From Polynucleobacter sp. AP-Reno-20A-A9 (lineage in GTDB: Bacteria > Pseudomonadota > Gammaproteobacteria > Burkholderiales > Burkholderiaceae), in assembly GCF_018882085.1 (NCBI RefSeq), contig NZ_JACVPB010000008.1, positions 1 to 64,000 on the forward strand: 64,000 bases of DNA, read 5' to 3'. Below are positions 1 through 64,000 of the stretch, one piece after another (the stretch's first letter is position 1; each line of letters begins with the position of its first letter). The translations under genes and the position numbers were made by a program. The notes below the pieces were generated by a model. It was not told where the DNA came from. It did not search any database and was given only the letters and a program-made list of their open reading frames with translations.

Positions 1-68
1 TTACATCGAAATTTTTTACAACCCGGTTAGACGCCATAGTTACAACAATGGGCTTTCTCCGGTAAGAT

Positions 69-473
69 TTGAACAGCAGTACCAAGCGAGGTTGGGAAGT
101 GTCTAGGATATTGGTAGCGATTCATTTTGCTTTGGCTGCGTGCGTTTCAATGTCAGTTGGACAAAGTATCGTTAAAACCGACAATGGAATTTTAGTCAGC
201 ACTAGCAATATGACTTTATATACCTTTGATAAGGATCAGGCGGGATCGGGCAAATCAAACTGCAATGGAGATTGCGCTATAAATTGGCCCCCATTACTTG
301 TAGATAAAAATGCAACATCTTATGGTGACTACTCCATTATTACGCGCGATGATGGCAAGAAGCAGTTTGCCTATAAAGGTAAGCCTTTATATTTCTTCAG
401 CATGGACAAAACGCCTGACGATCGTAATGGCGATAACTACTTAAATGGTGCTTGGCATATTGTTAGGATGTAA
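69..473 (+). CDS. Small secreted lipoprotein, COG4315-type repeat family
   Basis: A 134-aa exported protein. Residues about 12-25 form a hydrophobic signal ending in LAAC, a plausible lipobox, so it is probably lipid-anchored in the envelope. The mature part shows the features of the 'lipoprotein with Yx(F/W)xxD motif' family: TLYTFDKD near residue 50, the CNGDC disulfide-like pair, NWPPL, and a second copy near the end (LYFFSMDKTPDDRNGD, AWHIV). The family is common in proteobacteria and has no firmly assigned biochemical role. The start is uncertain: TTG at 69 has no clear ribosome site, and GTG at 99 would give a shorter, more typical signal peptide. The gene stands alone and is followed by a terminator. 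Confidence 0.75.
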   Translation: MNSSTKRGWEVSRILVAIHFALAACVSMSVGQSIVKTDNGILVSTSNMTLYTFDKDQAGSGKSNCNGDCAINWPPLLVDKNATSYGDYSIITRDDGKKQFAYKGKPLYFFSMDKTPDDRNGDNYLNGAWHIVRM

Positions 474-491
474 TCTGCTGGCAATATGGAG

Positions 492-519
492 AGCCGCCTT
501 AGGGCGGCTTTCTCTTTTT
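492..519 (+). terminator. Intrinsic terminator
   Basis: A 7-8 bp GC-rich stem, AGCCGCC paired with GGGCGGCT across a TTA loop, is followed at once by a T-rich tract. It lies 18 bases past the lipoprotein stop and ends that transcript. In the remaining 270 bases before the phasin gene I see no gene. Confidence 0.85.
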
Positions 520-792
520 AATAATTGAAATATCTTGTATCAAAGTCTTCGAATTATTCAACGGCGGCTATCGTTCATTTAGGGGCAAGCAGTTAAGTGG
601 CTATTTGCCCTAATTGGTGTAGTAATTTGAGATAAAGCCATCCTCAATGACGTCCCAAAGACTGCCTCTAAGATCCATTCTTATGTCTGATATCGTACAT
701 ACTCATTTAGTGGCTTCTATTACAGTTAATCAGGTAGATTTGCGCCTGAGAATCCATCAAAAATCGTGCAAATAAAAATAAAGGGATAGATC

Positions 793-1365
793 ATGTTTCA
801 AAGTCAAATAAATAAACAAATTTCCCAAGCTCAGGCTACAGCAGTAGAAAACACCAAACGACTAGCTCAAGCTGTCCTTCAAAGCGCGCAAGAATTGGCT
901 GAAATTAACCAAGCCGTCGCAAATGAGATTTTGGTTGCTGCTCAAAAAGTCAACACTCATTTGATGGCCATCAAGGATCCTCAGCGGTTGGCTAAATTAG
1001 CTCAGCCAGAAGTTGCTCAAGAGGCTGCCAAATATGCCACCGCATACCAAGGGAGGGTAAGAAAAGTTATTCGCAATAGCGGTAATGAAATTAAGCAAGT
1101 GATCGATCTTTCTATCGCCAATGTACGCAATGATCTAGAGAAGTTTGTTATTGAAGCCACCAAGAGTAGTCCTTCTGGTTCTGAAGCTTTTGTTACTGCT
1201 TTTACAGCCGTATTTGAAACCTCGCTTCAATATTTTGACCAAGTCCATAGTGTTGCAAATGACGCCTTCTCTAGCTATGGAAAAAGTGTTGATGCTGCAT
1301 TGGAAAGCGCTCAAGATCAATATGTAGTTGCTAAGCCAGGCGCTAAAGACCGTAAAACTGCGTAA
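793..1365 (+). CDS. Phasin family protein
   Basis: A 190-aa, almost wholly alpha-helical protein rich in Ala, Gln and Val, with no signal peptide or membrane segment. Composition and pattern (N-terminal Q/A-rich helix, long amphipathic helices, polar Lys/Ala tail) match the betaproteobacterial phasin_2 family. These proteins coat polyhydroxyalkanoate granules and limit their size. The start is supported by AAGGGA seven bases upstream. No PHA synthesis gene lies in the window, so the granule role rests on family knowledge. It appears monocistronic, with a 319-base leader region upstream and 165 bases downstream without a gene. Confidence 0.85.
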   Translation: MFQSQINKQISQAQATAVENTKRLAQAVLQSAQELAEINQAVANEILVAAQKVNTHLMAIKDPQRLAKLAQPEVAQEAAKYATAYQGRVRKVIRNSGNEIKQVIDLSIANVRNDLEKFVIEATKSSPSGSEAFVTAFTAVFETSLQYFDQVHSVANDAFSSYGKSVDAALESAQDQYVVAKPGAKDRKTA

Positions 1366-1530
1366 TTATTTTTAACCGAGATATTTGAAGCTACCCTTAT
1401 TTTTTTCTAAAAGTATTTTATGGGAATCTCTAATCCTTAAATCTGGCGCTTTAGGTAATCTCCTTGAATCGGCCAGCAAAAAGGATTTAATACTCCTACA
1501 CAACGCATCTAAGAGAAGGCAATTAATCTC

Positions 1531-1986
1531 ATGTCCAAACAAGATGTCTTAGTTGAGCTTAGGTATAGAAGTAAAGCGGTATACGATTTCGGCCTACTTG
1601 GAATCATGCGCCTATTTGAGGTTTCTTATCATTGGAATTTAAAGCACGGTCTTACGGGAGTCCTTTTTTATGATCGTGGCCAGTTTGGCCAAATCCTTGA
1701 GGGTAAAAGAGATGACGTTGAAGAAATCTGGGCAAAAATTCAAAAAGACCCAAGACATGATGGTATTGAGCTTCTGGGCATCATGGCGATCGAGCGGCGA
1801 CGCTTTCCTAATTGGGCATTAAAAATTTATGATGGCAAAGAATTTGCTAGGTTATTGCCTCAGCTGGTCAACGCAATTGAGGATATTGCAGACTCGAACT
1901 TAGAAGTCATAAAGGCTATGCAGGATTTGGGCATAGCGGATGCGGGCAGACATCTATTGGCTACTAAAACTACTATGGGTTCATGA
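1531..1986 (+). CDS. Short BLUF-domain blue-light sensor (paralogue 1)
   Basis: A 151-aa stand-alone BLUF protein that should bind FAD and sense blue light in the cytoplasm. The flavin-network residues are visible: Tyr12 (LRYRS), Asn36 (WNLKHG) and Gln54 (FGQILEG), followed by DPRH near residue 74. In the beta-5 strand it reads FPNWALK, so Trp is kept but the usual Met of the W-x-M switch is Leu. About 50 C-terminal residues form helices and there is no output domain, so signalling must go through a partner. Close neighbours are a paralogous BLUF gene, a GGDEF protein and a Crp/Fnr regulator, which are reasonable partners by inference. Confidence 0.9.
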   Translation: MSKQDVLVELRYRSKAVYDFGLLGIMRLFEVSYHWNLKHGLTGVLFYDRGQFGQILEGKRDDVEEIWAKIQKDPRHDGIELLGIMAIERRRFPNWALKIYDGKEFARLLPQLVNAIEDIADSNLEVIKAMQDLGIADAGRHLLATKTTMGS

Positions 1987-2318
1987 ATTTTGTCTTCTAG
2001 GAATGTTTCATAGATGGCTACTTTAGGTTGACTCAAGTCAATGCGAGCCTTTTTTGCCATAAGGACTAAAGCTAGCTAGTAAGTGGCGCACGATCGAGCG
2101 CTGATATTGCCGCAACGAGAAGATCTCTGCTTGATGAACTTTGTGGTCATATGCCCAAAAGAGATGGGTCACCCAGTGTTACACCTGAAAACCTCAATGT
2201 TAAGACCGATGAGCACCATAGTATCGATGCATTTGATCGAGTGGATGTTCTCATTGGCTAGGGGTAGGGCGAGTATTTATGCTGATCACCGCCGTTACTC
2301 ATCTAGCTGTAAATATCT
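1987..2318. other. Intergenic stretch with possible decayed coding remnant
   Basis: These 332 bases between the convergent BLUF and cyclase genes hold no gene I can defend. On the plus strand a frame without an early start codon runs open from about 2070 to 2263 (it includes DELCGHMPKRD and ends DVLIG). It may be the fossil of a lost gene, but I do not recognise the family. No terminator-like hairpin is obvious. Confidence 0.3.
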
Positions 2319-3965
2319 CTACTGCCAATCTAAAAATTCTTTAACTCGGTTACGCCCGGAGTTTTTTGCCCGATACATTGCTCTATCGGCTTCCCCAATG
2401 AGGATTTCGCAATCGATTAGATCTCGTTTGTGGTTACAAGTAACACCAAGCGATACGGTGAACTGAATTTCACGCGCATCATCAGATTTGAGTTTGAGCT
2501 TTGCTGTCATCACCCTTAGGCGCTCTGCCACATCCTTGGCTTCAGCCAGGTCAGTGTTTGGTAAGAGCAAAATAAATTCCTCTCCGCCGTAACGCGACAC
2601 AACATCACCACTTCTCGCTAATTTTTTTATCTCATTTGCGAGTACTTTTAAGACGTGATCACCACACAGGTGACCATATTCATCATTGATGCGCTTGAAG
2701 TGATCAATATCGAGCATGATCAATGAAAGTGTTGATTTAGTACGTTTAGTACGCTCCAATTCAAGTTGCAGCTGATCTAAAAAATAGCGGCGATTGCTTA
2801 GGCCGGTTAAAAAGTCATGATTAGCATCGTGTATGAGCTTATCTTGAATTTTTTTGATGTCTGATAGGTCAGTTAAAAATCCCATATAAACTGCAAGTTC
2901 ATCCCTATCAATCCGGTATAGGGTAACCCGAATTGGAAATTCACTTCCATCCTCTCGTCTTCCAAGAGTTTCATAACTCTTCTTTTCAACCTTCTGTTGA
3001 ATCAGGATTGGCCATTCTGGCAAAAACGTGGAGAGGTGGTCGCCTGCAATCTCTTTATTCAAATACCCAAATATTGTTTTGAAGGCAAGGTTGATGCTTG
3101 TAATGGCGCCATCGGCATGTGCGGTAATAATGGCTTCCGTAGAGTTTTGAATGATAGTATCAAGCTCATCTTTGTGAAGTCTGATGGTGGCCAAACTCTC
3201 CTTGAGGCGCATATAAAAGACCCCTGATCCAACAAATCCAAGGATAGACACAATACCCATGGTGATCAGCATGGCAAGGTAAAACCAATCTGTCGGTGCA
3301 ATGGGTTCTGCAGTCTGAGGCATGCCGATAAATCGTGCCGCTGCCATACCCAAATAATGCATGGCTGCAATTGCCAGACCCATCACAACGGCTGCAAACG
3401 TATTGGCGTACCTAGGCTTGATTTTGGCTTGATAAATCAGACCGTTTCGAGCCCAAAGCGCAAGAGTGGCCAGAATTACAGCGGCAGCTATAGAAATAAA
3501 AAATTGGAAGGGATCAAAACGCAAGGTTGCAGACATGCGCATCGCCATCATTCCTGAGTAGTGCATCAAGCCAATGCCTGCGCCAGTAATTAGGCCACCC
3601 AGTAGCAAAGTGAGAAAAGAATTATTCTGACGAGAGATCTGGTGCAGCACGACCCAAGCAGCCAATACTGCAGGTAAGGCGGATAAAAATGTCAAAGCGG
3701 AGTTGTAGCTCACAGAAGTGCATAGTTCAAAAGCTAGCATACCAATAAAATGCATGCTCCAAACGGCCAATCCAAAGGCAATTGCCCCGACCAGCATCAA
3801 TAGATTTTTAGAGCGCAAGTCTCGTGCAGTTGAAACAGTACTTGCTATGAATAAAGCAAGTGATGCGCCACCTATGGCAACCAAAAGAGATAGGGCGACA
3901 AGGGGTGCGCTGTATGAATACGTCAGCAGGGTTAGATCTTGGGGGTTACTAAAAAAGAAATTAAT
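2319..3965 (-). CDS. MHYT-PAS-GGDEF diguanylate cyclase, membrane-bound
   Basis: An integral-membrane cyclase making c-di-GMP. Three MHYT-type motifs lie in successive helices of a seven-helix sensor (SMHFIGM, LMHYSGM, AMHYLGM), a domain proposed to bind copper and sense O2, CO or NO. A PAS domain follows, then a GGDEF domain with an intact GGEEF active site and an RxxD inhibitory I-site (RSGD) just before it. The first plausible conventional start (TTG at 3884) would cut off half of the first membrane helix. The frame is open upstream, and ATT at 3965 sits six bases after a perfect AAGGAG, giving 548 aa with a complete first helix; I adopt it. It is convergent with the first BLUF gene. Confidence 0.9.
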   Translation of the reverse strand: MNFFFSNPQDLTLLTYSYSAPLVALSLLVAIGGASLALFIASTVSTARDLRSKNLLMLVGAIAFGLAVWSMHFIGMLAFELCTSVSYNSALTFLSALPAVLAAWVVLHQISRQNNSFLTLLLGGLITGAGIGLMHYSGMMAMRMSATLRFDPFQFFISIAAAVILATLALWARNGLIYQAKIKPRYANTFAAVVMGLAIAAMHYLGMAAARFIGMPQTAEPIAPTDWFYLAMLITMGIVSILGFVGSGVFYMRLKESLATIRLHKDELDTIIQNSTEAIITAHADGAITSINLAFKTIFGYLNKEIAGDHLSTFLPEWPILIQQKVEKKSYETLGRREDGSEFPIRVTLYRIDRDELAVYMGFLTDLSDIKKIQDKLIHDANHDFLTGLSNRRYFLDQLQLELERTKRTKSTLSLIMLDIDHFKRINDEYGHLCGDHVLKVLANEIKKLARSGDVVSRYGGEEFILLLPNTDLAEAKDVAERLRVMTAKLKLKSDDAREIQFTVSLGVTCNHKRDLIDCEILIGEADRAMYRAKNSGRNRVKEFLDWQ

Positions 3966-4042
3966 GAGATGCTCCTTGCTGAGCCGTGAATAAGAGTGGT
4001 TTTTGGATTAACAATAATGCTGGAATTTCTATCGCCACTTAA

Positions 4043-4762
4043 TTAAACAGCCACTTTCTTTGGAAGAATTCGTTCACATTCCGTTTTAACAACTTGATAG
4101 CATTCACATGCTCGCTTCTCAAGGCCTATTCGGTCTAGGATCGTAATGTGGCCGCGAGAATACTTAATCAGACCTGCTTTTTGAGCCTTTAAAGCTGCTT
4201 CAGTTACACCTTCTCTTCGCACTCCCAGCATGTTGGCAATCAGCTCTTGGGTCATTACAAGCTCATTGCTATCTAATCTATCTAAACTTAAGAGCAGCCA
4301 ACGACAAAATTGCTGATCAAGGGAGTGGTGGCGATTACACACTGCCGTTTGAGTCATTTGCGTAATTAAGGCTTGGGTATAGCGTAATAGCAAGTGCATG
4401 AGTGCACCCGCCTTATTGAATTCCTCTACTATCACGTTTGCTTTGATGCGATAACTCTTTCCGGCGCTCTGTACTACTGACCTAGTCAGAGTGGAATTTC
4501 CGCCCATAAAGAGTTCTACTCCTACACAGCCTTCATTGCCGATAACGGCAATTTCAGCTGAAGATCCACTCGCCAAGTTATGCAGTAGAGAAACAATAGT
4601 GTTGGTAGGAAAATAAACGTAAGACATTCTGTCGCCTGATTCAGATAAAACTAGGCCGAGCGGCATATCGAACTCTTCAATATGAGGCAAAAGTCTCTGC
4701 CATGCATCTTCGGGAATGGAGTGGAATAGCCAATTCTGGTCTTTTAATCCAGCTTTATCCAT
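4043..4762 (-). CDS. Crp/Fnr family transcriptional regulator
   Basis: A 239-aa regulator. Residues about 10-150 form a cyclic-nucleotide-binding-like beta-roll, and residues 165-225 a winged helix (MTQELIANMLGVRREGVTEA recognition region). There is no N-terminal cysteine cluster as in Fnr, so it is not an obvious Fe-S oxygen sensor, and the phosphate-binding cassette of true CRP is not obvious. The ligand is unknown. The start is ATG at 4762. It is transcribed away from the second BLUF gene, and the shared 171-base promoter region carries a perfect 20-bp palindrome that may be its operator, implying autoregulation and control of the BLUF gene (inference). Confidence 0.88.
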   Translation of the reverse strand: MDKAGLKDQNWLFHSIPEDAWQRLLPHIEEFDMPLGLVLSESGDRMSYVYFPTNTIVSLLHNLASGSSAEIAVIGNEGCVGVELFMGGNSTLTRSVVQSAGKSYRIKANVIVEEFNKAGALMHLLLRYTQALITQMTQTAVCNRHHSLDQQFCRWLLLSLDRLDSNELVMTQELIANMLGVRREGVTEAALKAQKAGLIKYSRGHITILDRIGLEKRACECYQVVKTECERILPKKVAV

Positions 4763-4823
4763 TTATATCCCTATTAGCCAGTTTTTACTCAACTTTTAAA
4801 TATAGCTCTCAATATAGCTCAAG

Positions 4824-4843
4824 TATGTGCGTTAACGCACATA
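4824..4843. promoter_or_regulatory. Perfect 20-bp palindrome, putative Crp/Fnr operator
   Basis: TATGTGCGTTAACGCACATA is fully self-complementary and lies 62 bases before the regulator's start and 91 bases before the BLUF start, between divergent genes. A two-fold symmetric site in this place is what a dimeric Crp/Fnr-type protein would bind, although the half-site differs from the canonical TGTGA or TTGAT. I did not see a second copy in the window. Confidence 0.65.
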
Positions 4844-4933
4844 GTAACACCATACCCCAGTAATATGATGTTCATGTTAAATAAGGCTTTCCAGCCTTGT
4901 TTGTGTTTGTTTTATCTATTTCGGGTACACCCT

Positions 4934-5344
4934 ATGCACAAATCAGATTTGGTTGAATTAAAGTACTTAAGTGAAGCTGAAGTGGATATGAATATTTGGG
5001 GTTTGACTGCGATAGTGGATGTTGCTACAGCCTCAAATGCCCTGCACTCGATTACAGGCATCCTCTTTTTTGACAAAGGATATTTTGGTCAAATCCTTGA
5101 GGGCACTAGAAGCGCGGTAGTGGAAATATGGGGCAGAATTAAAGATGACCCAAGACACCATAATATTGAACTGCTGGGTATCACTGAAATTCAAGAGAGA
5201 CGTTTCCCAAAGTGGTCGATGAAGCTTTTTGACGCCCAACAATTCTCGGTGGCATTCCCTCAATTCGCAGAACTCATTGCCAATATTGGTGACCCTGATG
5301 TGAAAACATTGCAAGCCTTGCGTTCGCTCTGGAAGGAAATTTAA
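4934..5344 (+). CDS. Short BLUF-domain blue-light sensor (paralogue 2)
   Basis: A 136-aa BLUF protein clearly paralogous to the one at 1531 (shared FGQILEG, DPRH and RRFP blocks). FAD-network residues are Tyr11, Asn35 and Gln53, and beta-5 reads FPKWSMK, keeping the canonical Trp-x-Met. The open frame extends 23 codons upstream to 4865, but that extension does not look like a BLUF N-terminus, and ATG at 4934 aligns with the start of the paralogue, so I use it. No output domain is present. It is divergent from the Crp/Fnr gene across the palindrome. Confidence 0.9.
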   Translation: MHKSDLVELKYLSEAEVDMNIWGLTAIVDVATASNALHSITGILFFDKGYFGQILEGTRSAVVEIWGRIKDDPRHHNIELLGITEIQERRFPKWSMKLFDAQQFSVAFPQFAELIANIGDPDVKTLQALRSLWKEI

Positions 5345-5450
5345 TTTAATTTTCCTATCTTTTGCGGGAGCTGATTTTGTATATTCGCTACTCAAGGGCA
5401 TGAATAACCCATTGTCTTTAATTGGTTTTTATAAGTTTGGTTATGACTAG

Positions 5451-5672
5451 TATGCCAATAGCAATTCAGCGCATTCCATTGCTGCTGTAAGTCCAAGCTA
5501 TGGATCATTTACTCAGGTAGGCGCCAATATGGGTCCTGTTTCCAATATGTTTGGATTGGGGATTCAGGGCGGCATAACAAAAGATATTTCTGCTCGGATT
5601 GGAGTAGTTGCGTCTACTAATAGCTATGGTCAAGAGTATGGCGGTGGCGCTGAATTAAGGTTTAAGTTCTAA
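5451..5672 (+). pseudogene. C-terminal remnant of an outer-membrane beta-barrel protein
   Basis: An open frame of 73 codons begins right after an in-frame TAG, has no early start codon, and ends in alternating hydrophobic strands finishing ELRFKF. The terminal Phe and Gly-rich strand pattern (GLGIQGGITKDISARIGV) are typical of the last strands of an outer-membrane barrel such as an autotransporter or porin. The rest of the gene is missing, so I read it as a degraded 3' end. The family cannot be fixed from this length. Confidence 0.5.
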
Positions 5673-5969
5673 GTCTTTAATGGCTACTTTGGGTCGTAAG
5701 CAGTCTTTAAATAGAGTGGGCGCGCCATTGCCAAGGCACTTTTACCTGTAACTATGGCTGTTATGAAGGTAATTTGTAGGTAAGCAACCTTTTATGACTA
5801 AAGTAGAGTAAAATACATATAGCGATTTTCAAGCTTATAGTGTTGTTGTACTAGTAATTAACACCGCAGTTCTGCGATAGTTCTTTTTAGCATCTCCCCC
5901 GCCATTCTTGACTTTCGCCCCACTTGGGGGCATTGCCCCTTTTTATATTTTTTTAAGGAATAGTCAGAT
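5673..5969 (+). promoter_or_regulatory. Long upstream region and 5' leader of the cold-shock gene
   Basis: A 297-base stretch with no gene before cspA. Cold-shock genes usually carry a long structured leader. Near its end GCCCC (5917-5921) can pair with GGGGGC (5926-5931), which can instead pair with GCCCC (5935-5939); the latter hairpin is followed by TTTTT. The two pairings exclude each other, as in an attenuator or RNA thermometer. AAGGA at 5954-5958 is the ribosome site. Confidence 0.5.
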
Positions 5970-6173
5970 ATGGCAAACGGAATTGTGAAATGGTTTAACG
6001 ACGCTAAAGGCTTCGGCTTTATTACCCCTGAACTCGGTGGCGAAGATTTATTTGCCCATTTTTCAGCAATTAATAGCAGCGGATTTAAGTCATTAGCTGA
6101 AGGTCAAAAGGTGACTTTTGATATTACTACTGGCCCTAAAGGCAAGTTAGCATCCAATATTCAGCCTGTTTAA
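5970..6173 (+). CDS. cspA: Cold-shock protein, CspA family
   Basis: A 67-aa single cold-shock domain with both RNA-binding motifs, KGFGFIT (RNP1) and DLFAHFS (RNP2), and the family's normal length. It binds single-stranded nucleic acid and acts as an RNA chaperone in the cytoplasm. It is followed by a strong terminator and then by an IF-1 gene, a neighbourhood that suggests joint adjustment of translation at low temperature. Several csp paralogues usually exist per genome, so the letter is nominal. Confidence 0.93.
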
Positions 6174-6215
6174 ATCAGAAGCAAATACCAGGCGAAAATT
6201 ATTTGCCTGGCCTAA

Positions 6216-6244
6216 AGCCCAGCATGACTGGGCTTTTTATTTTC
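6216..6244 (+). terminator. Intrinsic terminator of the cold-shock gene
   Basis: AGCCCAG and CTGGGCT form a 7-bp stem with a five-base loop followed by TTTTTATTTT. It lies 43 bases past the cspA stop. A weaker hairpin (CCAGGC with GCCTGG, 6188-6210) precedes it. Some read-through into the IF-1 gene is possible, since that gene starts 15 bases after the T tract. Confidence 0.88.
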
Positions 6245-6258
6245 ATTAAGGATGTTAA

Positions 6259-6519
6259 ATGGCAAAAGAAGAGTTGCTTGAAATGGACGGTCTTGTTGAT
6301 GAAATTCTGCCGGATTCTCGTTATCGGATTACTTTAGACAACGGCCATAAGCTTATTGCCTATACAGCAGGCAGAGTCAAAAAAAATCACATCCGTATAT
6401 TGGCTGGAGATAAGGTTTCTTTAGAGATCTCCGCTTATGACTTGAGCAAAGGCCGCATCACATTTAGACATATTGAGAAGAAGCAATCTTTTGCTGGTGC
6501 GCCGAAAAGAAGATATTGA
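6259..6519 (+). CDS. infA: Translation initiation factor IF-1 paralogue
   Basis: An 86-aa OB-fold protein: [22 protein letters not shown], then [24 protein letters not shown], matching the whole of IF-1, with a basic tail about 14 residues longer than usual ([13 protein letters not shown]). IF-1 occupies the ribosomal A site during initiation. Betaproteobacteria often carry two IF-1 genes; the lack of ribosomal-protein neighbours and the closeness to cspA suggest this is the accessory copy, possibly cold-related. AAGGATG eight bases upstream supports the ATG start. Confidence 0.92.
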
Positions 6520-7007
6520 TCTTTGAAGTTTAAAACCGCAAGTTAAATTAATATTTGCAAAGTTTTATCCTGCCAAACAATGGGTAAAAACGGCTTTAAA
6601 TTATCTATTGATAAGGTGTACTAAGCGATAGATCGAGGCTTCAAAAGTTGATAATTCGTAGGCAAAAGTTTTGTAAAGAATCTCAGGTCTTGGTCGAGGT
6701 CGCCCCAGGCAGTCAAGGAATACTATAACCACCTTCGGGTGGTTGTTTTTTGATGTAAATGATTGTTTAGAGTCACAAGCAGACATTTAATTGAGTATTA
6801 AATAGACTGAATTTAGGGCAAATTTAGGATGCATCACTCTAGTAATTTTTAGAGTGATTAAGATTTCTATTGCGACTTCAATCTTTCCGCAACCAATTTT
6901 CTTTCTGAAGCTATTTTTACTTGGATCCTACGGAGCCTTGGTTTAATTTGGTTTTCATCAAAAACAAACTAAAATATTCATTAATAAATTATTGATAAAT
7001 AGTATCC
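6520..7007. other. Gene-free stretch with an isolated terminator
   Basis: These 488 bases between infA and dusA hold no defensible gene. The notable feature is a strong terminator at 6727-6751, over 200 bases beyond the infA stop. The sequence between them (about 6600-6750) could be a small RNA or a long infA 3' UTR. The last 60 bases are AT-rich and probably hold the dusA promoter. Confidence 0.4.
6727..6751 (+). terminator. Intrinsic terminator
   Basis: AACCACC and GGTGGTT form a perfect 7-bp stem around a stable TTCG tetraloop, followed by GTTTTTT. No protein gene ends close upstream, so it terminates either a long infA transcript or an unannotated small RNA. Confidence 0.85.
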
Positions 7008-8090
7008 GTGAAAAATAAAGAGAAAAAGAGATTAGCGGTTGCTCCCATGATGGAGTGGACCGATCGTCATTGTCGTTCTTTTCATCGTACGCTTACTAAA
7101 GAAGCAGTTCTTTATACCGAGATGGTGACTACAGGTGCACTTCTGCATGGTGATGTCCCGCGTCATTTAGATTACTCGCAAGATCAACATCCAGTAGTTC
7201 TACAATTAGGGGGCTCAGAGCCTTCTGATTTGGCAAAATCTGCCGAGCTAGCGCAGCAGTGGAATTACGATGAAATTGATCTGAATTGCGGCTGCCCCTC
7301 GGAGCGCGTTCAACGTGGAGCCTTTGGAGCATGTCTTATGGCAGAGCCGGGCTTAGTGGCTCAATGTATCAAAGCGATGAAGAGCGCGGTGGACATTCCC
7401 ATCTCCGTTAAGCATCGATTGGGCTTAGATTCGATGGACGCGGCTAGCTCCGAAAAGGATTATCAATTTGCGCTGGACTTTATCTTGGCCGTTGCCGAAG
7501 CAGGTGCTAGCCAGGTCACGATTCATGCGCGTAATGCAGTTCTTAAAGGCTTGTCCCCAAAAGAAAATCGAAGTAAGCCCCCATTGCGTTATGAGGTTGC
7601 TGCAAAACTTAGGTTAGATGCAAAAAAACATTTTCCAAACCTCAAGGTCTTGCTCAACGGCGGCTTAGAAACCAATGAGCAAATTGCAGGACATTGGGAT
7701 GATTTCGATGGCTTCATGGTGGGTAGGGCCGCCTATCATTTTCCGGCTTTGCTTTTAGGCTGGTATGACATGATTCATACCAATGGCGATGCCGCTGGAT
7801 ATCTTTTTAGTGAGACCGAGTGGCATCGTATTCAGATTGCGTTAGTGAGGCAAGTTCAGGCATGGTTTGAGGAGTGTCAAGCCAAAGGCAAACCCTTCTA
7901 CATTGGCGCTTTCACAAGGCATATTTTGGGCTTAGCTCATGGCAGGGCGGGCTCCCGTTATTGGCGCCAACGCCTCTCAGATCACCATGCGCTAGCTAAA
8001 GTTCAGAGTAAAGCAGCCATAACCGACTTTTTCATTGATGCCAGCTTATGTCTTGGAGATTGGGCTGCTTTTGAGGTTGAAAATATCTAG
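7008..8090 (+). CDS. dusA: tRNA-dihydrouridine synthase DusA
   Basis: A 360-aa flavoenzyme that reduces uridine 20/20a in the tRNA D-loop. It has the DusA-type N-terminus (APMMEWTDRHCRSFHR), the NCGCP motif at residues 93-97 with the conserved catalytic cysteine region, KHRLGLD for flavin phosphate contact, HARNAVLKGLSPKENR, and a C-terminal tRNA-binding helical domain (HILGLAHGRAGSRYWRQ). Length is normal. The start is GTG at 7008; the next ATG falls inside the conserved AP-MMEW block and would be too late. It is followed directly by tRNA-His. Confidence 0.95.
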   Translation: MKNKEKKRLAVAPMMEWTDRHCRSFHRTLTKEAVLYTEMVTTGALLHGDVPRHLDYSQDQHPVVLQLGGSEPSDLAKSAELAQQWNYDEIDLNCGCPSERVQRGAFGACLMAEPGLVAQCIKAMKSAVDIPISVKHRLGLDSMDAASSEKDYQFALDFILAVAEAGASQVTIHARNAVLKGLSPKENRSKPPLRYEVAAKLRLDAKKHFPNLKVLLNGGLETNEQIAGHWDDFDGFMVGRAAYHFPALLLGWYDMIHTNGDAAGYLFSETEWHRIQIALVRQVQAWFEECQAKGKPFYIGAFTRHILGLAHGRAGSRYWRQRLSDHHALAKVQSKAAITDFFIDASLCLGDWAAFEVENI

Positions 8091-8112
8091 CTGAGCCTTA
8101 AAAAGGGTGTTT

Positions 8113-8142
8113 TTGACAGGATTTTGGGCAAAAAGCTATAAT
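8113..8142 (+). promoter_or_regulatory. Consensus sigma-70 promoter of tRNA-His
   Basis: TTGACA at 8113-8118 and TATAAT at 8137-8142 both match the consensus exactly, with an 18-base spacer. Transcription would start near 8149, a few bases before the tRNA. It lies just past the dusA stop, so the tRNA is transcribed independently. Confidence 0.9.
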
Positions 8143-8155
8143 CTAGGTCTTCAGT

Positions 8156-8232
8156 GGCGGACGTAGCTCAGTTGGTAGAGTCCCAGATTGTGATTCTGGT
8201 TGTCGCGGGTTCGAGCCCCGTCGTTCGCCCCA
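8156..8232 (+). tRNA. tRNA-His (GTG)
   Basis: A full cloverleaf can be drawn: acceptor GCGGACG with CGTTCGC, D-arm TAGCTCAGTTGGTAGAGT, anticodon loop with GTG, T-arm GCGGG/TTCGAGC/CCCGT. The extra G at -1 (8156), the identity element of histidine tRNA, is encoded and faces C73, and CCA is encoded at 8230-8232. Confidence 0.97.
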
Positions 8233-8712
8233 TTTGGAATATGGACTTGCTGTCCTGTACCGCGTCTCTTCATTCTAAAAACGCTAAATATTCCCGAAAC
8301 GGGAATTGCATCCATTAATCATCCCTATTTACCCCTAATGAGCGAATACAGCCGCTAGTAGTAGCAAGACTGTCCGTTTCTGCTTCTAAAAGGGCTGAAC
8401 AGTGTGATTTAGAGGGATTGGTTAATTCATGGTGCAGCGACTCAATCCAACCTATTGCAGTTGCTTAAACGTATTTTTTAAGGCGCCTGATTGTCGCGGG
8501 CCGTTCAATAAGTGGTGCTAAGGAAGCTGTTTCAAGCATTTTTTAGGTTGCTACATTTCTCCTTCAGAATGTATTCATCAAAAGAAATTCAACCAAAATA
8601 TTTAGCGCGCGCACCTCTGTAAATTGGCACCTTTTCTCTTTAGGGCGTGATACCTGGCGCATTCGGCGAGGCCGATTTAGAAATGCAGTCTTGAGTTGTT
8701 TATGATGGACGC
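8233..8712. other. Gene-free stretch after tRNA-His
   Basis: 480 bases with no convincing gene. An inverted repeat ATTCCCG-AAA-CGGGAAT lies at 8290-8306. A start-less open frame of about 50 codons (about 8313-8466) shows no family features. No integrase remnant or repeat of the tRNA end is visible, so I do not call an island here. Confidence 0.35.
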
Positions 8713-10242
8713 ATGAGATATCAAGAGCTCAAGCTTAATGATGAACCATCGGGACTATCCTCGTTCTATGGCATCTCATGGCCGCTTCTGGTTGGAGTCA
8801 TCGCCTGTCTTGGCTTGCTGGCCTTAACGTCTTGGCATATCTCTGTTGATCCTGATACCTATATGCATCTGACGGTAGGGAAGTGGATGCTGGATCATGG
8901 CTTAGTTCCAAGTACGGATATTTATTCTCACTCACTTGTTGGTCAGCCGTGGACCGCTCATGAATGGCTATCTGAGTGCATCTTTGCGGCGGTTTATATT
9001 GTTGGCGGCTGGACAGCCCTTGTATTGACGACGGGCCTGGCACTGGCAGCCACTCTTGCCTTGTTATTGCGTTTCTTACTGAAACGCACCCCGCCAATTT
9101 ATGCTATTTTTTTTACCGCATTGGCTTACTCTGCGCTTGCAAGTCATCTTTTAATTAGACCTCATGTTTTATCGTGGCCACTATTGGTAGTGTGGGTTAG
9201 TTCACTAATTAACTCCTCTGAAAAACATATAAGCCCACCATTTTATTTATTGCCCCTCATGGTTATATGGGCTAATTTGCACGGTAGTTTTATATTTGGC
9301 TTAGCTATCGCACTTCCCTTGGGTGCCCAGGCCATATGGGTAGCCTCGGCATCTGACCGGATGCGATTATTGCGGCATTGGGTTTTATTTTGGCTGCTAG
9401 CAGTAGGTATGTGCACATTAACTCCGCTCGGTTGGCGGGGCCTACTGTTTCCATTTGCTTTGTTTAAGTTAACGCATTTGGGTGCCATCATTGAATGGAT
9501 GCCATATCAATTTTCTGGCCTTGGTGGTCTGGAGGTGGTGATTGCGTCATACTTATTTCTTGCGCTCATAGGTTGCATTCAGGTTAGTGCTATTAATGCT
9601 CTTTTGATTGTGGGTTTACTTCACCAAGCATTAACGCATAATCGTTACGCCTCCATTTTTGGGCTGATCACGCCAATGATTATTGCTAGTTCATTTGGTG
9701 TTCGCTATCAATTACTGCAAGGTGGTGATAAGGGGGTAACTCCCTCTGGTCTAGATGTATTCTTTAAACGCCTTGCAGGATTGGCTTCAAAAAAGGCGGT
9801 ATTGGTAAGTGCGGTGCTTATTCTGTTGGTTGCATTGATAGAGGCGCGCAACGACCATCACCAACCCTCTAAAGAGGTTTTTCCAGTGGCTGCCGTGGAT
9901 TTTGTTCAGAGCCAAGGTATTGAGGGACCTGTTTTAAATGCATATGAATTTGGCGGCTACTTAATTAGCCGGGGCATCCCCGTCTTTATCGACGGAAGGG
10001 CTGACTTGTATGATGAAAAAGTGCTGGGACCCTATTTAGATGCGGTTAGAGATGGGTCGCCTGCCGCCTTGGATGATGTGATTCGTGACTTCAAGATCAC
10101 ATGGATTCTGATTAGGCCAGACTCTCCTGCAAGAGCATATTTTGACGGTAGGGCACAGTGGCAGCATCTATATGAAGATAAAGCGGCTGTTATTTTTCGA
10201 TTGCAGTCGGTTCCAAAGCAATCGAATCCACAGAGCAAATAA
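8713..10242 (+). CDS. Multispanning membrane protein, GT-C-like topology
   Basis: A 509-aa protein with about ten hydrophobic helices over residues 22-380 and a soluble extracytoplasmic C-terminal part (residues about 385-509). The first loop after helix 1 has an acidic pair and polar/aromatic motif (SVDPDTYMHLTVGKWMLDHG, then WTAHEWL), the arrangement seen in GT-C glycosyltransferases that use polyprenyl-phosphate sugars. I do not recognise a named family, so a glycosyl-transfer role is an inference from topology. It is followed eight bases later by a lipoprotein gene and an overlapping second membrane gene, forming a probable operon just upstream of the pilus locus. Confidence 0.6.
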   Translation: MRYQELKLNDEPSGLSSFYGISWPLLVGVIACLGLLALTSWHISVDPDTYMHLTVGKWMLDHGLVPSTDIYSHSLVGQPWTAHEWLSECIFAAVYIVGGWTALVLTTGLALAATLALLLRFLLKRTPPIYAIFFTALAYSALASHLLIRPHVLSWPLLVVWVSSLINSSEKHISPPFYLLPLMVIWANLHGSFIFGLAIALPLGAQAIWVASASDRMRLLRHWVLFWLLAVGMCTLTPLGWRGLLFPFALFKLTHLGAIIEWMPYQFSGLGGLEVVIASYLFLALIGCIQVSAINALLIVGLLHQALTHNRYASIFGLITPMIIASSFGVRYQLLQGGDKGVTPSGLDVFFKRLAGLASKKAVLVSAVLILLVALIEARNDHHQPSKEVFPVAAVDFVQSQGIEGPVLNAYEFGGYLISRGIPVFIDGRADLYDEKVLGPYLDAVRDGSPAALDDVIRDFKITWILIRPDSPARAYFDGRAQWQHLYEDKAAVIFRLQSVPKQSNPQSK

Positions 10243-10250
10243 ACGCCCCA

Positions 10251-10754
10251 ATGAATATTTCCTCTGCTTTTATTGATGCCATTAAATTGCTTGTGCTTGC
10301 AGGTACTTTATTTTTTTTGACTGCCTGTGATCGATTGCATTTACCGGAATATTGGTTGTGTAGCGGCAGTTCGCAACAGCTTGTTTTGGATGCTGGCGGC
10401 GTTGTGTTGGAGAGGTATGAAGGTAAAGACCCCCTCATGCTGGAGATTTGGGGCAGTCGCATTTACCAGTTTTTACAGGGTAGCTTTAGTGGCGGCTATC
10501 AAGTTTGTAGGCCACAAGTAAGCAATAGCGAGTCAGGCTCAATAGTGCATTTTCAGTTAAACAAATGCGAGGATGGAAGCCAAAGCCAAGACCCTAGTGG
10601 TATTTGGCGCAATGGGGTGCTTGATCAGTCGACAGGACAGCTTGTGATACAGGAGTCGCGTAAGCTTGGCGATAGGGTGATACGTAACGAGGGTCGATAT
10701 CAGTGTCGCAAGAAGGGCCGCTCATTTAATTTCTCGGAATTCAACCATGTCTAG
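10251..10754 (+). CDS. Putative lipoprotein of unknown function
   Basis: A 167-aa protein with a hydrophobic N-terminus ending FLTAC near residue 25, a good lipobox. The mature part holds four further cysteines (WLCSGS, QVCRP, NKCED, YQCRKK) that could form two disulfides, and beta-rich sequence. I do not recognise it. It starts eight bases after the upstream membrane gene and overlaps the downstream one by eight bases, so the three are very likely cotranscribed. Confidence 0.65.
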   Translation: MNISSAFIDAIKLLVLAGTLFFLTACDRLHLPEYWLCSGSSQQLVLDAGGVVLERYEGKDPLMLEIWGSRIYQFLQGSFSGGYQVCRPQVSNSESGSIVHFQLNKCEDGSQSQDPSGIWRNGVLDQSTGQLVIQESRKLGDRVIRNEGRYQCRKKGRSFNFSEFNHV

Positions 10755-12018
10755 TCGCAGCCTTTTGCTAATGCGTTTTGTTGTTATTGCTATTTGCCTA
10801 GAGCTGCCATTAATTCTTTCCTATTTTTGGATGACGGGTGACTTTTCTGTACATCGATTTAATGTTTGGCCTATTACTGAGTGGCTGATTAACTATCAAG
10901 CTGGCTTTATTCGTAGAGGTTTAGCTGGGGAGTTGCTCCTAAGATTTTTTGGTGGCACTGGGATGCTCGGCGCTCTATACAAAGCAATGTTCTTTTCATT
11001 TGCCCTATATGTGGCATGCTTTCTCCTGGTGTATTTGAAATCTGGCATACGCAATGCCAATGTATTACTTGTTGCCATCTTGATTCAAGGTGGCATATTT
11101 CATATGGGGATGAGTGCTGACTTCTACACTCGAAAAGAAAATATCTTCCTCATATTCTTTGCCATACAGTGCCTCTTATTTATGCAGATCAAGACTGCCG
11201 CAGAAGGGCATAAACGATATTGGACTTATTTATACCTATTTCTGCTGCTCACTATTTCACCCCTGTTGGTATTGGTTCATGAGGCCTATTTATTTTTAAG
11301 CTTCCCTGTTTCAGCTTTACTGCTTTGGGTACTTTCTATTGAGCAGCCACAGTGGCGCTATTTGCGATATGGCTTTATCTTTTTGTGTATTGAGGCTGTG
11401 GCAACTTTCTTGATTTGCTCTCACTTTCATGGCGATGTTGCAATGAGTCAGGGTATCTGGGAGGCTTTGCCTTTCACCGACAGGGTTGCCTTATCACCAG
11501 CTGCGCCGTACTCTGCTTTTGGTGCAATTGGTTCTTTGGGCTGGGGCTTAGATCAACACCTTACTACTTTGTATGGCGTTATCAGTTCTGGCGGTATTTT
11601 TGTGTGGATCTTTTTTGGCGCAGGCAATCTCCTAGTTCTGTTATATATCTTTTCCGCTATTCGCCCCAATGCCGTAAATGGAACGCAGTCCCAATATTCT
11701 CGCTGGATCTTCATTGGGTTTCTAACGCTATTACCAATGTTTTTAGTTGCTAGCGACTGGGGTAGGTGGATTGCCTCATTGAGTAACCAAATGATCTTGC
11801 TGATGCTGACTCTTTGCAGCTCAGGGTTATCCCTTAAACCAGAGACCAATTCTTTTTGGCTAATTGTGGGCCGGCATGCTTGCGCCCCACGTGGCGCAGT
11901 CTTACTGGGCGCTTGCATCATTTATGGCCTTGTCTTTCAGATGCCCGAGTGTTGCGTTTATTACAAGGATATCTATCCACCGTTTGGTCAATATTGGAAG
12001 TTATTGATTGGTTTCTAG
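10747..12018 (+). CDS. Multispanning membrane protein of unknown function
   Basis: A 423-aa protein with roughly ten to eleven transmembrane helices. Motifs in the first loop, WPITEWLINYQAGFIRRGL, and SADFYTRKEN near residue 125 are polar clusters between helices, as in some polysaccharide polymerases or lipid-linked glycosyltransferases; this is only a topological resemblance. It overlaps the upstream lipoprotein gene by eight bases. The flp pilin gene begins 134 bases after its stop. Confidence 0.6.
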   Translation: MSSRSLLLMRFVVIAICLELPLILSYFWMTGDFSVHRFNVWPITEWLINYQAGFIRRGLAGELLLRFFGGTGMLGALYKAMFFSFALYVACFLLVYLKSGIRNANVLLVAILIQGGIFHMGMSADFYTRKENIFLIFFAIQCLLFMQIKTAAEGHKRYWTYLYLFLLLTISPLLVLVHEAYLFLSFPVSALLLWVLSIEQPQWRYLRYGFIFLCIEAVATFLICSHFHGDVAMSQGIWEALPFTDRVALSPAAPYSAFGAIGSLGWGLDQHLTTLYGVISSGGIFVWIFFGAGNLLVLLYIFSAIRPNAVNGTQSQYSRWIFIGFLTLLPMFLVASDWGRWIASLSNQMILLMLTLCSSGLSLKPETNSFWLIVGRHACAPRGAVLLGACIIYGLVFQMPECCVYYKDIYPPFGQYWKLLIGF

Positions 12019-12152
12019 CTTTGGATATGTAATTTTTATCCAACTTTATTGACCTATGTCAATTTAAAACGTGACTATAATGATTTTTGGGTTAATATTA
12101 ATTATGACTAATCAGTTATTGAAATTGATAGTTTTTTAAAAGGAGCCGTAGC

Positions 12153-12335
12153 ATGCTAAATCAATCAAGCAAAATTAAATCTTTTATTTCAAGCCTCGTT
12201 AAGAGTGAAGAGGGCGTAACCGCCATTGAATATGCATTAATCGCAGCCGGTATTGCTGTTGCAATCGCTGTAGTGGTTGGAACTTTAGGTAATTCCGTAT
12301 CCAGCACATTCCAGTCTGTTGTTAACAAGCTTTAA
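12153..12335 (+). CDS. flp: Flp-type (type IVb) pilin
   Basis: A 60-aa prepilin, the subunit of the Tad adherence pilus. The leader ends SEEG and cleavage would leave VTAIEYALIAAG, with the required Glu at +5 and the Flp signature Tyr at +6, followed by a single hydrophobic helix. AGGAGCC eight bases upstream supports the start. It has its own gap on both sides, consistent with a high-level separate transcript ahead of the assembly genes. Confidence 0.95.
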   Translation: MLNQSSKIKSFISSLVKSEEGVTAIEYALIAAGIAVAIAVVVGTLGNSVSSTFQSVVNKL

Positions 12336-12467
12336 TTGATATTTCTGACATCTGGCTGGGCTGGATGTCAGTGTTTTAGTTATTGGCACACCTTTGGGTG
12401 TGAGTGTGATGTACTTTAGCTTTCTCTTTGCGCAATAGACGCATAGATAGGCGGAAAGTAGAAAGAT

Positions 12468-12932
12468 ATGTCTGTAACTTTTCCGTTTTTAGCTGTAATT
12501 TCGCTAGCGACAATTCTAGATCTCGTAACTAGGCGAATCTCAAACTATCTCATTCTCATTGGTTTGGCAGCTGCTTTCATCTTGGCTTATGTCAATGGTG
12601 GGTTAGGCGCACTAGCTAACTCAGTTCTTGGCGCCACTTTAGGCCTATTGGTTTTTATCTATCCTTATGTAAAGTCTTTGATGGGGGCTGGCGACGTCAA
12701 GCTAATGGCAGTGGTTGGAGCTTTTCTGGGCCCATATGCCGTGTTACTCACTGCCTTGTATGCCTCAATGATTGGTGGACTGATTGTGTTGGCTTACCTT
12801 CTTTATAGAGGTCTCTTAGCTGAATCATTAAGCAGGGCATTCAGACTTCGTTTCAGTAGTGAACGCATTCCATATGCCTTTGCTATTTCACTTGGAGCTT
12901 GCGTAGCTCTGTTAAACCCCACTCTTTTCTAA
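12468..12932 (+). CDS. tadV: Prepilin peptidase of the Tad system (A24 family)
   Basis: A 154-aa membrane aspartyl protease, the short A24A form without a methylase domain (CpaA/TadV). The two catalytic aspartates are in TILDLVTRRI (near residue 17) and in the GAGDVKLM motif near residue 77. It should cut the Flp and TadE-like prepilins. It starts the assembly operon; the next gene begins two bases after its stop. Confidence 0.93.
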   Translation: MSVTFPFLAVISLATILDLVTRRISNYLILIGLAAAFILAYVNGGLGALANSVLGATLGLLVFIYPYVKSLMGAGDVKLMAVVGAFLGPYAVLLTALYASMIGGLIVLAYLLYRGLLAESLSRAFRLRFSSERIPYAFAISLGACVALLNPTLF

Positions 12933-12934
12933 AT

Positions 12935-13678
12935 ATGCAAAATAGACGCATTCTCATATCTCTTATTGTGGCCTCGGTCATTGGATTGCTGGCCTTATTC
13001 ATTGCCGCATTTGTTGTTAAAGATGAGCAGGCTGTGAAGTCTGCCATGGTTGTATCGGCGGATGAAAGCATCCCAATGGGAACCCCCATTTCTGGTTCCC
13101 AGTTAAAGCTTATTAAGGTTCCCGGCGATACCGTGCCTGCTGGTATTTTTCACACGATAGAGGAGCTCATTGGCCGCATTCCAAAGGGCGATATCAAAGC
13201 TGGTGAGGTTGTTTTTGATCGGATGCTTTACTCCGCAAACTCCTCGTCTGGACTGGCTTTCGCAATCTCTGCTGGCAAGCGGGCAATGTCAATGAATGTA
13301 AATGAAGTATCGGACGTTGCTGGTTTTGTGACACCCGGCTCTTTTGTTGATGTCCTATTTAGTAGTAAGGACGAAACAGGACGCTATAGCTCCAGAATTA
13401 TTCTGCAGCGCGTGCTTGTACTGGCTGTCGCACAAGATCGTGTTGCTGTTGAAGATACAAAGCCTCGCTTGGCGAATTCTGTGACTTTGGAGGTAACGCC
13501 TCAGCAGGCAGAAGTATTGGATGCTGCTCGCTTGGCCGGAAACTTATCGCTTGTATTGCGCAATCAAACTGAAGGCTCTACACCTAGTGAAATGACTCAA
13601 ACTCATTCATCTAGTGAAAATGGGGTTGAGGTAATACGCGGCACATCTGTGCGCATGGAATCTGGATTAGGTCGCTAA
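12935..13678 (+). CDS. cpaB: Flp pilus assembly protein CpaB/RcpC
   Basis: A 247-aa periplasmic protein with an N-terminal membrane anchor (residues 5-28), a SAF domain (SADESIPMGTPISGSQLKLI, with GDIKAGEVVFDRML) and a C-terminal RcpC/CpaB domain (VADVAGFVTPGSFVDVLF-like segment). It supports the outer-membrane secretin of the Tad machine. The longer frame from 12899 lies inside tadV; ATG at 12935 is directly followed by the anchor, so I use it. Confidence 0.92.
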   Translation: MQNRRILISLIVASVIGLLALFIAAFVVKDEQAVKSAMVVSADESIPMGTPISGSQLKLIKVPGDTVPAGIFHTIEELIGRIPKGDIKAGEVVFDRMLYSANSSSGLAFAISAGKRAMSMNVNEVSDVAGFVTPGSFVDVLFSSKDETGRYSSRIILQRVLVLAVAQDRVAVEDTKPRLANSVTLEVTPQQAEVLDAARLAGNLSLVLRNQTEGSTPSEMTQTHSSSENGVEVIRGTSVRMESGLGR

Positions 13679-13679
13679 T

Positions 13680-15011
13680 ATGAAAATGTTTAAAAAAACC
13701 AGTGTTTGGGCTAGCCTGACTGCTTTTGTATGGATGCTACTGGCGCCTAACTTTTTATTTGCTGCTGATGCAGTAATTTCGAAAGAAGTGGGTAAGGTTT
13801 CGAGTGTTGAAATCTCGCTCGGTAAATCCCGTCTATACAAGTATGCTGATCCCATTACCCGAATTTCTGTAGGCGATTCGGCTATTGCTGACGTGATGGT
13901 GGTCAGCCCAAATCAAATTTACTTGCTTGGCAAGAAAGTTGGCTCTACCAATGTCTTTATGTGGCACGCCAATGGCAATCTATCTACCTTAGACGTTTCA
14001 GTTGGTGTAGATGCTGGCGCACTTCAGAGTTTATTGGGTAAATTAATTCCCGGTGAAAAAAATATTCGAGCATCTTCGGCAGGAGAGTCGCTGGTACTGA
14101 GTGGTCAAGTCTCAGACTCGATGAAAGTTCAGCAGGCTATTCTCATTGCTCAGGAATATACGGGTAAAAAAGTGTTGAATATGATGACAACTGATCATCT
14201 TCCCCAGGTGCTGATTGAGGTCAAAATTGCGGAGATAGATAAGGCCGTGTCTGACTCTTTAGGCATTCAAGTTCAAGGATCCAATTTTTCCTTCAATATG
14301 CTCAACGGGGCAACTGCGCCATTAGGTTTTGCAGCCAATGCGACTGGGACAGTTGGTACCACGAATGCATGGCTCCAAGCGCAAATTAATAGTGGCTTAA
14401 TTAAAATCCTAGCTGAGCCAAATATCATGGCAATCAGCGGGCAAGAAGGTGAATTCCTCTCAGGCGGGATTGTATTTTTACCCGTTCCTCAATCGAGCGG
14501 TACTGGCGGTTCGGTGATTACCTTACAGCCTCAAAATTATGGAGTAGGGGTTAAATTTACTCCGACCGTATTATCCGAAGGTCGAATTAACTTAAAGGTG
14601 AGCCCTCAGGTGTCCGAGGTTCAGACGCAAGGAATTACCGTGAGTGCCGGTGGGTCCACATCAGTGTTGCCTTCAATTACGACTCGCCAAGCCTCTACTA
14701 CCGTTCAGTTATACGACGGTCAAAGCTTTGCAATTGGCGGCTTAATTAAAAATAACGTTGCGGAAGTTATCAGCGCTTTTCCAGGTTTGGCAAACGTTCC
14801 AGTGTTGGGTGCCTTATTTAGAAGCGCCTCATTTAAAGCTGACCGTAGCGAATTGCTGATTGTTGTGACTCCCCATATCGTTCAGCCTGTGGCTAATAAA
14901 GTCATTCTGCCTACTGATAAATATATTCCCCCAACCCAAACTGAATTCTTTGTAAATGGTCAGCTAGAGGGTACAAAGCCAGAGTCCAAGATTGAAGGGG
15001 TAGCAAAATAA
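13680..15011 (+). CDS. cpaC: Tad secretin CpaC/RcpA
   Basis: A 443-aa outer-membrane channel subunit. A cleavable signal peptide (residues 1-28, ending LFAADA) is followed by the pilus-secretin N-terminal domain (residues 38-105, GKSRLYKYADPITRISVGDS), a BON-like segment, and the type II/III secretin core with the VPVLGALFRS motif near residue 375. It starts one base after cpaB and its TAA overlaps the next ATG. Confidence 0.95.
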   Translation: MKMFKKTSVWASLTAFVWMLLAPNFLFAADAVISKEVGKVSSVEISLGKSRLYKYADPITRISVGDSAIADVMVVSPNQIYLLGKKVGSTNVFMWHANGNLSTLDVSVGVDAGALQSLLGKLIPGEKNIRASSAGESLVLSGQVSDSMKVQQAILIAQEYTGKKVLNMMTTDHLPQVLIEVKIAEIDKAVSDSLGIQVQGSNFSFNMLNGATAPLGFAANATGTVGTTNAWLQAQINSGLIKILAEPNIMAISGQEGEFLSGGIVFLPVPQSSGTGGSVITLQPQNYGVGVKFTPTVLSEGRINLKVSPQVSEVQTQGITVSAGGSTSVLPSITTRQASTTVQLYDGQSFAIGGLIKNNVAEVISAFPGLANVPVLGALFRSASFKADRSELLIVVTPHIVQPVANKVILPTDKYIPPTQTEFFVNGQLEGTKPESKIEGVAK

Positions 15012-15334
15012 TGAAACTTCATTTTGAGCAGAAACCAATGCTAAAAATCCTCGCTGTACTTGTGATCTTGACTGGGTTAACAGCTTGTCAAACCCAAGCC
15101 ATTTGGGATACTTCCCCTGACTTTGGGGGAACGGTCAATGGCGCGGTCCAATCCCAATTGGTAAACCCAAATGCACCGCTTGACAACAAGAAGGTAACCA
15201 CCGGATTAGATGGTGGAGCCGCAAAAGGGGCTGTCGATAACTATCAAAAATCCTTTGAGGTAAAGGCGCCAACTAGCAGCGGTACGTACCCAACTGGTGC
15301 CACGATGGGCACTTCTTCAGGTGGGGGCCGTTAA
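15011..15334 (+). CDS. Small Tad-locus lipoprotein (CpaD position)
   Basis: A 107-aa protein with a lipoprotein signal ending GLTAC near residue 26. The mature chain is polar and Gly/Ser-rich. The stretch around VQSQLVNPNAPLDNKKVT then AVDNYQKS loosely resembles the C-terminal end of CpaD pilus lipoproteins, and it occupies the usual cpaD position between secretin and cpaE, but it is half the normal size, so I do not assign the name. It may help localise the secretin. It overlaps cpaC by one base and abuts tadZ. Confidence 0.7.
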   Translation: MKLHFEQKPMLKILAVLVILTGLTACQTQAIWDTSPDFGGTVNGAVQSQLVNPNAPLDNKKVTTGLDGGAAKGAVDNYQKSFEVKAPTSSGTYPTGATMGTSSGGGR

Positions 15335-16504
15335 ATGAAAATTGCAGCTATTGCTAGTACACCGTCCTCTTTAGTCGGGATCAAGGAAATTCTGGAATCC
15401 AATGGGTCGGAAGATCAGTTTGTCTTCTTAGAGCGTCGTGAAGGCGCGCTTGATATTGATCGCTTGGATTTATTTTCTACAAATATTCTAATCGTTGATT
15501 CTGAGACCTTATCTAAAAGCGACCTCAAGACTATTTCATCATGTACGAACGATCATGCGAATCCAGCAATTATTTATGCGACAAGTAATCCGCAAGATGG
15601 GCAAATGCTGGAGTTGATGCGTGCGGGTGTAGCTGAAGTTATAGGGTTTCCAGTTTCTCGTTTGGAGCTACTCGAGGCTGTTGAGCGCCTAAGGGCAAGA
15701 CGTTATATCGCCTCCTCTTATCGCCCACGCGGAAAAATCCTTTCATTTATCTCGGCAAAGGGTGGGGCAGGCGCCACCTTCATTGCAGGGAACCTCGGTT
15801 ATGCGCTCGCCACTGTTTGTAAACAAAAGGTCTTATTTATCGATTTGCACATGCAATTTGGTGATGCCGCTTTTTACTTGGTGGAATCTGCGGGTCCGAG
15901 CACCTTGACTGATGTGATTAGTCAAACAGGATTAGATTCAAGTGTGATTGCCTCGGCTACTACGCAGGTTGCCGAAAATTTCTACCTTCTGCAGGCGCCT
16001 GATAGTCCAGATAAGGCGGTTGGTATCAAGCCGCAACATATCGATAATTTATTGACGGTCGCGATTCAGGACTATGATTTTGTGATCGTTGATTTGCCTA
16101 GGGAAATTGAAGCAATCACGATGAAGGTATTGGATCGTTCTGACAAGATATTTGTTGTATTTCAGCCGGTTGTTTCATACCTAAGGGCCTTGGCTAAGGT
16201 ATTGCATCTATTTACCTTGCTTGGTTACGAGTCACGAAAAATTGGCACCGTACTCAATCGTATGGATAAAGCGGTTGCGATTTCTTTAGGCAAGATAGAA
16301 GATGCGATTCAAAAACCGATCGACTGGGTATTCCCCAACGACTTCTTAAACGCAACTGAATCAGTCAATACCGGCATCCCTATTCAGAAGCTGCAAGCGC
16401 ACATTCCACTGAGTGAGACTTTTACCGCTATGGCTTGCGATATTGCAGGTATTAAGCTGGAGTCGGTTGAAAGTGCGCCTTGGTGGCGTCTGTGGTTTAA
16501 ATAA
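15335..16504 (+). CDS. tadZ: Pilus localisation ATPase CpaE/TadZ
   Basis: A 389-aa protein with an N-terminal atypical receiver-like domain (residues 1-125) and a C-terminal MinD/ParA-type ATPase. The deviant Walker A reads FISAKGGAGATF near residue 150, where the usual final Lys-Thr is replaced by Ala-Thr, as often in TadZ, while the signature Lys is kept. It places the Tad machine at its site in the cell. It abuts the lipoprotein gene and is followed 16 bases later by tadA. Confidence 0.93.
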   Translation: MKIAAIASTPSSLVGIKEILESNGSEDQFVFLERREGALDIDRLDLFSTNILIVDSETLSKSDLKTISSCTNDHANPAIIYATSNPQDGQMLELMRAGVAEVIGFPVSRLELLEAVERLRARRYIASSYRPRGKILSFISAKGGAGATFIAGNLGYALATVCKQKVLFIDLHMQFGDAAFYLVESAGPSTLTDVISQTGLDSSVIASATTQVAENFYLLQAPDSPDKAVGIKPQHIDNLLTVAIQDYDFVIVDLPREIEAITMKVLDRSDKIFVVFQPVVSYLRALAKVLHLFTLLGYESRKIGTVLNRMDKAVAISLGKIEDAIQKPIDWVFPNDFLNATESVNTGIPIQKLQAHIPLSETFTAMACDIAGIKLESVESAPWWRLWFK

Positions 16505-16520
16505 TTTTTGGTAGATAAAA

Positions 16521-17879
16521 ATGTCATTGCGGGAAAGAATCCAAGGTAATTTAACGCGCGACGGGGTTTTGTTGGGCGAAAAGTCCCTGCTTGACGAGCG
16601 GGCACAAGGCGCAGCCAATCTTCGAGCCCTATTGCACGAGCGTCTTCTAAAGACAATTGACTTGTCTGCGGTAGATCGCATGGTGGACTCCGAACTTAAA
16701 GTTTATTTAAAGTCCTGCATACAGAAGATTGTTGCTGATGACAAGATTGTGATCGGTGAAGATAATCTTGCTCACTTAGTTTATGAAATTCAGAATGAGA
16801 TCATTGGTCTTGGTCCAATAGAGCCCTTGATTTCAGATCCGACTATTTCGGATATTTTGGTAAACAACTACAAAACTATTTTCGTTGAGAGAAAAGGGCG
16901 TCTTGAGCGAACCAATGTTCAGTTCGATAATGATGCCCACTTATTGAAGGTCATTGAGAAAATTGTAGAGCGGGTAGGGCGTCGTATTGATGAATCTAGT
17001 CCTATGGTTGATGCTCGCCTTCCAGATGGATCACGTGTTAACGCCATCATTCCGCCATTGGCTTTAGATGGCCCAGCCTTATCCATTCGCCGCTTCTCTG
17101 AAATCCCTTTATCCGTTAACAATCTGATCGAATACGGCTCCTTAACAAGTGATATGGCTTTGATCATCGGTGCATTGGTAAAGGTTAAAACGAATATATT
17201 GATTTCAGGTGGTACGGGTAGCGGTAAGACTACATTGTTGAATGTAATGTCTGGCTATATTCCCGATAACGAGCGGATTATTACCATTGAGGATGCTGCG
17301 GAGTTGCGCTTACAGCAACCTCACGTTGTCAGGCTGGAAACACGCCCACCCAACATTGAGGGTAAGGGTGAGGTAAGTCAACGAGCCTTGGTTAAGAACA
17401 CCTTACGTATGCGCCCAGACCGCATTATTGTTGGTGAGGTGCGTGGTATCGAAGTGATCGACATGCTCCAAGCAATGAATACGGGTCATGAAGGTTCTTT
17501 GACTACGATTCATGCAAACACCGCCCGTGATGCTTTGACGCGTTTAGAGAATATGGTCGGTCTCGCGGGTGTGAATGTGATGCAAAAAGCCTTGCGCGAA
17601 CAAATTGTTTCTGGCATTTCAGTCATTATTCAGGTTGCCCGATTGAGTGATGGCCGAAGAAAAATCATGAGTATTCAGGAGATTACCGGCATGGAGGGTG
17701 AGGTAATCACCATGCAGGAGATTTTTTGTTTCGAGCAAACCGGTGTTGCTCCAGATGGAAGTGTTCTGGGGCATTTCAGGGCTACTGGTATACGTCCACG
17801 CTTTGCTGATCGCCTTCAAGCGCGCGGCGCACCGCTGGCTGATTATCTCTTCGATCCGAGCAGAATTAAGGAGCGTTAG
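16521..17879 (+). CDS. tadA: Tad pilus assembly ATPase CpaF/TadA
   Basis: A 452-aa hexameric secretion ATPase that powers pilus extension and retraction. Walker [10 protein letters not shown] is near residue 230, followed by the Asp box ([11 protein letters not shown]), the His box ([12 protein letters not shown]) and Walker B-like [12 protein letters not shown]. Length is typical of CpaF. It abuts tadB. Confidence 0.96.
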
Positions 17880-18851
17880 ATGAACTTTCAGTTCATCTTT
17901 ACTTTGATAGCGTTTACGGCCTTTTTTATAGGGCTGTCATATGCCATCTTTTCTTTTTTGAGGGTGCGATTTAGTCGCATTCGCAAGCGTGTGGATAGAA
18001 GGTTGGAGGCGATCTCATCGGACAATCAGCGGGCGACTTCTAAGCTGTCAGTGGTGATTTTATTTAGTTCATATCCCCGTTTTGATGCGTGGTTAAAGCA
18101 GCACTCAATAGCAGTCCAGGTTTATGAAGCTATTCAGAAGCTCAGATGGAACATTAGGGTCGATCAATTTTTGTTTCTTATTGCGATGATATTTGTTGTA
18201 ACTAATTTTGTATTTCTTGAGTTGGGTGCATCGGGCTTTCTTTCGCTTCTATTTTCATTAATCGCCGCTATTTGCCCATTGATTTATCTCAAGTTTAAAT
18301 TGGCCAAAAGACAGGTAAAGCTAGAGACTCAGTTACCCGAAATATTAGATTTTATTGCGCGTGCAATGCAAGCTGGTCATACCTTTGTCGGCTCATTGCA
18401 GATGGCCGCAAATGAATCGCGCGAGCCAATTGCCTCAGAGTTTCAGAAGACCTTTCAGGAGATTAGCTTTGGAAGATCAGTGCAGGAGTCTATGTCTGAC
18501 CTATCTGCTCGAATTGATTGCCCCGAAATGCGCTATTTTGCAGTTGCGGTATTTATTAACCAAGAGATTGGCGGTAATTTAGCCAGCTTAATCAATGGTG
18601 TTGCCAAGTTGATTCGTGAGCGTCTTCAGACAAAGATGACTCTTCATGCCATGACATCTGAAGCGCGTTCATCTGCTTGGATCCTGAGTATCATGCCGTT
18701 TGCCGTTGCACTTTTGATGGCCATAGTCAGGCCAGATTTTATTGGTGTCTTGTGGAGTGAGCAGCTCGGTAGGTCGATGGTTGGTTACACCCTGGTATTA
18801 ATGTTTATCGGCATCTTTTGGATGCAGCGCATGGCAAAGATCAGGGTCTAA
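17880..18851 (+). CDS. tadB: Tad inner-membrane platform protein TadB
   Basis: A 323-aa protein of the type II secretion F family, with an N-terminal helix, a pair of helices near residues 95-140, a cytoplasmic F domain (LPEILDFIARAMQAGHTFVGSLQ) and C-terminal helices. It begins immediately after the tadA stop. With TadC it forms the membrane platform driven by TadA. Confidence 0.94.
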   Translation: MNFQFIFTLIAFTAFFIGLSYAIFSFLRVRFSRIRKRVDRRLEAISSDNQRATSKLSVVILFSSYPRFDAWLKQHSIAVQVYEAIQKLRWNIRVDQFLFLIAMIFVVTNFVFLELGASGFLSLLFSLIAAICPLIYLKFKLAKRQVKLETQLPEILDFIARAMQAGHTFVGSLQMAANESREPIASEFQKTFQEISFGRSVQESMSDLSARIDCPEMRYFAVAVFINQEIGGNLASLINGVAKLIRERLQTKMTLHAMTSEARSSAWILSIMPFAVALLMAIVRPDFIGVLWSEQLGRSMVGYTLVLMFIGIFWMQRMAKIRV

Positions 18852-18859
18852 GCGCATTT

Positions 18860-19810
18860 ATGGAAATTATCCGCATCCTCATTTTTATCCTCCTGTTTGT
18901 ATTGATTACAAGCTCGAGTTACTACATCATCATTCGCTACTTTTCTGAGCGCTCTATTCATCGTCGCTTGGGATCAATACGCACCGAGACTTTGGACGAG
19001 CTAAATCCATTGCGCACTCGTTTAGAGATTTTCTCTAAAAATATGCTTACCAAGCTAATCAACTTCTCGATGCCTGATGAGGAATGGGAAAGCTCTCGCT
19101 TTCGCATACGCTTTATGAGAGCTGGATATTACCGTGAGCTCGATGCCCTGATTTTCTTTGCTCTCAAAACAGTGCTCACTCTTGTATTGCCCATCTTATA
19201 TGTTCTGATTTCATTAATAGGCCGATCATCCAGCTCTTTGCTAAGCATTCTTTCTGTGGCTGTTTTGCTCTCTGGAATTGGTTATTACTTGCCCGATATA
19301 TGGCTCTCAAGAAAAGTCAAAGAGAGAAAGCAGCAAATTTTTGAAAGTCTTCCTAACGCGTTGGATCTGATGCGCGTATGCATTAGTGCTGGCCTAGGTC
19401 TTGATTCTGCCATTGAGCGGGTAGGCAAGGAGTTGCAGATTGAAAGTAAGGCCCTTGCTCAGGAGTTCCATATTCTAAATTTAGAGCTTCGTACGGGCGC
19501 CACTCGTGAAAATGCTTTGAAAAACTTAGCCGATCGCACAGGTGTCGAGGATATTCATGCCCTGGTTGCCATGTTGATTCAAACTGAGCACTTTGGTACC
19601 AGTATTTCTGAAGCGTTAAAAGTTCACGCCGACTCCTTAAGAGAGAAGCGTGCTTTGATGGCTCAGGAGGTGGCTGCAACGATTCCGGTCAAAATGACAA
19701 TTCCTTTGATACTCTGTATTTTTCCAGCCTTGATGGTGGTCTTACTGGGCCCTGCAATTATTACCATTGGAAAATCCCTTTCTCCTATTTTCAATGGCAT
19801 AGCCAAATAA
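18860..19810 (+). CDS. tadC: Tad inner-membrane platform protein TadC
   Basis: A 316-aa paralogue of TadB: N-terminal helix, middle helix pair, F domain with LPNALDLMRVCISAGLGLDSAIERV, C-terminal helices. A longer frame from 18818 overlaps the end of tadB, but ATG at 18860 begins a normal membrane anchor (MEIIRILIF), so I take it. It is the last core pilus gene before two unrelated genes. Confidence 0.93.
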   Translation: MEIIRILIFILLFVLITSSSYYIIIRYFSERSIHRRLGSIRTETLDELNPLRTRLEIFSKNMLTKLINFSMPDEEWESSRFRIRFMRAGYYRELDALIFFALKTVLTLVLPILYVLISLIGRSSSSLLSILSVAVLLSGIGYYLPDIWLSRKVKERKQQIFESLPNALDLMRVCISAGLGLDSAIERVGKELQIESKALAQEFHILNLELRTGATRENALKNLADRTGVEDIHALVAMLIQTEHFGTSISEALKVHADSLREKRALMAQEVAATIPVKMTIPLILCIFPALMVVLLGPAIITIGKSLSPIFNGIAK

Positions 19811-19842
19811 GGTCGCAATTTTCTGCTCTTGACGAGTAATCC

Positions 19843-20895
19843 ATGCAGCATCTAACTGTCGCTAACAAATCCCAACATCTCAAGGCGATAGATGCGATTC
19901 GTTGCCTATGTGCTTTATATGTCATGTTTGGGCACATTCAGCCGCCACTTATAAACCTGCCTTCATCGCTTCAGGCACTACTAACCCTAGGCATAAGTGA
20001 TGGGGGGTGGGCGGTCATGATATTTTTCGTTATTTCTGGCCTTTGTATTCATCTGCCGTATGCATCTGGCGCCCCCTTCGATTCAAATCGTTTCCTGGTA
20101 TCTCGATTCTGTCGTATTGCTATCCCGCTCTTTTGTGCTGCATTGTTATCTTGGCTTGTGCAGGCAAATTTGGATAAAGTTTTATGGTCTCTTTACTGCG
20201 AGATGATGTATTACCTTGCTTATCCATACTTGCGCATATTATTTCTGCGCTTTTCGATCTCCAAAGTCCTGTTCTTTGCGCTGATTGCGGCATTGCTCAC
20301 CGCTTTTCTTCCTGATCATAATCATGGAAATTTCTTTTATTTCGATAATCCCATTGCACCGATTGCAACTGCAGTCTTGGGATTACCTATTTGGTTGCTT
20401 GGCTGTCTTCTAGCGCAAACGATTGTTGAGAAAAAACAGGTCGCGTTTAACCATGTTGTTGGCTTAAGGATTGCTATTATTTTTCTTGGACTCGCTTTGC
20501 CGGTCCTGAGTTTTTTAGATGAAGTCATTCCAAATTTCCCTAATATATTTCTCTTAAATACTAAGTATTCATTTCTGATTTTTAGCCCATTTATTTATTG
20601 GTGGCTTTATGCTGAAATCAGCCAAAAAAACGTGCCTTATTTATTTAACCTGTTTAAACCTTTGGGGGTCGGAGCTTACTCAATCTACCTGATGCATGTA
20701 TTGAGTATTTCCGTCTTTATTGTTTTGCCAATCAATTTTGGCTCATATCTGAATTGGTTAACGATTATTTCAATTGCGCTATGTATGTCGGTTGGTTTTT
20801 ACTTCCTGATAGAAAAGCCATCGCATTTGCTTGGCCGATATTTTCTCAATAGCGGGAGAAGTCCCTTGAAACTGAATGGGATCAAGGTCAAATGA
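19843..20895 (+). CDS. Membrane acyltransferase (acyltransferase 3 family)
   Basis: A 350-aa protein with about ten transmembrane helices. It begins with the family hallmark DAIRCLCALYVMFGH, whose His is the proposed catalytic residue, then WAVMIFFVISGLCI and RFCRIAIPLF. Such enzymes O-acetylate or O-acylate surface sugars or lipids. It starts 32 bases after tadC and overlaps the next gene by four bases, so it may modify a surface glycan linked to pilus or cellulose function (inference). Confidence 0.88.
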   Translation: MQHLTVANKSQHLKAIDAIRCLCALYVMFGHIQPPLINLPSSLQALLTLGISDGGWAVMIFFVISGLCIHLPYASGAPFDSNRFLVSRFCRIAIPLFCAALLSWLVQANLDKVLWSLYCEMMYYLAYPYLRILFLRFSISKVLFFALIAALLTAFLPDHNHGNFFYFDNPIAPIATAVLGLPIWLLGCLLAQTIVEKKQVAFNHVVGLRIAIIFLGLALPVLSFLDEVIPNFPNIFLLNTKYSFLIFSPFIYWWLYAEISQKNVPYLFNLFKPLGVGAYSIYLMHVLSISVFIVLPINFGSYLNWLTIISIALCMSVGFYFLIEKPSHLLGRYFLNSGRSPLKLNGIKVK

Positions 20896-21344
20896 ACTGT
20901 CCCTTTTGTGGCGCATTACTTGATTCCACCATCATGCTGCATCAGTGCACGCATTGCGGAGCTTCTATTTTTTACGGAATAGAAGGGTATTCAAAGAGTC
21001 ATGCTGATTCATTACTTCAGGCCGAAGCAATGCAATCGCGCCTTAAACATGAGCAAGAGGCGGAAAAAGAGCAAAAGGAATTGTTTAGTTCTACTCAGTA
21101 CCGGGATGGTATTGTGCGGAAACAAAAGAAGGGCCACCTGCAAACGATTCTTGAAGCCACTGGAATGGCTGCGCTTTACGCATCCATATTCATGGTGATT
21201 ACCTCGCCATTGCTTTATTTCTTGGTGCAGCCACGTTTACTCAAGTCATACTCTGTTGTTTCTTTAATTGCGGGTTCTTACCTTTTTTACTTTCTTTTTG
21301 GTTTGGCGGTTTTTTATGTAACCAGCCGATCCTTGTCTGACTAA
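20892..21344 (+). CDS. Zinc-ribbon membrane protein of unknown function
   Basis: A 150-aa protein. Residues 3-22 hold CPFCGALL and CTHCGAS, a four-cysteine zinc ribbon; a charged helix rich in Glu, Lys and Gln follows (residues 40-75), then two C-terminal membrane helices. The ribbon probably faces the cytoplasm. The ATG overlaps the acyltransferase stop by four bases, so the two are coupled. Function unknown. Confidence 0.7.
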   Translation: MNCPFCGALLDSTIMLHQCTHCGASIFYGIEGYSKSHADSLLQAEAMQSRLKHEQEAEKEQKELFSSTQYRDGIVRKQKKGHLQTILEATGMAALYASIFMVITSPLLYFLVQPRLLKSYSVVSLIAGSYLFYFLFGLAVFYVTSRSLSD

Positions 21345-21384
21345 TGAGCTTGCTTAATCAAAAGTATTGGGGGTACCATAAACC

Positions 21385-22581
21385 ATGTGCCATAAAAAAA
21401 TAGACTCTCGTAATGAATTGTCTGATGCTGAAAGCGGGGCAGTTCTTCCCTTTTTTGCAATTCTATTGGTAGTGCTTCTTGGGTTTGCTGCCTTTGCCGT
21501 AGATTTTGGTTTTGCTTATATGCGTCAAGCCCAGCTACAGTCAGTTGCCGATGCAGAAGCGTTAGCCTGCGCTAGGACCTATAGCACCTGCACTAGTGGT
21601 GGAGACCAATTTCCACTAACCAATCCGTATGGATTTACCATCGCCACTACAAATTCAGTAACCTGCCCAAATACAGCCACTCAAAATAATTGCGTTCAAG
21701 CAACAGCCTCGACCAGTTGGAATACCTTTTTCTTGCCGCTTTTTGGCTTTAATACCCTGAATTTGAGCAAAACAGCCATAGCAGGAAAGCGAGCGACTGG
21801 GGATGCTTTAATTATCCGCGGTGTGGTTTCCATGAATGGCAATCACATCATGACGGTATCTGGTGGGTCAGTGGCTGTTGGTGGAGGAATTTCAACCACG
21901 AATCAGTCGGGTATAGATGCAACCGGCACAGGAGCAACCATTACCGTTTATAACAACTCAACCAATAGTTGCGGTAGCTGCACTCCATCGGTTCTAAGCA
22001 ATGGCGCGGTTCTTCCCTCTCCTCCCGCTTACACACCTCCATCATCTCCAACAGTCAGAACGGCCCCCGTTTGCGTGAGTAATGTCGGAACCTTTCTTCC
22101 GGGTACTTATTCAGCAGCCGTATCCATGTCTTGTGCAAGTAATACCTTAACTGCTGGAACATACTATTTCAACGGTGGTTTTGATAATAACGGCAATACT
22201 CTGACTGGAACGGGCGTGACAATTATTGTTGGCGTGGACAAAGCTTTTAATCTAAGTGGAACCGTTAATTTAAACAGTAGCAATGGTTCATCGACTTGTG
22301 GAACTGCAGGTGGCGGCATGGTTGTATATCAACCGGTAACACTCACCAATACCTTTCAATCTATTAGTGTGGCGGGGGCGGGCAATAACATCACTCTGAC
22401 GGGAAAAGTGCAATTGCCTAATACGGACTTTACCTTCAAAGGGTCTCCAACCTCGTTCTCAGTAACAGGGTCTTTGTACGCCAATTCACTTACATTGAAG
22501 GGCAATATGAGTGCTGGTATTTCGGCTGACCCATGTCAAAACATCAACTTAGGTGCTGGTACGACAATATTGGTTCAGTAA
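21385..22581 (+). CDS. TadG-like pilus-locus protein
   Basis: A 398-aa protein. Residues 15-60 form the Tad_N/TadE-G prepilin-like segment (ESGAVLPFFAILLVVLLGFAAFAVDFGFAYMRQAQLQSVADAEALA). The remaining 340 residues are Thr/Ser/Gly/Asn-rich, beta-forming and extracytoplasmic, with several cysteine pairs; they resemble repeat-built adhesive domains rather than the von Willebrand factor A domain of classical TadG. It probably acts at the pilus tip or outer face (inference). Its stop faces the tadE-like gene, 22 bases away. Confidence 0.8.
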   Translation: MCHKKIDSRNELSDAESGAVLPFFAILLVVLLGFAAFAVDFGFAYMRQAQLQSVADAEALACARTYSTCTSGGDQFPLTNPYGFTIATTNSVTCPNTATQNNCVQATASTSWNTFFLPLFGFNTLNLSKTAIAGKRATGDALIIRGVVSMNGNHIMTVSGGSVAVGGGISTTNQSGIDATGTGATITVYNNSTNSCGSCTPSVLSNGAVLPSPPAYTPPSSPTVRTAPVCVSNVGTFLPGTYSAAVSMSCASNTLTAGTYYFNGGFDNNGNTLTGTGVTIIVGVDKAFNLSGTVNLNSSNGSSTCGTAGGGMVVYQPVTLTNTFQSISVAGAGNNITLTGKVQLPNTDFTFKGSPTSFSVTGSLYANSLTLKGNMSAGISADPCQNINLGAGTTILVQ

Positions 22582-22603
22582 GTCAAACCCAATTGTTGGT
22601 TGA

Positions 22604-23038
22604 TTACTCGTGATACATCACGGCCGATGCAGTCAGGGCATTTGTTGAGCTGCCGACGATCCAGCCAATTTGAGTGAATGTATAGCTCACGGTTACCGTC
22701 ACAGTGGTGCCTGATGTTCCTGCACCAGTTGCGCTTGATGTTGATGTAGTGGCTCCACCAAAGGTAATAAGATTGGCTTGGGTGTAGCCATTAGCGATTT
22801 GACAGGGGTCTGCTGTGCCGCTGGCGGTACCAGAACAACTAATTGCGGCAGAAGTATTGATTGCCCCCCAGCGAGCGCCTTCTCGCGCAGCATTGGTAAT
22901 GACGGCCTGGTCATAGAGCAAAATCCCGTAATTGATGATGCCAAAAACAATCATCATTAGCAGAGGCAAAATTAATGCAAACTCAACGGCGGCTACGCCA
23001 CTGTCTCGCCTCTTGAATTGAATAATTGGATGGGTCAT
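22604..23038 (-). CDS. tadE: TadE-like pseudopilin
   Basis: A 144-aa minor pilin-like protein: short leader ending in Gly, then VAAVEFALILPLLMMIVFGIINYG with Glu at +5, and the TadE motif ITNAAREGARWG. The C-terminal domain is a small beta-rich extracytoplasmic part. It is convergent with the TadG-like gene and so is not in the same transcript as the rest of the locus, which is unusual. Confidence 0.92.
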   Translation of the reverse strand: MTHPIIQFKRRDSGVAAVEFALILPLLMMIVFGIINYGILLYDQAVITNAAREGARWGAINTSAAISCSGTASGTADPCQIANGYTQANLITFGGATTSTSSATGAGTSGTTVTVTVSYTFTQIGWIVGSSTNALTASAVMYHE

Positions 23039-23206
23039 GCGGATCTCATTTCTATTAAATATATTAGCGCAATTAATCCAATATTTGCGAGAAAAATATA
23101 GGCATTTCCCTGATTTTGGGCCATTCAGAGGTCTATAAGCTGTTACGATTAAGTCTCAATAGGTCTAATTTTGGGAATGACTTTGTCTTTTATCTCACCC
23201 CTTTAA

Positions 23207-24523
23207 ATGCAGTTAACTAATCAAATATTCTATTTTGCGGTTTTCATCACCTTTTTAGGCTTGATGTCCTCCTTCTTTTGGGGGAAGGGTGATCAGAAAG
23301 ATCAATACCGCGTCTTCTATTGGCCCTTTGCGCTGGGCCTCCTTGCTACATCATCACTCGCTTTTTTCATTGCCCCTTGGGTTGGCAAGTGGCTGCTCAT
23401 TGTTGGCAACTTCACTTTGCTGGCCGGAACAATTTGTATTTCGCTTTTGTTTAGCAAATGGAATAACTCACTCACTCTAGCCAAAAAGACGCTTGCGAGT
23501 ATTTTGTTTGTTGGGGTGTTTTGTGCCTATTTATATCTAGTAGCTTACGGGCAAACACAACAACGTATTCACCTATTGAATACCGCTCTGGCTCTGGTCT
23601 CCTTGTGGCAGTTGAGCACGCTGCTTCGAATTATGCGAACAGAGGATGCTTATCAAATCAAGTTATTAATTGCAGTGGAATTATTTCAGTTGTGCGCACG
23701 TGTATTGCGTTCGGTAGTTTTGATATTGCATCCAGATCCAACTCTCGTGAGTCTATATCAAGAGGACATGCTTGGGTTCTCGCTGCGGATTTCTTCGTTC
23801 TTATCGAACACGGTAGTTTGTATTTTGATTTCCAACTACTATATTGAAAAGTTAATGCAAGTACAGCAAAAGAGTGCTCATGCGATCGAGAGAGGTATGT
23901 TGCAAAGCTTAAATGCTTTATCGATGGTTCGTGATAATGAAACGGGGAATCATATTCTTCGAACAAAAAAATATTTACGGTCAATTGCCTCCAAGCTCCG
24001 CGAAATGGGCGTCTACAAAGATGATTTGAGTGCTGAGGCTATTGATGCAATGGCAAAGGCAGCGCCATTGCACGACATTGGCAAGGTGGGCATACCAGAC
24101 CATATTCTTAAAAAGAATGGCCCCCTTACCCAGGAGGAGTGGGTCATCATGAAGACGCATACTTCTCTGGGGGAGCAGGTGCTCGAGGCTGCAAAGGTAG
24201 AGGACGCTAAACATACCGATATATTGGATGCTGCGATTGAAATTGCAGGTGGTCACCATGAGAACTGGGATGGCTCTGGCTATCCTCGAGGATTGGCTGG
24301 TCTGGCTATTCCATTGTCTGCCCGAATTATGTCTTTAGCGGATATGTACGATGCCCTGGTGAGTGAGCGTGTTTATAAAAATCGTTGGTCTCATGAGGAT
24401 GCATGCACAGAAATCTTGCGCTTAAGTGGTACTCGTTTTGACCCCGCTGTAGTAGAGGCATTCATGTTGGAGCGGAATCATTTTCTTGAAATTGCCAATA
24501 CCTATCAGGATGCGGAAGCATGA
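23207..24523 (+). CDS. Membrane HD-GYP c-di-GMP phosphodiesterase
   Basis: A 438-aa protein. The first 220 residues carry seven hydrophobic helices as a sensor. The rest is an HD-GYP domain with the metal-ligand motifs intact: [15 protein letters not shown] near residue 288, [23 protein letters not shown] and ADMYDAL. It should hydrolyse c-di-GMP. It lies 11 bases before dgkA and upstream of the cellulose genes in the same direction, so it probably tempers the c-di-GMP that activates cellulose synthase. A short copy of its N-terminus occurs at 35145. Confidence 0.93.
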
Positions 24524-24534
24524 TTTAAATAGCA

Positions 24535-24879
24535 ATGCAGAAAAATAAAAATATATTTGCCGCAACTCGTAATGCCTTTGATGGTATTAAAGAGTTAATT
24601 AAAGAAAAGTCAGTTCTCAGGGAATTAGTCTTGGTGGCATTTGCCATTATTTATTTCTGCTACAAGCCCAATGTCTACACCGTATTGGTGGCGGTGTTAT
24701 CGCTGGTTCTGTTGGCAGTCGAGGCATTGAATACTGCCATTGAAAAGACCTGTGATTTGATTACCTTGGATCATCATCCTGAAATTAAAAAGATTAAGGA
24801 TCTCGGCGCGGCAGCGGTATTCATCATCGTGCTCACTATTGGGTTGATCTTTATCCGTTATTTATCCCCATTTTTCTGA
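24535..24879 (+). CDS. dgkA: Diacylglycerol kinase
   Basis: A 114-aa integral membrane kinase that phosphorylates diacylglycerol to phosphatidate. It shows the family pattern: N-terminal amphipathic helix, AFDGIKELIKEKSVLRELVL, the catalytic EALNTAIEKTCDLIT motif and KKIKDLGAAAV in the third helix. Length is normal. In a cellulose operon it could recycle the diacylglycerol released when BcsG transfers phosphoethanolamine from phospholipid to cellulose (inference). Its TGA overlaps the next ATG. Confidence 0.93.
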   Translation: MQKNKNIFAATRNAFDGIKELIKEKSVLRELVLVAFAIIYFCYKPNVYTVLVAVLSLVLLAVEALNTAIEKTCDLITLDHHPEIKKIKDLGAAAVFIIVLTIGLIFIRYLSPFF

Positions 24880-25571
24880 TGAGTCATTTTCTAAGTGCCT
24901 TTGAGATAAATATCATTCCAAGAAATGATGTCGGGGTATCAGATGAGAGCTCAAATTTTGCTGTACGTGAAAAATTAACGCATCTCATTGCAAGGATTTG
25001 TAAAGCCTATCATGGGGTTGTGCTGGATCATTCTGATGGCAAACTGATTTATGCGTTCGATCAGGTTAGTTTTGCTGCGCTAGCTTGTGTAGCCATTCAG
25101 ATAGAGGCTGATTTATTAAATTCCAAAAATCATGTGAACCCTATAGGTTTGGTTGCCATCGGAATTGTTGCGCTCGTTAACCCTTTTACCGGCTTACGAG
25201 AAGACGAGCGCTCCAAGCAGCTTGTGGTTTTTATGGCCGAGGCAGCAGGTGCTGGGGAGCTTTATCTATCCGAAGGCGCTTATGACAGCTTAAAAAATCC
25301 AGAGTTACTTCTGTGTCGCTTTACGAGGCAGCTACTGAGAACGGGTGAAGATCGCGCGCTCAATGCCTATGAGGTCTTTTGGAGCCCCACTGAGGTTGAT
25401 TTAGGTAAGCTGCAAAAAGACCCCAATGCAATTGATTTGGAGCTTCAGCCGATTCGTTCCTTTGGTCTGAAATTAGTGGCTGGGATACTGTTGCTGTTTT
25501 TTGGAGTGCTCATGCTGACTATAGGCTATGAAGCCCTTTGGGCATGGTTTATTCAATTGGTGCATCGCTAA
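24879..25571 (+). CDS. Cyclase-fold-like protein with C-terminal membrane anchor
   Basis: A 230-aa protein. Residues about 25-165 have the pattern of a class III nucleotide cyclase homology domain (HGVVLDHSDGKLIYAF; AALACVAIQIEADLL; GLVAIGIVAL; AGAGELYLSEGAYDSL), but the metal-binding aspartates are not evident, so it is probably catalytically dead. One or two hydrophobic segments lie at residues 190-225. It is coupled on both sides: its start overlaps the dgkA stop, and its stop overlaps the bcsA start by one base. That position suggests a regulatory role in cellulose synthesis. The fold is my inference from pattern only. Confidence 0.5.
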   Translation: MSHFLSAFEINIIPRNDVGVSDESSNFAVREKLTHLIARICKAYHGVVLDHSDGKLIYAFDQVSFAALACVAIQIEADLLNSKNHVNPIGLVAIGIVALVNPFTGLREDERSKQLVVFMAEAAGAGELYLSEGAYDSLKNPELLLCRFTRQLLRTGEDRALNAYEVFWSPTEVDLGKLQKDPNAIDLELQPIRSFGLKLVAGILLLFFGVLMLTIGYEALWAWFIQLVHR

Positions 25572-28303
25572 TGCTGCTGCAAGATCGACACTCCAGAATC
25601 ACAGTAAGCCTATGCTTTTTTGCTCTTGGTATTGGCGTCATGATTTACTTCGCCGAAGAGTTACTCAATTTGGGCGGTCAGCTATATCTGGGTTGGGGCA
25701 GTTTCTTCATCATTTATTTAATGTCAAAGGTCAAGTATTTCCGAAATCAACCTTGGAGATCTTTATTTATTGTTTTGGCGCTATTTGTAAGCTGTCGTTA
25801 CATGGCTTGGCGTATCTTTGATACCTTAACTTACACCAGCTTTTTTGATTTTATCGGTACTGCCATGTTGTTTTTGGCTGAGACCTACGGTTTCACTTTA
25901 TTTTTACTGGACATGTTTGTGAATTTCTCACCCATGTCTAGTGAAATCATTCCTTTATCTCCGGATGAGTCAAGCTATCCATCGGTAGATGTTTTTATAC
26001 CCACTTATGATGAGTCTGAAAGTATTGTGCGCATGACGGTGACCGCCGCCACCCAGATTCAGTACCCTAAAGAAAAGCTCAACATTTATATCCTAGATGA
26101 CGGAGGTACGCATGCAAAGCGCCGTAGCAAGGAGACGGGTAATGCAGCCTGGAGGCGCCATTACAGTCTAAGAAGGCTTGCAAAAGAGCTTGGAGTGCAA
26201 TACATCACACGTGATACTAATCAGAAAGCTAAAGCAGGAAATATTAATCATGCATTGCAGCATAGCAGCGGCGACCTGATTTTAATTTTGGATTGCGACC
26301 AAGTTCCTACAAAAGACATCTTGAGCAATACAGTAGGGCAATTTTTGAACGACCCAAAAATGTTCTTAGTTCAAACCCCGCATTTCTTCATCAATGAAAC
26401 CCCGGTAAATAACGTGATTACTGGAATTTCAAACCGTCCAGATGAAAGTGAAATGTTTTATCGAAAAATTCAGCCAGCCCTAAATTCTTGGAATGCTGCC
26501 TTTTTCTGTGGCTCTGCAGCGGTATTGCGTCGTCAATACGTAATGGAGATTGGGGGCATTGCCATTAAGACCATTACAGAAGATTGTGAGACCTCACTGA
26601 TCCTTCATGCACATGGCTACAACAGCAGTTATATAAACAAACCCATGGTTTGCGGGCTCTCTCCAGAAACCCCGTCTGATTACCTGACGCAACATTCTCG
26701 TTGGGCTAAGGGGATGCTGCAGGTCTTGATGCACTACAACCCATTATTTATGCGAGGGCTTAGCCTGCCTCAGCGTCTAGCCTATTTTTCCTCATGCTAT
26801 TCCTGGCTCTTTGGATTTGCGCGCTATATCTTTTTCTTGGCACCATCCGCTTTCCTGATCTTGGGATTAAATGTGTACTCGGCCAATTGGCATCAGATGG
26901 TCGATTTCACGGTACCCTATGCATTAAGTATTCTGGTGGTGATCTCTTATTTTTTTGCAGGATCACGTCAACTTTTCTTTTCGGAAATTTATGAAACTGT
27001 CAAAGGATTCAGGATGATTCGAGAGTTAATGCCAGTACTTTTAAATCCTTGGAAGCAAAAGTTTTTAGTAACACCCAAAGGGGTAATGCTGGAAAAAGAG
27101 CAGCTCAGTTGGGACGCATTCCCTTTATTTATTTTGGTAAGCATCAATGCTATTTCTATTGGGATTGCTGCAATCCGATGGTATTACGAACCCATTTGGC
27201 ATGACAACATTGTTATTACTGCAGTGTGGTGTTGTATCAATATTTGGTTGGGATTAATGTCCTTAGGCGCATTTTGGGAAAAGCGTCAAATTCGGGCTTA
27301 TTACCGTATTGGCGGGGGAGGAACGGTTACCATCGAGTGTGATAACCATTCCACGCCTATCGAAGCAAACCTAGAGGATGTTTCAGTGAGCGGCATAGGA
27401 TTTGCTTTGCCGCTAAATACTGATTTAAGTATTGGGCAATTTATTGCATTATCGACAACCGATAGCTATGGCGGCAAATATTCCTTTAAAGCTAAGATCG
27501 TTCGGATGCAAAAAGAAAGTGATCACTATTTCTGCGGAACCCAATTTATTGCCGAGCAAGTGGCCAGTCCAGAGGCGATTGCTTTTGTATATGGCGATAG
27601 CGGACGCTGGCAGCGGATTTGGGATGCTAGTGCAGAGTTAAAGCAATCAAAACTTCAGTTGTATATGTTAACAAAGCTAGGACTTCGAGCTGTTCGTGAA
27701 AACTCTGCTGGTTATTTTTCATACATCTCAAAGAGTATGGGCACTTTTATTGTCATGCTTTTTAATCCCTATTTTTGGTTTTATGCTATTACTGGCGTGG
27801 CTAGTTGGGTTATTTATTTATTTTATTTATTTGTGGTTTATGTAATTGGCCTGATTGATCATCAGCAAGCAAGAACATTCCCTCGCTTACGCGCTGAGCA
27901 AAAGATGACAATTTATTTTCCCAAGTTAGATGCAACCCTGGAGGGCTGCGTTTTTGATATCTCTTTAACCGGTGTCGGCATCAAAGTAAATTTACCTTTT
28001 TTGATTAATGATAATGAATTGATTGAAGTTTCGGTAACGGGTGTTCTGCAAGCAAAACATCGTATGGATTGCATGGTTCGCCGAGTCATTAAAGAAGGTG
28101 ATGAAGTGATTTTGGGTGCAGAATTTATCGTTGATAACAGTAATTTCTTTAAGATCGTGAGCTTCGTTTATGGTCAAGGCTCCAAAATGGTATTTTCATT
28201 AGCGATTCAGAATTTAAGAAGAATTCTGTCATACCTGTTTTTCACTGGTGAGTTATCGGAAGAGCGCAAGAGTCTTGCTTCCTCCAAGTCCTTTGGTAAA
28301 TGA
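25571..28303 (+). CDS. bcsA: Cellulose synthase catalytic subunit with two PilZ domains
   Basis: A 910-aa processive family-2 glycosyltransferase polymerising UDP-glucose and exporting the glucan through the inner membrane. Visible motifs: DDGG at 176, DCD at 241-243, TED at 336-338 and QHSRW at 374-378, set between blocks of membrane helices. The first PilZ domain (about 575-690) has RAYYR and DVSVSG. A further membrane region (about 715-755) leads to a second PilZ domain (about 765-870) with RTFPR and DISLTG, so both keep the RxxxR and DxSxxG c-di-GMP motifs. Most BcsA proteins have one. ATG at 25571 overlaps the previous stop; the longer frame from 25538 is inside that gene. Confidence 0.94.
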   Translation: MLLQDRHSRITVSLCFFALGIGVMIYFAEELLNLGGQLYLGWGSFFIIYLMSKVKYFRNQPWRSLFIVLALFVSCRYMAWRIFDTLTYTSFFDFIGTAMLFLAETYGFTLFLLDMFVNFSPMSSEIIPLSPDESSYPSVDVFIPTYDESESIVRMTVTAATQIQYPKEKLNIYILDDGGTHAKRRSKETGNAAWRRHYSLRRLAKELGVQYITRDTNQKAKAGNINHALQHSSGDLILILDCDQVPTKDILSNTVGQFLNDPKMFLVQTPHFFINETPVNNVITGISNRPDESEMFYRKIQPALNSWNAAFFCGSAAVLRRQYVMEIGGIAIKTITEDCETSLILHAHGYNSSYINKPMVCGLSPETPSDYLTQHSRWAKGMLQVLMHYNPLFMRGLSLPQRLAYFSSCYSWLFGFARYIFFLAPSAFLILGLNVYSANWHQMVDFTVPYALSILVVISYFFAGSRQLFFSEIYETVKGFRMIRELMPVLLNPWKQKFLVTPKGVMLEKEQLSWDAFPLFILVSINAISIGIAAIRWYYEPIWHDNIVITAVWCCINIWLGLMSLGAFWEKRQIRAYYRIGGGGTVTIECDNHSTPIEANLEDVSVSGIGFALPLNTDLSIGQFIALSTTDSYGGKYSFKAKIVRMQKESDHYFCGTQFIAEQVASPEAIAFVYGDSGRWQRIWDASAELKQSKLQLYMLTKLGLRAVRENSAGYFSYISKSMGTFIVMLFNPYFWFYAITGVASWVIYLFYLFVVYVIGLIDHQQARTFPRLRAEQKMTIYFPKLDATLEGCVFDISLTGVGIKVNLPFLINDNELIEVSVTGVLQAKHRMDCMVRRVIKEGDEVILGAEFIVDNSNFFKIVSFVYGQGSKMVFSLAIQNLRRILSYLFFTGELSEERKSLASSKSFGK

Positions 28304-31300
28304 TTCTTTTGAAAATGAAAGCACTTCATCTCTGCTTGAGTCTTGTATTGCTCACTTCGGTTGGGATGGTGGAGCTTGTCCATGCTTCGGATAACTCCCT
28401 TAGCAGGCAAGAAATTGCAGGGGCTAGAAGAGTATTAACCCAAGCTACTATTCTTCAAAAAAGTGGCAAGTCAGCAGAGGCAAATGCTTTTCTAAAAGAG
28501 AAGTTCCCAAATGGGCCCCCACCAGGTGATTTAGCAGTCGGTTATTACAAAATTATTGCCAATTCACCGGGGGGTTGGAATGAAGCGCGTGCTGGGATTG
28601 AAGGCTTAGTAAAGTCTGATCCTAAAAACTTGCAATACACCTTGGCGTTAGATGCCTTATTAGGTTCAAAGCCAGAAACCCGTGATCTTGCCTTCCAGAA
28701 CTTGGCTGAAACATATAAAGTTCGCAAAGTAGATAAGCAACGGGTACTTCAGGTTTGGCGTGAGGTTCTGAACGCCCAGCATACCGGTCCAGAACTTATT
28801 CCGTATTACGAACAGTATCTAAAGTTGGATCCCCATAATCAAGAAATTACCGGTCGATGGATTCTGGAGAAGGATACGCTTGAAGAGCGTAAACGTATTG
28901 CGAGTGATCCTGTACTTAGACGCCGTCAGCTTGGCTTGGATCTATTGGATAAGGGCGACATTGCAGGTGCAGAAGCGCCGCTGATGGACACTCTCAAGGT
29001 GAGGCCAAAGGATTATTTGGCATTGGGTGGCATGGGCGTAATTCGGATGAGGCAAAGCAATTATGAAGAGGCTGTTACTTACTATCAGAAAGCTCTAACG
29101 CTCAATCCTGAAAACGGTGGCAAGTGGAAGAGTCTAATATCCACCAGTGAGTACTGGTTGCAAATTCATCAGGCTGAAGATGCTCGGGACAAAAAGAATT
29201 ACCCTTTAGCAATGGAAAAAATCCGTTCAGCAATTCTATTGGAGCCACAGGGCCCCGAAGGGTTCGCAGTTTTGGGAACCATTGAGGCCGATCGAGGTAA
29301 CAACAAAGAAGCAGAAAAGCAGTTTAGAGAAGCTTTGGCGATTGAAGCCGACAACGGTATTGCATTACGTGGATTAGTTCGGCTATTGATTAATGACGGC
29401 AAACGCGAGGAAGCGCTAGCCTTAATTAATGCTCAGGCGCCTGCAAATAGTGCTGCTGGCAAAGGTTATGACTATTTGAGGGTTAAGATTCTTGGTTCAC
29501 AGGCAGATGACTTGGTGAGCAAAGGGCAGGGTGTAGCTGCCATTCCCTATCTGCAGAGCGCCTTACAGCTTGAGCCACTCAATCCCTGGTTGCGTTTTCA
29601 GTTGGCCGGGGTCTATGAGAGCGTGGGGTCAGTCGATAAAGGGTTAGCCGTCATGAAGGAGGGGTTGCGGCTTGCCCCAAATGATCCTGAGATGACTAAT
29701 GCCAATGTGCTCTTCTTATTGAGTGCTGATAAAACTGAGGATGCCCTAAGCTTGATGCGAGGCGCGCTAGCAAAACCATCCTCTGATGCCACATCACTCC
29801 GTTTAACTCACGCTAATGTGCTCAATCGCTTGCAGCGAGATGACGAGTTGAGTCCTGTATTGCAACGGCTTGCCAAAACCCAGTTATCACCAAGCGATAA
29901 GCAGAAATTCATTCAGATACAACTCGATTTTGATATTCGTCAGGCACTCAAAGCGGGTGATACCCAAAAAGCAATCACGCTGTTGAAACAAGCCATCGTA
30001 CTAGATAGGGATGAGGTTTGGTTGAGATTAGATTTGGCACGTTTATACGCAAAGCTGCACCGCCCTAAAGAGGGCATCGCAATATTTGATGCCTTTCTAA
30101 AAACGCACCCTAATAGTGTTGAAGGTTTATATGCCTACGCTTTGTACTTATCCGGTCTTGAGCAAAATCAACCAGCCCTAAAAGTCTTGGAGCGCATTCC
30201 TGCGTCTGAACGTACCCCTAAAATTACGCGCTTCCAAAGGGGCGTTTGGGTTGATCTACAGTTGACCCAGGTAAAGAGGCTGAATGCCCAAGGAGATCAA
30301 GCCCAGGCAATCGCTCAGCTAACCACGCTCGAGAGTGAGGTGTCCAATGACCCCGACCTTTCTTCCTTGGTTGCGCTCATGTGGGGTTCTATTGGCAAAA
30401 CAGAGCAAGCCAATGCGCTCTTTCAGAAGATAGAACAAGGCACCCCAAATCTCTCGGTTGAGTGGCATTTGCGTTATGCCAATTACCTTCTCATTAATGA
30501 GCAGCCAGAGGCATTCCTAAAGGAAATGACGTTTATCTCAAATCAAAAGCTAAGCCCAGGTCAAAAGCAGGATTTTTTGGATCTACAGCAGACGGCTGAG
30601 CTGAGGGCAATCGGTCAACTCATTCAGTCTGGTGATATTCGGGTGGCTAATCAAAGGCTTCAGCCGCTGATTTCCGCTACCCCCAATAATTACAAGATGA
30701 TGTATTTAGATAGTCAGATCCAAAGAAGAGAGGGCTACTTGGATAGGGCGATTGATATTGAGCAGCGCGCACTTGCTCAGTCACCGGTACCGCTATCTAG
30801 TTTCAGCAGTCTTTCTACACTCAAACCAGTAGCAAGCTCATCTGGTGTTTCTGTGTTTCAGATTGAGCCACCAATCTTGGAGCCCTCAGCTGTCGCATCA
30901 GGCAGTGCATACCAATACAAACAGATGGCCGACATGATAGATATGCGTACCAACTGGATTGACTCAGCTGTTGACTATCTATCCCTCAATGGCACTCCAG
31001 GGCAGTCGTATTACCGAGCTACGGAGATACCGCTGGAATGGAAGATGCTTATGCGCGCGGATGAAAGAGTGACTTTCAGAGCCGACCAGGTCAACATCAA
31101 TGCGGGGACCATTGATGCTGGTAATTCATATCAAGTGAGTACTTTTGGCTCCATGGCTGCCTGTAAAACTAATTGCCCAACTACATTTTCAAATCAGTCT
31201 GCATCGGGTACCGCTCTGAATGTCGGGTATGAAAAGCAAAACTTTAAGGCTGACATCGGTACAACCCCATTGGGCTTCCTCACTCAGAACTGGATTGGTG

Positions 31301-32070
31301 GAGTGAAACAGAAACTGGATGCGGGTCCTGTGGGTATCTCATTAGAGTTGGCTCGTCGACCAATGACCAGTACTTTGCTTTCTTATGCTGGCACTCGTGA
31401 CCCTGTGACTGGCTCTGTCTGGGGCGGCATGGTTGCAACTGGCGGAACCGTTGGCTTGAGTCTAGATCAGGGTGGCACCTTCGGTGGATGGACTTACTAT
31501 CGCGCACGAAGCCTCACGGGTACGAATGTGCAGAGCAATAGTGACAATCAATTTATGGCTGGTCTGAACTGGCGCATCGTGAACGAAACCGATCGGCAGC
31601 TCTCCAGCGGTCTAACCGGCATGCTCTGGGGTTTCAAAAGAAATGCCGGAGAGTTTACTTATGGGCAGGGCGGTTACTATAGTCCACAAAGCTATCGCTC
31701 TGTGACACTTCCTTTAAATTACTCGCAACGTTTTGCCCGCTTCTCCTATGTTGTCGGTGGCTCAGTATCAACCAACTGGTCTCGTACCGATGCTGCGCCA
31801 TACTTTCCGACCAACTCAGATTATCAAGCTGCCTCTAATAATGCTACGTATTCAGGAAGTTCTGGACCTGGTAGCGCCTATTCATTCTTGGCCGCTTGGG
31901 AGTACCAAGTCACACCTTCAATCTTTGTTGGTAATCGCTTGAAGTTAGAGCGCTCGCCTTACTATGCCCCAAATAGTTTTGTGCTGTACGTCCGGATAGC
32001 GCTTGATGGCGCTGCACCAAACCCTGTGCCATTGCAAACTCAGCCGGTAATACCGACATCTCGCTTTTAA
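28300..32070 (+). CDS. bcsC: Cellulose export protein BcsC (TPR scaffold plus outer-membrane barrel)
   Basis: A 1256-aa periplasmic/outer-membrane protein. A signal peptide (to about residue 30, VHAS) is followed by a long array of TPR repeats (residues 40-840; for example ALGGMGVIRMRQSNYEEAVTYYQKALTLNP), and residues about 880-1256 form the BcsC-type beta-barrel, with repeated Gly/aromatic strands and a terminal aromatic (TSRF). It guides cellulose through the envelope. The start ATG overlaps the bcsA stop by four bases; an in-frame ATG six codons in is an alternative. No bcsB lies between A and C. Confidence 0.93.
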   Translation: MILLKMKALHLCLSLVLLTSVGMVELVHASDNSLSRQEIAGARRVLTQATILQKSGKSAEANAFLKEKFPNGPPPGDLAVGYYKIIANSPGGWNEARAGIEGLVKSDPKNLQYTLALDALLGSKPETRDLAFQNLAETYKVRKVDKQRVLQVWREVLNAQHTGPELIPYYEQYLKLDPHNQEITGRWILEKDTLEERKRIASDPVLRRRQLGLDLLDKGDIAGAEAPLMDTLKVRPKDYLALGGMGVIRMRQSNYEEAVTYYQKALTLNPENGGKWKSLISTSEYWLQIHQAEDARDKKNYPLAMEKIRSAILLEPQGPEGFAVLGTIEADRGNNKEAEKQFREALAIEADNGIALRGLVRLLINDGKREEALALINAQAPANSAAGKGYDYLRVKILGSQADDLVSKGQGVAAIPYLQSALQLEPLNPWLRFQLAGVYESVGSVDKGLAVMKEGLRLAPNDPEMTNANVLFLLSADKTEDALSLMRGALAKPSSDATSLRLTHANVLNRLQRDDELSPVLQRLAKTQLSPSDKQKFIQIQLDFDIRQALKAGDTQKAITLLKQAIVLDRDEVWLRLDLARLYAKLHRPKEGIAIFDAFLKTHPNSVEGLYAYALYLSGLEQNQPALKVLERIPASERTPKITRFQRGVWVDLQLTQVKRLNAQGDQAQAIAQLTTLESEVSNDPDLSSLVALMWGSIGKTEQANALFQKIEQGTPNLSVEWHLRYANYLLINEQPEAFLKEMTFISNQKLSPGQKQDFLDLQQTAELRAIGQLIQSGDIRVANQRLQPLISATPNNYKMMYLDSQIQRREGYLDRAIDIEQRALAQSPVPLSSFSSLSTLKPVASSSGVSVFQIEPPILEPSAVASGSAYQYKQMADMIDMRTNWIDSAVDYLSLNGTPGQSYYRATEIPLEWKMLMRADERVTFRADQVNINAGTIDAGNSYQVSTFGSMAACKTNCPTTFSNQSASGTALNVGYEKQNFKADIGTTPLGFLTQNWIGGVKQKLDAGPVGISLELARRPMTSTLLSYAGTRDPVTGSVWGGMVATGGTVGLSLDQGGTFGGWTYYRARSLTGTNVQSNSDNQFMAGLNWRIVNETDRQLSSGLTGMLWGFKRNAGEFTYGQGGYYSPQSYRSVTLPLNYSQRFARFSYVVGGSVSTNWSRTDAAPYFPTNSDYQAASNNATYSGSSGPGSAYSFLAAWEYQVTPSIFVGNRLKLERSPYYAPNSFVLYVRIALDGAAPNPVPLQTQPVIPTSRF

Positions 32071-32083
32071 TGAGCTATAGAGA

Positions 32084-32470
32084 ATGAATAAACGTACCCC
32101 AAGCTCTTTCTTGTTTCTGGTGATGGGTTTATTTGCCTGTTCAATATTGAGCGCTCAATCCTTAAATAGCGCCCCTGAGTTTGATCCTTATCTGCCTGGG
32201 GAGCTCAATGAGCGGGCGCTTTATGCGTTGAAGGATCAAGATATCTCTACCGCTGTCATACTGTTGGAGAGGGCGTATCGATTAAATCCCCACAGCCCAG
32301 ACATCAAAGCCAACTTAGAGGTGGTTCGAAAGATTGCTCAAGAAAAAGCTCCCATTCAGATCAATGGCGAGGTTGTTTACTTGGATGCGCTCGGCAATAC
32401 GGTGAGCTCTGATAGGGTGGTAGATGTGCCAGCGCTGTGGTCGGAATCTCAAGTTAAATCAAAACCCTAA
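32084..32470 (+). CDS. Small periplasmic TPR protein of the cellulose locus
   Basis: A 128-aa protein with a signal peptide (to about residue 24, ILSAQS), one tetratricopeptide-like helix pair (LNERALYALKDQDISTAVILLERAYRLNPHSPDIKANLEVV), and a short polar tail. It starts 13 bases after bcsC, so it probably closes the operon and may bind BcsC or the synthase. It is not BcsD by sequence. It overlaps the convergent bcsG by four bases. Confidence 0.65.
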   Translation: MNKRTPSSFLFLVMGLFACSILSAQSLNSAPEFDPYLPGELNERALYALKDQDISTAVILLERAYRLNPHSPDIKANLEVVRKIAQEKAPIQINGEVVYLDALGNTVSSDRVVDVPALWSESQVKSKP

Positions 32471-34011
32471 TTATTGGTTTCGAATAAATTCCAGTTGATA
32501 TCGTTGGAGCGGAAGTAGTACGAGGCTCCAAACTTCATGATGACAGAATCTTCATTCTCAGCAACAAAACGCGTACTAGGAATATTTATTAAGTAGGATT
32601 CAGGTGCAGGGGCAGCCGTACCAAAAGGAGCTTTACCGACAAACTTGGAGATGAGATCAGAAGTAGCAAGATAGCTAGTTGGTTGCTTGATGATGTTGGT
32701 CTTTACTGGGGCCTCTACTTTGCTAGTGAACATGATACCCACGGGAATATTGGTTACGTTAGGGCTTGGAATTTCGCGCATGCCTACGATCTCATTTTTG
32801 TTTCTACGAATTGCTGCGCCATGCTCAGGAATGAACACAATGACTACTTGTCGGCCAGAGTTATTGACCTTGGTATAAAAGCGATCAATATCACTCAATA
32901 ATTTACGCGCTCTGCGAGAGTAAGTCTCAACACTATTCTCTAGCTTGCTACCATCCAAGGCGCGATTGCCATCATGCAATGAGATCGTGTTGTAAAAGAG
33001 CGCAACCCGTTCATTTGGTGACTTCATACGGGCATCCCACCAATTGGATAATACGGAGTAGTCGTCGTAAATCTGTGATCCATCAAAACCTCTTAAATAA
33101 GGGGTGGCTTGGGTGTTATCAAATAGCGGAGCAGACATGCCACCTTCATTGCGGATTTCCTTTAGAAGATCGCCATATTTACCATCATGATTCAAAGCTA
33201 GTTGTACTTGGTAGCCAGTTTTATTGAGGTTATTAAATATTAGAGAATCTTCAACAGCCGGTTTGTATAAATCCCGCTGGTCTTGCTGTCCGCGGCTACT
33301 GCGCAAGAGGCGAATAATCGACGGCCCACTATAGGAAGAGGCCGAATTAAAGTTGGTAAACAAGTAATGGAAGCGCTGGAAAAGCGGATTGTTATCTTCT
33401 TTGATGTAATTAAGGTCATCCCAAGCTAGGGAGCAGACATTAATCACCAAGACATCAAACGGAACACTCCTAGCCTTTTGTGAGCGGTTGAAGGCAGTGC
33501 GAGATGATTCTTCAATAAAGAAGCCATCAAGGGATTCTGTTAGCTCTGTATCGCTAGGGAGGCCAATGACTTGACCATCAGAATCATAGGCTAGGGGAGC
33601 CATATTTGCTCCCAGTGGAAGTAAGGTGCTTAAGATTGCTAAAGAAGCAATGGTTGTCATTCTCAGCTTCTTAGAAAGCAGGAAGTAAACAATATAGAGT
33701 CCCAGCAAGATAGCGATTACTCGCCAATCCAAAATTCGAGTCAAGAGCTCTAAGTAGTACTGAAAACTAAAATCGAGCAACTGACTAATTTTGGGGATGA
33801 TATTTCGGAGGGGCGGGAGAGGGCTATCAAAATACAGAATAACGATAGCAATAGGTAATGCTATCCATTTGCGAATTCGCAGCAATGTCGGATTGGCATG
33901 GGAGAAAATCAGACCAAGAGCAAAGGCGGCATTAACAAAAAAATGAAAATGAATGTAGCCTGTATAAAACAGGATTATTTTGATAATGAAATAGAAATTC
34001 CAAATTCCCAT
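32467..34011 (-). CDS. bcsG: Cellulose phosphoethanolamine transferase BcsG
   Basis: A 514-aa protein with five N-terminal membrane helices (residues 1-155) and a periplasmic alkaline-phosphatase-fold domain. Markers of BcsG are the INVCSLAWDDL block, SASSYSGPSIIRLLRSSRGQ containing the nucleophile serine, and FIPEHGAA near residue 400. It moves phosphoethanolamine from phosphatidylethanolamine to glucose units of cellulose. It follows bcsZ with one base between them. Its presence argues for modified, Escherichia-type cellulose. Confidence 0.93.
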   Translation of the reverse strand: MGIWNFYFIIKIILFYTGYIHFHFFVNAAFALGLIFSHANPTLLRIRKWIALPIAIVILYFDSPLPPLRNIIPKISQLLDFSFQYYLELLTRILDWRVIAILLGLYIVYFLLSKKLRMTTIASLAILSTLLPLGANMAPLAYDSDGQVIGLPSDTELTESLDGFFIEESSRTAFNRSQKARSVPFDVLVINVCSLAWDDLNYIKEDNNPLFQRFHYLFTNFNSASSYSGPSIIRLLRSSRGQQDQRDLYKPAVEDSLIFNNLNKTGYQVQLALNHDGKYGDLLKEIRNEGGMSAPLFDNTQATPYLRGFDGSQIYDDYSVLSNWWDARMKSPNERVALFYNTISLHDGNRALDGSKLENSVETYSRRARKLLSDIDRFYTKVNNSGRQVVIVFIPEHGAAIRRNKNEIVGMREIPSPNVTNIPVGIMFTSKVEAPVKTNIIKQPTSYLATSDLISKFVGKAPFGTAAPAPESYLINIPSTRFVAENEDSVIMKFGASYYFRSNDINWNLFETNN

Positions 34012-34012
34012 A

Positions 34013-35062
34013 TTACTTTTTCAGATCCTCGAGAGCCATTTTGGTAAATAAAGAAAGCATAGAAGAGTAATAGCCTTGGTCAGGATTAAAGCTGGGCAAT
34101 GGGGCTGAATCTATATTGGGATAAGCAAGTGTGATGGCGGCAACACTATAAAAGCCTGCAGACGCATTGTAGGTCGCCATATCGCCAGAAATCACGTTTA
34201 CCCAAGCCGGTAGTAGCGGTTTTCCGGTAAAAGAGCCCCAGAAGTTTTGAAAGGGCTTTATAGAGGAGGGAGCTGCCTGTTGCCCCCAGATTAAATAGAG
34301 GGGGATGCGCACTGCGTCATATCCAAATTGCTCGCCATCTACAGGGCCTAGCTTCTCACCCTCTAATTTGATCCAATTTGATGGCAACTGCCATTTGCCA
34401 AATCTAGCCTCTTCTATTAGTTTTAAGCCACTAATCCTTAATTCCTCCCATTCTGGAGCCGGATCGAGCGCAGATAGATTGGCAATTGCAGGGAAGATCC
34501 AGTAGGAGAGGTTGAGTTTTAAGCCTTCTGGTTTTTCAAAGCCCATGGCTCCAGGAAGTAAAACAGTGCCCTTGCTCGTTTTACGTAAGAGCGTTGCCCT
34601 AATAGATTGACTGACCTGTATGGCTGCAAATAAATAACTCGGCTCATTCCATTTGCGATACGCCCGTGATAGAGCCCAGGCAATAAATAAATCGCCATCG
34701 CTGGCATTATTCGTATCATTAATGCCTTCCTTGGGAGACCAGCTCCAGGCAAACAATTTATCGTCACGAACTTGGAGATTGTGTTGGGTCCAAGTCCAGA
34801 TTTGAGCAAAGGTTGCTGGGTCATTATTTTGTACTGCAAGCAGCAATGCCATCCCCTGACCTTCGGTATGGCTGATACCATTTTGACCGCTATCTACTAC
34901 CCGGCCATTTTCAATAAATGCGGTTTTAAATTGAGCCCAATCTTCACCGCTAAAAGCGCTTACTGGAGAGTTCAGCATCAGAGCAAAGCTCAAAAGCCAA
35001 AGTCGAAGAAGGGTATGCCAAGCCATAGAATGATTGAATTTAGATGAGCAATATGCTGGCAA
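34013..35062 (-). CDS. bcsZ: Periplasmic cellulase BcsZ (GH8)
   Basis: A 349-aa family-8 endoglucanase with a signal peptide (to about residue 37). The catalytic acid is in SHTEGQG near residue 67 and the base in NASDGDLFIAWAL near residue 125, with the YWIFPAIANLSAL barrel helix later. It trims cellulose in the periplasm and is needed for proper polymer assembly. It heads a two-gene bcsZ-bcsG transcript opposite to bcsAC. Confidence 0.94.
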   Translation of the reverse strand: MPAYCSSKFNHSMAWHTLLRLWLLSFALMLNSPVSAFSGEDWAQFKTAFIENGRVVDSGQNGISHTEGQGMALLLAVQNNDPATFAQIWTWTQHNLQVRDDKLFAWSWSPKEGINDTNNASDGDLFIAWALSRAYRKWNEPSYLFAAIQVSQSIRATLLRKTSKGTVLLPGAMGFEKPEGLKLNLSYWIFPAIANLSALDPAPEWEELRISGLKLIEEARFGKWQLPSNWIKLEGEKLGPVDGEQFGYDAVRIPLYLIWGQQAAPSSIKPFQNFWGSFTGKPLLPAWVNVISGDMATYNASAGFYSVAAITLAYPNIDSAPLPSFNPDQGYYSSMLSLFTKMALEDLKK

Positions 35063-35144
35063 TTGATTATGATTTGTAAAACTTAATAATAGGGTACATT
35101 ATGAATTACCAGCACTTAATTAGCCCAATTTATTTAAATATTTC

Positions 35145-35312
35145 ATGCAGTTAGCAAACCAAACACTTTACTTTGCAACATTCATCGTTCTGGCAGGCTT
35201 AATGGCCCGATTCTTGGCCAATCGGGATGACGATCGCGCTCAATTAGGGTTGTTTATAGACGCACCCCTCATTGGATCTCTGGGCTATAAGGTGACTCGA
35301 AATGACAATTAG
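35145..35312 (+). CDS. 55-aa membrane peptide, copy of the HD-GYP N-terminus
   Basis: An ATG-started frame whose first 25 residues copy the beginning of the HD-GYP protein at 23207: both follow MQL-NQ--YFA-FI---GLM--F and then a charged segment. After one hydrophobic helix the frame stops at 35312. It overlaps the start of the following GGDEF gene by 11 bases. It is either a truncated duplicate left by recombination or a functional small membrane protein translationally coupled to the cyclase. Confidence 0.55.
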   Translation: MQLANQTLYFATFIVLAGLMARFLANRDDDRAQLGLFIDAPLIGSLGYKVTRNDN

Positions 35313-36855
35313 TTTTGAGCCTAGCTCTAATGTTCGCCGTAACTCTCGCCTCATTTTGGGTGCTTCCATTATTTTGGCGATCATCTTTATTATCAATGCG
35401 GTAATTTCTGGATATTTGCTACGACGCAATACAACAGAAGATCGTGCAGATCAACTCTCCGCCTTGACATTAATATTGGCCGAGCACACTTCGCAGATTA
35501 TTTTTTCAGCCAATACCGTTTTAAATAGTATTGATGATGTGTTTTATGCAGCGAAAATTGAAGATGAGAGCAGCTATCGTAAGTTTGCTTCCAATAAAAA
35601 TCAATTTGAGCTGTTGCAGGAAAAGACAAAATCTAATTCCATTTTAGATGTCACCACTTTTGTGGCTAATGACGGTAGAGTGCTTAATTTCTCCCGCTCC
35701 TATCCCGCTCCCGAAATTAATCTGGCTGATCGTGACTATTTTGTTTACCTGAAAAATCACAATGATCTTGAAACGTTCTATAGCACCCCCGTGCAAAATA
35801 AGGGTAACGGTAAATGGGTTTTTTATTTAGCCAGGCGTGTCAATGGTGCAAACGATGAGTTTCTCGGGGTGATTTTGGTGGGTGTCTCTGTAGAGGTTTT
35901 CTCCTCTTTGTACGAGAGATTAGGTGCCAATTTGGGTGATGGTGCAGCGATAACTCTTTATCGCAAAGACAAGACCTTAATAACCCGTTGGCCTCTAGTT
36001 GAAGATCTGATTGGTCGTGTCAACACCAATAGCTTGATTGAGCAATCTTTGGCTGCTGCCGCAGAAGGTAATGGCGTGATCTTTACATCCATGACCGGCT
36101 TTACTCGGCAAAACACGTCCCCTGTCGAGCGCATGATTTCTTATCGTAAGGTTTCTGGCTATCCTTTTGTGGTGGGTACGGTTGTGCCTGAATCCTTGTA
36201 TTTGGCTAATTGGCATAAGAATGCGACTGGCGGCTTAATTGCCACCGTTTTGAGCATCATTATTTTATTTGTTGGAACCTATTTTCTTCTGAGGACTTAT
36301 AGGCGTAATGCTGAAAACCAATATCGCGCACATCATGATGTTCTTACAAGATTACCCAATAGGACTTTATTCTCTGATCGTCTTTCGTATTCATTGGCCA
36401 ATTGCAAGCGCAACCAAACTAAATTAGCGCTACTTTTTATTGATTTAGACAATCTTAAAACGATTAATGATGTCTATGGCCATCTTGCGGGTGATGCAGT
36501 TCTTATGGAAGTGGCAGAAAGAATACGAGACTGTCTGCGAGATACTGATACTGTGGCTCGTCTCGGCGGGGATGAGTTTATTGTGCTCTTGCCAGGTGTT
36601 GGTGACGAGAAGAATGCCTTGATGGTTGCTGAAAAAATTCGATCCTCCCTCATAATGCCGATTATTGCTGATGGCAATACTGTAAATACAAGTGCAAGTA
36701 TTGGGGTGGCCTTATATCCAGACCATGGATCAAACGAGACCGATTTGATGAACAATGCCGATATGGCCATGTATGAAGCTAAATCCAGCGGCCGAAACGC
36801 TATTGAAATCTTTGGTGAGAAGGTTATTCAGGCAGTTTTCAAAGATATTTCATGA
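35302..36855 (+). CDS. Membrane diguanylate cyclase with periplasmic sensor
   Basis: A 517-aa protein: one membrane helix (residues 18-43), a periplasmic dCache-like sensor of about 240 residues (NRDY-type pocket segment LADRDYFVYLKNH), a second helix (residues 308-330) and a GGDEF domain with GGDEF at about 422-426 and an RDTD I-site just before it. It should synthesise c-di-GMP in response to a periplasmic ligand. Its position beside bcsZ/bcsG makes the BcsA PilZ domains its likely target. The ATG overlaps the preceding small frame. Confidence 0.92.
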   Translation: MTISFEPSSNVRRNSRLILGASIILAIIFIINAVISGYLLRRNTTEDRADQLSALTLILAEHTSQIIFSANTVLNSIDDVFYAAKIEDESSYRKFASNKNQFELLQEKTKSNSILDVTTFVANDGRVLNFSRSYPAPEINLADRDYFVYLKNHNDLETFYSTPVQNKGNGKWVFYLARRVNGANDEFLGVILVGVSVEVFSSLYERLGANLGDGAAITLYRKDKTLITRWPLVEDLIGRVNTNSLIEQSLAAAAEGNGVIFTSMTGFTRQNTSPVERMISYRKVSGYPFVVGTVVPESLYLANWHKNATGGLIATVLSIIILFVGTYFLLRTYRRNAENQYRAHHDVLTRLPNRTLFSDRLSYSLANCKRNQTKLALLFIDLDNLKTINDVYGHLAGDAVLMEVAERIRDCLRDTDTVARLGGDEFIVLLPGVGDEKNALMVAEKIRSSLIMPIIADGNTVNTSASIGVALYPDHGSNETDLMNNADMAMYEAKSSGRNAIEIFGEKVIQAVFKDIS

Positions 36856-36947
36856 GGCTTAATTTTTCCGCGTGACGCTTGCGACGAATAACGTTTGTAT
36901 TCTTAAGCAAGCTTAAGCACAAAATACATTGGGAAAAATGATTGTTT

Positions 36948-37733
36948 ATGAAAAAATTTAATATCCGCAAAATTATTTTAATTCCATCGATCAGCCTTGG
37001 GGTTTTGTCCATATTAATTGGATCAAATCCAATTCAAAGCGCACCCATTTCGACCATTCCTACGGTGCAAATTGGAAACTTGATCTGGGATCAAACCGAG
37101 ATGAATATTGCTGACGTGAAGACTTACGCATCATCAACGGGTTTTGTGAGTGCAGCAGAGCAGAAGGGTGGCGGCTTATCTTATGAAGCTGGCTTTGTTC
37201 AAAAGCCAGATTGGACATGGAAAACTCCCTACGGCGTTCCTGCAAAAGATGCTGAGCCAGCGGCGCATCTTAATCAAAAAGAGGCTGAAGCTATCTGCCG
37301 CTATTACGGTAAACGTTTACCGACAGATGTTGAGTGGACTAGTACCGCATTCTTAGAGCAAAGGGCTAATCCTCCTGTTGGATACGTAAAGGGTCAGCGT
37401 TACCCCTATCCGGGCGGTAGCACCCCAGCGGTATCTCACTGCCTCAGTGGTTGTGGTGATTACAAGGGTCTTGCTCCTGCCGGGGCCCTGAATCGAGGTA
37501 CAGGGCACGTTATCGCTGGCTCAACCAAACCTGGCGTGAATGGCTTGTTCGATATGGGTGGCAATGTATGGGAGTGGACGGCTACAGAGCGTAATGGAGG
37601 CTACATCACTCGTGGTGCTTCATGGTGGTACGGTCCAGAGCGGCAGCAAGAATCTGATGTGGAGTCCAAACCTGGCGATATTGCTGTGGTTTATATCGGA
37701 TTTCGCTGTGTTGCCGATGCCGTGAAACAATAG
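36948..37733 (+). CDS. FGE-sulfatase-like (SUMF1-fold) secreted protein
   Basis: A 261-aa exported protein with an N-terminal hydrophobic segment (residues 7-30) and an FGE-sulfatase fold: LNQKEAEAICRYYGKRLPTDVEW, GLFDMGGNVWEWTA, ITRGASWWYGP and final IGFRCV. The pair of cysteines that formylglycine-generating enzymes use in the segment between RGxS and GFRC is absent, so copper-dependent sulfatase activation is unlikely. A binding role or another modification is more probable. TTG at 36942 is an alternative start; I use ATG at 36948. It is followed four bases later by the helicase gene. Confidence 0.8.
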   Translation: MKKFNIRKIILIPSISLGVLSILIGSNPIQSAPISTIPTVQIGNLIWDQTEMNIADVKTYASSTGFVSAAEQKGGGLSYEAGFVQKPDWTWKTPYGVPAKDAEPAAHLNQKEAEAICRYYGKRLPTDVEWTSTAFLEQRANPPVGYVKGQRYPYPGGSTPAVSHCLSGCGDYKGLAPAGALNRGTGHVIAGSTKPGVNGLFDMGGNVWEWTATERNGGYITRGASWWYGPERQQESDVESKPGDIAVVYIGFRCVADAVKQ

Positions 37734-37736
37734 GGA

Positions 37737-39068
37737 ATGACTAATCCTGCTGTAGATTCTTCCGATATTGAAATTACTCCCGATTACCAGGCGGTAATTG
37801 AGGCTATTGAGCGTCACGATCCTTATATTTTTGTTAGCGGTAAAGCGGGCACTGGTAAAACCACCTTAATTGGCTATCTGCGAGAAACCATACCTGGAAA
37901 TGTCGTGGTAGTTGCACCAACAGGTGTTGCGGCTCTGCAGGTTAAAGGAGTAACGATCCACTCCTTCTTTAGATTGCCCCCACGCTTAATTTTTCCAGAA
38001 GAAGATATCAAGCCGCTGCGTGATAAACGTCTTTATAAAGATATCCGCCTACTCATCATTGATGAGATCTCGATGGTGCGTGCCGATGTGGTGGATGCGA
38101 TGGATTTATTTCTGCGCGAGAATGGCCCACAAAAAGGCAAACCCTTTGGCGGCATTCAGGTGATGTTTGTGGGAGATCTGTTTCAGCTGCCACCAGTGGT
38201 TTCTAGTTCCGATATGCAAGTTTTGTCCGAAAGAGGATATGAGGGGCCTTATTTCTTTTGCGCAATGGCCTTGCATCGTAAAGATGTCACGATGGTGGAG
38301 CTCTCCAAGATCTTCCGTCAAAAAGACGAGCACTTTGCTGGCTTATTAAATCGCATCCGAATCAATCAGGATATAGAAGAAGCAATCGACACACTCAATG
38401 CTCAGTGCTTCAAAAAGGATGTGGAGCTAGATGAGCAGACTATTACTCTAACCACTACCAATGCCCGAGCCGATCAAATCAATGGTGCCGGCTTACGTGC
38501 CATTACTGCTGAGGGTAAAGTCTACTCTGGCAGCTCAACCGGAAAATTTAATATTGATGAGCGCAACTTGCCATCACCTAATAATTTAGTGCTCAAGGTT
38601 GGGGCCAAGGTCATGTTCACTGCAACGGATCCAGGGTTTCCGAAGCGATGGGTCAATGGCACCATTGGGGTGGTACGTGAAATGCTGGCAGATAAGGTGA
38701 AGGTCATGGTTCAGAATGGACCGTACTCAAACACTGTTGAGGTCACGGGTCATCAGTGGGAATCTTATCGCTACGATCACGACATGATGTCAGGAAAGAT
38801 ATCTCCTAGCATCATCGGCACTTATGTTCAGATACCGCTCATGCTGGCATGGGCTGTAACGATTCATAAGAGCCAGGGCAAGACGCTCGATAAGGTTAAG
38901 GTTGACCTCTCCTCAGGAGCTTTTGCCTCAGGACAAGTCTACGTTGCCCTAAGCCGTTGCAAAACGATAGAAGGTATTTCTCTACAAAGACCGATTGAGC
39001 CCAGAGATGTGAGTTGCGATCAAGAGATCAAGCGCTTCTATATGAATTGCTTGCCGAATTCTAGATAA
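37737..39068 (+). CDS. PIF1-like/RecD-like superfamily 1 DNA helicase
   Basis: A 443-aa cytoplasmic ATPase. Walker A is GKAGTGKTT near residue 38, motif II LLIIDEISMV near residue 104, then GDLFQLPPV, and a C-terminal UvrD-like motif with TIHKSQGKTLDKV and VYVALSRC. This is the compact bacterial PIF1-type helicase that resolves structured DNA or acts in repair. It begins four bases after the FGE-like gene, though the two are functionally unrelated. Confidence 0.9.
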   Translation: MTNPAVDSSDIEITPDYQAVIEAIERHDPYIFVSGKAGTGKTTLIGYLRETIPGNVVVVAPTGVAALQVKGVTIHSFFRLPPRLIFPEEDIKPLRDKRLYKDIRLLIIDEISMVRADVVDAMDLFLRENGPQKGKPFGGIQVMFVGDLFQLPPVVSSSDMQVLSERGYEGPYFFCAMALHRKDVTMVELSKIFRQKDEHFAGLLNRIRINQDIEEAIDTLNAQCFKKDVELDEQTITLTTTNARADQINGAGLRAITAEGKVYSGSSTGKFNIDERNLPSPNNLVLKVGAKVMFTATDPGFPKRWVNGTIGVVREMLADKVKVMVQNGPYSNTVEVTGHQWESYRYDHDMMSGKISPSIIGTYVQIPLMLAWAVTIHKSQGKTLDKVKVDLSSGAFASGQVYVALSRCKTIEGISLQRPIEPRDVSCDQEIKRFYMNCLPNSR

Positions 39069-40655
39069 TTAGAATCCAGCTGCTAATCCATCCCTGCGAT
39101 GATCACTGCCAGCAACATAAGCAGAAAGAGTCTCTTCGTTCAATTTAGCAATTGCTTGTGCGCTGCCAAAGTCCAGGCTGTTTGCAGGCTGAACGGCAAC
39201 GTCATGGCCCAGCGCTTTTAATTCATCAACCACGCTTTGGGGCATTGCTGCCTCAACGGTTAGCTTGCCCACATCATCGATGCGCCAACGCGGCGCATCA
39301 GAGCAGGCTTGTGGGTTTAGGTATTCATCTACAAAGCGCATCACAAACTGAATATGGCCCTGCGGCTGCATATTGCCACCCATGACACCAAATGCCATAG
39401 TAGGTTTGCCGTCCTTAGTAAGGAAGGCCGGAAGGATGGTGTGGAAGGGCTGCTTGCCAGGTCCAACTTGATTAGGATGTCCATCCTCTAATCTGAAGCT
39501 CATGCCACGATTATGAAAGGCAATGCCACCTGGGGCAACTACCCCAGAACCAAAGCCTTTGAAGTTCGATTGAATATACGAGATCATCATGCCGGATTCA
39601 TCGGCAGCGCATAAGTAAACAGTGCCGCCTGAATGTGGATCTCCAGGACCATAGCTACCGGCTTTGTTGTGATCAATTATGGCTGCACGACTTGCCAGGT
39701 AATCTCTGTTTAATAGAGAGCTTACTGGCATTTGCATAGAGCGTGCATCGGAAACATAAGCATAAACATCTGCAAAGGCCATCCGCATCGCTTCAATTTG
39801 TAAGTGAATGCGTTGTGCTGAATTAGCGGGGTATTGCTTTGCATTTGCTGCTTGCAAAATGCCTAAGGCAATTTGAGCGGCAATTCCTGAGCCATTCGGT
39901 GGAATTTCGTGGAGGGTGTAGTCACCGTAATCGAAGGCTAAAGGCTCAACCCACTCCGGCTGGTTATCGGCGAAGTCTTGCATGGTGAAACAACCACCAG
40001 TAGCTTGAGCAAAGTCCACCATGCTTTGTGCAAGAGGACCTTTATAAAAAGATTCACCTTCTGTAGCGGCAATTTCTTTTAAGGTTTTGGCTTGTGCTGG
40101 ATATTTCCAGATTTGACCAGCTTGAGGCGCTTTACCATCAATTAAAAATGACTCTACAAAACCAGGTTGGTTTTTAAGGATTGGAATGGCTTCGCGCCAC
40201 TGACGAGCGATAACAGGTGAAACCGGAAAACCATTTTCCGCATAATCGATTGCACGTTTAAATAATTGCGCAAAGGGCAACTTGCCAAACTTTCTAGAGA
40301 GCTCGATCCAACCCGCAACCATGCCCGGGACCGTGACCGTATTCCAGCCAATGAGATCCATCGCAGATTTACCAGCAAAATACTCTGGCTTCCAAGCAGC
40401 GGGAGCGCGACCAGAAGCATTTAAGCCGTGTATCTTTTTGCCATCCCAGAGAATTGCAAAACCATCCCCACCTATGCCATTCATCGTAGGTTCAACTACA
40501 GTCAGTGTGATTGCAGTTGCAAGTGCCGCATCAACAGCATTGCCACCGTTTTGCAGGGCTTCAATACCAGCTTGAGTAGCAAGCGGTTGAGAGCTCGCAA
40601 CGGTATTTTTAGCTAGAACAGGGGCGCGACTACCAAAAGGAGGGGATATCAACAT
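39069..40655 (-). CDS. Gamma-glutamyltransferase family protein
   Basis: A 528-aa N-terminal-nucleophile hydrolase. It contains the large-subunit opening (VASSQPLATQAGIEALQNGGNAVDAALA), GGDGFAI, and HSGGTVYLCAAD, where the Thr after GG would become the nucleophile after self-cleavage. No signal peptide is seen, unlike periplasmic Ggt, so it belongs with the cytoplasmic YwrD-like group. It may hydrolyse gamma-glutamyl compounds or other amides. It is convergent with the helicase (stop codons adjacent) and lies just downstream of a Bug receptor gene, possibly cotranscribed. Confidence 0.9.
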   Translation of the reverse strand: MLISPPFGSRAPVLAKNTVASSQPLATQAGIEALQNGGNAVDAALATAITLTVVEPTMNGIGGDGFAILWDGKKIHGLNASGRAPAAWKPEYFAGKSAMDLIGWNTVTVPGMVAGWIELSRKFGKLPFAQLFKRAIDYAENGFPVSPVIARQWREAIPILKNQPGFVESFLIDGKAPQAGQIWKYPAQAKTLKEIAATEGESFYKGPLAQSMVDFAQATGGCFTMQDFADNQPEWVEPLAFDYGDYTLHEIPPNGSGIAAQIALGILQAANAKQYPANSAQRIHLQIEAMRMAFADVYAYVSDARSMQMPVSSLLNRDYLASRAAIIDHNKAGSYGPGDPHSGGTVYLCAADESGMMISYIQSNFKGFGSGVVAPGGIAFHNRGMSFRLEDGHPNQVGPGKQPFHTILPAFLTKDGKPTMAFGVMGGNMQPQGHIQFVMRFVDEYLNPQACSDAPRWRIDDVGKLTVEAAMPQSVVDELKALGHDVAVQPANSLDFGSAQAIAKLNEETLSAYVAGSDHRRDGLAAGF

Positions 40656-40677
40656 AAGGGCTTATCTATTTAACGAC

Positions 40678-41658
40678 TTAATCAACTTTAACATTCGCTG
40701 ACTTTACTACCTTCTCCCATTTGCTGGCTTCACTTGCCGTAATTTCACCCAATTTCTCGGAGTTTGCAAACTGGGGGTGAATACCTTGAGCTGCCATACG
40801 TGCTTTGAAATCAGGATTAGTCAAAATCTTCCGTATCTCCCGCTCAAGCTTGGCAATAATATTTGGAGATGTTCCTTTGGGAACATAAACTGCATAAAAG
40901 TTTTCTACATCAAATTGCTTCATGCCATCTTGCCCTAGAGTTGGGACATTGGGCATCAGAGGGGAACGTTCTGCGGCAGCAATGGCAATCGGGCGCAGCT
41001 TGCCACTCTGAATGTGGGGCAATGAAGCAGTCACGCTGTCAAACATCATGAGGGTGTTGCCTGCAATCAAATCAGGCAAAGCAAAGCTACTACCTTTGTA
41101 AGGGATATGAGTGCCTGTTGCCCCAATACGCTGCATAAACAAAGTGGACTCTAGGTGGGAGAGACTGCCATTACCTTGGGATGCGTAATTAAAGTCACCC
41201 TTTTTAGATTTAATAAAGGCAATGAGTTCTGGAAGATTTTTGGCTGGTACGGACGGATTCACCACGATTAAGTGGGGAATTGTTCCGATTAATGCAACGG
41301 GAACAAAATCTTTCTGTAAGTCAGCTGGAGGGTTTTTAAATAGGGCTGAAGAAATCGATTGATTTGTCAGCGCACTAATGTTGATAGTGTAGCCATCAGG
41401 AGCCGCTTTAGCACCGGCTTGTAGACCAATCATTCCGCCTGCGCCCGGCTTGTTCTCGACGACGATGGCTTGACCCAATGCTTCTGCCAATGGGGCCGTC
41501 ACGCTACGCGCAAAGATATCAGTAGATCCGCCTGCAGGAAAGGACACAATCGCAACAATCGGTTTTTTAGGCCAATCTGTATCAGGGGCGGCAATAACTG
41601 AGTTACTTAAGGTCAATAGTCCTAAGGAGCCAAGGATGAGAGATTTGAAATAGTGCAT
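40678..41658 (-). CDS. Bug family periplasmic solute-binding protein
   Basis: A 326-aa TctC-like receptor with a signal peptide (to residue 24, VIAA). Family motifs include WPKKPIVAIVSFPAGGSTD, VVENKPGAGGMIG, LPHLIVVNPSVPAKNLPELIAFIKS and a final MAAQGIHP. Bug proteins bind carboxylates and related small molecules and feed tripartite tricarboxylate transporters. No TctAB genes lie nearby, so it is an orphan receptor, as is common in this family. The gamma-glutamyltransferase gene follows after 22 bases, suggesting a related substrate. Confidence 0.93.
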   Translation of the reverse strand: MHYFKSLILGSLGLLTLSNSVIAAPDTDWPKKPIVAIVSFPAGGSTDIFARSVTAPLAEALGQAIVVENKPGAGGMIGLQAGAKAAPDGYTINISALTNQSISSALFKNPPADLQKDFVPVALIGTIPHLIVVNPSVPAKNLPELIAFIKSKKGDFNYASQGNGSLSHLESTLFMQRIGATGTHIPYKGSSFALPDLIAGNTLMMFDSVTASLPHIQSGKLRPIAIAAAERSPLMPNVPTLGQDGMKQFDVENFYAVYVPKGTSPNIIAKLEREIRKILTNPDFKARMAAQGIHPQFANSEKLGEITASEASKWEKVVKSANVKVD

Positions 41659-41739
41659 TTAATGATCCGATAGTGAGATGAGTAATATAGTATTGGAAAT
41701 TCAGAATCTAGTTTTAAAAAGATCAAATAAGAGAGACGC

Positions 41740-43089
41740 ATGACAACATTGAATAAAACAACTGGCGGGATTGATATGTCAGCTTATTGGCTGCCCTTCA
41801 CACCTAACCGCTACTTCCAGCATCATCCGAAGATCATGCAGTCAGCCAAGGGAGCTTACTACTTTGATGATCAGGGTCGTAAGCTTTTTGATGGTTTATC
41901 TGGGCTGTGGTGCTCCCCATTGGGGCATGCTGATCCACGTATTGGTGCAGCCATTCAAAAACAGTTTGAAACCATGGATTATTGCCCTGCGTTTCAGATG
42001 GCCAGCGAAACTACCTTTAGCTTGGCTAGTCGAATTGCGAAGATGGCGCCAGAGGGGTTGGATAAAGTATTTTTCACCAATTCCGGTTCCGAGGCAGTTG
42101 ATACCGCATTGAAAATTGCGATTGGTTATCACCGAGTGATGGGCAATGCATCTCGTATTCGGCTGATTGGTCGAGATCGCGCTTATCACGGTGTTGGTAT
42201 TGCAGGTATATCCGTAGGCGGCATGGTCGCCAATCGCAAAATGTTTGCCAGCATGATGATGCCCGGTGTAGATCATTTGCCGCATACGTTAAATCTTTCG
42301 CAGATGGCTTTCTCAAGAGGGCAGCCAAAGTGGGGCGCTCATTTGGCGGAAGAGTTGGAAAAGATTGTTGCTCTTCATGATGCCAATACGATTGCCGCTG
42401 TGATCATGGAGCCTGTGCAGGGATCAACTGGAGTCATAGTGCCGCCTGATGGTTACTTACAAAAGATTCGTGAGATTTGTACAAAGCACGGTATTTTGCT
42501 GATCTTTGATGAGGTGATTACCGGCTTTGGTCGTTTGGGCGCAAACTTCGGCGCCGATCGATTTGGTGTCACTCCAGACATGATTACCTTTGCCAAGGGA
42601 ATTACTAACGGCGTAATTCCCTTGGGTGGCGTGATTGTGCGTGGAGATATTTACGACAACATCATTGCCAATGGTGGTCAAGAGCAGGCTATTGAATTCT
42701 TCCATGGCTACACCTATTCGGGCCATCCGATTCCAGCAGCTGCTGGCCACGCAGTACTCGATATCTTTGAGTCTGATGATTTAGTTAATCGGGCTAAAGC
42801 GCTTGAGCCAGTTCTTGAGAGTGGATTGCATGCATTAAAAGGCAAGTCAGGTATTTTGGATATCCGTAACTTTGGGTTATCAGGCGCTGTTGAGCTTGAC
42901 CCCGTTCCTGGAAAGCCTGGTCTGCGCGCTATGAAAGTGCTGGAAGCTTGTATTGAGAGAGGCACGCTTGTTAGGGTAGCGGGCGATGCGATCGCCGTAG
43001 GGCCTCCGTTTATCTCAAAACCAGAAGAGCTGGAATTTATGTGTAGCGCTTTAGGTGATGCTATTGATGTAGCTATGCAAATTAAATAA
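41740..43089 (+). CDS. Class III omega-amino acid:pyruvate aminotransferase
   Basis: A 449-aa PLP enzyme of fold type I. It shows SAYWLPFTPNRYF and FDGLSGLWCSPLGHADPRI at the N-terminus, the PLP phosphate loop FFTNSGSEAVDTALKIA, IFDEVITGFGR, and FAKGITNG with the Schiff-base lysine. These match beta-alanine/omega-amino acid:pyruvate transaminases, which turn terminal amines to aldehydes with alanine as product. It is divergent from the Bug gene across 81 bases and convergent with lrgB. Confidence 0.92.
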   Translation: MTTLNKTTGGIDMSAYWLPFTPNRYFQHHPKIMQSAKGAYYFDDQGRKLFDGLSGLWCSPLGHADPRIGAAIQKQFETMDYCPAFQMASETTFSLASRIAKMAPEGLDKVFFTNSGSEAVDTALKIAIGYHRVMGNASRIRLIGRDRAYHGVGIAGISVGGMVANRKMFASMMMPGVDHLPHTLNLSQMAFSRGQPKWGAHLAEELEKIVALHDANTIAAVIMEPVQGSTGVIVPPDGYLQKIREICTKHGILLIFDEVITGFGRLGANFGADRFGVTPDMITFAKGITNGVIPLGGVIVRGDIYDNIIANGGQEQAIEFFHGYTYSGHPIPAAAGHAVLDIFESDDLVNRAKALEPVLESGLHALKGKSGILDIRNFGLSGAVELDPVPGKPGLRAMKVLEACIERGTLVRVAGDAIAVGPPFISKPEELEFMCSALGDAIDVAMQIK

Positions 43090-43102
43090 GTAAATTAAAT
43101 AA

Positions 43103-43831
43103 TCACTTATTAAACAGGTGATAAATGATAGGAATGGCAACGGCACTCACCACGCCGTTCATTCCCATCGCTAAGCTGGCGTATGTTCCCGCTTCAGGGT
43201 GAATGCTAAACGCACGTGATGTGCCGATGCCATGAGCGCCAATACCAATAGCAAAACCTCTTTGCCACCATGCTTTCATACCCAATGCATTCAAAACAAA
43301 GGGCGCCAAAATAGCCCCGAGTATTCCGGTGCTGACTGCAAAGATGGCCGTTAGAGTGGGTGAGACCCCAATCCGCTCGGCAATGCCCATAGCAATTGGA
43401 GCAGTGACTGATTTGGGATACATGGCCCCAGTGATGCTCGCATCCGCTCCAAGCATAGTGGCAATACCTACGGCACTAATAATTGATACTAGTCCGCCCG
43501 TGCATAGCGAAGCTATTAGAGGGAGTGATCTGCCTTTAAGACTGTTTAACCCTCTATAGATGGGGATGGCTAAAGATACTGTCGCAGAACCTAATAAGAA
43601 GTGAATAAATTGCGCGCCTTCAAAATAAGTGGAGTAGGGCATTTCAATAAATTGAATCGTGCTTGCCACAATCAGGATGGCAATAGCTACTGGATTGGCT
43701 AGCGGGTTCTGATGACTGGCTTTATAGATGCTGAGTCCAATTTGATAAGCCGCCAGGGTGATGAATAAGGCAAAAAGCGGGCTACCCGATAAGTAAACCC
43801 AAATCTCGACGATGGAGTGCTTTTCACTCAT
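43103..43831 (-). CDS. lrgB: LrgB/CidB family membrane protein
   Basis: A 242-aa protein with about seven hydrophobic helices and the family motifs YPKSVTAPIAMGIAERIG and GIGAHGIGTSRAFSIHPEAGTYA. Together with LrgA it forms a holin-like pair linked to murein hydrolase export or, in other bacteria, glycolate/pyruvate transport. The start overlaps the end of lrgA by eight bases. Confidence 0.93.
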   Translation of the reverse strand: MSEKHSIVEIWVYLSGSPLFALFITLAAYQIGLSIYKASHQNPLANPVAIAILIVASTIQFIEMPYSTYFEGAQFIHFLLGSATVSLAIPIYRGLNSLKGRSLPLIASLCTGGLVSIISAVGIATMLGADASITGAMYPKSVTAPIAMGIAERIGVSPTLTAIFAVSTGILGAILAPFVLNALGMKAWWQRGFAIGIGAHGIGTSRAFSIHPEAGTYASLAMGMNGVVSAVAIPIIYHLFNK

Positions 43832-44171
43832 GAGATTCTTTCTTGCTTAATAAACGTGCGACAAACGCACTAGAGGCAATGGTGAGAATTACGCTACCAA
43901 TGAGGGCGCTAATAATGGCTAATGCATTTGCCTTGAGTTGGGGCAAGAAAAGTACCACGCCAACAGCTGCAGGAACAAACAGTAAGCCAAGGTACTGACT
44001 AAAGCCATCGCCCACCATAGCTAAGTCAGAATTAATCCCTTTGCGTAAAACAAGCCACAGCACCAAGAGAACCAATCCAATGACTGGGCCTGGTAGCGTC
44101 GGCAAAAGGAACTTTGAAACAAGTTCGCCAAGACTTTGAAAGAGGAGGATTTGTACGAGGCCAAAAATCAT
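43824..44171 (-). CDS. lrgA: LrgA/CidA family holin-like protein
   Basis: A 115-aa, four-helix membrane protein with the family motifs LPTLPGPVIGLVLLV and LLFVPAAVGV. It heads a two-gene lrgAB operon. It is divergent from the ABC importer operon across 218 bases; that gap contains a small hairpin (GTGCC-AAA-GGCAC at 44221-44233) and should hold both promoters. Confidence 0.93.
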   Translation of the reverse strand: MIFGLVQILLFQSLGELVSKFLLPTLPGPVIGLVLLVLWLVLRKGINSDLAMVGDGFSQYLGLLFVPAAVGVVLFLPQLKANALAIISALIGSVILTIASSAFVARLLSKKESHE

Positions 44172-44389
44172 GTATCTATCTTACCGCCTGCGTGAATATG
44201 GTGCCCTTATAGCTATCTCAGTGCCAAAGGCACCAAAGAAGGAGTTTTACTGAGGTTTCACCATAACTTCCCGAGTTAAATTTACCTTGTGCGGGGATAC
44301 TCTGATGATCCCAGTCAATATTTTGTATGTAAAACCTTGCTACACTGGTTTGAAAATAGCAGTTCATATTAATAAACAGGAGATTCAAC

Positions 44390-45541
44390 ATGAAGTCACT
44401 CGTATCTGGCTTGCTTCTTGCTTTGTGTTCCAGCCTTTCTTTTTCTGTATCGGCTAAAGACACGGTCAAGATTGCCTATATTGGGCCGTTGACCGGAGGT
44501 GTTTCTGCAAATGGTATTGGTGGTCGTAACTCTGCTGATCTAGCGGTGCGTATGAAAAACCAAGACCCTAATGCAAAATATAAGTATGAATTGGTTACTG
44601 CCGATGATGAGTGCAAGCCTAACGTAGGCGTACAAGTTGCTACCAAAATAGCGTCAGACAGCTCCATTATTGCTGGTGTAACCCATTACTGCTCAGCAGT
44701 GGCAATGAGTACTGTTGATGTTTATCATAAGTTTGGTTTGCCAGTCATGGTGTGGGGCGCTGTTCTCCCTGAAATCACTTATGGTAATGACTACAAAGAA
44801 ATTCATCGCGTTAACGGCACGATGATCAATCAAAATGAAGTGGCCGCTAAATTCTTAACTGGTTTAGGCTACAAGAAGTGGGTCATCATTCATGACACTA
44901 CCGATTACGGCAAAGGTCACAACAAGTATTTCACCCAGTTCCTTACCAAAAATGGCGGCCAGATCTTGGGCACCTTTGGCGTAACTGCTGACCAGCAAGA
45001 CTTCACTGCTGAGTTAACCAAAATTAAGCAGCTGAATCCTGAGGTGGTTTACTTTGGCGGTCTCACACCTATTGGTATTCGTATCCGCACACAAATGGAT
45101 CGCTTGGGCATTAAGGCAGTATTCGAAGGTACTTCCGGCATCAAGTCTGATGCTTATATCGAGGGCTTAGGTAAATTGTCTGAGGGCTCTTTGTCTTTTA
45201 TCGAAGGCGCACCTTGGGAAAAACTTCCTGGCGGTCTTGAGTTTATTGCCAAGTATTCACAGCAGAAATATCCAGATGCACCTGAAGCCTACGGCCCTTT
45301 TGCTTATACCGCCACTAACTTGATCATGGCTGCAATTGAAAAGGCTGGCCCTAATCGTAAGAAGGTGATGGAAGTCTTAAACAACACCCAAAACGTAGAA
45401 ACGATTATTGGCAAAGTGAGCTTTGATGATCATCGTCAAAATATCGTTCCTTTGATCTCTAAGTATGTTGCACAAGATGGCAAATGGGTTCTCTGGGAAG
45501 ATAGTCTCTATGCTAAAAAGCAGCGCAAGTTAGGGCAGTAA
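44390..45541 (+). CDS. Branched-chain amino-acid-type ABC receptor (LivK-like)
   Basis: A 383-aa periplasmic binding protein of the type I fold. A signal peptide runs to residue 22 (SVSA), followed by VKIAYIGPLTGGVSANGIGGRNSADLAV and a conserved Cys pair (ECKPNV and HYC). AGGAG seven bases upstream supports the start. Such receptors bind leucine-type amino acids, but relatives take amides, urea or aromatic acids, so the ligand is open. It is the first gene of a six-gene operon. Confidence 0.92.
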   Translation: MKSLVSGLLLALCSSLSFSVSAKDTVKIAYIGPLTGGVSANGIGGRNSADLAVRMKNQDPNAKYKYELVTADDECKPNVGVQVATKIASDSSIIAGVTHYCSAVAMSTVDVYHKFGLPVMVWGAVLPEITYGNDYKEIHRVNGTMINQNEVAAKFLTGLGYKKWVIIHDTTDYGKGHNKYFTQFLTKNGGQILGTFGVTADQQDFTAELTKIKQLNPEVVYFGGLTPIGIRIRTQMDRLGIKAVFEGTSGIKSDAYIEGLGKLSEGSLSFIEGAPWEKLPGGLEFIAKYSQQKYPDAPEAYGPFAYTATNLIMAAIEKAGPNRKKVMEVLNNTQNVETIIGKVSFDDHRQNIVPLISKYVAQDGKWVLWEDSLYAKKQRKLGQ

Positions 45542-45572
45542 TTGAAATCGTAGTAGAAGAGGGTAATTTTGC

Positions 45573-46505
45573 ATGTCATTTGATATTTTTTTGCAGTACC
45601 TGCTCAATGGTTTGATGTTGGGTGTCATTTATGCAATCGTGGCGGTTGGATTTACCCTCTACTTCGGTGTTTTGGATGTTATTAAGTTCTCTCACGGTGA
45701 CATCCTTATGGTGGGGGCCTTTGCTGGCCTCACCGCCTATATTGGTATAGCTGAGACGTTTACCTCTCCTTGGCTACAGCTTTTGGTGTTAATAGTAGTA
45801 AGTCTGGCTGTTGCAGCCTTTCTTGGTGCAGTCATTGCACGCTATCTCATTCTGCCTTTGCAGAAAGCGCCCCCAATCAATACTCTATTAGTGACTTTGA
45901 TGTTGGGTCTCGCACTACGCGAAATGGTTCGTTTGTTTTATCCCAATGGATCCAACCCAAAACCTTTCCCAAAATTATTGCCAGTAGATGGCATCGCTCT
46001 GGGTGAGTTTACTCTGCGCTCTGACAGCCTCATCTTGCTTATTACTGGAGTGTTAACCATTGTTGCTGTCCAACGCCTCATTACCAAGAGCAAAATTGGT
46101 TTAGCTATTCGGGCGGTTGCGCAAGATAGTGAAACAGCGCGCATTATGGGCATTAACTTTCACCGTATTGTGTTGATTACTTTCATGCTGGGGTCAGCTT
46201 TAGCTGCGCTCGCCGGCTTAATGAATGGTCTGTATTACAACGAAGTCAACTTCAGTATGGGTTTATTGCTAGGTGTGATCGGCTTCTCGGCTGCGGTAGT
46301 AGGTGGGTTAGGAAATTTCTATGGCGCGATTGTGGGGGGATTCTTATTTGCGGGACTCCAAACCATTGGCGCTGTTTTATTGCCAGCCATCATGCCGAGC
46401 GTTCCCAGCGCGTACAAAGACGTTTTTGCATTTGCAGTAATCATCATCATCATGGGATTAAAGCCAACAGGCTTAATTTCTGAAAAATCCAGCGAGCGAG
46501 TTTAA
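45573..46505 (+). CDS. ABC importer permease LivH-like
   Basis: A 310-aa permease with eight predicted helices and the LivH hallmarks LLNGLMLGVIYAIVAVGFTLYFGVLDVIKFSHGD and AVAQDSETARIMGIN, the cytoplasmic coupling loop. It lies 31 bases after the receptor gene and two bases before its partner permease. Confidence 0.93.
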   Translation: MSFDIFLQYLLNGLMLGVIYAIVAVGFTLYFGVLDVIKFSHGDILMVGAFAGLTAYIGIAETFTSPWLQLLVLIVVSLAVAAFLGAVIARYLILPLQKAPPINTLLVTLMLGLALREMVRLFYPNGSNPKPFPKLLPVDGIALGEFTLRSDSLILLITGVLTIVAVQRLITKSKIGLAIRAVAQDSETARIMGINFHRIVLITFMLGSALAALAGLMNGLYYNEVNFSMGLLLGVIGFSAAVVGGLGNFYGAIVGGFLFAGLQTIGAVLLPAIMPSVPSAYKDVFAFAVIIIIMGLKPTGLISEKSSERV

Positions 46506-46507
46506 GT

Positions 46508-47650
46508 ATGAAGTTATTAATATCTACCTTCATTGCCTGCCTGGTCTACAGCATTCTGTTGCTTGGATCTGAAAACCAGTTAGAAGTTGGCGCTCTCGTA
46601 ATCCTCGCATTTGTAACCAGTTTGGTTGGTAAAAAATTAGGTTTGATGGATAAGCTTGCGATTGCCGTAAGAGAGCATCCACAGTTTCCTGCTTACGCTT
46701 CGATTGCAGGTGTGCTCATAACCATGCTGGTGTTCCACAATTCACACTTCGCGCTATTGATGCTCGCTACAGTGCTGATCTATTCCATTGTTTGCCTGGG
46801 TTTAAATATTCAATTTGGATATGTCGGTATTGTGAACTTTGCAGGCGCCGCATTTTTTGGTATCGGTAGCTATACCGCAGCAATCCTAGCTACGCATACC
46901 GCAATCCCACATTTGCTGGTTCTATTTATTGCCGCGGGTTTCTCTGCCTTGATTGGTTGCATATTGATCTACCCAGTGTTGAGAACGCGCGGGCACTATG
47001 CGGCCTTAGTCACCATTGCTTTTGGTATCTTGTTTCGTAACTTCTTAGAGGTGAACGATACCTTGGGTGGTCCACAGGGTCTGAAGATCCCTCCGCTCAC
47101 TATTTTTGGCTGGAATTTATCGGATGGTTTGGACATTGGTGGTTTTGAGCTGTCATTTTACATTCCATATCTCCTGATCGCATTGATTCTGCTGATAGCT
47201 AGCTTCAGAATTACCCGCAATCTAGAGCGCTCATGGATTGGCTTAAGTATGGATATGGTTCGCACCGATGAAATTGCAGCTTCTACTTTTGGTGTGAATA
47301 TTGCGCACTGGAAGGTAGTTGCATTTACATTGGGTAACTTCATTGCTGGTATGGCGGGAGCGCTCTATGGAATGATGACTGCCTACGTTGCCCCTAATAA
47401 CTTTACCTTTGCCGACTCTTTAATTTTGGTGTCGATTGTGATTTTGGGTGGTATTGGTAACCCATGGGGAATCATTCCTGCGGCAGCTATTGTGGTGATT
47501 CTTCCTGAGAAGCTTCAATTCATTCAGGAATATCGTTTCTTGCTATATGCCATTGTGGTGATCTTGATCTTGCTATTCCGTCCTGATGGTTTATTGCCAA
47601 GGCGGATTCGTGAGTATTTCCCGGGTAACAAAGCGGGGGGTGAGAAATGA
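46508..47650 (+). CDS. ABC importer permease LivM-like
   Basis: A 380-aa permease. Three extra hydrophobic helices at the N-terminus precede the LivM core (LGLNIQFGYVGIVNFAGAAFFGIGSYTAAIL; TDEIAASTFGVNIAHWKV coupling loop; GGIGNPWG). It forms a heterodimeric channel with the LivH-like protein. It overlaps the next gene by four bases. Confidence 0.93.
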   Translation: MKLLISTFIACLVYSILLLGSENQLEVGALVILAFVTSLVGKKLGLMDKLAIAVREHPQFPAYASIAGVLITMLVFHNSHFALLMLATVLIYSIVCLGLNIQFGYVGIVNFAGAAFFGIGSYTAAILATHTAIPHLLVLFIAAGFSALIGCILIYPVLRTRGHYAALVTIAFGILFRNFLEVNDTLGGPQGLKIPPLTIFGWNLSDGLDIGGFELSFYIPYLLIALILLIASFRITRNLERSWIGLSMDMVRTDEIAASTFGVNIAHWKVVAFTLGNFIAGMAGALYGMMTAYVAPNNFTFADSLILVSIVILGGIGNPWGIIPAAAIVVILPEKLQFIQEYRFLLYAIVVILILLFRPDGLLPRRIREYFPGNKAGGEK

Positions 47651-48441
47651 ATTCATTGACATCACCTAAGAAGCAGATTCTGGTTGCAGAAAAACTCACC
47701 ATGCGTTTTGGTGGCGTGACAGCATTAGATTCATTGGATCTTCATGTGAATGAAGGCGAGGTATTAGGTTTGCTGGGCCCCAATGGCTCGGGTAAAACTA
47801 CTTTCTTTAACGTGATTACCGGTTTGTATCGGGCAAGCTCAGGAAGTGTTTCATTCCGCGGTGAGGATTTGACTGATGCCACTGCTCAGCAAGTGTATTT
47901 GCATGCGATTACTCGCACCTTTCAGCGCTCACGCTTATCTTTGCCGCTGACTGTCTTTGACAACATCGCCATTGGTGATAACCGTCGATTAAATACTGGG
48001 CTTTTCTTTAATTTGTTTCAAAGAGAGAAATTCAAGCAAGAATACGATGGCCTAGTTGAGCAGGTAAGGCAATTGCTCCTTACCTTTAATCCTAAGTTAG
48101 CAGACAAAATATTTGAGCCAGTGGCAAGCTTGCCAATGATTGATCGTCGCCGTATTGAAATCTGCAGAGCCTTAATTAGTCAACCCGATTTACTCCTTTT
48201 AGATGAGCCTTCAGCTGGCATGACTCATGATGAGACTGCTGAAGTCATGGATGATATTTTGCAAGTACGCAGCAAGATTAAGCCATTCACCATTATTCTG
48301 ATTGAGCATGAAATGGGTTTGATTCAACGGATGACTGAGCGTTGTATTGTTCTGAACTATGGCAAGAAGATTGCTGAGGGCACTTACGATGAGATTGTGA
48401 ATAATCGCGAAGTGCAAGTCGCTTATTTGGGGCAGGAATAA
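47647..48441 (+). CDS. ABC importer ATPase LivG-like, atypical signature motif
   Basis: A 264-aa nucleotide-binding subunit. Walker A GPNGSGKTT and Walker B LLLLDEPSAGM are intact, as is the switch His (IEHEMG). Where other LivG proteins have the ABC signature (LSYGQQ-like) this one reads SLPMIDRRRIEI at about 161-171, without the Ser/Gly pair that contacts ATP. One of the two ATP sites formed with LivF may therefore be weak. It is translationally coupled to livM, and livF starts two bases after its stop. Confidence 0.92.
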   Translation: MNSLTSPKKQILVAEKLTMRFGGVTALDSLDLHVNEGEVLGLLGPNGSGKTTFFNVITGLYRASSGSVSFRGEDLTDATAQQVYLHAITRTFQRSRLSLPLTVFDNIAIGDNRRLNTGLFFNLFQREKFKQEYDGLVEQVRQLLLTFNPKLADKIFEPVASLPMIDRRRIEICRALISQPDLLLLDEPSAGMTHDETAEVMDDILQVRSKIKPFTIILIEHEMGLIQRMTERCIVLNYGKKIAEGTYDEIVNNREVQVAYLGQE

Positions 48442-48443
48442 TC

Positions 48444-49151
48444 ATGGCCTTATTAGAGATTGAACACATCTATACCGCTTACGATCGGATTGATGTATTA
48501 GAGGATGTATCCATCAAAGTCGAGAAGGGTGAAATCACCTGCATTCTAGGTGCCAATGGGGCTGGTAAATCCACTTTAATTCGCTCCATCCTAGGGTTGA
48601 CTCCAGCTAATCGTGGAAAAATTATTTTTAATGGCGTGGATATCGCCCATTTGCCAACACATCGCATTATTGAGGCGGGGATTGCATGCGTTCCAGAAGG
48701 ACGTCGCGTGTTTCCACGTATGACGGTGGATGAAAATCTATCCGCCGGAGCTTATTTGGTGACCGACAAAAAGGTCATTGAAGAGCGTCGTGAGCATGTA
48801 AAGCATTTATTTCCGCGCCTTGCAGAGCGCTCTAATCAGCTGGCAGGTACCATGTCCGGTGGTGAACAGGCGATGCTGGCTATTAGTCGTAGCTTAATGA
48901 GTTCTCCGGAGTTGCTCATATTCGATGAGCCCTCATTGGGTTTATCTCCTTTATTCGTAAAAGAAAACTTTAAGATCATTAAAGAAATCAATCAAATGGG
49001 AACTACAGTCTTGTTGGTTGAGCAGAATGTTCGACAAACCTTGGCAATTGCCCATCGTGGGTATGTCATTACCAAAGGTCAAGTGGTAGCCAAGGGAAGT
49101 GCTGCTGAATTGGCTGAGAATGCCGAAGTGCAAGCAGCTTATTTTGGGTAA
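48444..49151 (+). CDS. ABC importer ATPase LivF-like
   Basis: A 235-aa nucleotide-binding subunit with Walker A GANGAGKST, canonical signature TMSGGEQ, Walker B LLIFDEPSLGL and switch His region VEQNVRQ. Length is normal for LivF. It pairs with the LivG-like subunit, whose own signature is degenerate. Confidence 0.94.
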   Translation: MALLEIEHIYTAYDRIDVLEDVSIKVEKGEITCILGANGAGKSTLIRSILGLTPANRGKIIFNGVDIAHLPTHRIIEAGIACVPEGRRVFPRMTVDENLSAGAYLVTDKKVIEERREHVKHLFPRLAERSNQLAGTMSGGEQAMLAISRSLMSSPELLIFDEPSLGLSPLFVKENFKIIKEINQMGTTVLLVEQNVRQTLAIAHRGYVITKGQVVAKGSAAELAENAEVQAAYFG

Positions 49152-49157
49152 CTGAAG

Positions 49158-50303
49158 ATGACTAATTGCATTCCTGATCCAATTGAATTAACTCAAGAGC
49201 TCATTCGCTTCAATACGATTAATCCCCCGGGCAATGAAGATCAAGTTTGCAACTATTTAGCCGGGCTTTTAGAGTCCGTTGGCTATGAATGTCGCAAGAT
49301 TGAATTTGCTCCGCATCGAATGAGCTTGGTCGCCAAGATTGGCGCCTGTTCCGAACAAAAACCAAGCATTTGTTTTACTGGGCATGTAGACGTTGTCCCT
49401 TTGGGTGCTCGTACTTGGAAATATGAACCCTTTGCCGGCGTTATAGAGAATGGCAAGCTCTATGGTCGCGGCTCTAGCGATATGAAGAGTGGCGTAGCTG
49501 CCTTTGTTGTTGCGGCTATGAAAATGGCTGACTCCGCAAAGCAGGGTGCTGGTGTCAGCATGATCATTACGGCAGGAGAAGAGACGGGCTGCGAAGGCGC
49601 ATTTCATTTAGCGGCCAATCAGGAGATATTGGATTTTCTGGGCCCTGCTGGTTGCTTTATTGTGGCCGAGCCAACAGCCAATGAGCCCTTGCTAGGTCAT
49701 AAAGGGGCCTACTGGTTGAAAGCCTCTACCGATGGTGTTACCGCGCATGGCTCGATGCCTGAGCGTGGAGATAATGCGTTTTATAAGCTGGCTAAGGCCG
49801 CATTAACTCTAGAAAAATTTGCTTTCGATACTCCTGTACATGAGTTGATGGGTCAGGGCACCCTCAATGTAGGGACCGCTAAATCGGGCATCAATATCAA
49901 CTCGGTTCCTGATGCAGCTGAAATGACGCTGGATATTCGTACGGTTGCAGGGCAAAGCCATCAACATATTTACGGCTGCTTATGTAAGGCGCTAGGTCCT
50001 GCTGTTCGTCTGGATACCATTATTGATATTGCAGGGGTGTTCACGCCTGCTACAGATCCCTGGATGGCAAGTGTGTTTGATTTTTGTGAAAAGATTAATG
50101 GGGTTCGCCCAGTTGAGAAAACCGTGTCTTACTTTACCGATGCATCAGCATTAAAGCCCGCTATCGGCAATCCACCTACGGTAATCCTGGGGCCAGGCCA
50201 GTCAGAGATGGCCCATCAAACTGACGAATTTTGTTATGTCGACAAAATTACAGACGCAACCGTATTATTTTCAGAATTAATTCTCGATTGGCAGGCGAAC
50301 TAG
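49158..50303 (+). CDS. M20 family deacylase (ArgE/DapE type)
   Basis: A 381-aa zinc hydrolase. Metal ligands are in CFTGHVDVVP, RGSSDMKSG and TAGEETGCEGA; FTDASALKPA and GPGQSEMAHQTDEF hold further family residues. It removes N-acyl groups from amino acids (acetylornithine or succinyl-diaminopimelate type). It lies six bases after the importer ATPase and looks like the last gene of that operon, so it probably processes the imported compound, perhaps an N-acylated amino acid (inference). Confidence 0.9.
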   Translation: MTNCIPDPIELTQELIRFNTINPPGNEDQVCNYLAGLLESVGYECRKIEFAPHRMSLVAKIGACSEQKPSICFTGHVDVVPLGARTWKYEPFAGVIENGKLYGRGSSDMKSGVAAFVVAAMKMADSAKQGAGVSMIITAGEETGCEGAFHLAANQEILDFLGPAGCFIVAEPTANEPLLGHKGAYWLKASTDGVTAHGSMPERGDNAFYKLAKAALTLEKFAFDTPVHELMGQGTLNVGTAKSGININSVPDAAEMTLDIRTVAGQSHQHIYGCLCKALGPAVRLDTIIDIAGVFTPATDPWMASVFDFCEKINGVRPVEKTVSYFTDASALKPAIGNPPTVILGPGQSEMAHQTDEFCYVDKITDATVLFSELILDWQAN

Positions 50304-50334
50304 TTACTCGCCCGTGGTAAATGTTGCATTGCAA

Positions 50335-50357
50335 TATATTAATTCTTAGTTAATATA
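50335..50357. promoter_or_regulatory. Dyad TATATTAA-N7-TTAATATA, putative operator
   Basis: Two perfect 8-base half-sites in inverted order, seven bases apart, lie about 70 bases upstream of the ior gene start. The symmetry and position suit a transcription-factor dimer controlling the ior-sox operon; no regulator gene lies beside it. A separate hairpin, AGGGGTAA with TTACCCCT (50372-50392), follows in the leader. Confidence 0.5.
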
Positions 50358-50425
50358 AGCACACGATAAAAAGGGGTAAGAAAGTTACCCCTGAAACCAA
50401 ATAAAGAATTTATAGGAGAGCACTC

Positions 50426-50875
50426 ATGACTGAATTGAATGTCAATGGCAAAAAATACAAGGTGGACGTAGATCCAGAAACCCCATTACTTTGGGTAATC
50501 CGCGAACAGGTCGGCTTAACCGGCACTAAGTATGGATGTGGAGTGGGTCAATGTGGTGCATGCACAGTGTTATTTGAAGGTCAGGCCATCCGTAGTTGCT
50601 CTATTCCTGTAGGCGCTGCTGAAGGTAAAAAAATTGAGACGATTGAAAGTCTAGAGAAGAGTGGTCAGCTATCCAAAGTTCAAAAAGCGTGGGTAGACAA
50701 CCAAGTGCCTCAGTGTGGTTACTGCCAGTCCGGCATGGTGATGGCAACAACGGCCCTATTAAGAAACAATCCAAAGCCCACTGATGCGCAAATTGATGAG
50801 TCCATAACGAACATCTGCCGCTGTGGGACATTCCAGCAAGTTCGCGCAGCGATTCATGCGGCTAGCAAGGCTTAA
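50426..50875 (+). CDS. iorA: Molybdenum hydroxylase small subunit, 2x[2Fe-2S] (IorA-like)
   Basis: A 149-aa iron-sulfur protein. The plant-type cluster motif is CGVGQCGACTVLF then SC (residues 39-59), and the second cluster uses CGYCQSG and CRCGT (about 97-133). It passes electrons from the molybdenum subunit. The best family match by pattern is the isoquinoline 1-oxidoreductase alpha subunit type, which lacks an FAD subunit. AGGAGAG upstream supports the start. Confidence 0.92.
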   Translation: MTELNVNGKKYKVDVDPETPLLWVIREQVGLTGTKYGCGVGQCGACTVLFEGQAIRSCSIPVGAAEGKKIETIESLEKSGQLSKVQKAWVDNQVPQCGYCQSGMVMATTALLRNNPKPTDAQIDESITNICRCGTFQQVRAAIHAASKA

Positions 50876-50885
50876 GGGGAAAGAC

Positions 50886-53102
50886 ATGACTACAAATACA
50901 AATACTTCCCGTCGCCACTTTGTTATTGGCTCTAGTGCAATTGCCACTGGCTTAGCCATTGGCCTCGATCTTTCTTTTATGTCTGCTGCAAATGCAGCCA
51001 TGGGCACTGGCACCACCGCCATGACGCCATTAGCTACCCCAGAAATTGGTATCTGGGTTGTAGTTAAGCCAAATGATGATGTTGTTGTGCGTATTGTCCG
51101 CTCAGAAATGGGTCAAGGCACTATTACTGGCTTAGCTCAGATGGTTGCGGAAGAATTGCAATGTGATTGGAAAAAAGTTTCTTATGACTATCCATCACCT
51201 GGTGAGAATTTAAAGCGTAAGCTGGCATGGGGTAGCTACTCCACTGGTGGTAGTCGCGGTATTCGTACTTCTGAGCAATATGTGCGTAAAGGCGGAGCTG
51301 CTGCGCGCATGATGTTGATTCAGGCTGCAGCAAATCAATGGAATGTGCCCGCTTCTGAATGCGTAGCAAAAGATAGCGTGATTACTCATACCCCATCTGG
51401 CAAAAAGACAACCTTCGGTAAAGTGTCTGTAGCGGCATCACAGTTGGAGGTGCCAAAAGACGTGCCATTGAAGGATCCTAAAGAGTGGACCTTGATTGGT
51501 AAGCCCGTCAATCGTATCGACGGCGTTTCTGACAAGGTGACTGGTCGACAGGTCTACGCAATTGACTTGAAGATGCCAGGCATGTTGGTGGCGAACATTA
51601 AAGAGTCTCCAGTGTTTGGTGGCAAGGTCAAGAGCTACGACGCAGCTAAAGCGCAAAGTATGAAAGGCGTTAAGAAGGTAGTTCAGGTAGGTGACTCAGC
51701 GGTAGCGGTTGTTGCAGAGACCTTCTGGCAAGCTAAAACCGCTTTAGACCAAGTGAATATCGTTTGGGATAGTGGTGATAACGTCAATGTATCCAGTGCT
51801 TCTATTAAGAAGATGTTGGAAGAGGGCTTGAACGCTGATGATGCCTTTGTTCACAATACCAATGGTGATGTCAAAGCAGCCATGTCTGGCGCTTCTAAGA
51901 AATTAGAAGCTACTTATTTCTACCCATTCTTAAATCATGCCACTCTGGAGCCGCAAACAGCGACTGCCAAGTGGACTACTGACTCTTGTGAAGCTTGGGT
52001 TCCAACTCAAGACGGTGAAGCTTCGTTAGCAGCGGTAATTGCTGCATCTGGACTTCCTGCAGAGAAATGTAATGTCTACAAGGTAAACCTTGGCGGTGGA
52101 TTTGGTCGCCGCGGAGCCTTCCAGGATTACACAACACAAGCGGTCAATATTGCCAAGCAAATGCCGGGCACTCCTATCAAGCTGATTTGGACTCGTGAAG
52201 AGGATATGACACAAGGTCGCTACCATCCGGTCATGATGTGCAAGATGTCTGCCGCAATAGATGATAAGAAAAATGTGACAGCGGTCAATATGCGCCTATC
52301 AGGTCAGTCTATCTTGGCTGCAGTGCGTCCAGCTGTAGTCGCTGCGAACAAGGGTAAAGATCCGTTGGCATTCCAAGGGGTGGAGCCTACTGGTGAGCAT
52401 GGCATTACTTATAGCTTCCCAAATTTAAATATCGATCATGCAATGCGTAACACCCATGTGCCACCTGGATTTTGGCGTGGTGTGAACGTAAACCAAAATG
52501 CGATCTTTATTGAAACCTTTATGGATGAGTTGGCTGAAGCAACTGGTATGGATGCTGTAGAGTTCCGTCGCAAGCATATGGAAAATTTCCCACGTGCAGT
52601 AGCAGTGCTCAATGCGGTAGCTGATGGCATTGGTTGGACTAAGCCAGCCAAACCAGGTGTTTACCGTGGCATTGCGCAAATGCGTTCCTTTGGTAGTTAC
52701 GTAGCAGCAGCTTGTGAGTTATCGGTAACTAACGGCAATGAAGTGAAGATTCATCGTATTGTTGCCGCTACTGATCCAGGCTATGCAGTAAACCCTGCGC
52801 AAATTGCACGTCAAGTATCTGGTTCATTTGTCTACGGTCTCTCCGCTTTATTCGAGGAGGAAATCACGATTGAAAAGGGTGCTGTTGTTCAGAAGAACTT
52901 TGATACCTTTAATTCCATCCGCCTATCTCAAATGCCAAAAGTGGAAACCATCATCATTCAGGGTGGCGGCAAAGACTGGGGTGGTGTAGGTGAGCCAACG
53001 ATTGCTGTAGCTGCACCAGCTGTTCTCAATGCCATTTATCGTGCCACAGGCAAACGCTTGCGCACTGTGCCTTTGAAAAACAGCGGCATCAAGCTGGTTT
53101 AA
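50886..53102 (+). CDS. iorB: Molybdenum hydroxylase large subunit (IorB-like), Tat-exported
   Basis: A 738-aa molybdopterin cytosine dinucleotide subunit of the xanthine oxidase superfamily. A twin-arginine signal (TSRRHFVIG) begins at residue 8. Motifs include RSEMGQGTITGLAQM, GGGFGRRGAF, and the catalytic Glu in GVGEPTIA near the C-terminus. IorB-type enzymes hydroxylate N-heteroaromatics or oxidise aldehydes and give electrons to cytochrome c. A longer frame from 50823 lies inside iorA; ATG at 50886 after AAGGGGAAAG begins the Tat signal, so I take it. SoxX follows 27 bases later. Confidence 0.92.
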   Translation: MTTNTNTSRRHFVIGSSAIATGLAIGLDLSFMSAANAAMGTGTTAMTPLATPEIGIWVVVKPNDDVVVRIVRSEMGQGTITGLAQMVAEELQCDWKKVSYDYPSPGENLKRKLAWGSYSTGGSRGIRTSEQYVRKGGAAARMMLIQAAANQWNVPASECVAKDSVITHTPSGKKTTFGKVSVAASQLEVPKDVPLKDPKEWTLIGKPVNRIDGVSDKVTGRQVYAIDLKMPGMLVANIKESPVFGGKVKSYDAAKAQSMKGVKKVVQVGDSAVAVVAETFWQAKTALDQVNIVWDSGDNVNVSSASIKKMLEEGLNADDAFVHNTNGDVKAAMSGASKKLEATYFYPFLNHATLEPQTATAKWTTDSCEAWVPTQDGEASLAAVIAASGLPAEKCNVYKVNLGGGFGRRGAFQDYTTQAVNIAKQMPGTPIKLIWTREEDMTQGRYHPVMMCKMSAAIDDKKNVTAVNMRLSGQSILAAVRPAVVAANKGKDPLAFQGVEPTGEHGITYSFPNLNIDHAMRNTHVPPGFWRGVNVNQNAIFIETFMDELAEATGMDAVEFRRKHMENFPRAVAVLNAVADGIGWTKPAKPGVYRGIAQMRSFGSYVAAACELSVTNGNEVKIHRIVAATDPGYAVNPAQIARQVSGSFVYGLSALFEEEITIEKGAVVQKNFDTFNSIRLSQMPKVETIIIQGGGKDWGGVGEPTIAVAAPAVLNAIYRATGKRLRTVPLKNSGIKLV

Positions 53103-53129
53103 GTATTAGCTCACAGTGAAATTGTGTCG

Positions 53130-53570
53130 ATGAGAAAGAGGGTTGCGCTAGCGTTTTCATGGCTAGTCATCCTCAATCTCAATGTTGTGCACGCTCAAGT
53201 AATAACGGGGGATTCGATTTTCGAATCCCTTTCTTCTGAGGCGGGCAATCCGGTGCGTGGTAGAGCGATTGTGGCAAGTCGCCAAACTGGCTTGTGTTTG
53301 TTATGTCATAGTGGCCCGTTTCCAGAAGAGCGTTTTCAGGGAAACTTAGCTCCTGAGCTCAAGGCGAGCGTAGCCCGCTTAAATGCTCCTCAACTAAGGG
53401 CGCGCATCGTGAATGCAGCACATTTCAATCCACAAACCATCATGCCGGCTTACTATCAAACAAGCCATCTCAATCGCGTGGCCGCTAAATTTGTTGGTCA
53501 AACCATGCTGAATGGCCAAGAGATCGAAGACGTAATTGCTTTCTTAATAACTTTGAATAATCAAAATTAA
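53130..53570 (+). CDS. soxX: Sulfur-oxidation cytochrome c SoxX
   Basis: A 146-aa periplasmic monoheme cytochrome with a signal peptide (to about residue 22, VHAQ), GRAIVASRQTGLCLLCHSGPFPEERFQG containing the CLLCH heme site, and IMPAYYQ carrying the distal Met region, all hallmarks of SoxX. SoxAX oxidatively joins thiosulfate to the SoxYZ carrier. GTG two codons upstream (53124) is an equally possible start. The close spacing to iorB suggests one transcript. Confidence 0.93.
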   Translation: MRKRVALAFSWLVILNLNVVHAQVITGDSIFESLSSEAGNPVRGRAIVASRQTGLCLLCHSGPFPEERFQGNLAPELKASVARLNAPQLRARIVNAAHFNPQTIMPAYYQTSHLNRVAAKFVGQTMLNGQEIEDVIAFLITLNNQN

Positions 53571-53581
53571 TTGAACTCTAG

Positions 53582-54058
53582 ATGAAAAACCTTACTCACC
53601 ATCATCGCCGACAATGGCTTAAGCAAGCGCAAGGTCTTGGGCTACTAGCCTTTGGCTTTTTAGCAAATCCCTTAGTAGCCTTTGCTAAAAATGAGGATGC
53701 GGAAGAGGCTATTAAAAAGATTGTTGGTGGCGCCGCCATTCGGGAGGGTAAGGTTACCTTAACTATTCCTCCGCTGGTGGAGAACGGCAATCTAGTGGTC
53801 TTGAAGGTCAGCGTTGATAGCCCTATGACAGCAAATGATTACGTCAAGACCATACATGTGATTGCCGAGGGCAATCCTTTGCCTAATATCTTTACTGTTT
53901 ACCTTACTCCACGTTCGGGCACTGCAAACATTACGACGCGTGTCCGTTTGGCTGATAGCCAGAAGGTATGGGCTATTGCGCAGATGAGTAATGGCAGTTT
54001 TTGGCAAGGCTCTGCTGAAACTTTGGTAACCCTTTCAGCGTGTACGGAGATGGTATGA
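53582..54058 (+). CDS. soxY: Sulfur carrier subunit SoxY, variant C-terminus
   Basis: A 158-aa periplasmic protein with a Tat-like signal (HHRRQWLKQAQG), an Ig-like SoxY domain (IPPLVENGNLVVLKVSVDSPM; VKTIHVIAEGNPLPNIFTVYLTPRSG) and normal length. The carrier cysteine normally sits in a mobile GGCGG tail; here the protein ends LSACTEMV, keeping one Cys but losing all four glycines. It may be an altered carrier. The stop overlaps the soxZ start by four bases (ATGA), a common sox arrangement. Confidence 0.9.
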   Translation: MKNLTHHHRRQWLKQAQGLGLLAFGFLANPLVAFAKNEDAEEAIKKIVGGAAIREGKVTLTIPPLVENGNLVVLKVSVDSPMTANDYVKTIHVIAEGNPLPNIFTVYLTPRSGTANITTRVRLADSQKVWAIAQMSNGSFWQGSAETLVTLSACTEMV

Positions 54059-54384
54059 GTAAAACTTCCCGTACCTCTATCACGATGCCAACGACGGCCA
54101 AAAAAGATTCCATTATTGAGATTCGTGCAATTGCGCAACATGACATGGAGTCAGGTTTTCGCTATACCGAGGGCGGCAAGCTCATTCCCCGCGATATCAT
54201 TCGTACCTTTACCTGCACCTACAACACTGTGGAAGTGTTTAAAGCGGATTTCTATTCAGGAATAGGGGCCAATCCCTTGATCATCTTTACCGCGATCGCT
54301 GTGGAGTCCGGAACCCTCGAGTTCAGATGGGTTGGGGACGATGGCTACGAGGCGGTAAACCAGTCTCATATTACTGTTTCGTGA
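54055..54384 (+). CDS. soxZ: Sulfur carrier subunit SoxZ
   Basis: A 109-aa cytoplasmic-looking protein without a signal, co-exported with SoxY in the known system. Motifs RAIAQHDMESGFRY, IRTFTCTYN and SGIGANPLIIFTAIA match SoxZ. The frame is open from GTG at 54040, but ATG at 54055, preceded by GGAG, gives the standard N-terminus. The stop overlaps soxA by four bases. Confidence 0.94.
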   Translation: MSKTSRTSITMPTTAKKDSIIEIRAIAQHDMESGFRYTEGGKLIPRDIIRTFTCTYNTVEVFKADFYSGIGANPLIIFTAIAVESGTLEFRWVGDDGYEAVNQSHITVS

Positions 54385-55163
54385 AAAAACAGACATCTCT
54401 TTTTCTGAGTGGTCTTTATCTCACGCTTGCTAGCCTCATATGCATGGGCGTGGCTAAAGCAGTGCCGCTATTACAGCAATCGAGTTATGAATTAATGTCT
54501 GCCGAGAACAAAGCGATGCAAGATGATCCCTCGCTCAATCCAGCAATGTTTTGGGTTGGTGACGGTGAAAGTTTATGGCAAAAAAAGGTCGGCCCACAGA
54601 GTAAATCTTGTAGCGCCTGTCATGGTGATGCAAAAAAATCCATGCGCGGTGTAGCTACGCAATACCCTAAAGTAATCAAAGGCAAACTTCAGACGTTAGA
54701 GGGGCAAATTAATCAGTGTCGAGTTGGCGCTCAATCAGTTCCTGCCTTGGCTTACGAGACCAAAGACCTCCTCGCTTTAACGGCCTTTATAGCGTTTCAG
54801 TCTAAAGGAATGCCAATTACAGTTAGTGAAAATTCTGCTAACGCACCTTTCATGAAAAAAGGCAGGCAGACCTTTAATGAGCGTATGGGGCAGCTGAATT
54901 TATCTTGTGCGCAATGTCATGAGGATAGGTCAGGTCTAAAGCTTGGTGGCAGCCCAATACCTCAAGGGCATCCCAATGCCTATCCCATCTATCGCTTAGA
55001 GTGGCAAACCTTGGGTTCATTGCAAAGACGTTTGCGCAATTGCATGAGTGGAGTTAGAGCGCAACAATTTGAGTATGGCTCGCCAGAGATGGCGCAGTTA
55101 GAGTTGTTTTTGATGTGGCGAGCTAGAGGCCTACCCCTAGAATCTCCAGGGGTGAGGCCTTAG
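54381..55163 (+). CDS. soxA: Sulfur-oxidation diheme cytochrome SoxA
   Basis: A 260-aa periplasmic cytochrome. A signal peptide is followed by heme sites CSACH and CAQCH and by NCMSGVRAQQFEYGSPE, whose Cys is the persulfide heme ligand of the active site. It pairs with SoxX. The start is GTG at 54381 overlapping the soxZ stop; the longer frame from 54327 lies inside soxZ. soxB, soxC and soxD do not follow; the next gene is purU on the other strand. Confidence 0.93.
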   Translation: MKKQTSLFLSGLYLTLASLICMGVAKAVPLLQQSSYELMSAENKAMQDDPSLNPAMFWVGDGESLWQKKVGPQSKSCSACHGDAKKSMRGVATQYPKVIKGKLQTLEGQINQCRVGAQSVPALAYETKDLLALTAFIAFQSKGMPITVSENSANAPFMKKGRQTFNERMGQLNLSCAQCHEDRSGLKLGGSPIPQGHPNAYPIYRLEWQTLGSLQRRLRNCMSGVRAQQFEYGSPEMAQLELFLMWRARGLPLESPGVRP

Positions 55164-55180
55164 CAAAGGTCTTTCCTCGG

Positions 55181-56035
55181 TTAATCAGAAAAGACTACTG
55201 AAGTCGCTCCATTAATAAGAACGCGATCGTGTAGGTAGTAACGTAAAGCTCTTGAGAGAACGGCGCGCTCTAAATCTCGACCCTTGCGTACTAAATCATC
55301 TGGTGTATCGCCATGGGTAACTCGAGTCACGTCTTGCTCAATGATTGGGCCTTCATCCAAATCGCTGGTCACAAAATGGGCGGTAGCGCCAATCAGCTTG
55401 ATGCCGCGCGCATGCGCTTGGTGGTAAGGCTTAGCACCCTTAAAGCTTGGCAGGAATGAATGGTGTACGTTAATGCAGCGGCCAGATAGCTGAGTCGACA
55501 AATCATCCGACAAAATTTGCATATAGCGCGCCAAAATTACCATGTCTACCTTAGACTCCGCAACAATTTCTAGAAGCCTGGCTTCTTGCGCCGGCTTGGT
55601 TTCGGGTGTGACTGGTAAATGGTAGAACGGGATATCCGCAAAATCGATGCTGGCATAGACATCGCGAGGATGATTGGAGACGATGCCGCAGATAATCATT
55701 GGCAATTCACCAATGCGCCAGCGATAGAGAAGGTCAACCAGGCAGTGATCTAACTTGGAAGCCATGATTAAAACTCGTTTGAGATCTTTTACTGCGCGCA
55801 ATTCCCATGTGAGCTCAAAACGCTTTGCAATTTCTAAAAAGCCAGCTCTGAGTGAATCTACATTCGCAGGACAGCTAAAGCTGACGCGCATAAAAAAGCG
55901 CTTAGAGGCTTTGTCATCAAACTGTTGGGCTTCTTCAATGTCACCGCCCAACTCAAATATGTAAGTAGAGACCGCGGCAACAATACCAGGTTTGTTGGGG
56001 CAAGTGAGAGTGAGGTAATAGTTTTCGGTTGTCAT
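55181..56035 (-). CDS. purU: Formyltetrahydrofolate deformylase
   Basis: A 284-aa enzyme hydrolysing 10-formyl-THF to formate and THF. An N-terminal ACT domain (residues 5-85, [16 protein letters not shown]) senses glycine/methionine in E. coli, followed by a formyltransferase-fold domain with [24 protein letters not shown] and [17 protein letters not shown], which include the catalytic His and Asp. Length is normal. Convergent with soxA, with 17 bases between stops. Confidence 0.96.
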
Positions 56036-56110
56036 ATTAAATTGCTAGTGAATTGCTTGTAAAAAGTAATTTTAGTCTGTTATCCCACTGGTTTGGGGTA
56101 GCTGGGCTAG

Positions 56111-56494
56111 TTATTGCTGGGCAGATTGTTTGGTCGTATCCGCGGGCCCTAATAAGGGCTCGCTGTTATCGGTAATGGTGGGTAGGACAACCTCGATGCA
56201 GATAGGTTTTGAGTCAATCACATTAAAGAAGCTACATTCCTTTTTGGTGGCAGCGGATGCCGCATGTTCTAAAGGGGATTTGCCTGTTGCTGCAGTAGAG
56301 GCAAGACTAGCCGCTGTGCCAGGGTTGGCTATGGCAGCAGTTCCAACGGTGCTGGCAGCTGCTGTTCCAGAGCTACCAAGCGCCGCTAATGGTGCAGCGC
56401 AGGCGCTTAACAATCCTAGTGCGCAGATTAGGCCAATCCAGCGGAGAGGGATGAAGCGCAAATACGGAAAATTATTTGCTACGACACGCGACAT
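56111..56494 (-). CDS. Small Ala-rich lipoprotein of unknown function
   Basis: A 127-aa protein. From ATG at 56494 there is a basic start and hydrophobic segment ending LLSAC near residue 31, a good lipobox. The mature part is Ala/Thr/Ser-rich, low-complexity, with a cysteine pair (KECSFF, KPICIEV). The open frame extends to 56647 inside the upstream gene, but that part does not resemble a secreted N-terminus. It overlaps the end of the upstream gene by 23 bases. Function unknown. Confidence 0.6.
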   Translation of the reverse strand: MSRVVANNFPYLRFIPLRWIGLICALGLLSACAAPLAALGSSGTAAASTVGTAAIANPGTAASLASTAATGKSPLEHAASAATKKECSFFNVIDSKPICIEVVLPTITDNSEPLLGPADTTKQSAQQ

Positions 56495-56876
56495 TAAATA
56501 CACCTGCAGCCCATGAGCCGTTTGGAATGGCTTCAAAAATGCTATCAGGAGTTTTTTGATCCACAACGACTTTGCCTTTGCCGCGATTACCAGTGAATAC
56601 CTTGAATTCAATCGGACGATATTTTCCGGAGCTGCAATCGTATTCATTTAAACCAATAATCGAATTCACATTCTCTTTGGTTTGTGGGTCTTGACCAGGT
56701 TTTTTAAAGTCCAGCATCGACATGATCTGCGCTAGGTTGCCCTGGGTTTGCAGGGTAGCAGTATCTACGTATACGGTGGATTGATCATTCTTGCCAATAT
56801 CTTGCCAGGCAGCTACGGCATTCCCGCTTATGAGTAATGCAGCTGAAGTTGCGAGCAGGGTAGTGATAGATTTCAT
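56472..56876 (-). CDS. Surface-adhesin protein E-like exported protein
   Basis: A 134-aa secreted protein with a cleavable signal (to residue 22, AVAA). The body reads WQDIGKNDQSTVYVDTATL, MSMLDFKKPG, YDCSSGKYRPIEFKVF and IPNGSWAAGVFNVAC, matching the PE-like family: a beta-sandwich with one disulfide between the two cysteines. In Haemophilus the name-giving member binds host proteins; in a freshwater bacterium the role is unknown. It precedes an overlapping small lipoprotein gene. Confidence 0.75.
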   Translation of the reverse strand: MKSITTLLATSAALLISGNAVAAWQDIGKNDQSTVYVDTATLQTQGNLAQIMSMLDFKKPGQDPQTKENVNSIIGLNEYDCSSGKYRPIEFKVFTGNRGKGKVVVDQKTPDSIFEAIPNGSWAAGVFNVACRSK

Positions 56877-56960
56877 GAGAATTCAGTCCTTAGTCATTGC
56901 TTTTGAGGTGTACACGCTATTTTAAACGCCTATGGCACCCAGTACCAATATGGGGGTGGC

Positions 56961-59420
56961 TTACTTATTAACTAATTCTAGCTGGCGACTAGTCTTTTCG
57001 GGCTTCATTTGCAAAGGGAGGTACTCATTATTGGCCCACAATGAGTTCATATTACGATAAAGCTTGCTTTGCACCCACCCAGATTGACCTGTCTGATACA
57101 CAAACAGTGATTTCTCTAGATCCGCTAAATCATAGACTGTCCGTAAGCTTGGGGCCTGCAGTGTTTCGTAGGGGTTCTCGGACCCTAAAAGCTCAAGGCG
57201 TCCCACATTGACTGAAAAGCTATCCCCAGGGAAAGGCGTTTTGATGTTGAACAGGCTTCCGAGTAGCGGCACCTTGCTCAGTGGGCGATGTTCAGAGATG
57301 GCGATATGCGCCTTACCCCAGGCCCAAGTCTTGGGATCGTTGCCATATTCTTTGCTTAAGTAATCCAAGGCTTTATCAAGCGCCTTGTTGGATGACTCTT
57401 GGCAGGATTCAATCTGCTCGGTTTTGGGATCATCACACCAAGGGCTGTTGGGATTTTTCACTTGCAGAATCAGTGGAGCGCGGTAGTTTCGTGCCCCATA
57501 ATTTTCAGTAAACATATAACTTAATCTAGAGAAGAGATTACGTGTTAATTGGTCTGCCCAGGCATTGAATAGGAGTGCACCTGCGCTATCCACTTTCATA
57601 TTGCCGTCAAAACTTTTGCCAACTGCCATTGCTTGTGCACTCAAGGGATGGGAGCTTTGACTGGTCTTGAATAACTCTAATAAAGGCGTTGCCCCAAGCG
57701 ACAGGGTATCGCCCTGCATGGTTCTCATATCATCAGCAGAGTGAATATTTTTTGATTTGATGAGATCAACAATGCGGTCATAGCGTGTTGGTAAGTCCCA
57801 GTCACCCGTTAAAGGATTGGGATCATTGGCCGCAATAACTTTTTGATTGGCTGTCGCTATCCAACCTTGTTCAGGGTTGTTGCTGGAGGGGAGTTGTTCG
57901 AAGGGTACATAGCCATTCCAGTCATACTGCCGTTCCCAGCCGGGCGCTGGAGCTACGCCATAGAGACCGTGATGCAGAATTCTTTTGGGAGCTACTCCAG
58001 CAGCCTGATAGGCAATATTGCCTTCGGTATCTGCCATTACTACGTTTTGCATTGGAGCGTAATTTTTTCGTAGCGCTTGCTTGAGTTGACCGAGATCAGC
58101 TGCGCGATTCATATCCAATAAACCGGCAACGGATTGGTTTTCAACGTCGAGCGCTGTCCAGCGCAAGGCAAGAGCAAAACGATTCGTATCAATCGTGCGC
58201 TTGGCTTTTGCATAGGAATCAGAGATGACAGGACCATGTCGAGTTTCTTTAACTAAGAAAGTCAGCGATGGAGATCCTTTGATATCAATAATCTCTTGAT
58301 GCACTTTGAATGGCAGTGGCCCATCAGGACCTCGATACATACCCGGATTCTTAGAGTCAATTTGCTCAATGTATAAATCTTGAACATCGGGTCCGGTATT
58401 GGTAAAACTCCATGCAAACTTATCTGTTCTGCCCAAAACAACCGCAGGTATTCCTGGGAGAGTTCCACCAATCACATTCAAGCCAGGGGCATCCAGATGG
58501 GCAAAGTACCAGATGGCAGGAGCTGACAGCCCAAGATGAGGGTCATTAGCTAACAATGGCTTGCCAGAAGTGCTTAGCTTGCCGCTCAAGGCCCAGTTAT
58601 TGGAGCCGATGCCATCCCTTGCCCCCATTTGATCCAGTTGGCCCAACTCCGTTGCAGGTAAGTTCTGAGGCTTGCTTTCTGCTGGACCAGGAGCAAGATT
58701 AAAAACCTTCAACTCTCTATACAGCCTAGAAAAATCCATATTACTGACGGGTTCACCGGCTTCATATGGCGGCACTACCTCCCAAACTTGTTTAGTCGTG
58801 AGGTATTGCGATAACTCAAGTCGTTGTAATTCTTTCTGCCAATTTCCGCCCAAGTCATAAGCCATCATGAGCATCCAAGCGACGCTGTCTGTTGGTGACC
58901 AATGACCTGGTTTTGAGCCTGTTAAGAAATACTCCACTGGAAGAGCCCAGCCTAATTGTGCATTGCCAGCATTGACGCCGTCGGCATATGCTTGCAATAG
59001 CCGCTTGGCGGAAACAGGGTAGCGATCAAATTGACGTTCAGCTGCACGCTTGATGCCTAGCGTACGCACAAAGCGATCAATTTTTACAGTGTCATTACCC
59101 AGGATTTCTGAAAGCCGACCGCTAGCAATGCGTCGATTCATTTCCATTTGCCAGGAGCGCTCACTAGCATGAAGGTAGCCTAAGGCAAAGTAGGCATCTG
59201 CCTGGCTTTTTGCATTGATATGCGGAATATCAGATGCATCAAAGGTAATGGCAACTGACTCGCCCAGACTTTTAATCGTACGCTTGCCTGAGATATTGGA
59301 TTGGGCGGAATAAAAATAGGCAAGAGTGACTGCTAAACCAATGATGAGACAGACCCCTATTAGCAATAGGCCAGCCCGCATAAGTTTCCCAAGTCCCGAT
59401 GATTTTGCCGGTAAATTCAT
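56961..59420 (-). CDS. Penicillin acylase family protein
   Basis: An 819-aa N-terminal-nucleophile hydrolase. An N-terminal membrane anchor (residues 13-35) is followed by the alpha-chain region, a spacer, and GSNNWALSG, where Ser273 should become the free N-terminal nucleophile after self-cleavage. GRTDKFAWSFTNTGPDVQDLY is the usual beta-chain block. Members hydrolyse amides, including acyl-homoserine lactones, phenylacetyl amides and, rarely, beta-lactam side chains. Substrate unknown here. No promoter partner gene is apparent. Confidence 0.93.
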   Translation of the reverse strand: MNLPAKSSGLGKLMRAGLLLIGVCLIIGLAVTLAYFYSAQSNISGKRTIKSLGESVAITFDASDIPHINAKSQADAYFALGYLHASERSWQMEMNRRIASGRLSEILGNDTVKIDRFVRTLGIKRAAERQFDRYPVSAKRLLQAYADGVNAGNAQLGWALPVEYFLTGSKPGHWSPTDSVAWMLMMAYDLGGNWQKELQRLELSQYLTTKQVWEVVPPYEAGEPVSNMDFSRLYRELKVFNLAPGPAESKPQNLPATELGQLDQMGARDGIGSNNWALSGKLSTSGKPLLANDPHLGLSAPAIWYFAHLDAPGLNVIGGTLPGIPAVVLGRTDKFAWSFTNTGPDVQDLYIEQIDSKNPGMYRGPDGPLPFKVHQEIIDIKGSPSLTFLVKETRHGPVISDSYAKAKRTIDTNRFALALRWTALDVENQSVAGLLDMNRAADLGQLKQALRKNYAPMQNVVMADTEGNIAYQAAGVAPKRILHHGLYGVAPAPGWERQYDWNGYVPFEQLPSSNNPEQGWIATANQKVIAANDPNPLTGDWDLPTRYDRIVDLIKSKNIHSADDMRTMQGDTLSLGATPLLELFKTSQSSHPLSAQAMAVGKSFDGNMKVDSAGALLFNAWADQLTRNLFSRLSYMFTENYGARNYRAPLILQVKNPNSPWCDDPKTEQIESCQESSNKALDKALDYLSKEYGNDPKTWAWGKAHIAISEHRPLSKVPLLGSLFNIKTPFPGDSFSVNVGRLELLGSENPYETLQAPSLRTVYDLADLEKSLFVYQTGQSGWVQSKLYRNMNSLWANNEYLPLQMKPEKTSRQLELVNK

Positions 59421-59499
59421 GGATATATTTTAGATGTTTTATCCAGCGCACCCTTGGGTGGCGGGGTAAAAGGGGCTCTAGGTGCTTGTATTGGGCTTG

Positions 59500-59537
59500 C
59501 GTGCTAAAATTTCGCTTGTCTTGATTTATTTAGCACG
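59500..59537. repeat. Inverted repeat upstream of tRNA-Leu
   Basis: CGTGCTAAA (59500-59508) and TTTAGCACG (59529-59537) are exact reverse complements separated by 20 bases, ending 18 bases before the tRNA. It may be a protein-binding site or part of the tRNA promoter region. Confidence 0.5.
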
Positions 59538-59555
59538 GCTTTATTGTTGATGCGA

Positions 59556-59644
59556 GCCCGAGTGGTGAAATCGGTAGACACAGCAGATTTAAAATCTGCC
59601 GACTCAAAAAAGTCGTGCCGGTTCGATTCCGGCCTCGGGCACCA
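59556..59644 (+). tRNA. tRNA-Leu (TAA)
   Basis: Acceptor GCCCGAG pairs with CTCGGGC. The D-arm AGTGGTGAAATCGGTAGACAC is of class II type, the anticodon loop contains TAA, there is a long variable arm (CGACT/AGTCG stem) as required for leucine tRNA, the T-arm is GCCGG/TTCGATT/CCGGC, and CCA is encoded at 59642-59644. An integrase gene starts 91 bases after its 3' end in the same direction. Confidence 0.97.
59612..59644 (+). other. Probable attachment site (attL) at the tRNA-Leu 3' end
   Basis: Tyrosine integrases beside a tRNA gene usually use its 3' half as the attachment core and restore the tRNA on integration. Here the integrase reads away from the tRNA, as expected for the attL side. The second copy (attR) is not in the window, so the exact core length is unknown. 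The call rests on context. Confidence 0.5.
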
Positions 59645-59701
59645 AGTTTGATAGCACCACCCTTGCAGCATAATGCTTGGCGGTTACCTCAGAGTTTTCT
59701 A

Positions 59702-59723
59702 TTAGATACTTTTTAGATACTTT
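59702..59723. repeat. Two adjacent 11-bp direct repeats before the integrase
   Basis: TTAGATACTTT occurs twice with no gap, and a third partial match (TTAGACT) follows at 59729. Located between the presumed attL and the integrase start, they could be arm-type integrase or excisionase sites, or an operator for the integrase gene. Confidence 0.55.
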
Positions 59724-59735
59724 AGAGGTTAGACT

Positions 59736-61061
59736 GTGCTTATTCTCCAAACGCAACAATTCACCGTGAAGACTAAATACCTAGTAAATAACAACGGAAC
59801 ACTCATGTTCCAGCGGCGCATCCCTCTGGGGCTGCGTAAGTTCTTTCAGGATAAGCAACATATCCGGATCAAGCTGACGGGCAAGCAGAGTTCTATGGTT
59901 GCTGAGGTTATGCGCCACGCTAGGGATACGGATGCAATGTTCAATGACCTGCGCAGTAAGTCTGGTATTGATCGCACTGAGGCCGAGGCCGAGGCTATGC
60001 TTGCTTACTACGGGCTGCGGCCCGGTAGCGGTAACGAAAAAGCAAGACCGCTAAACGGCTACGATGAGTACCCACAGCTAATAGACTTCAATGAGTATCT
60101 AACCTATCGAAAAGATAGGGGCGCGTTAACGGATGCGGATGAGTTAGCTAGGACGCTTCTTACTAAGCCAATGCCATTGATGCTGTCGAGGTGTTTAGAT
60201 GTTTACTTTGCCAATCACGCCAAGGGTACCAAGGCTAAATTTAGATCTGATACCCAAAAGCATTTCAAGCATATTTTTGATGTTTGTGGTGATGTTGGGG
60301 TGGTTAATCTCACTCGAGCGGATGCGAAGAAGTACATAACTGCACGTTGCGCCAAAGTTTCGACTAACTCGGTTTCCAGAGAGATTAGTACGATTAGGGC
60401 CGTCTTGAATGTGGTTATTCGAGAGTTGGAGCTTCGGATTGACAATCCATTCTTATCGTTAGTAATTCCTGATCTCGGAAAAGATGCAAAGGTTAGGGAG
60501 CCATTCACAAATGATGAGGTCAAGAAAATCATTGCCGCCTGCTTAGATAGTCCAAATGATCCCAAGGTAATTCTGCTTTTGTGCACTTTAACTGGTGCAA
60601 GACTCAGTGAGATTGCGGGCCTTCGGAGGCAAGATGTTGCTCTTGACGGGGACATACCGCATATCGACCTAATTGAATACAACGAGCGGACACTAAAAAC
60701 AAAAAATAGTAAACGAGCCGTCCCTTTAATGGCGCTGGCGATTGGAGTGTTGAGTGCCCATTTGGCTAGCCACTCTGATGATATGGTTTTTCCGCGCTAT
60801 AACGACGGCACTGAAGTAAATGGGACTAACGCCTCATCGACGATTGTTGGGTTTATTAAGCGCCTAGGCATTAAAGATAAGACCCTTCACAATGCACGAC
60901 ACACGATGCGCGATTTACTAAGGCATGCAGATATTCCCCCTCATATTATTGATGCAATTGGTGGATGGGGCAGCAATAGTGTGGGCGAGTCATATGGTCG
61001 AGGGTACTCATTGAAACAAAAATTAGATGCCTTGAATGCTGCCTTGGCACCAGTTTTGTAA
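59736..61061 (+). CDS. int: Tyrosine recombinase (phage-type integrase)
   Basis: A 441-aa site-specific recombinase. A long N-terminal arm/core-binding part (residues 1-260) is followed by the catalytic domain: Arg in LTGARLSEIAGL near residue 288, the HNARHTMRDLL box near 385, GGWG near 408 and the nucleophile Tyr420 in GESYGRGY. The start is GTG at 59736 with AGAGG seven bases upstream. It should integrate and excise the element at the adjacent tRNA-Leu. Confidence 0.94.
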   Translation: MLILQTQQFTVKTKYLVNNNGTLMFQRRIPLGLRKFFQDKQHIRIKLTGKQSSMVAEVMRHARDTDAMFNDLRSKSGIDRTEAEAEAMLAYYGLRPGSGNEKARPLNGYDEYPQLIDFNEYLTYRKDRGALTDADELARTLLTKPMPLMLSRCLDVYFANHAKGTKAKFRSDTQKHFKHIFDVCGDVGVVNLTRADAKKYITARCAKVSTNSVSREISTIRAVLNVVIRELELRIDNPFLSLVIPDLGKDAKVREPFTNDEVKKIIAACLDSPNDPKVILLLCTLTGARLSEIAGLRRQDVALDGDIPHIDLIEYNERTLKTKNSKRAVPLMALAIGVLSAHLASHSDDMVFPRYNDGTEVNGTNASSTIVGFIKRLGIKDKTLHNARHTMRDLLRHADIPPHIIDAIGGWGSNSVGESYGRGYSLKQKLDALNAALAPVL

Positions 61062-61184
61062 ATGAAGCTCATCGGCTATTTTTTGCTGCTATGTGGAGCT
61101 CTAGTTATTCAAGATTCGGGTGCTTTTTTCACTGGACTTACATTCTTATTTGTAGGGTTCGGCTTAATTATTTTTCAAAGCTAG
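61062..61184 (+). CDS. 40-aa two-helix membrane protein
   Basis: An ATG immediately after the integrase stop opens a 40-codon frame, MKLIGYFLLLCGALVIQDSG then AFFTGLTFLFVGFGLIIFQS. It has two hydrophobic stretches split by a short polar turn, a hairpin topology. It would be translated by coupling to the integrase. Small membrane proteins of this kind in mobile elements can be regulators, holins or toxins; nothing decides among these. Real expression is not proven. Confidence 0.5.
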   Translation: MKLIGYFLLLCGALVIQDSGAFFTGLTFLFVGFGLIIFQS

Positions 61185-61596
61185 GGCTAGATTTCAATTA
61201 ATTTGCGTATTAGTAAGGTTGAAGAATTTTTTTGTGCCTAATTGTTCATTTTGTAGGTCGAATTCGCAAAAAAAGCGCATTAACATACGTAGGATGGTTA
61301 TGTCGGTAGGTTGGGCCGACTAAAAATAAGTCTCCAACTGAAAGCAGTCTAAAACGAGTAGTAAGGCGGGGCTCCTAAAAATAATGCTGGCTATAGGTCG
61401 TGAGGTCTAGCATTAAGCCCAAGGAAAAGCCGTGTTAGGTCGAGTGGAATCGAAGTAGGCCAAAGCATAGCGTAATGCCGTGATCTTGAAAGATACATAG
61501 TGAGTAGTAGGACAGGCTGCTCACCACGAAACTAGCAATTACAAAAAACATCCACATCCGCTTCACGACTTCAATTATTGATTGAAGGATGTACTG
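61185..61596 (+). ncRNA. Structured noncoding RNA candidate upstream of the primase gene
   Basis: 412 bases without a reading frame on either strand, purine-rich between about 61300 and 61530, with several helices visible by eye. GTCGG/CCGAC pairs at 61302-61306 and 61316-61320, and its loop GTTGG (61310-61314) can pair with CCAAC at 61334-61338 as a pseudoknot. A two-part stem joins GGGCT/AGCCC (61369-61373, 61416-61420) with AATGCT/AGCATT (61383-61388, 61409-61414). GCAT/ATGC pairs at 61465-61478, and GTGAGTAG pairs with CTGCTCAC at 61500-61524. It could be an independent small RNA or the leader of the primase mRNA. I cannot match it to a known RNA family. Confidence 0.5.
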
Positions 61597-63528
61597 ATGA
61601 CACAAACTGTCCAAAAGGTTGAGCTTTGCCTTGACAAAATTCCAGCAACACTTAAAGAATTGCCATGCTGGAGGCCATTTAAACTAACCCCGCCCGCTAA
61701 AGTAGGCGATAAGCCCGGCAAGGTGCCCTTAAACGCACATACCCTCAGACCAAGCAATAACACTCGTAATACCAAAGACTGCACATCCTTTGAATTAGCT
61801 AAAGCATCACTCCTTAATGAACTTAAGCGAAGTCCAGAGCAGCGCCAATTTCACGGCATCGGAATGAGCCTTACGGGGGCTAACGATTTATTAGTGGTTG
61901 ATCTGGATAAGGTGATTTTGGAGGATGGGTCGATTAAACCCCATGCTAAAGAAATATTGGAGACCATTCCCGGATTTGTGGAGCGCAGTATCAGTGGTAC
62001 TGGGTTTCATATCTTCACTAAGAGCGCTGATTGGGAGAGCGGCAATCAATCTAATCATGAGCTTGGTGTTGAAATCTTTCGGGAAGGTAGATATATCGCC
62101 ATTACTGGCGATGAGGACAGATCTTTTAGCAAACCTATTCCGAGTGTTTCCGTATCCGCCGAAATACTAAAGCGGTATCTTCGTCCCAATCCTAAGCAGT
62201 CCGATTTTGACACGTATAAACCGGCCGATCCAGCATGGACTATTGAGCGAATTGAGTCGGAGTTGCTGAGCTTCTTTCCAAGTGAGTTGGACTACGGTAC
62301 ATGGTTGGAAATTGGGATGGCTTTACATCACCAAACCAATGGTTCAGCGGAGGGTTATGAATGTTTTGATAGGTTGAGTTCGCGTGGCACCAATTACCCG
62401 GCGGGCAATGAAAAAACTACTCACGACAAATGGTGTTCGTTTGGAAAGAGTTCAGGTAAGGATGTAAAGACAGTAGGCACTTTAATTCATTTGCGGCAAA
62501 TGTTTGAACAGCAAAGACTTTATCAACGTAGTACGACAGAGCCATTACTTTCTAAAATTGGGGATGCTAGAAAACAAATTAAGAAGATTGATTGGCTTGT
62601 TGAGGGCATGATCAAGCAGCAGTCCTTGGTGATGTTCGGTGGAATGCCTTCTGGCGGTAAGACCTACTTGGCGGTTGAGTTAATGCTGAGTGTTGCCTCT
62701 GGAAAACCTTTTTTGGGTCAGCATACCGTCAAGCAGGGCGACGCTGTATTTATCGCATGTGAAGGTAGGGATAGCGTTTTAAGAAGAGTGGGCGCATGGA
62801 ATCACCTTAAAAATGGCGGCATAGATGTTGATGCGGCATATATCTCAAGCAGGGAAATTGTTGTTACTGCGCCGGAAAAATCTGATACTAGTATTGAGCA
62901 GTATGTTCGAGCAATGGAAGCTGCTGGAATATATCCCAGAGTGTTTTTTATCGACACCATGAATTATTCGCTTGGCTCCGCCAAAGAGAATGATGCCAAT
63001 GATATGACCGAGTACTTTCTCAGAATTGCTAATGGATTAATTGCAAGGTTTGGTTGCACTGCTGTGTTGCTGCACCACACCAGTAAAGATGGTGCAGACA
63101 TTCGTGGCTCATCTACTATCCGCGGCGCCTTAGATTCTTTATTTTTAGTTAGTCGTGATTCAGCGGGGATATTCGCTGTGAAAAATGACAAACATAAAGA
63201 TCGAGACAAGTTAGAGCCGTTTTATTTGGAGGGTCGACAAATTGAGTTTGAGCTCCCAGATGGCTCCATGGAATCCAATATCGCCCTTTATCCGACAGAG
63301 AAGAAGGTCACTGCGTCAGGGTCGATTTACCAACAAAAGGCTCTTGAATTGCTGGAAAGGGAGGTTGATATTGGAGGCGCCATGATTAAAAAGGATCTGT
63401 TGGCACTGATTGATTACCGAACCAACAATGCTGCTCGGGACATTTTTACGCCACTAGAGGAGGGTGGGTTTATTGAAACCAATAAGACCCAAGTAACCCT
63501 TCTAAAAACAAGCGACTTCTACGTTTGA
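61597..63528 (+). CDS. Primase-polymerase / RepA-type helicase fusion
   Basis: A 643-aa replication protein. The N-terminal 190 residues look like an archaeo-eukaryotic-type primase-polymerase: metal pair D102/D104 (VVDLDKV), SISGTGFH with His138, EIF, GRYIAITGDE. A PriCT-2-like linker follows (residues 225-305, YGTWLEIGMALHHQTNG, THDKWCSFG). The rest is a RecA-fold ATPase with Walker A GGMPSGGKTY (Lys355) and Walker B VFFIDTMN, as in RepA/AAA_25, and a C-terminal winged-helix-like end. It probably primes and unwinds the element's own origin. ATG at 61597 with AAGGA seven bases upstream is preferred to TTG at 61582. Confidence 0.85.
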   Translation: MTQTVQKVELCLDKIPATLKELPCWRPFKLTPPAKVGDKPGKVPLNAHTLRPSNNTRNTKDCTSFELAKASLLNELKRSPEQRQFHGIGMSLTGANDLLVVDLDKVILEDGSIKPHAKEILETIPGFVERSISGTGFHIFTKSADWESGNQSNHELGVEIFREGRYIAITGDEDRSFSKPIPSVSVSAEILKRYLRPNPKQSDFDTYKPADPAWTIERIESELLSFFPSELDYGTWLEIGMALHHQTNGSAEGYECFDRLSSRGTNYPAGNEKTTHDKWCSFGKSSGKDVKTVGTLIHLRQMFEQQRLYQRSTTEPLLSKIGDARKQIKKIDWLVEGMIKQQSLVMFGGMPSGGKTYLAVELMLSVASGKPFLGQHTVKQGDAVFIACEGRDSVLRRVGAWNHLKNGGIDVDAAYISSREIVVTAPEKSDTSIEQYVRAMEAAGIYPRVFFIDTMNYSLGSAKENDANDMTEYFLRIANGLIARFGCTAVLLHHTSKDGADIRGSSTIRGALDSLFLVSRDSAGIFAVKNDKHKDRDKLEPFYLEGRQIEFELPDGSMESNIALYPTEKKVTASGSIYQQKALELLEREVDIGGAMIKKDLLALIDYRTNNAARDIFTPLEEGGFIETNKTQVTLLKTSDFYV

Positions 63529-63661
63529 GGCTTTGCCTCAACTCTTCTTCAACCCCAGACTACGTCTGGGGGTTTGAAGAGAAGAGATGAATTGATGGTT
63601 CTCTTCATTTTGCATACGAAGACTTCGTGAAGACTTAATTGAAGAGTTCATTTAATGAACT
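63527..63661 (+). repeat. Array of consecutive hairpins after the primase gene
   Basis: Three to four perfect or near-perfect inverted repeats fill the gap to the next gene: GAGGC/GCCTC (63527-63539, overlapping the stop codon), a long stem CCCCAGAC/GTCTGGGG flanked by CTTCAA/TTGAAG (63548-63579), ACGAA/TTCGT (63616-63628) and AGTTCAT/ATGAACT (63645-63661). AACTCTTC near the start and GAAGAGTT near the end are also complementary. No T tract follows, so it is not a plain terminator. An origin, an mRNA-processing region or a small RNA are possible. Confidence 0.6.
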
Positions 63662-63672
63662 AAGGAATGAAC

Positions 63673-63921
63673 ATGCAACATAACAATCCCATTATTGAAT
63701 TAACTTTGGAAAAAACAACGCAGCTACGGCAAATATGGATTTCACATGGGCAAGAATTGCGCCCTGAGGACTTTACCTTTGGTAAGGTCAAACTCAGTAG
63801 ACCCCAAGCCAAGCTCACCAAGAATCAGATATACCGAATGATGATGACCTTGGCTGAGACTGGGTATGACGCGATCCCAGAGTGGATGCTGGAGATAACA
63901 GATCCGCAGGAGGCCAAATGA
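63673..63921 (+). CDS. Small hypothetical protein of the integrated element
   Basis: An 82-aa soluble protein of unknown family, mixed charge with a central helix-turn-helix-like segment (KLTKNQIYRMMMTLAETGYDAIPEWML). ATG at 63667 directly follows AAGGA and is too close for initiation; ATG at 63673 has the proper six-base spacing, so I use it. The stop overlaps the next start by one codon shift (ATGA), implying an operon with the gene running off the window. Confidence 0.6.
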   Translation: MQHNNPIIELTLEKTTQLRQIWISHGQELRPEDFTFGKVKLSRPQAKLTKNQIYRMMMTLAETGYDAIPEWMLEITDPQEAK

Positions 63922-64000
63922 GTAAAATTAACTGCCCTCGGTATCAAAGATGCAGCGCTGCAATCTGCCCTCTATGGCGCCCTGTGTTGGCTCAAAGAAT
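63918..64000 (+). CDS. Partial Cys-rich protein, truncated by the window end
   Basis: ATG at 63918 overlaps the previous stop and opens a frame to the window end (27 complete codons). The visible part holds CPRYQRCSAAICPLW, four cysteines in a zinc-binding-like spacing. AGGAGG about nine bases upstream (63908-63913) is a strong ribosome site. Family unknown. Confidence 0.6.
   Translation, partial: MSKINCPRYQRCSAAICPLWRPVLAQR

Follow-up and report, generated by a model that had tools for sequence, protein, structure and literature searches.

A non-coding gap between the integrase and primase-helicase genes of a small integrated element can be read, with a probability of about 0.5, as the 5' untranslated leader of a replication operon, which would represent an undescribed family of structured RNAs and control primase expression in cis. 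The 64,000 nucleotides analysed here (the window) are part of contig C42 of a 2.18 Mb genome, and the putative leader RNA occupies positions 61294 to 61596 of the plus strand. The 5' limit is approximate and was set from the promoter spacing in two related elements (G594 and G438), and 61596 is the last base ahead of the primase start. A double change in helix P1, a core identity above that of the flanks, and the position of the leader before the primase were counted for a leader acting in cis. Counted against it were the promoter, terminator, and 3'-leader signals, which are weak or missing in the window.

To our knowledge, few small integrated elements that encode a primase, P4 among them, have a known mode of silencing. 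Here, a structured RNA would stay constant at the head of a replication operon while the recombinase and the primase are swapped around it; if true, this would make the leader a portable control part made of RNA. Among the four carriers is a named strain, Polynucleobacter parvulilacunae Ross1-W9 (G050).

The integrated element and its non-coding gap

The genes of the element are ordered as tRNA-Leu(UAA), tyrosine integrase, a 40-aa frame, the gap, primase-helicase, sp1, sp2, and sp3. The tRNA-Leu gene (59556 to 59644, plus strand; ARAGORN and Rfam) is the integration site. An attL-like 15-bp repeat, GGCCTCGGGCACCAA (59631 to 59645), repeats the tRNA end exactly and would serve as an attachment site; its exact second copy at C42:68180-68194 gives an element size of approximately 8.55 kb. 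The integrase (59736 to 61061, plus strand) matched Pfam Phage_integrase at 4.3e-14, and the primase-helicase (61597 to 63528, plus strand) matched AAA_25 and PriCT_2 (Pfam 1.3e-28 and 2e-14) and gave PHROG primase matches. Immediately after the integrase stop codon begins a very hydrophobic 40-aa frame (MKLIGYFLLLCG...; 61062 to 61184), which may encode a small membrane peptide.

Downstream of the primase, sp1 (84 aa) covers 63667 to 63921 and the Cys-rich sp2 (97 aa) starts at 63918, runs through 64000, and ends outside the window at C42:64208, both on the plus strand; sp3 follows sp2, also outside the window. No Pfam family above the cut-off and no PHROG match was found for sp1, sp2, or sp3. 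Among the proteins compared across the four genomes, sp2 (97-100 aa) is the best conserved, with 70-79% amino acid identity; sp1 and sp3 are more variable, and sp1 of the window is 29-38% identical to its counterparts in the other three genomes. The sp2 gene and the leader share one contig in the window, G050, and G594, and lie on separate contigs in G438. The searches of public collections returned no close protein relative of the primase in genome contigs, of sp2 in plasmids, phages, and IMG/VR, or of the integrase in IMG/VR or phages; the plasmid search with the integrase gave one distant relative.

Homologues of sp2 and sp3 were each present in 7 of 200 genomes (L098 5168-6187 and relatives), where they are markers of small elements whose recombinase and primase can be exchanged. 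A second integrated element in the genome of the window (L142; G000 contig C39, 118000-130000) encodes an sp2 homologue (45%) together with recombinase-like and AlpA-like frames, both recognized by eye, and has no match to the covariance model R2 described below. In G050, a MerR-like regulator and a frame resembling a metal-transporting P-type ATPase, both judged by eye, lie 3' of sp3 (L100 10517-13194) and are possibly cargo or flank.

A preliminary description of this DNA took the gap as non-coding and, from its density of pairing, as a folded RNA. The first claim was borne out, as there is no convincing frame from integrase to primase, and no plus-strand frame of at least 20 aa occurs between 61324 and 61581. 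The second failed: the minimum free energy (MFE) of 61262-61560 was -73.7 and averaged -69.93 in shuffles (z -0.80), and 44 of 200 shuffles folded equally well or better. The opposite strand of the same interval gave a z of +0.17, and the 242-nt leader from 61299 to 61540 gave -0.75. The helices named in that description can all be drawn, but the relatives support the 5' H-type pseudoknot only. The two-part stem at 61369-61420 and the 8-bp hairpin at 61500-61524 (plus strand) belong to the MFE drawing and have no aligned counterpart in any relative in the R2 alignment; 8 bp is also the length of the longest simple stem in the gap, which 43 of 500 shuffles reach. A 7-bp hairpin, CUUCAAU/AUUGAAG (61569 to 61587, plus strand), overlaps part of the presumed primase Shine-Dalgarno and is equally without comparative support. 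The earlier weighting of the evidence did not hold: in the window, the listed 3' helices do not exceed chance, and the only conserved part is the pseudoknot that had been called "possible".

The 5' core and its relatives

The pseudoknot had been placed at 61302-61338. A scan for H-type pseudoknots with a 5-bp and a 6-bp stem located it at one site in the gap, in two registers, with its start at 61302. Pseudoknots of this size, which was chosen after seeing the site, occur in 13 of 2000 dinucleotide shuffles. P1 is formed by 61302-61306 and 61316-61320 (plus strand, as are all parts of the core) and consists, in all four elements, of five Watson-Crick pairs that close a loop of 9 nt, at the 5' end of the leader; a further hairpin of these dimensions occurs elsewhere in each leader region. 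The P1 strands are GUCGG/CCGAC in the window, GUUGG/CCAAC in G050, and UCUGG/CCAGA in both G594 and G438, and C61304-G61318 of the window is replaced by U-A in G050. The loop sequence also differs between elements (GGUUGG versus AGUUCG and AGGUCG).

P2, the second stem of the pseudoknot, joins 61309-61314 within the P1 loop to 61334-61339. Compared across the four elements, it has six pairs in the window and G050, five in G594, and four of five in G438, owing to a G-G mismatch, and its changes are one-sided only. The A-rich linker L3 across P1, UAAAAAUAAGUCU (61321 to 61333), is identical to that of G050 at 10 of 13 positions in the aligned rows. Hairpin P3 (ACUG AAAG CAGU; 61337 to 61348) overlaps the 3' strand of P2 in all four elements, with 4, 3, 5, and 5 pairs. 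Because the 3' strand of P2 doubles as the 5' strand of P3, the two helices are mutually exclusive.

The first relative came from a DNA search with 61190-61600 against 398 genomes of the family. Besides the window itself, the match in G050 (55 nt at 84%, E 8e-10) was the only one below 1e-3, and 132 of the 398 genomes had some match at E ≤ 1. The G050 leader lies 3' of an integrase that is 43-44% identical to that of the window in amino acids, and 5' of a D5-type primase that has no BLASTP match to the window primase at E 1e-3. The window and G050 cores are identical at 46 of 55 positions, compared with 55 and 61% in the flanking 100-nt stretches (forced global alignment) and 61% in the integrase DNA. 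Nine positions differ, two of them among the 22 paired bases, and these two form a single compensating change, the C-G to U-A replacement in P1. When nine changes were placed at random, all 11 pairs remained intact in 2.9% of the trials, and intact pairs plus a double change were obtained in 0.8%.

A covariance model of the 5' core (R1) gave strong matches in the window and G050 only, both among 186 genomes of the genus (8 genomes at E ≤ 0.1) and among 399 genomes of the order (6 at E ≤ 0.1). Since R1 missed two members found later, G594 and G438, the model is insensitive and its silence proves little. The G594 leader was found with the G050 leader as a DNA query in the 186 genus genomes, six of which had matches at E ≤ 0.01; the two leaders are 82% identical over 207 of 253 nt. 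The primase directly 3' of the G594 leader is 75% identical to that of G050, and the leader sits 3' of a serine recombinase (PHROG integrase 6e-69), in a fragmented assembly of 760 contigs (87% complete, 7% contaminated).

A second model, R2, was built from the G050 and G594 leaders and searched in 69 chosen genomes, which are not a random sample. It detected G438 at 99 bits (E 6e-31), and 8 of the 69 genomes had matches at E ≤ 0.1. The G438 leader lies 3' of a different tyrosine recombinase and is followed by a gene of which 68 codons can be read, whose residues have no BLASTP match to the other primases, and then by frames resembling an IS3-type transposase (by eye; L294 3046-4184). The contig stops approximately 1.4 kb past the leader, and sp1, sp2, and sp3 of this genome are at the start of another contig; we infer that they and the leader belong to one element.

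The leader of approximately 260 nt can be aligned end to end in G050, G594, and G438, and the window has only the first 60 nt or so in common with them. The 3' helices P4 to P10 are present in G050 and G594 and partly in G438, where gaps were moved by hand. R2 scores the window at 21.5 bits, essentially through the 5' core. As its 3' leader is unalignable, the family membership of the window rests on the 5' core and the position. The recombinases beside the RNA comprise one tyrosine type found twice, another tyrosine type, and a serine type, and in three of the four elements (window, G050, and G594) the leader directly precedes a primase gene. Neither a particular recombinase nor a particular primase type is a fixed companion of the RNA.

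The remaining matches were weak or were rejected. The next-best DNA match (G261, E 0.003) shares AATAAGTCTCCAA..GTCTAAAA but stands ahead of an Lrp-like gene (by eye), has a 3-bp P1, and scores 18.0 bits with R1; it was taken as chance. The best extra R1 match (G423) is antisense within a frame, another (G135) lies within a frame, and around a match on contig C88 of G408 no element was recognized by eye. G408 also carries sp2 and a primase-sized frame on a contig that begins about 250 nt before the frame, with no convincing R1 or R2 match. Other R1 matches were in G563, G588, G401, and G453 and, in the order search, in G644, G810, G606, and G752. The R2 matches in G156 and G579 have other gene contexts and broken pairs, and those in G176 (E 0.04) and G464 (E 0.09) are weak. 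The DNA search with the G050 leader also gave short matches of 20-30 nt in G415, G467, and G573 (E 0.002-0.003).

Integrase relatives were present in 19 of 151 genus genomes, and the DNA downstream of the four next closest (G455, G156, G403, and G418) contains no core. G405, G349, and G415 contain sister elements that encode an sp3 homologue and a different recombinase and, by eye, have an AlpA-like frame replacing the gap; all three lack both the core and an R2 match. The sp2 homologues of G314, G149, and G492 are more distant, and these genomes have no R2 match either. The core pattern gave eight matches in genome contigs, of which P. parvulilacunae alone was accepted. In IMG/VR (scans with 0, 3, 5, and at least 79 matches), no such pseudoknot occurs among the matches listed, which by eye are due to chance. 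The single match to a pattern of the 3' leader was ruled out by the model (5.3 bits), and phages and plasmids, searched at the DNA level, yielded no match above chance.

Compensating changes along the leader

The structured RNA proposed in the preliminary description is supported by its relatives, with compensating changes along the leader in G050, G594, and G438; the window itself is a divergent member. In a two-row MAFFT alignment analysed with RNAalifold, 10 of 52 pairs carry double changes. The three leaders were then compared in a MAFFT alignment not fitted to structure (A8), on which 52 named pairs in ten helices were scored. Double changes that keep the pairing affect 10 of these pairs, in six of the ten helices, and some of them lead to G-U pairs; the shuffled mean was 3.3, and none of 500 shuffles reached the observed number. 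The covariation score was 0.282 versus 0.151 in shuffles (0 of 500 reaching it), and further pair types numbered 16 versus 11.7 (4 of 500). In addition, 90.4% of the cells are paired, a proportion that fell to 28-43% once the partners were slid by one to three columns, although this control is biased in favour of the named structure, which was derived from the same sequences.

The consensus computed by RNAalifold itself from the three rows has 57 pairs, 14 of them with double changes. It retains P1, P5, P8, P9, and the CGGAU/AUCCG helix; other pairings take the place of P4, P6, P7, and P10, and a pseudoknotted helix such as P2 is beyond what it can represent. The CGGAU/AUCCG helix is invariant and hence uninformative for covariation. 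On A8, the G438 row leaves P6, P7, and P10 incompletely paired; with a gap moved by hand, P6 and P7 become full stems with different pairs (GCUGU/ACAGC and GAGCAU/GUGCUC), which is our reading and not that of the alignment. In the four-row MAFFT alignment of the core (A9), no measure exceeded the shuffles (68 to 382 of 500 reached the observed values); there, P1 of G594 and G438 is shifted by one column, and only 60% of the P1 cells pair. The MFE z of the G050 leader is -0.64, so thermodynamic stability is no marker of this RNA even where covariation is. Judged from these compensating changes, the leader in G050, G594, and G438 is a structured RNA.

Proposed mode of action and known systems

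Upstream of the leader, a 14-bp DNA motif, TTTGYGYATTAGTA (61202 to 61215, plus strand), is conserved between recombinase and leader in all four elements and confined to their loci in the 2.0 Mb compared; it is a candidate promoter or operator. In G050, three loose TTTGC..ATTA repeats, iteron-like by eye, lie upstream of the leader (L053 3578-3711), and the last alone matches the conserved 14-mer. G594 has a promoter-like site, TCGACA-18-TATAAT (11 of 12 positions), ending 14 nt before P1, and G438 has a 9/12 site at the same distance; none was found near P1 in the window or G050, and in each of the four regions promoter-like sites are about as numerous as in shuffled sequence. Terminator-like sites are absent from the window region. 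G050 has three of them, compared with 0.4 in shuffles, two of which overlap on the sense strand; G594 has one on the sense strand, the P10 hairpin, compared with 0.6; and the only one in G438 is antisense. The sense-strand hairpins of G050 and G594 would fit a control of elongation.

For the cis-acting leader that we favour, transcription would start just before P1, a position carried over to the window from its relatives, of which G594 alone has a near-consensus promoter; the H-type pseudoknot would consequently fold first. The leader may then act on its own transcript, either through elongation or through access to the primase start. Primase expression would presumably be kept low while the element is integrated and allowed upon mobilisation, and the likely trigger is a protein encoded by the element, for which sp2 is a candidate, or a switch between P2 and P3. 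That a promoter-proximal leader was apparently kept while the replication gene was exchanged fits a cis control of the operon. As the leader is common to elements with non-matching primases, such control does not read the coding sequence. Replication control, one of the roles proposed earlier, is the most likely, by position only. The proposed P4-like immunity is unsupported in the one feature compared, as no conserved complementary stretches were found in the flanks of the core in the window and G050.

A bolder version, which we consider speculative and unlikely, makes the leader a bistable RNA and a control cassette travelling between elements. The P2-or-P3 state, perhaps set by sp2, would decide the expression of the operon whatever the recombinase or primase. 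The strand shared by P2 and P3 in all four elements permits one of the two states at a time.

Beside the cis-acting leader, a small RNA acting in trans in the manner of P4 CI is conceivable but would be a doubtful choice. The 5' core would be processed from the leader and pair with targets, stopping operon transcription or blocking incoming relatives. The location is similar, where the replication operon begins in a small integrated element that has a primase, the 5' core is the only part common to all four elements, and the loop variation between them could reflect immunity specificity. However, complements of the core of at least 8 nt, sought from the integrase stop to the primase start in the window and G050, are no longer than 8 nt, with none common to both, and the terminator-like sites lacking in the window region also speak against it.

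The pseudoknot, next to the promoter, might instead work by antitermination in cis, as put RNA does, modifying RNA polymerase to read through the structured leader into the operon. This is rather improbable, despite the 14 nt that separate the pseudoknot from the -10-like hexamer in G594 and from the weaker site in G438, the single leader with differing downstream genes, and the sense-strand terminator-like hairpins in G050 and G594. The hairpins consist of 5 pairs and are followed by poor T runs, the window and G438 have no such hairpin on the sense strand, and a literature search on put RNA returned nothing.

We give little credence to a DNA element, either an origin of replication or a region bound by protein, in which the paired bases would matter as DNA, duplex or single-stranded. 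A primase gene would be expected to have origin functions nearby, and the conserved 14-bp motif lies beside the leader; nevertheless, the double changes that preserve pairing in six of the ten helices, with G-U pairs among the outcomes, fit an RNA, and the non-matching primases of the window and G050 make a common primase-bound origin unlikely. Finally, that the window gap is an unstructured leader with mere relics of the RNA, as its folding energy (z -0.80) and unalignable 3' part might suggest, is very improbable, since a decaying relic would hardly keep a core 46/55 identical to that of G050 with its P1 change compensated.

The term "undescribed" withstood the Rfam check. None of the leaders of the window, G050, G594, and G438 has a match in Rfam 15. 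At the gathering score, the window gave two tRNAs only and the loci L285, L294, and L053 gave nothing; with weaker matches allowed, the leaders themselves gave either nothing or one match well under that score, at E 2.3 to 4.7. ToxI repeats and the pistol ribozyme are H-type pseudoknot RNAs, and they resemble the core in the 5-bp P1, the loop pairing downstream, and the A-rich linker; CGUUAAAUA after P1 in G050 is presumably as in the pistol ribozyme. In contrast to both, there is no Rfam match here and, unlike ToxI, no tandem repeat, and the neighbouring genes scanned in the window have no toxin-family match. The put RNA of HK022 is a folded RNA near the early-operon promoter that acts in antitermination. 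It is similar in its location near an operon promoter and differs from the H-type pseudoknot and the leader of about 260 nt described here. The int-alpA RNA motif lies 3' of the integrase gene in a mobile element, a position shared by our RNA; however, the latter has no Rfam match, no alpA-like frame follows it in the window, and the sister elements with AlpA-like frames (by eye) are without it.

In the portions available of the literature on Polynucleobacter islands, antisense-immunity satellites, int-alpA, tycheposons, put RNA, and the structured leaders of mobile elements, no description of this RNA was found. Integrase and the primase gene alpha mark the two ends of P4-like elements (PMC8628076), whereas the two genes are adjacent here. 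The CI RNA of P4 acts by pairing with the surrounding seqA and seqC (PMC4825925); no complementary sites like these were found around the core in the window and G050, and there is no Rfam match. Like P4 CI, the RNA described here is a putative non-coding leader heading the primase-helicase operon of a small integrated element. Regulatory leader RNAs of integrated elements are a known kind, and this particular RNA appears to be new.
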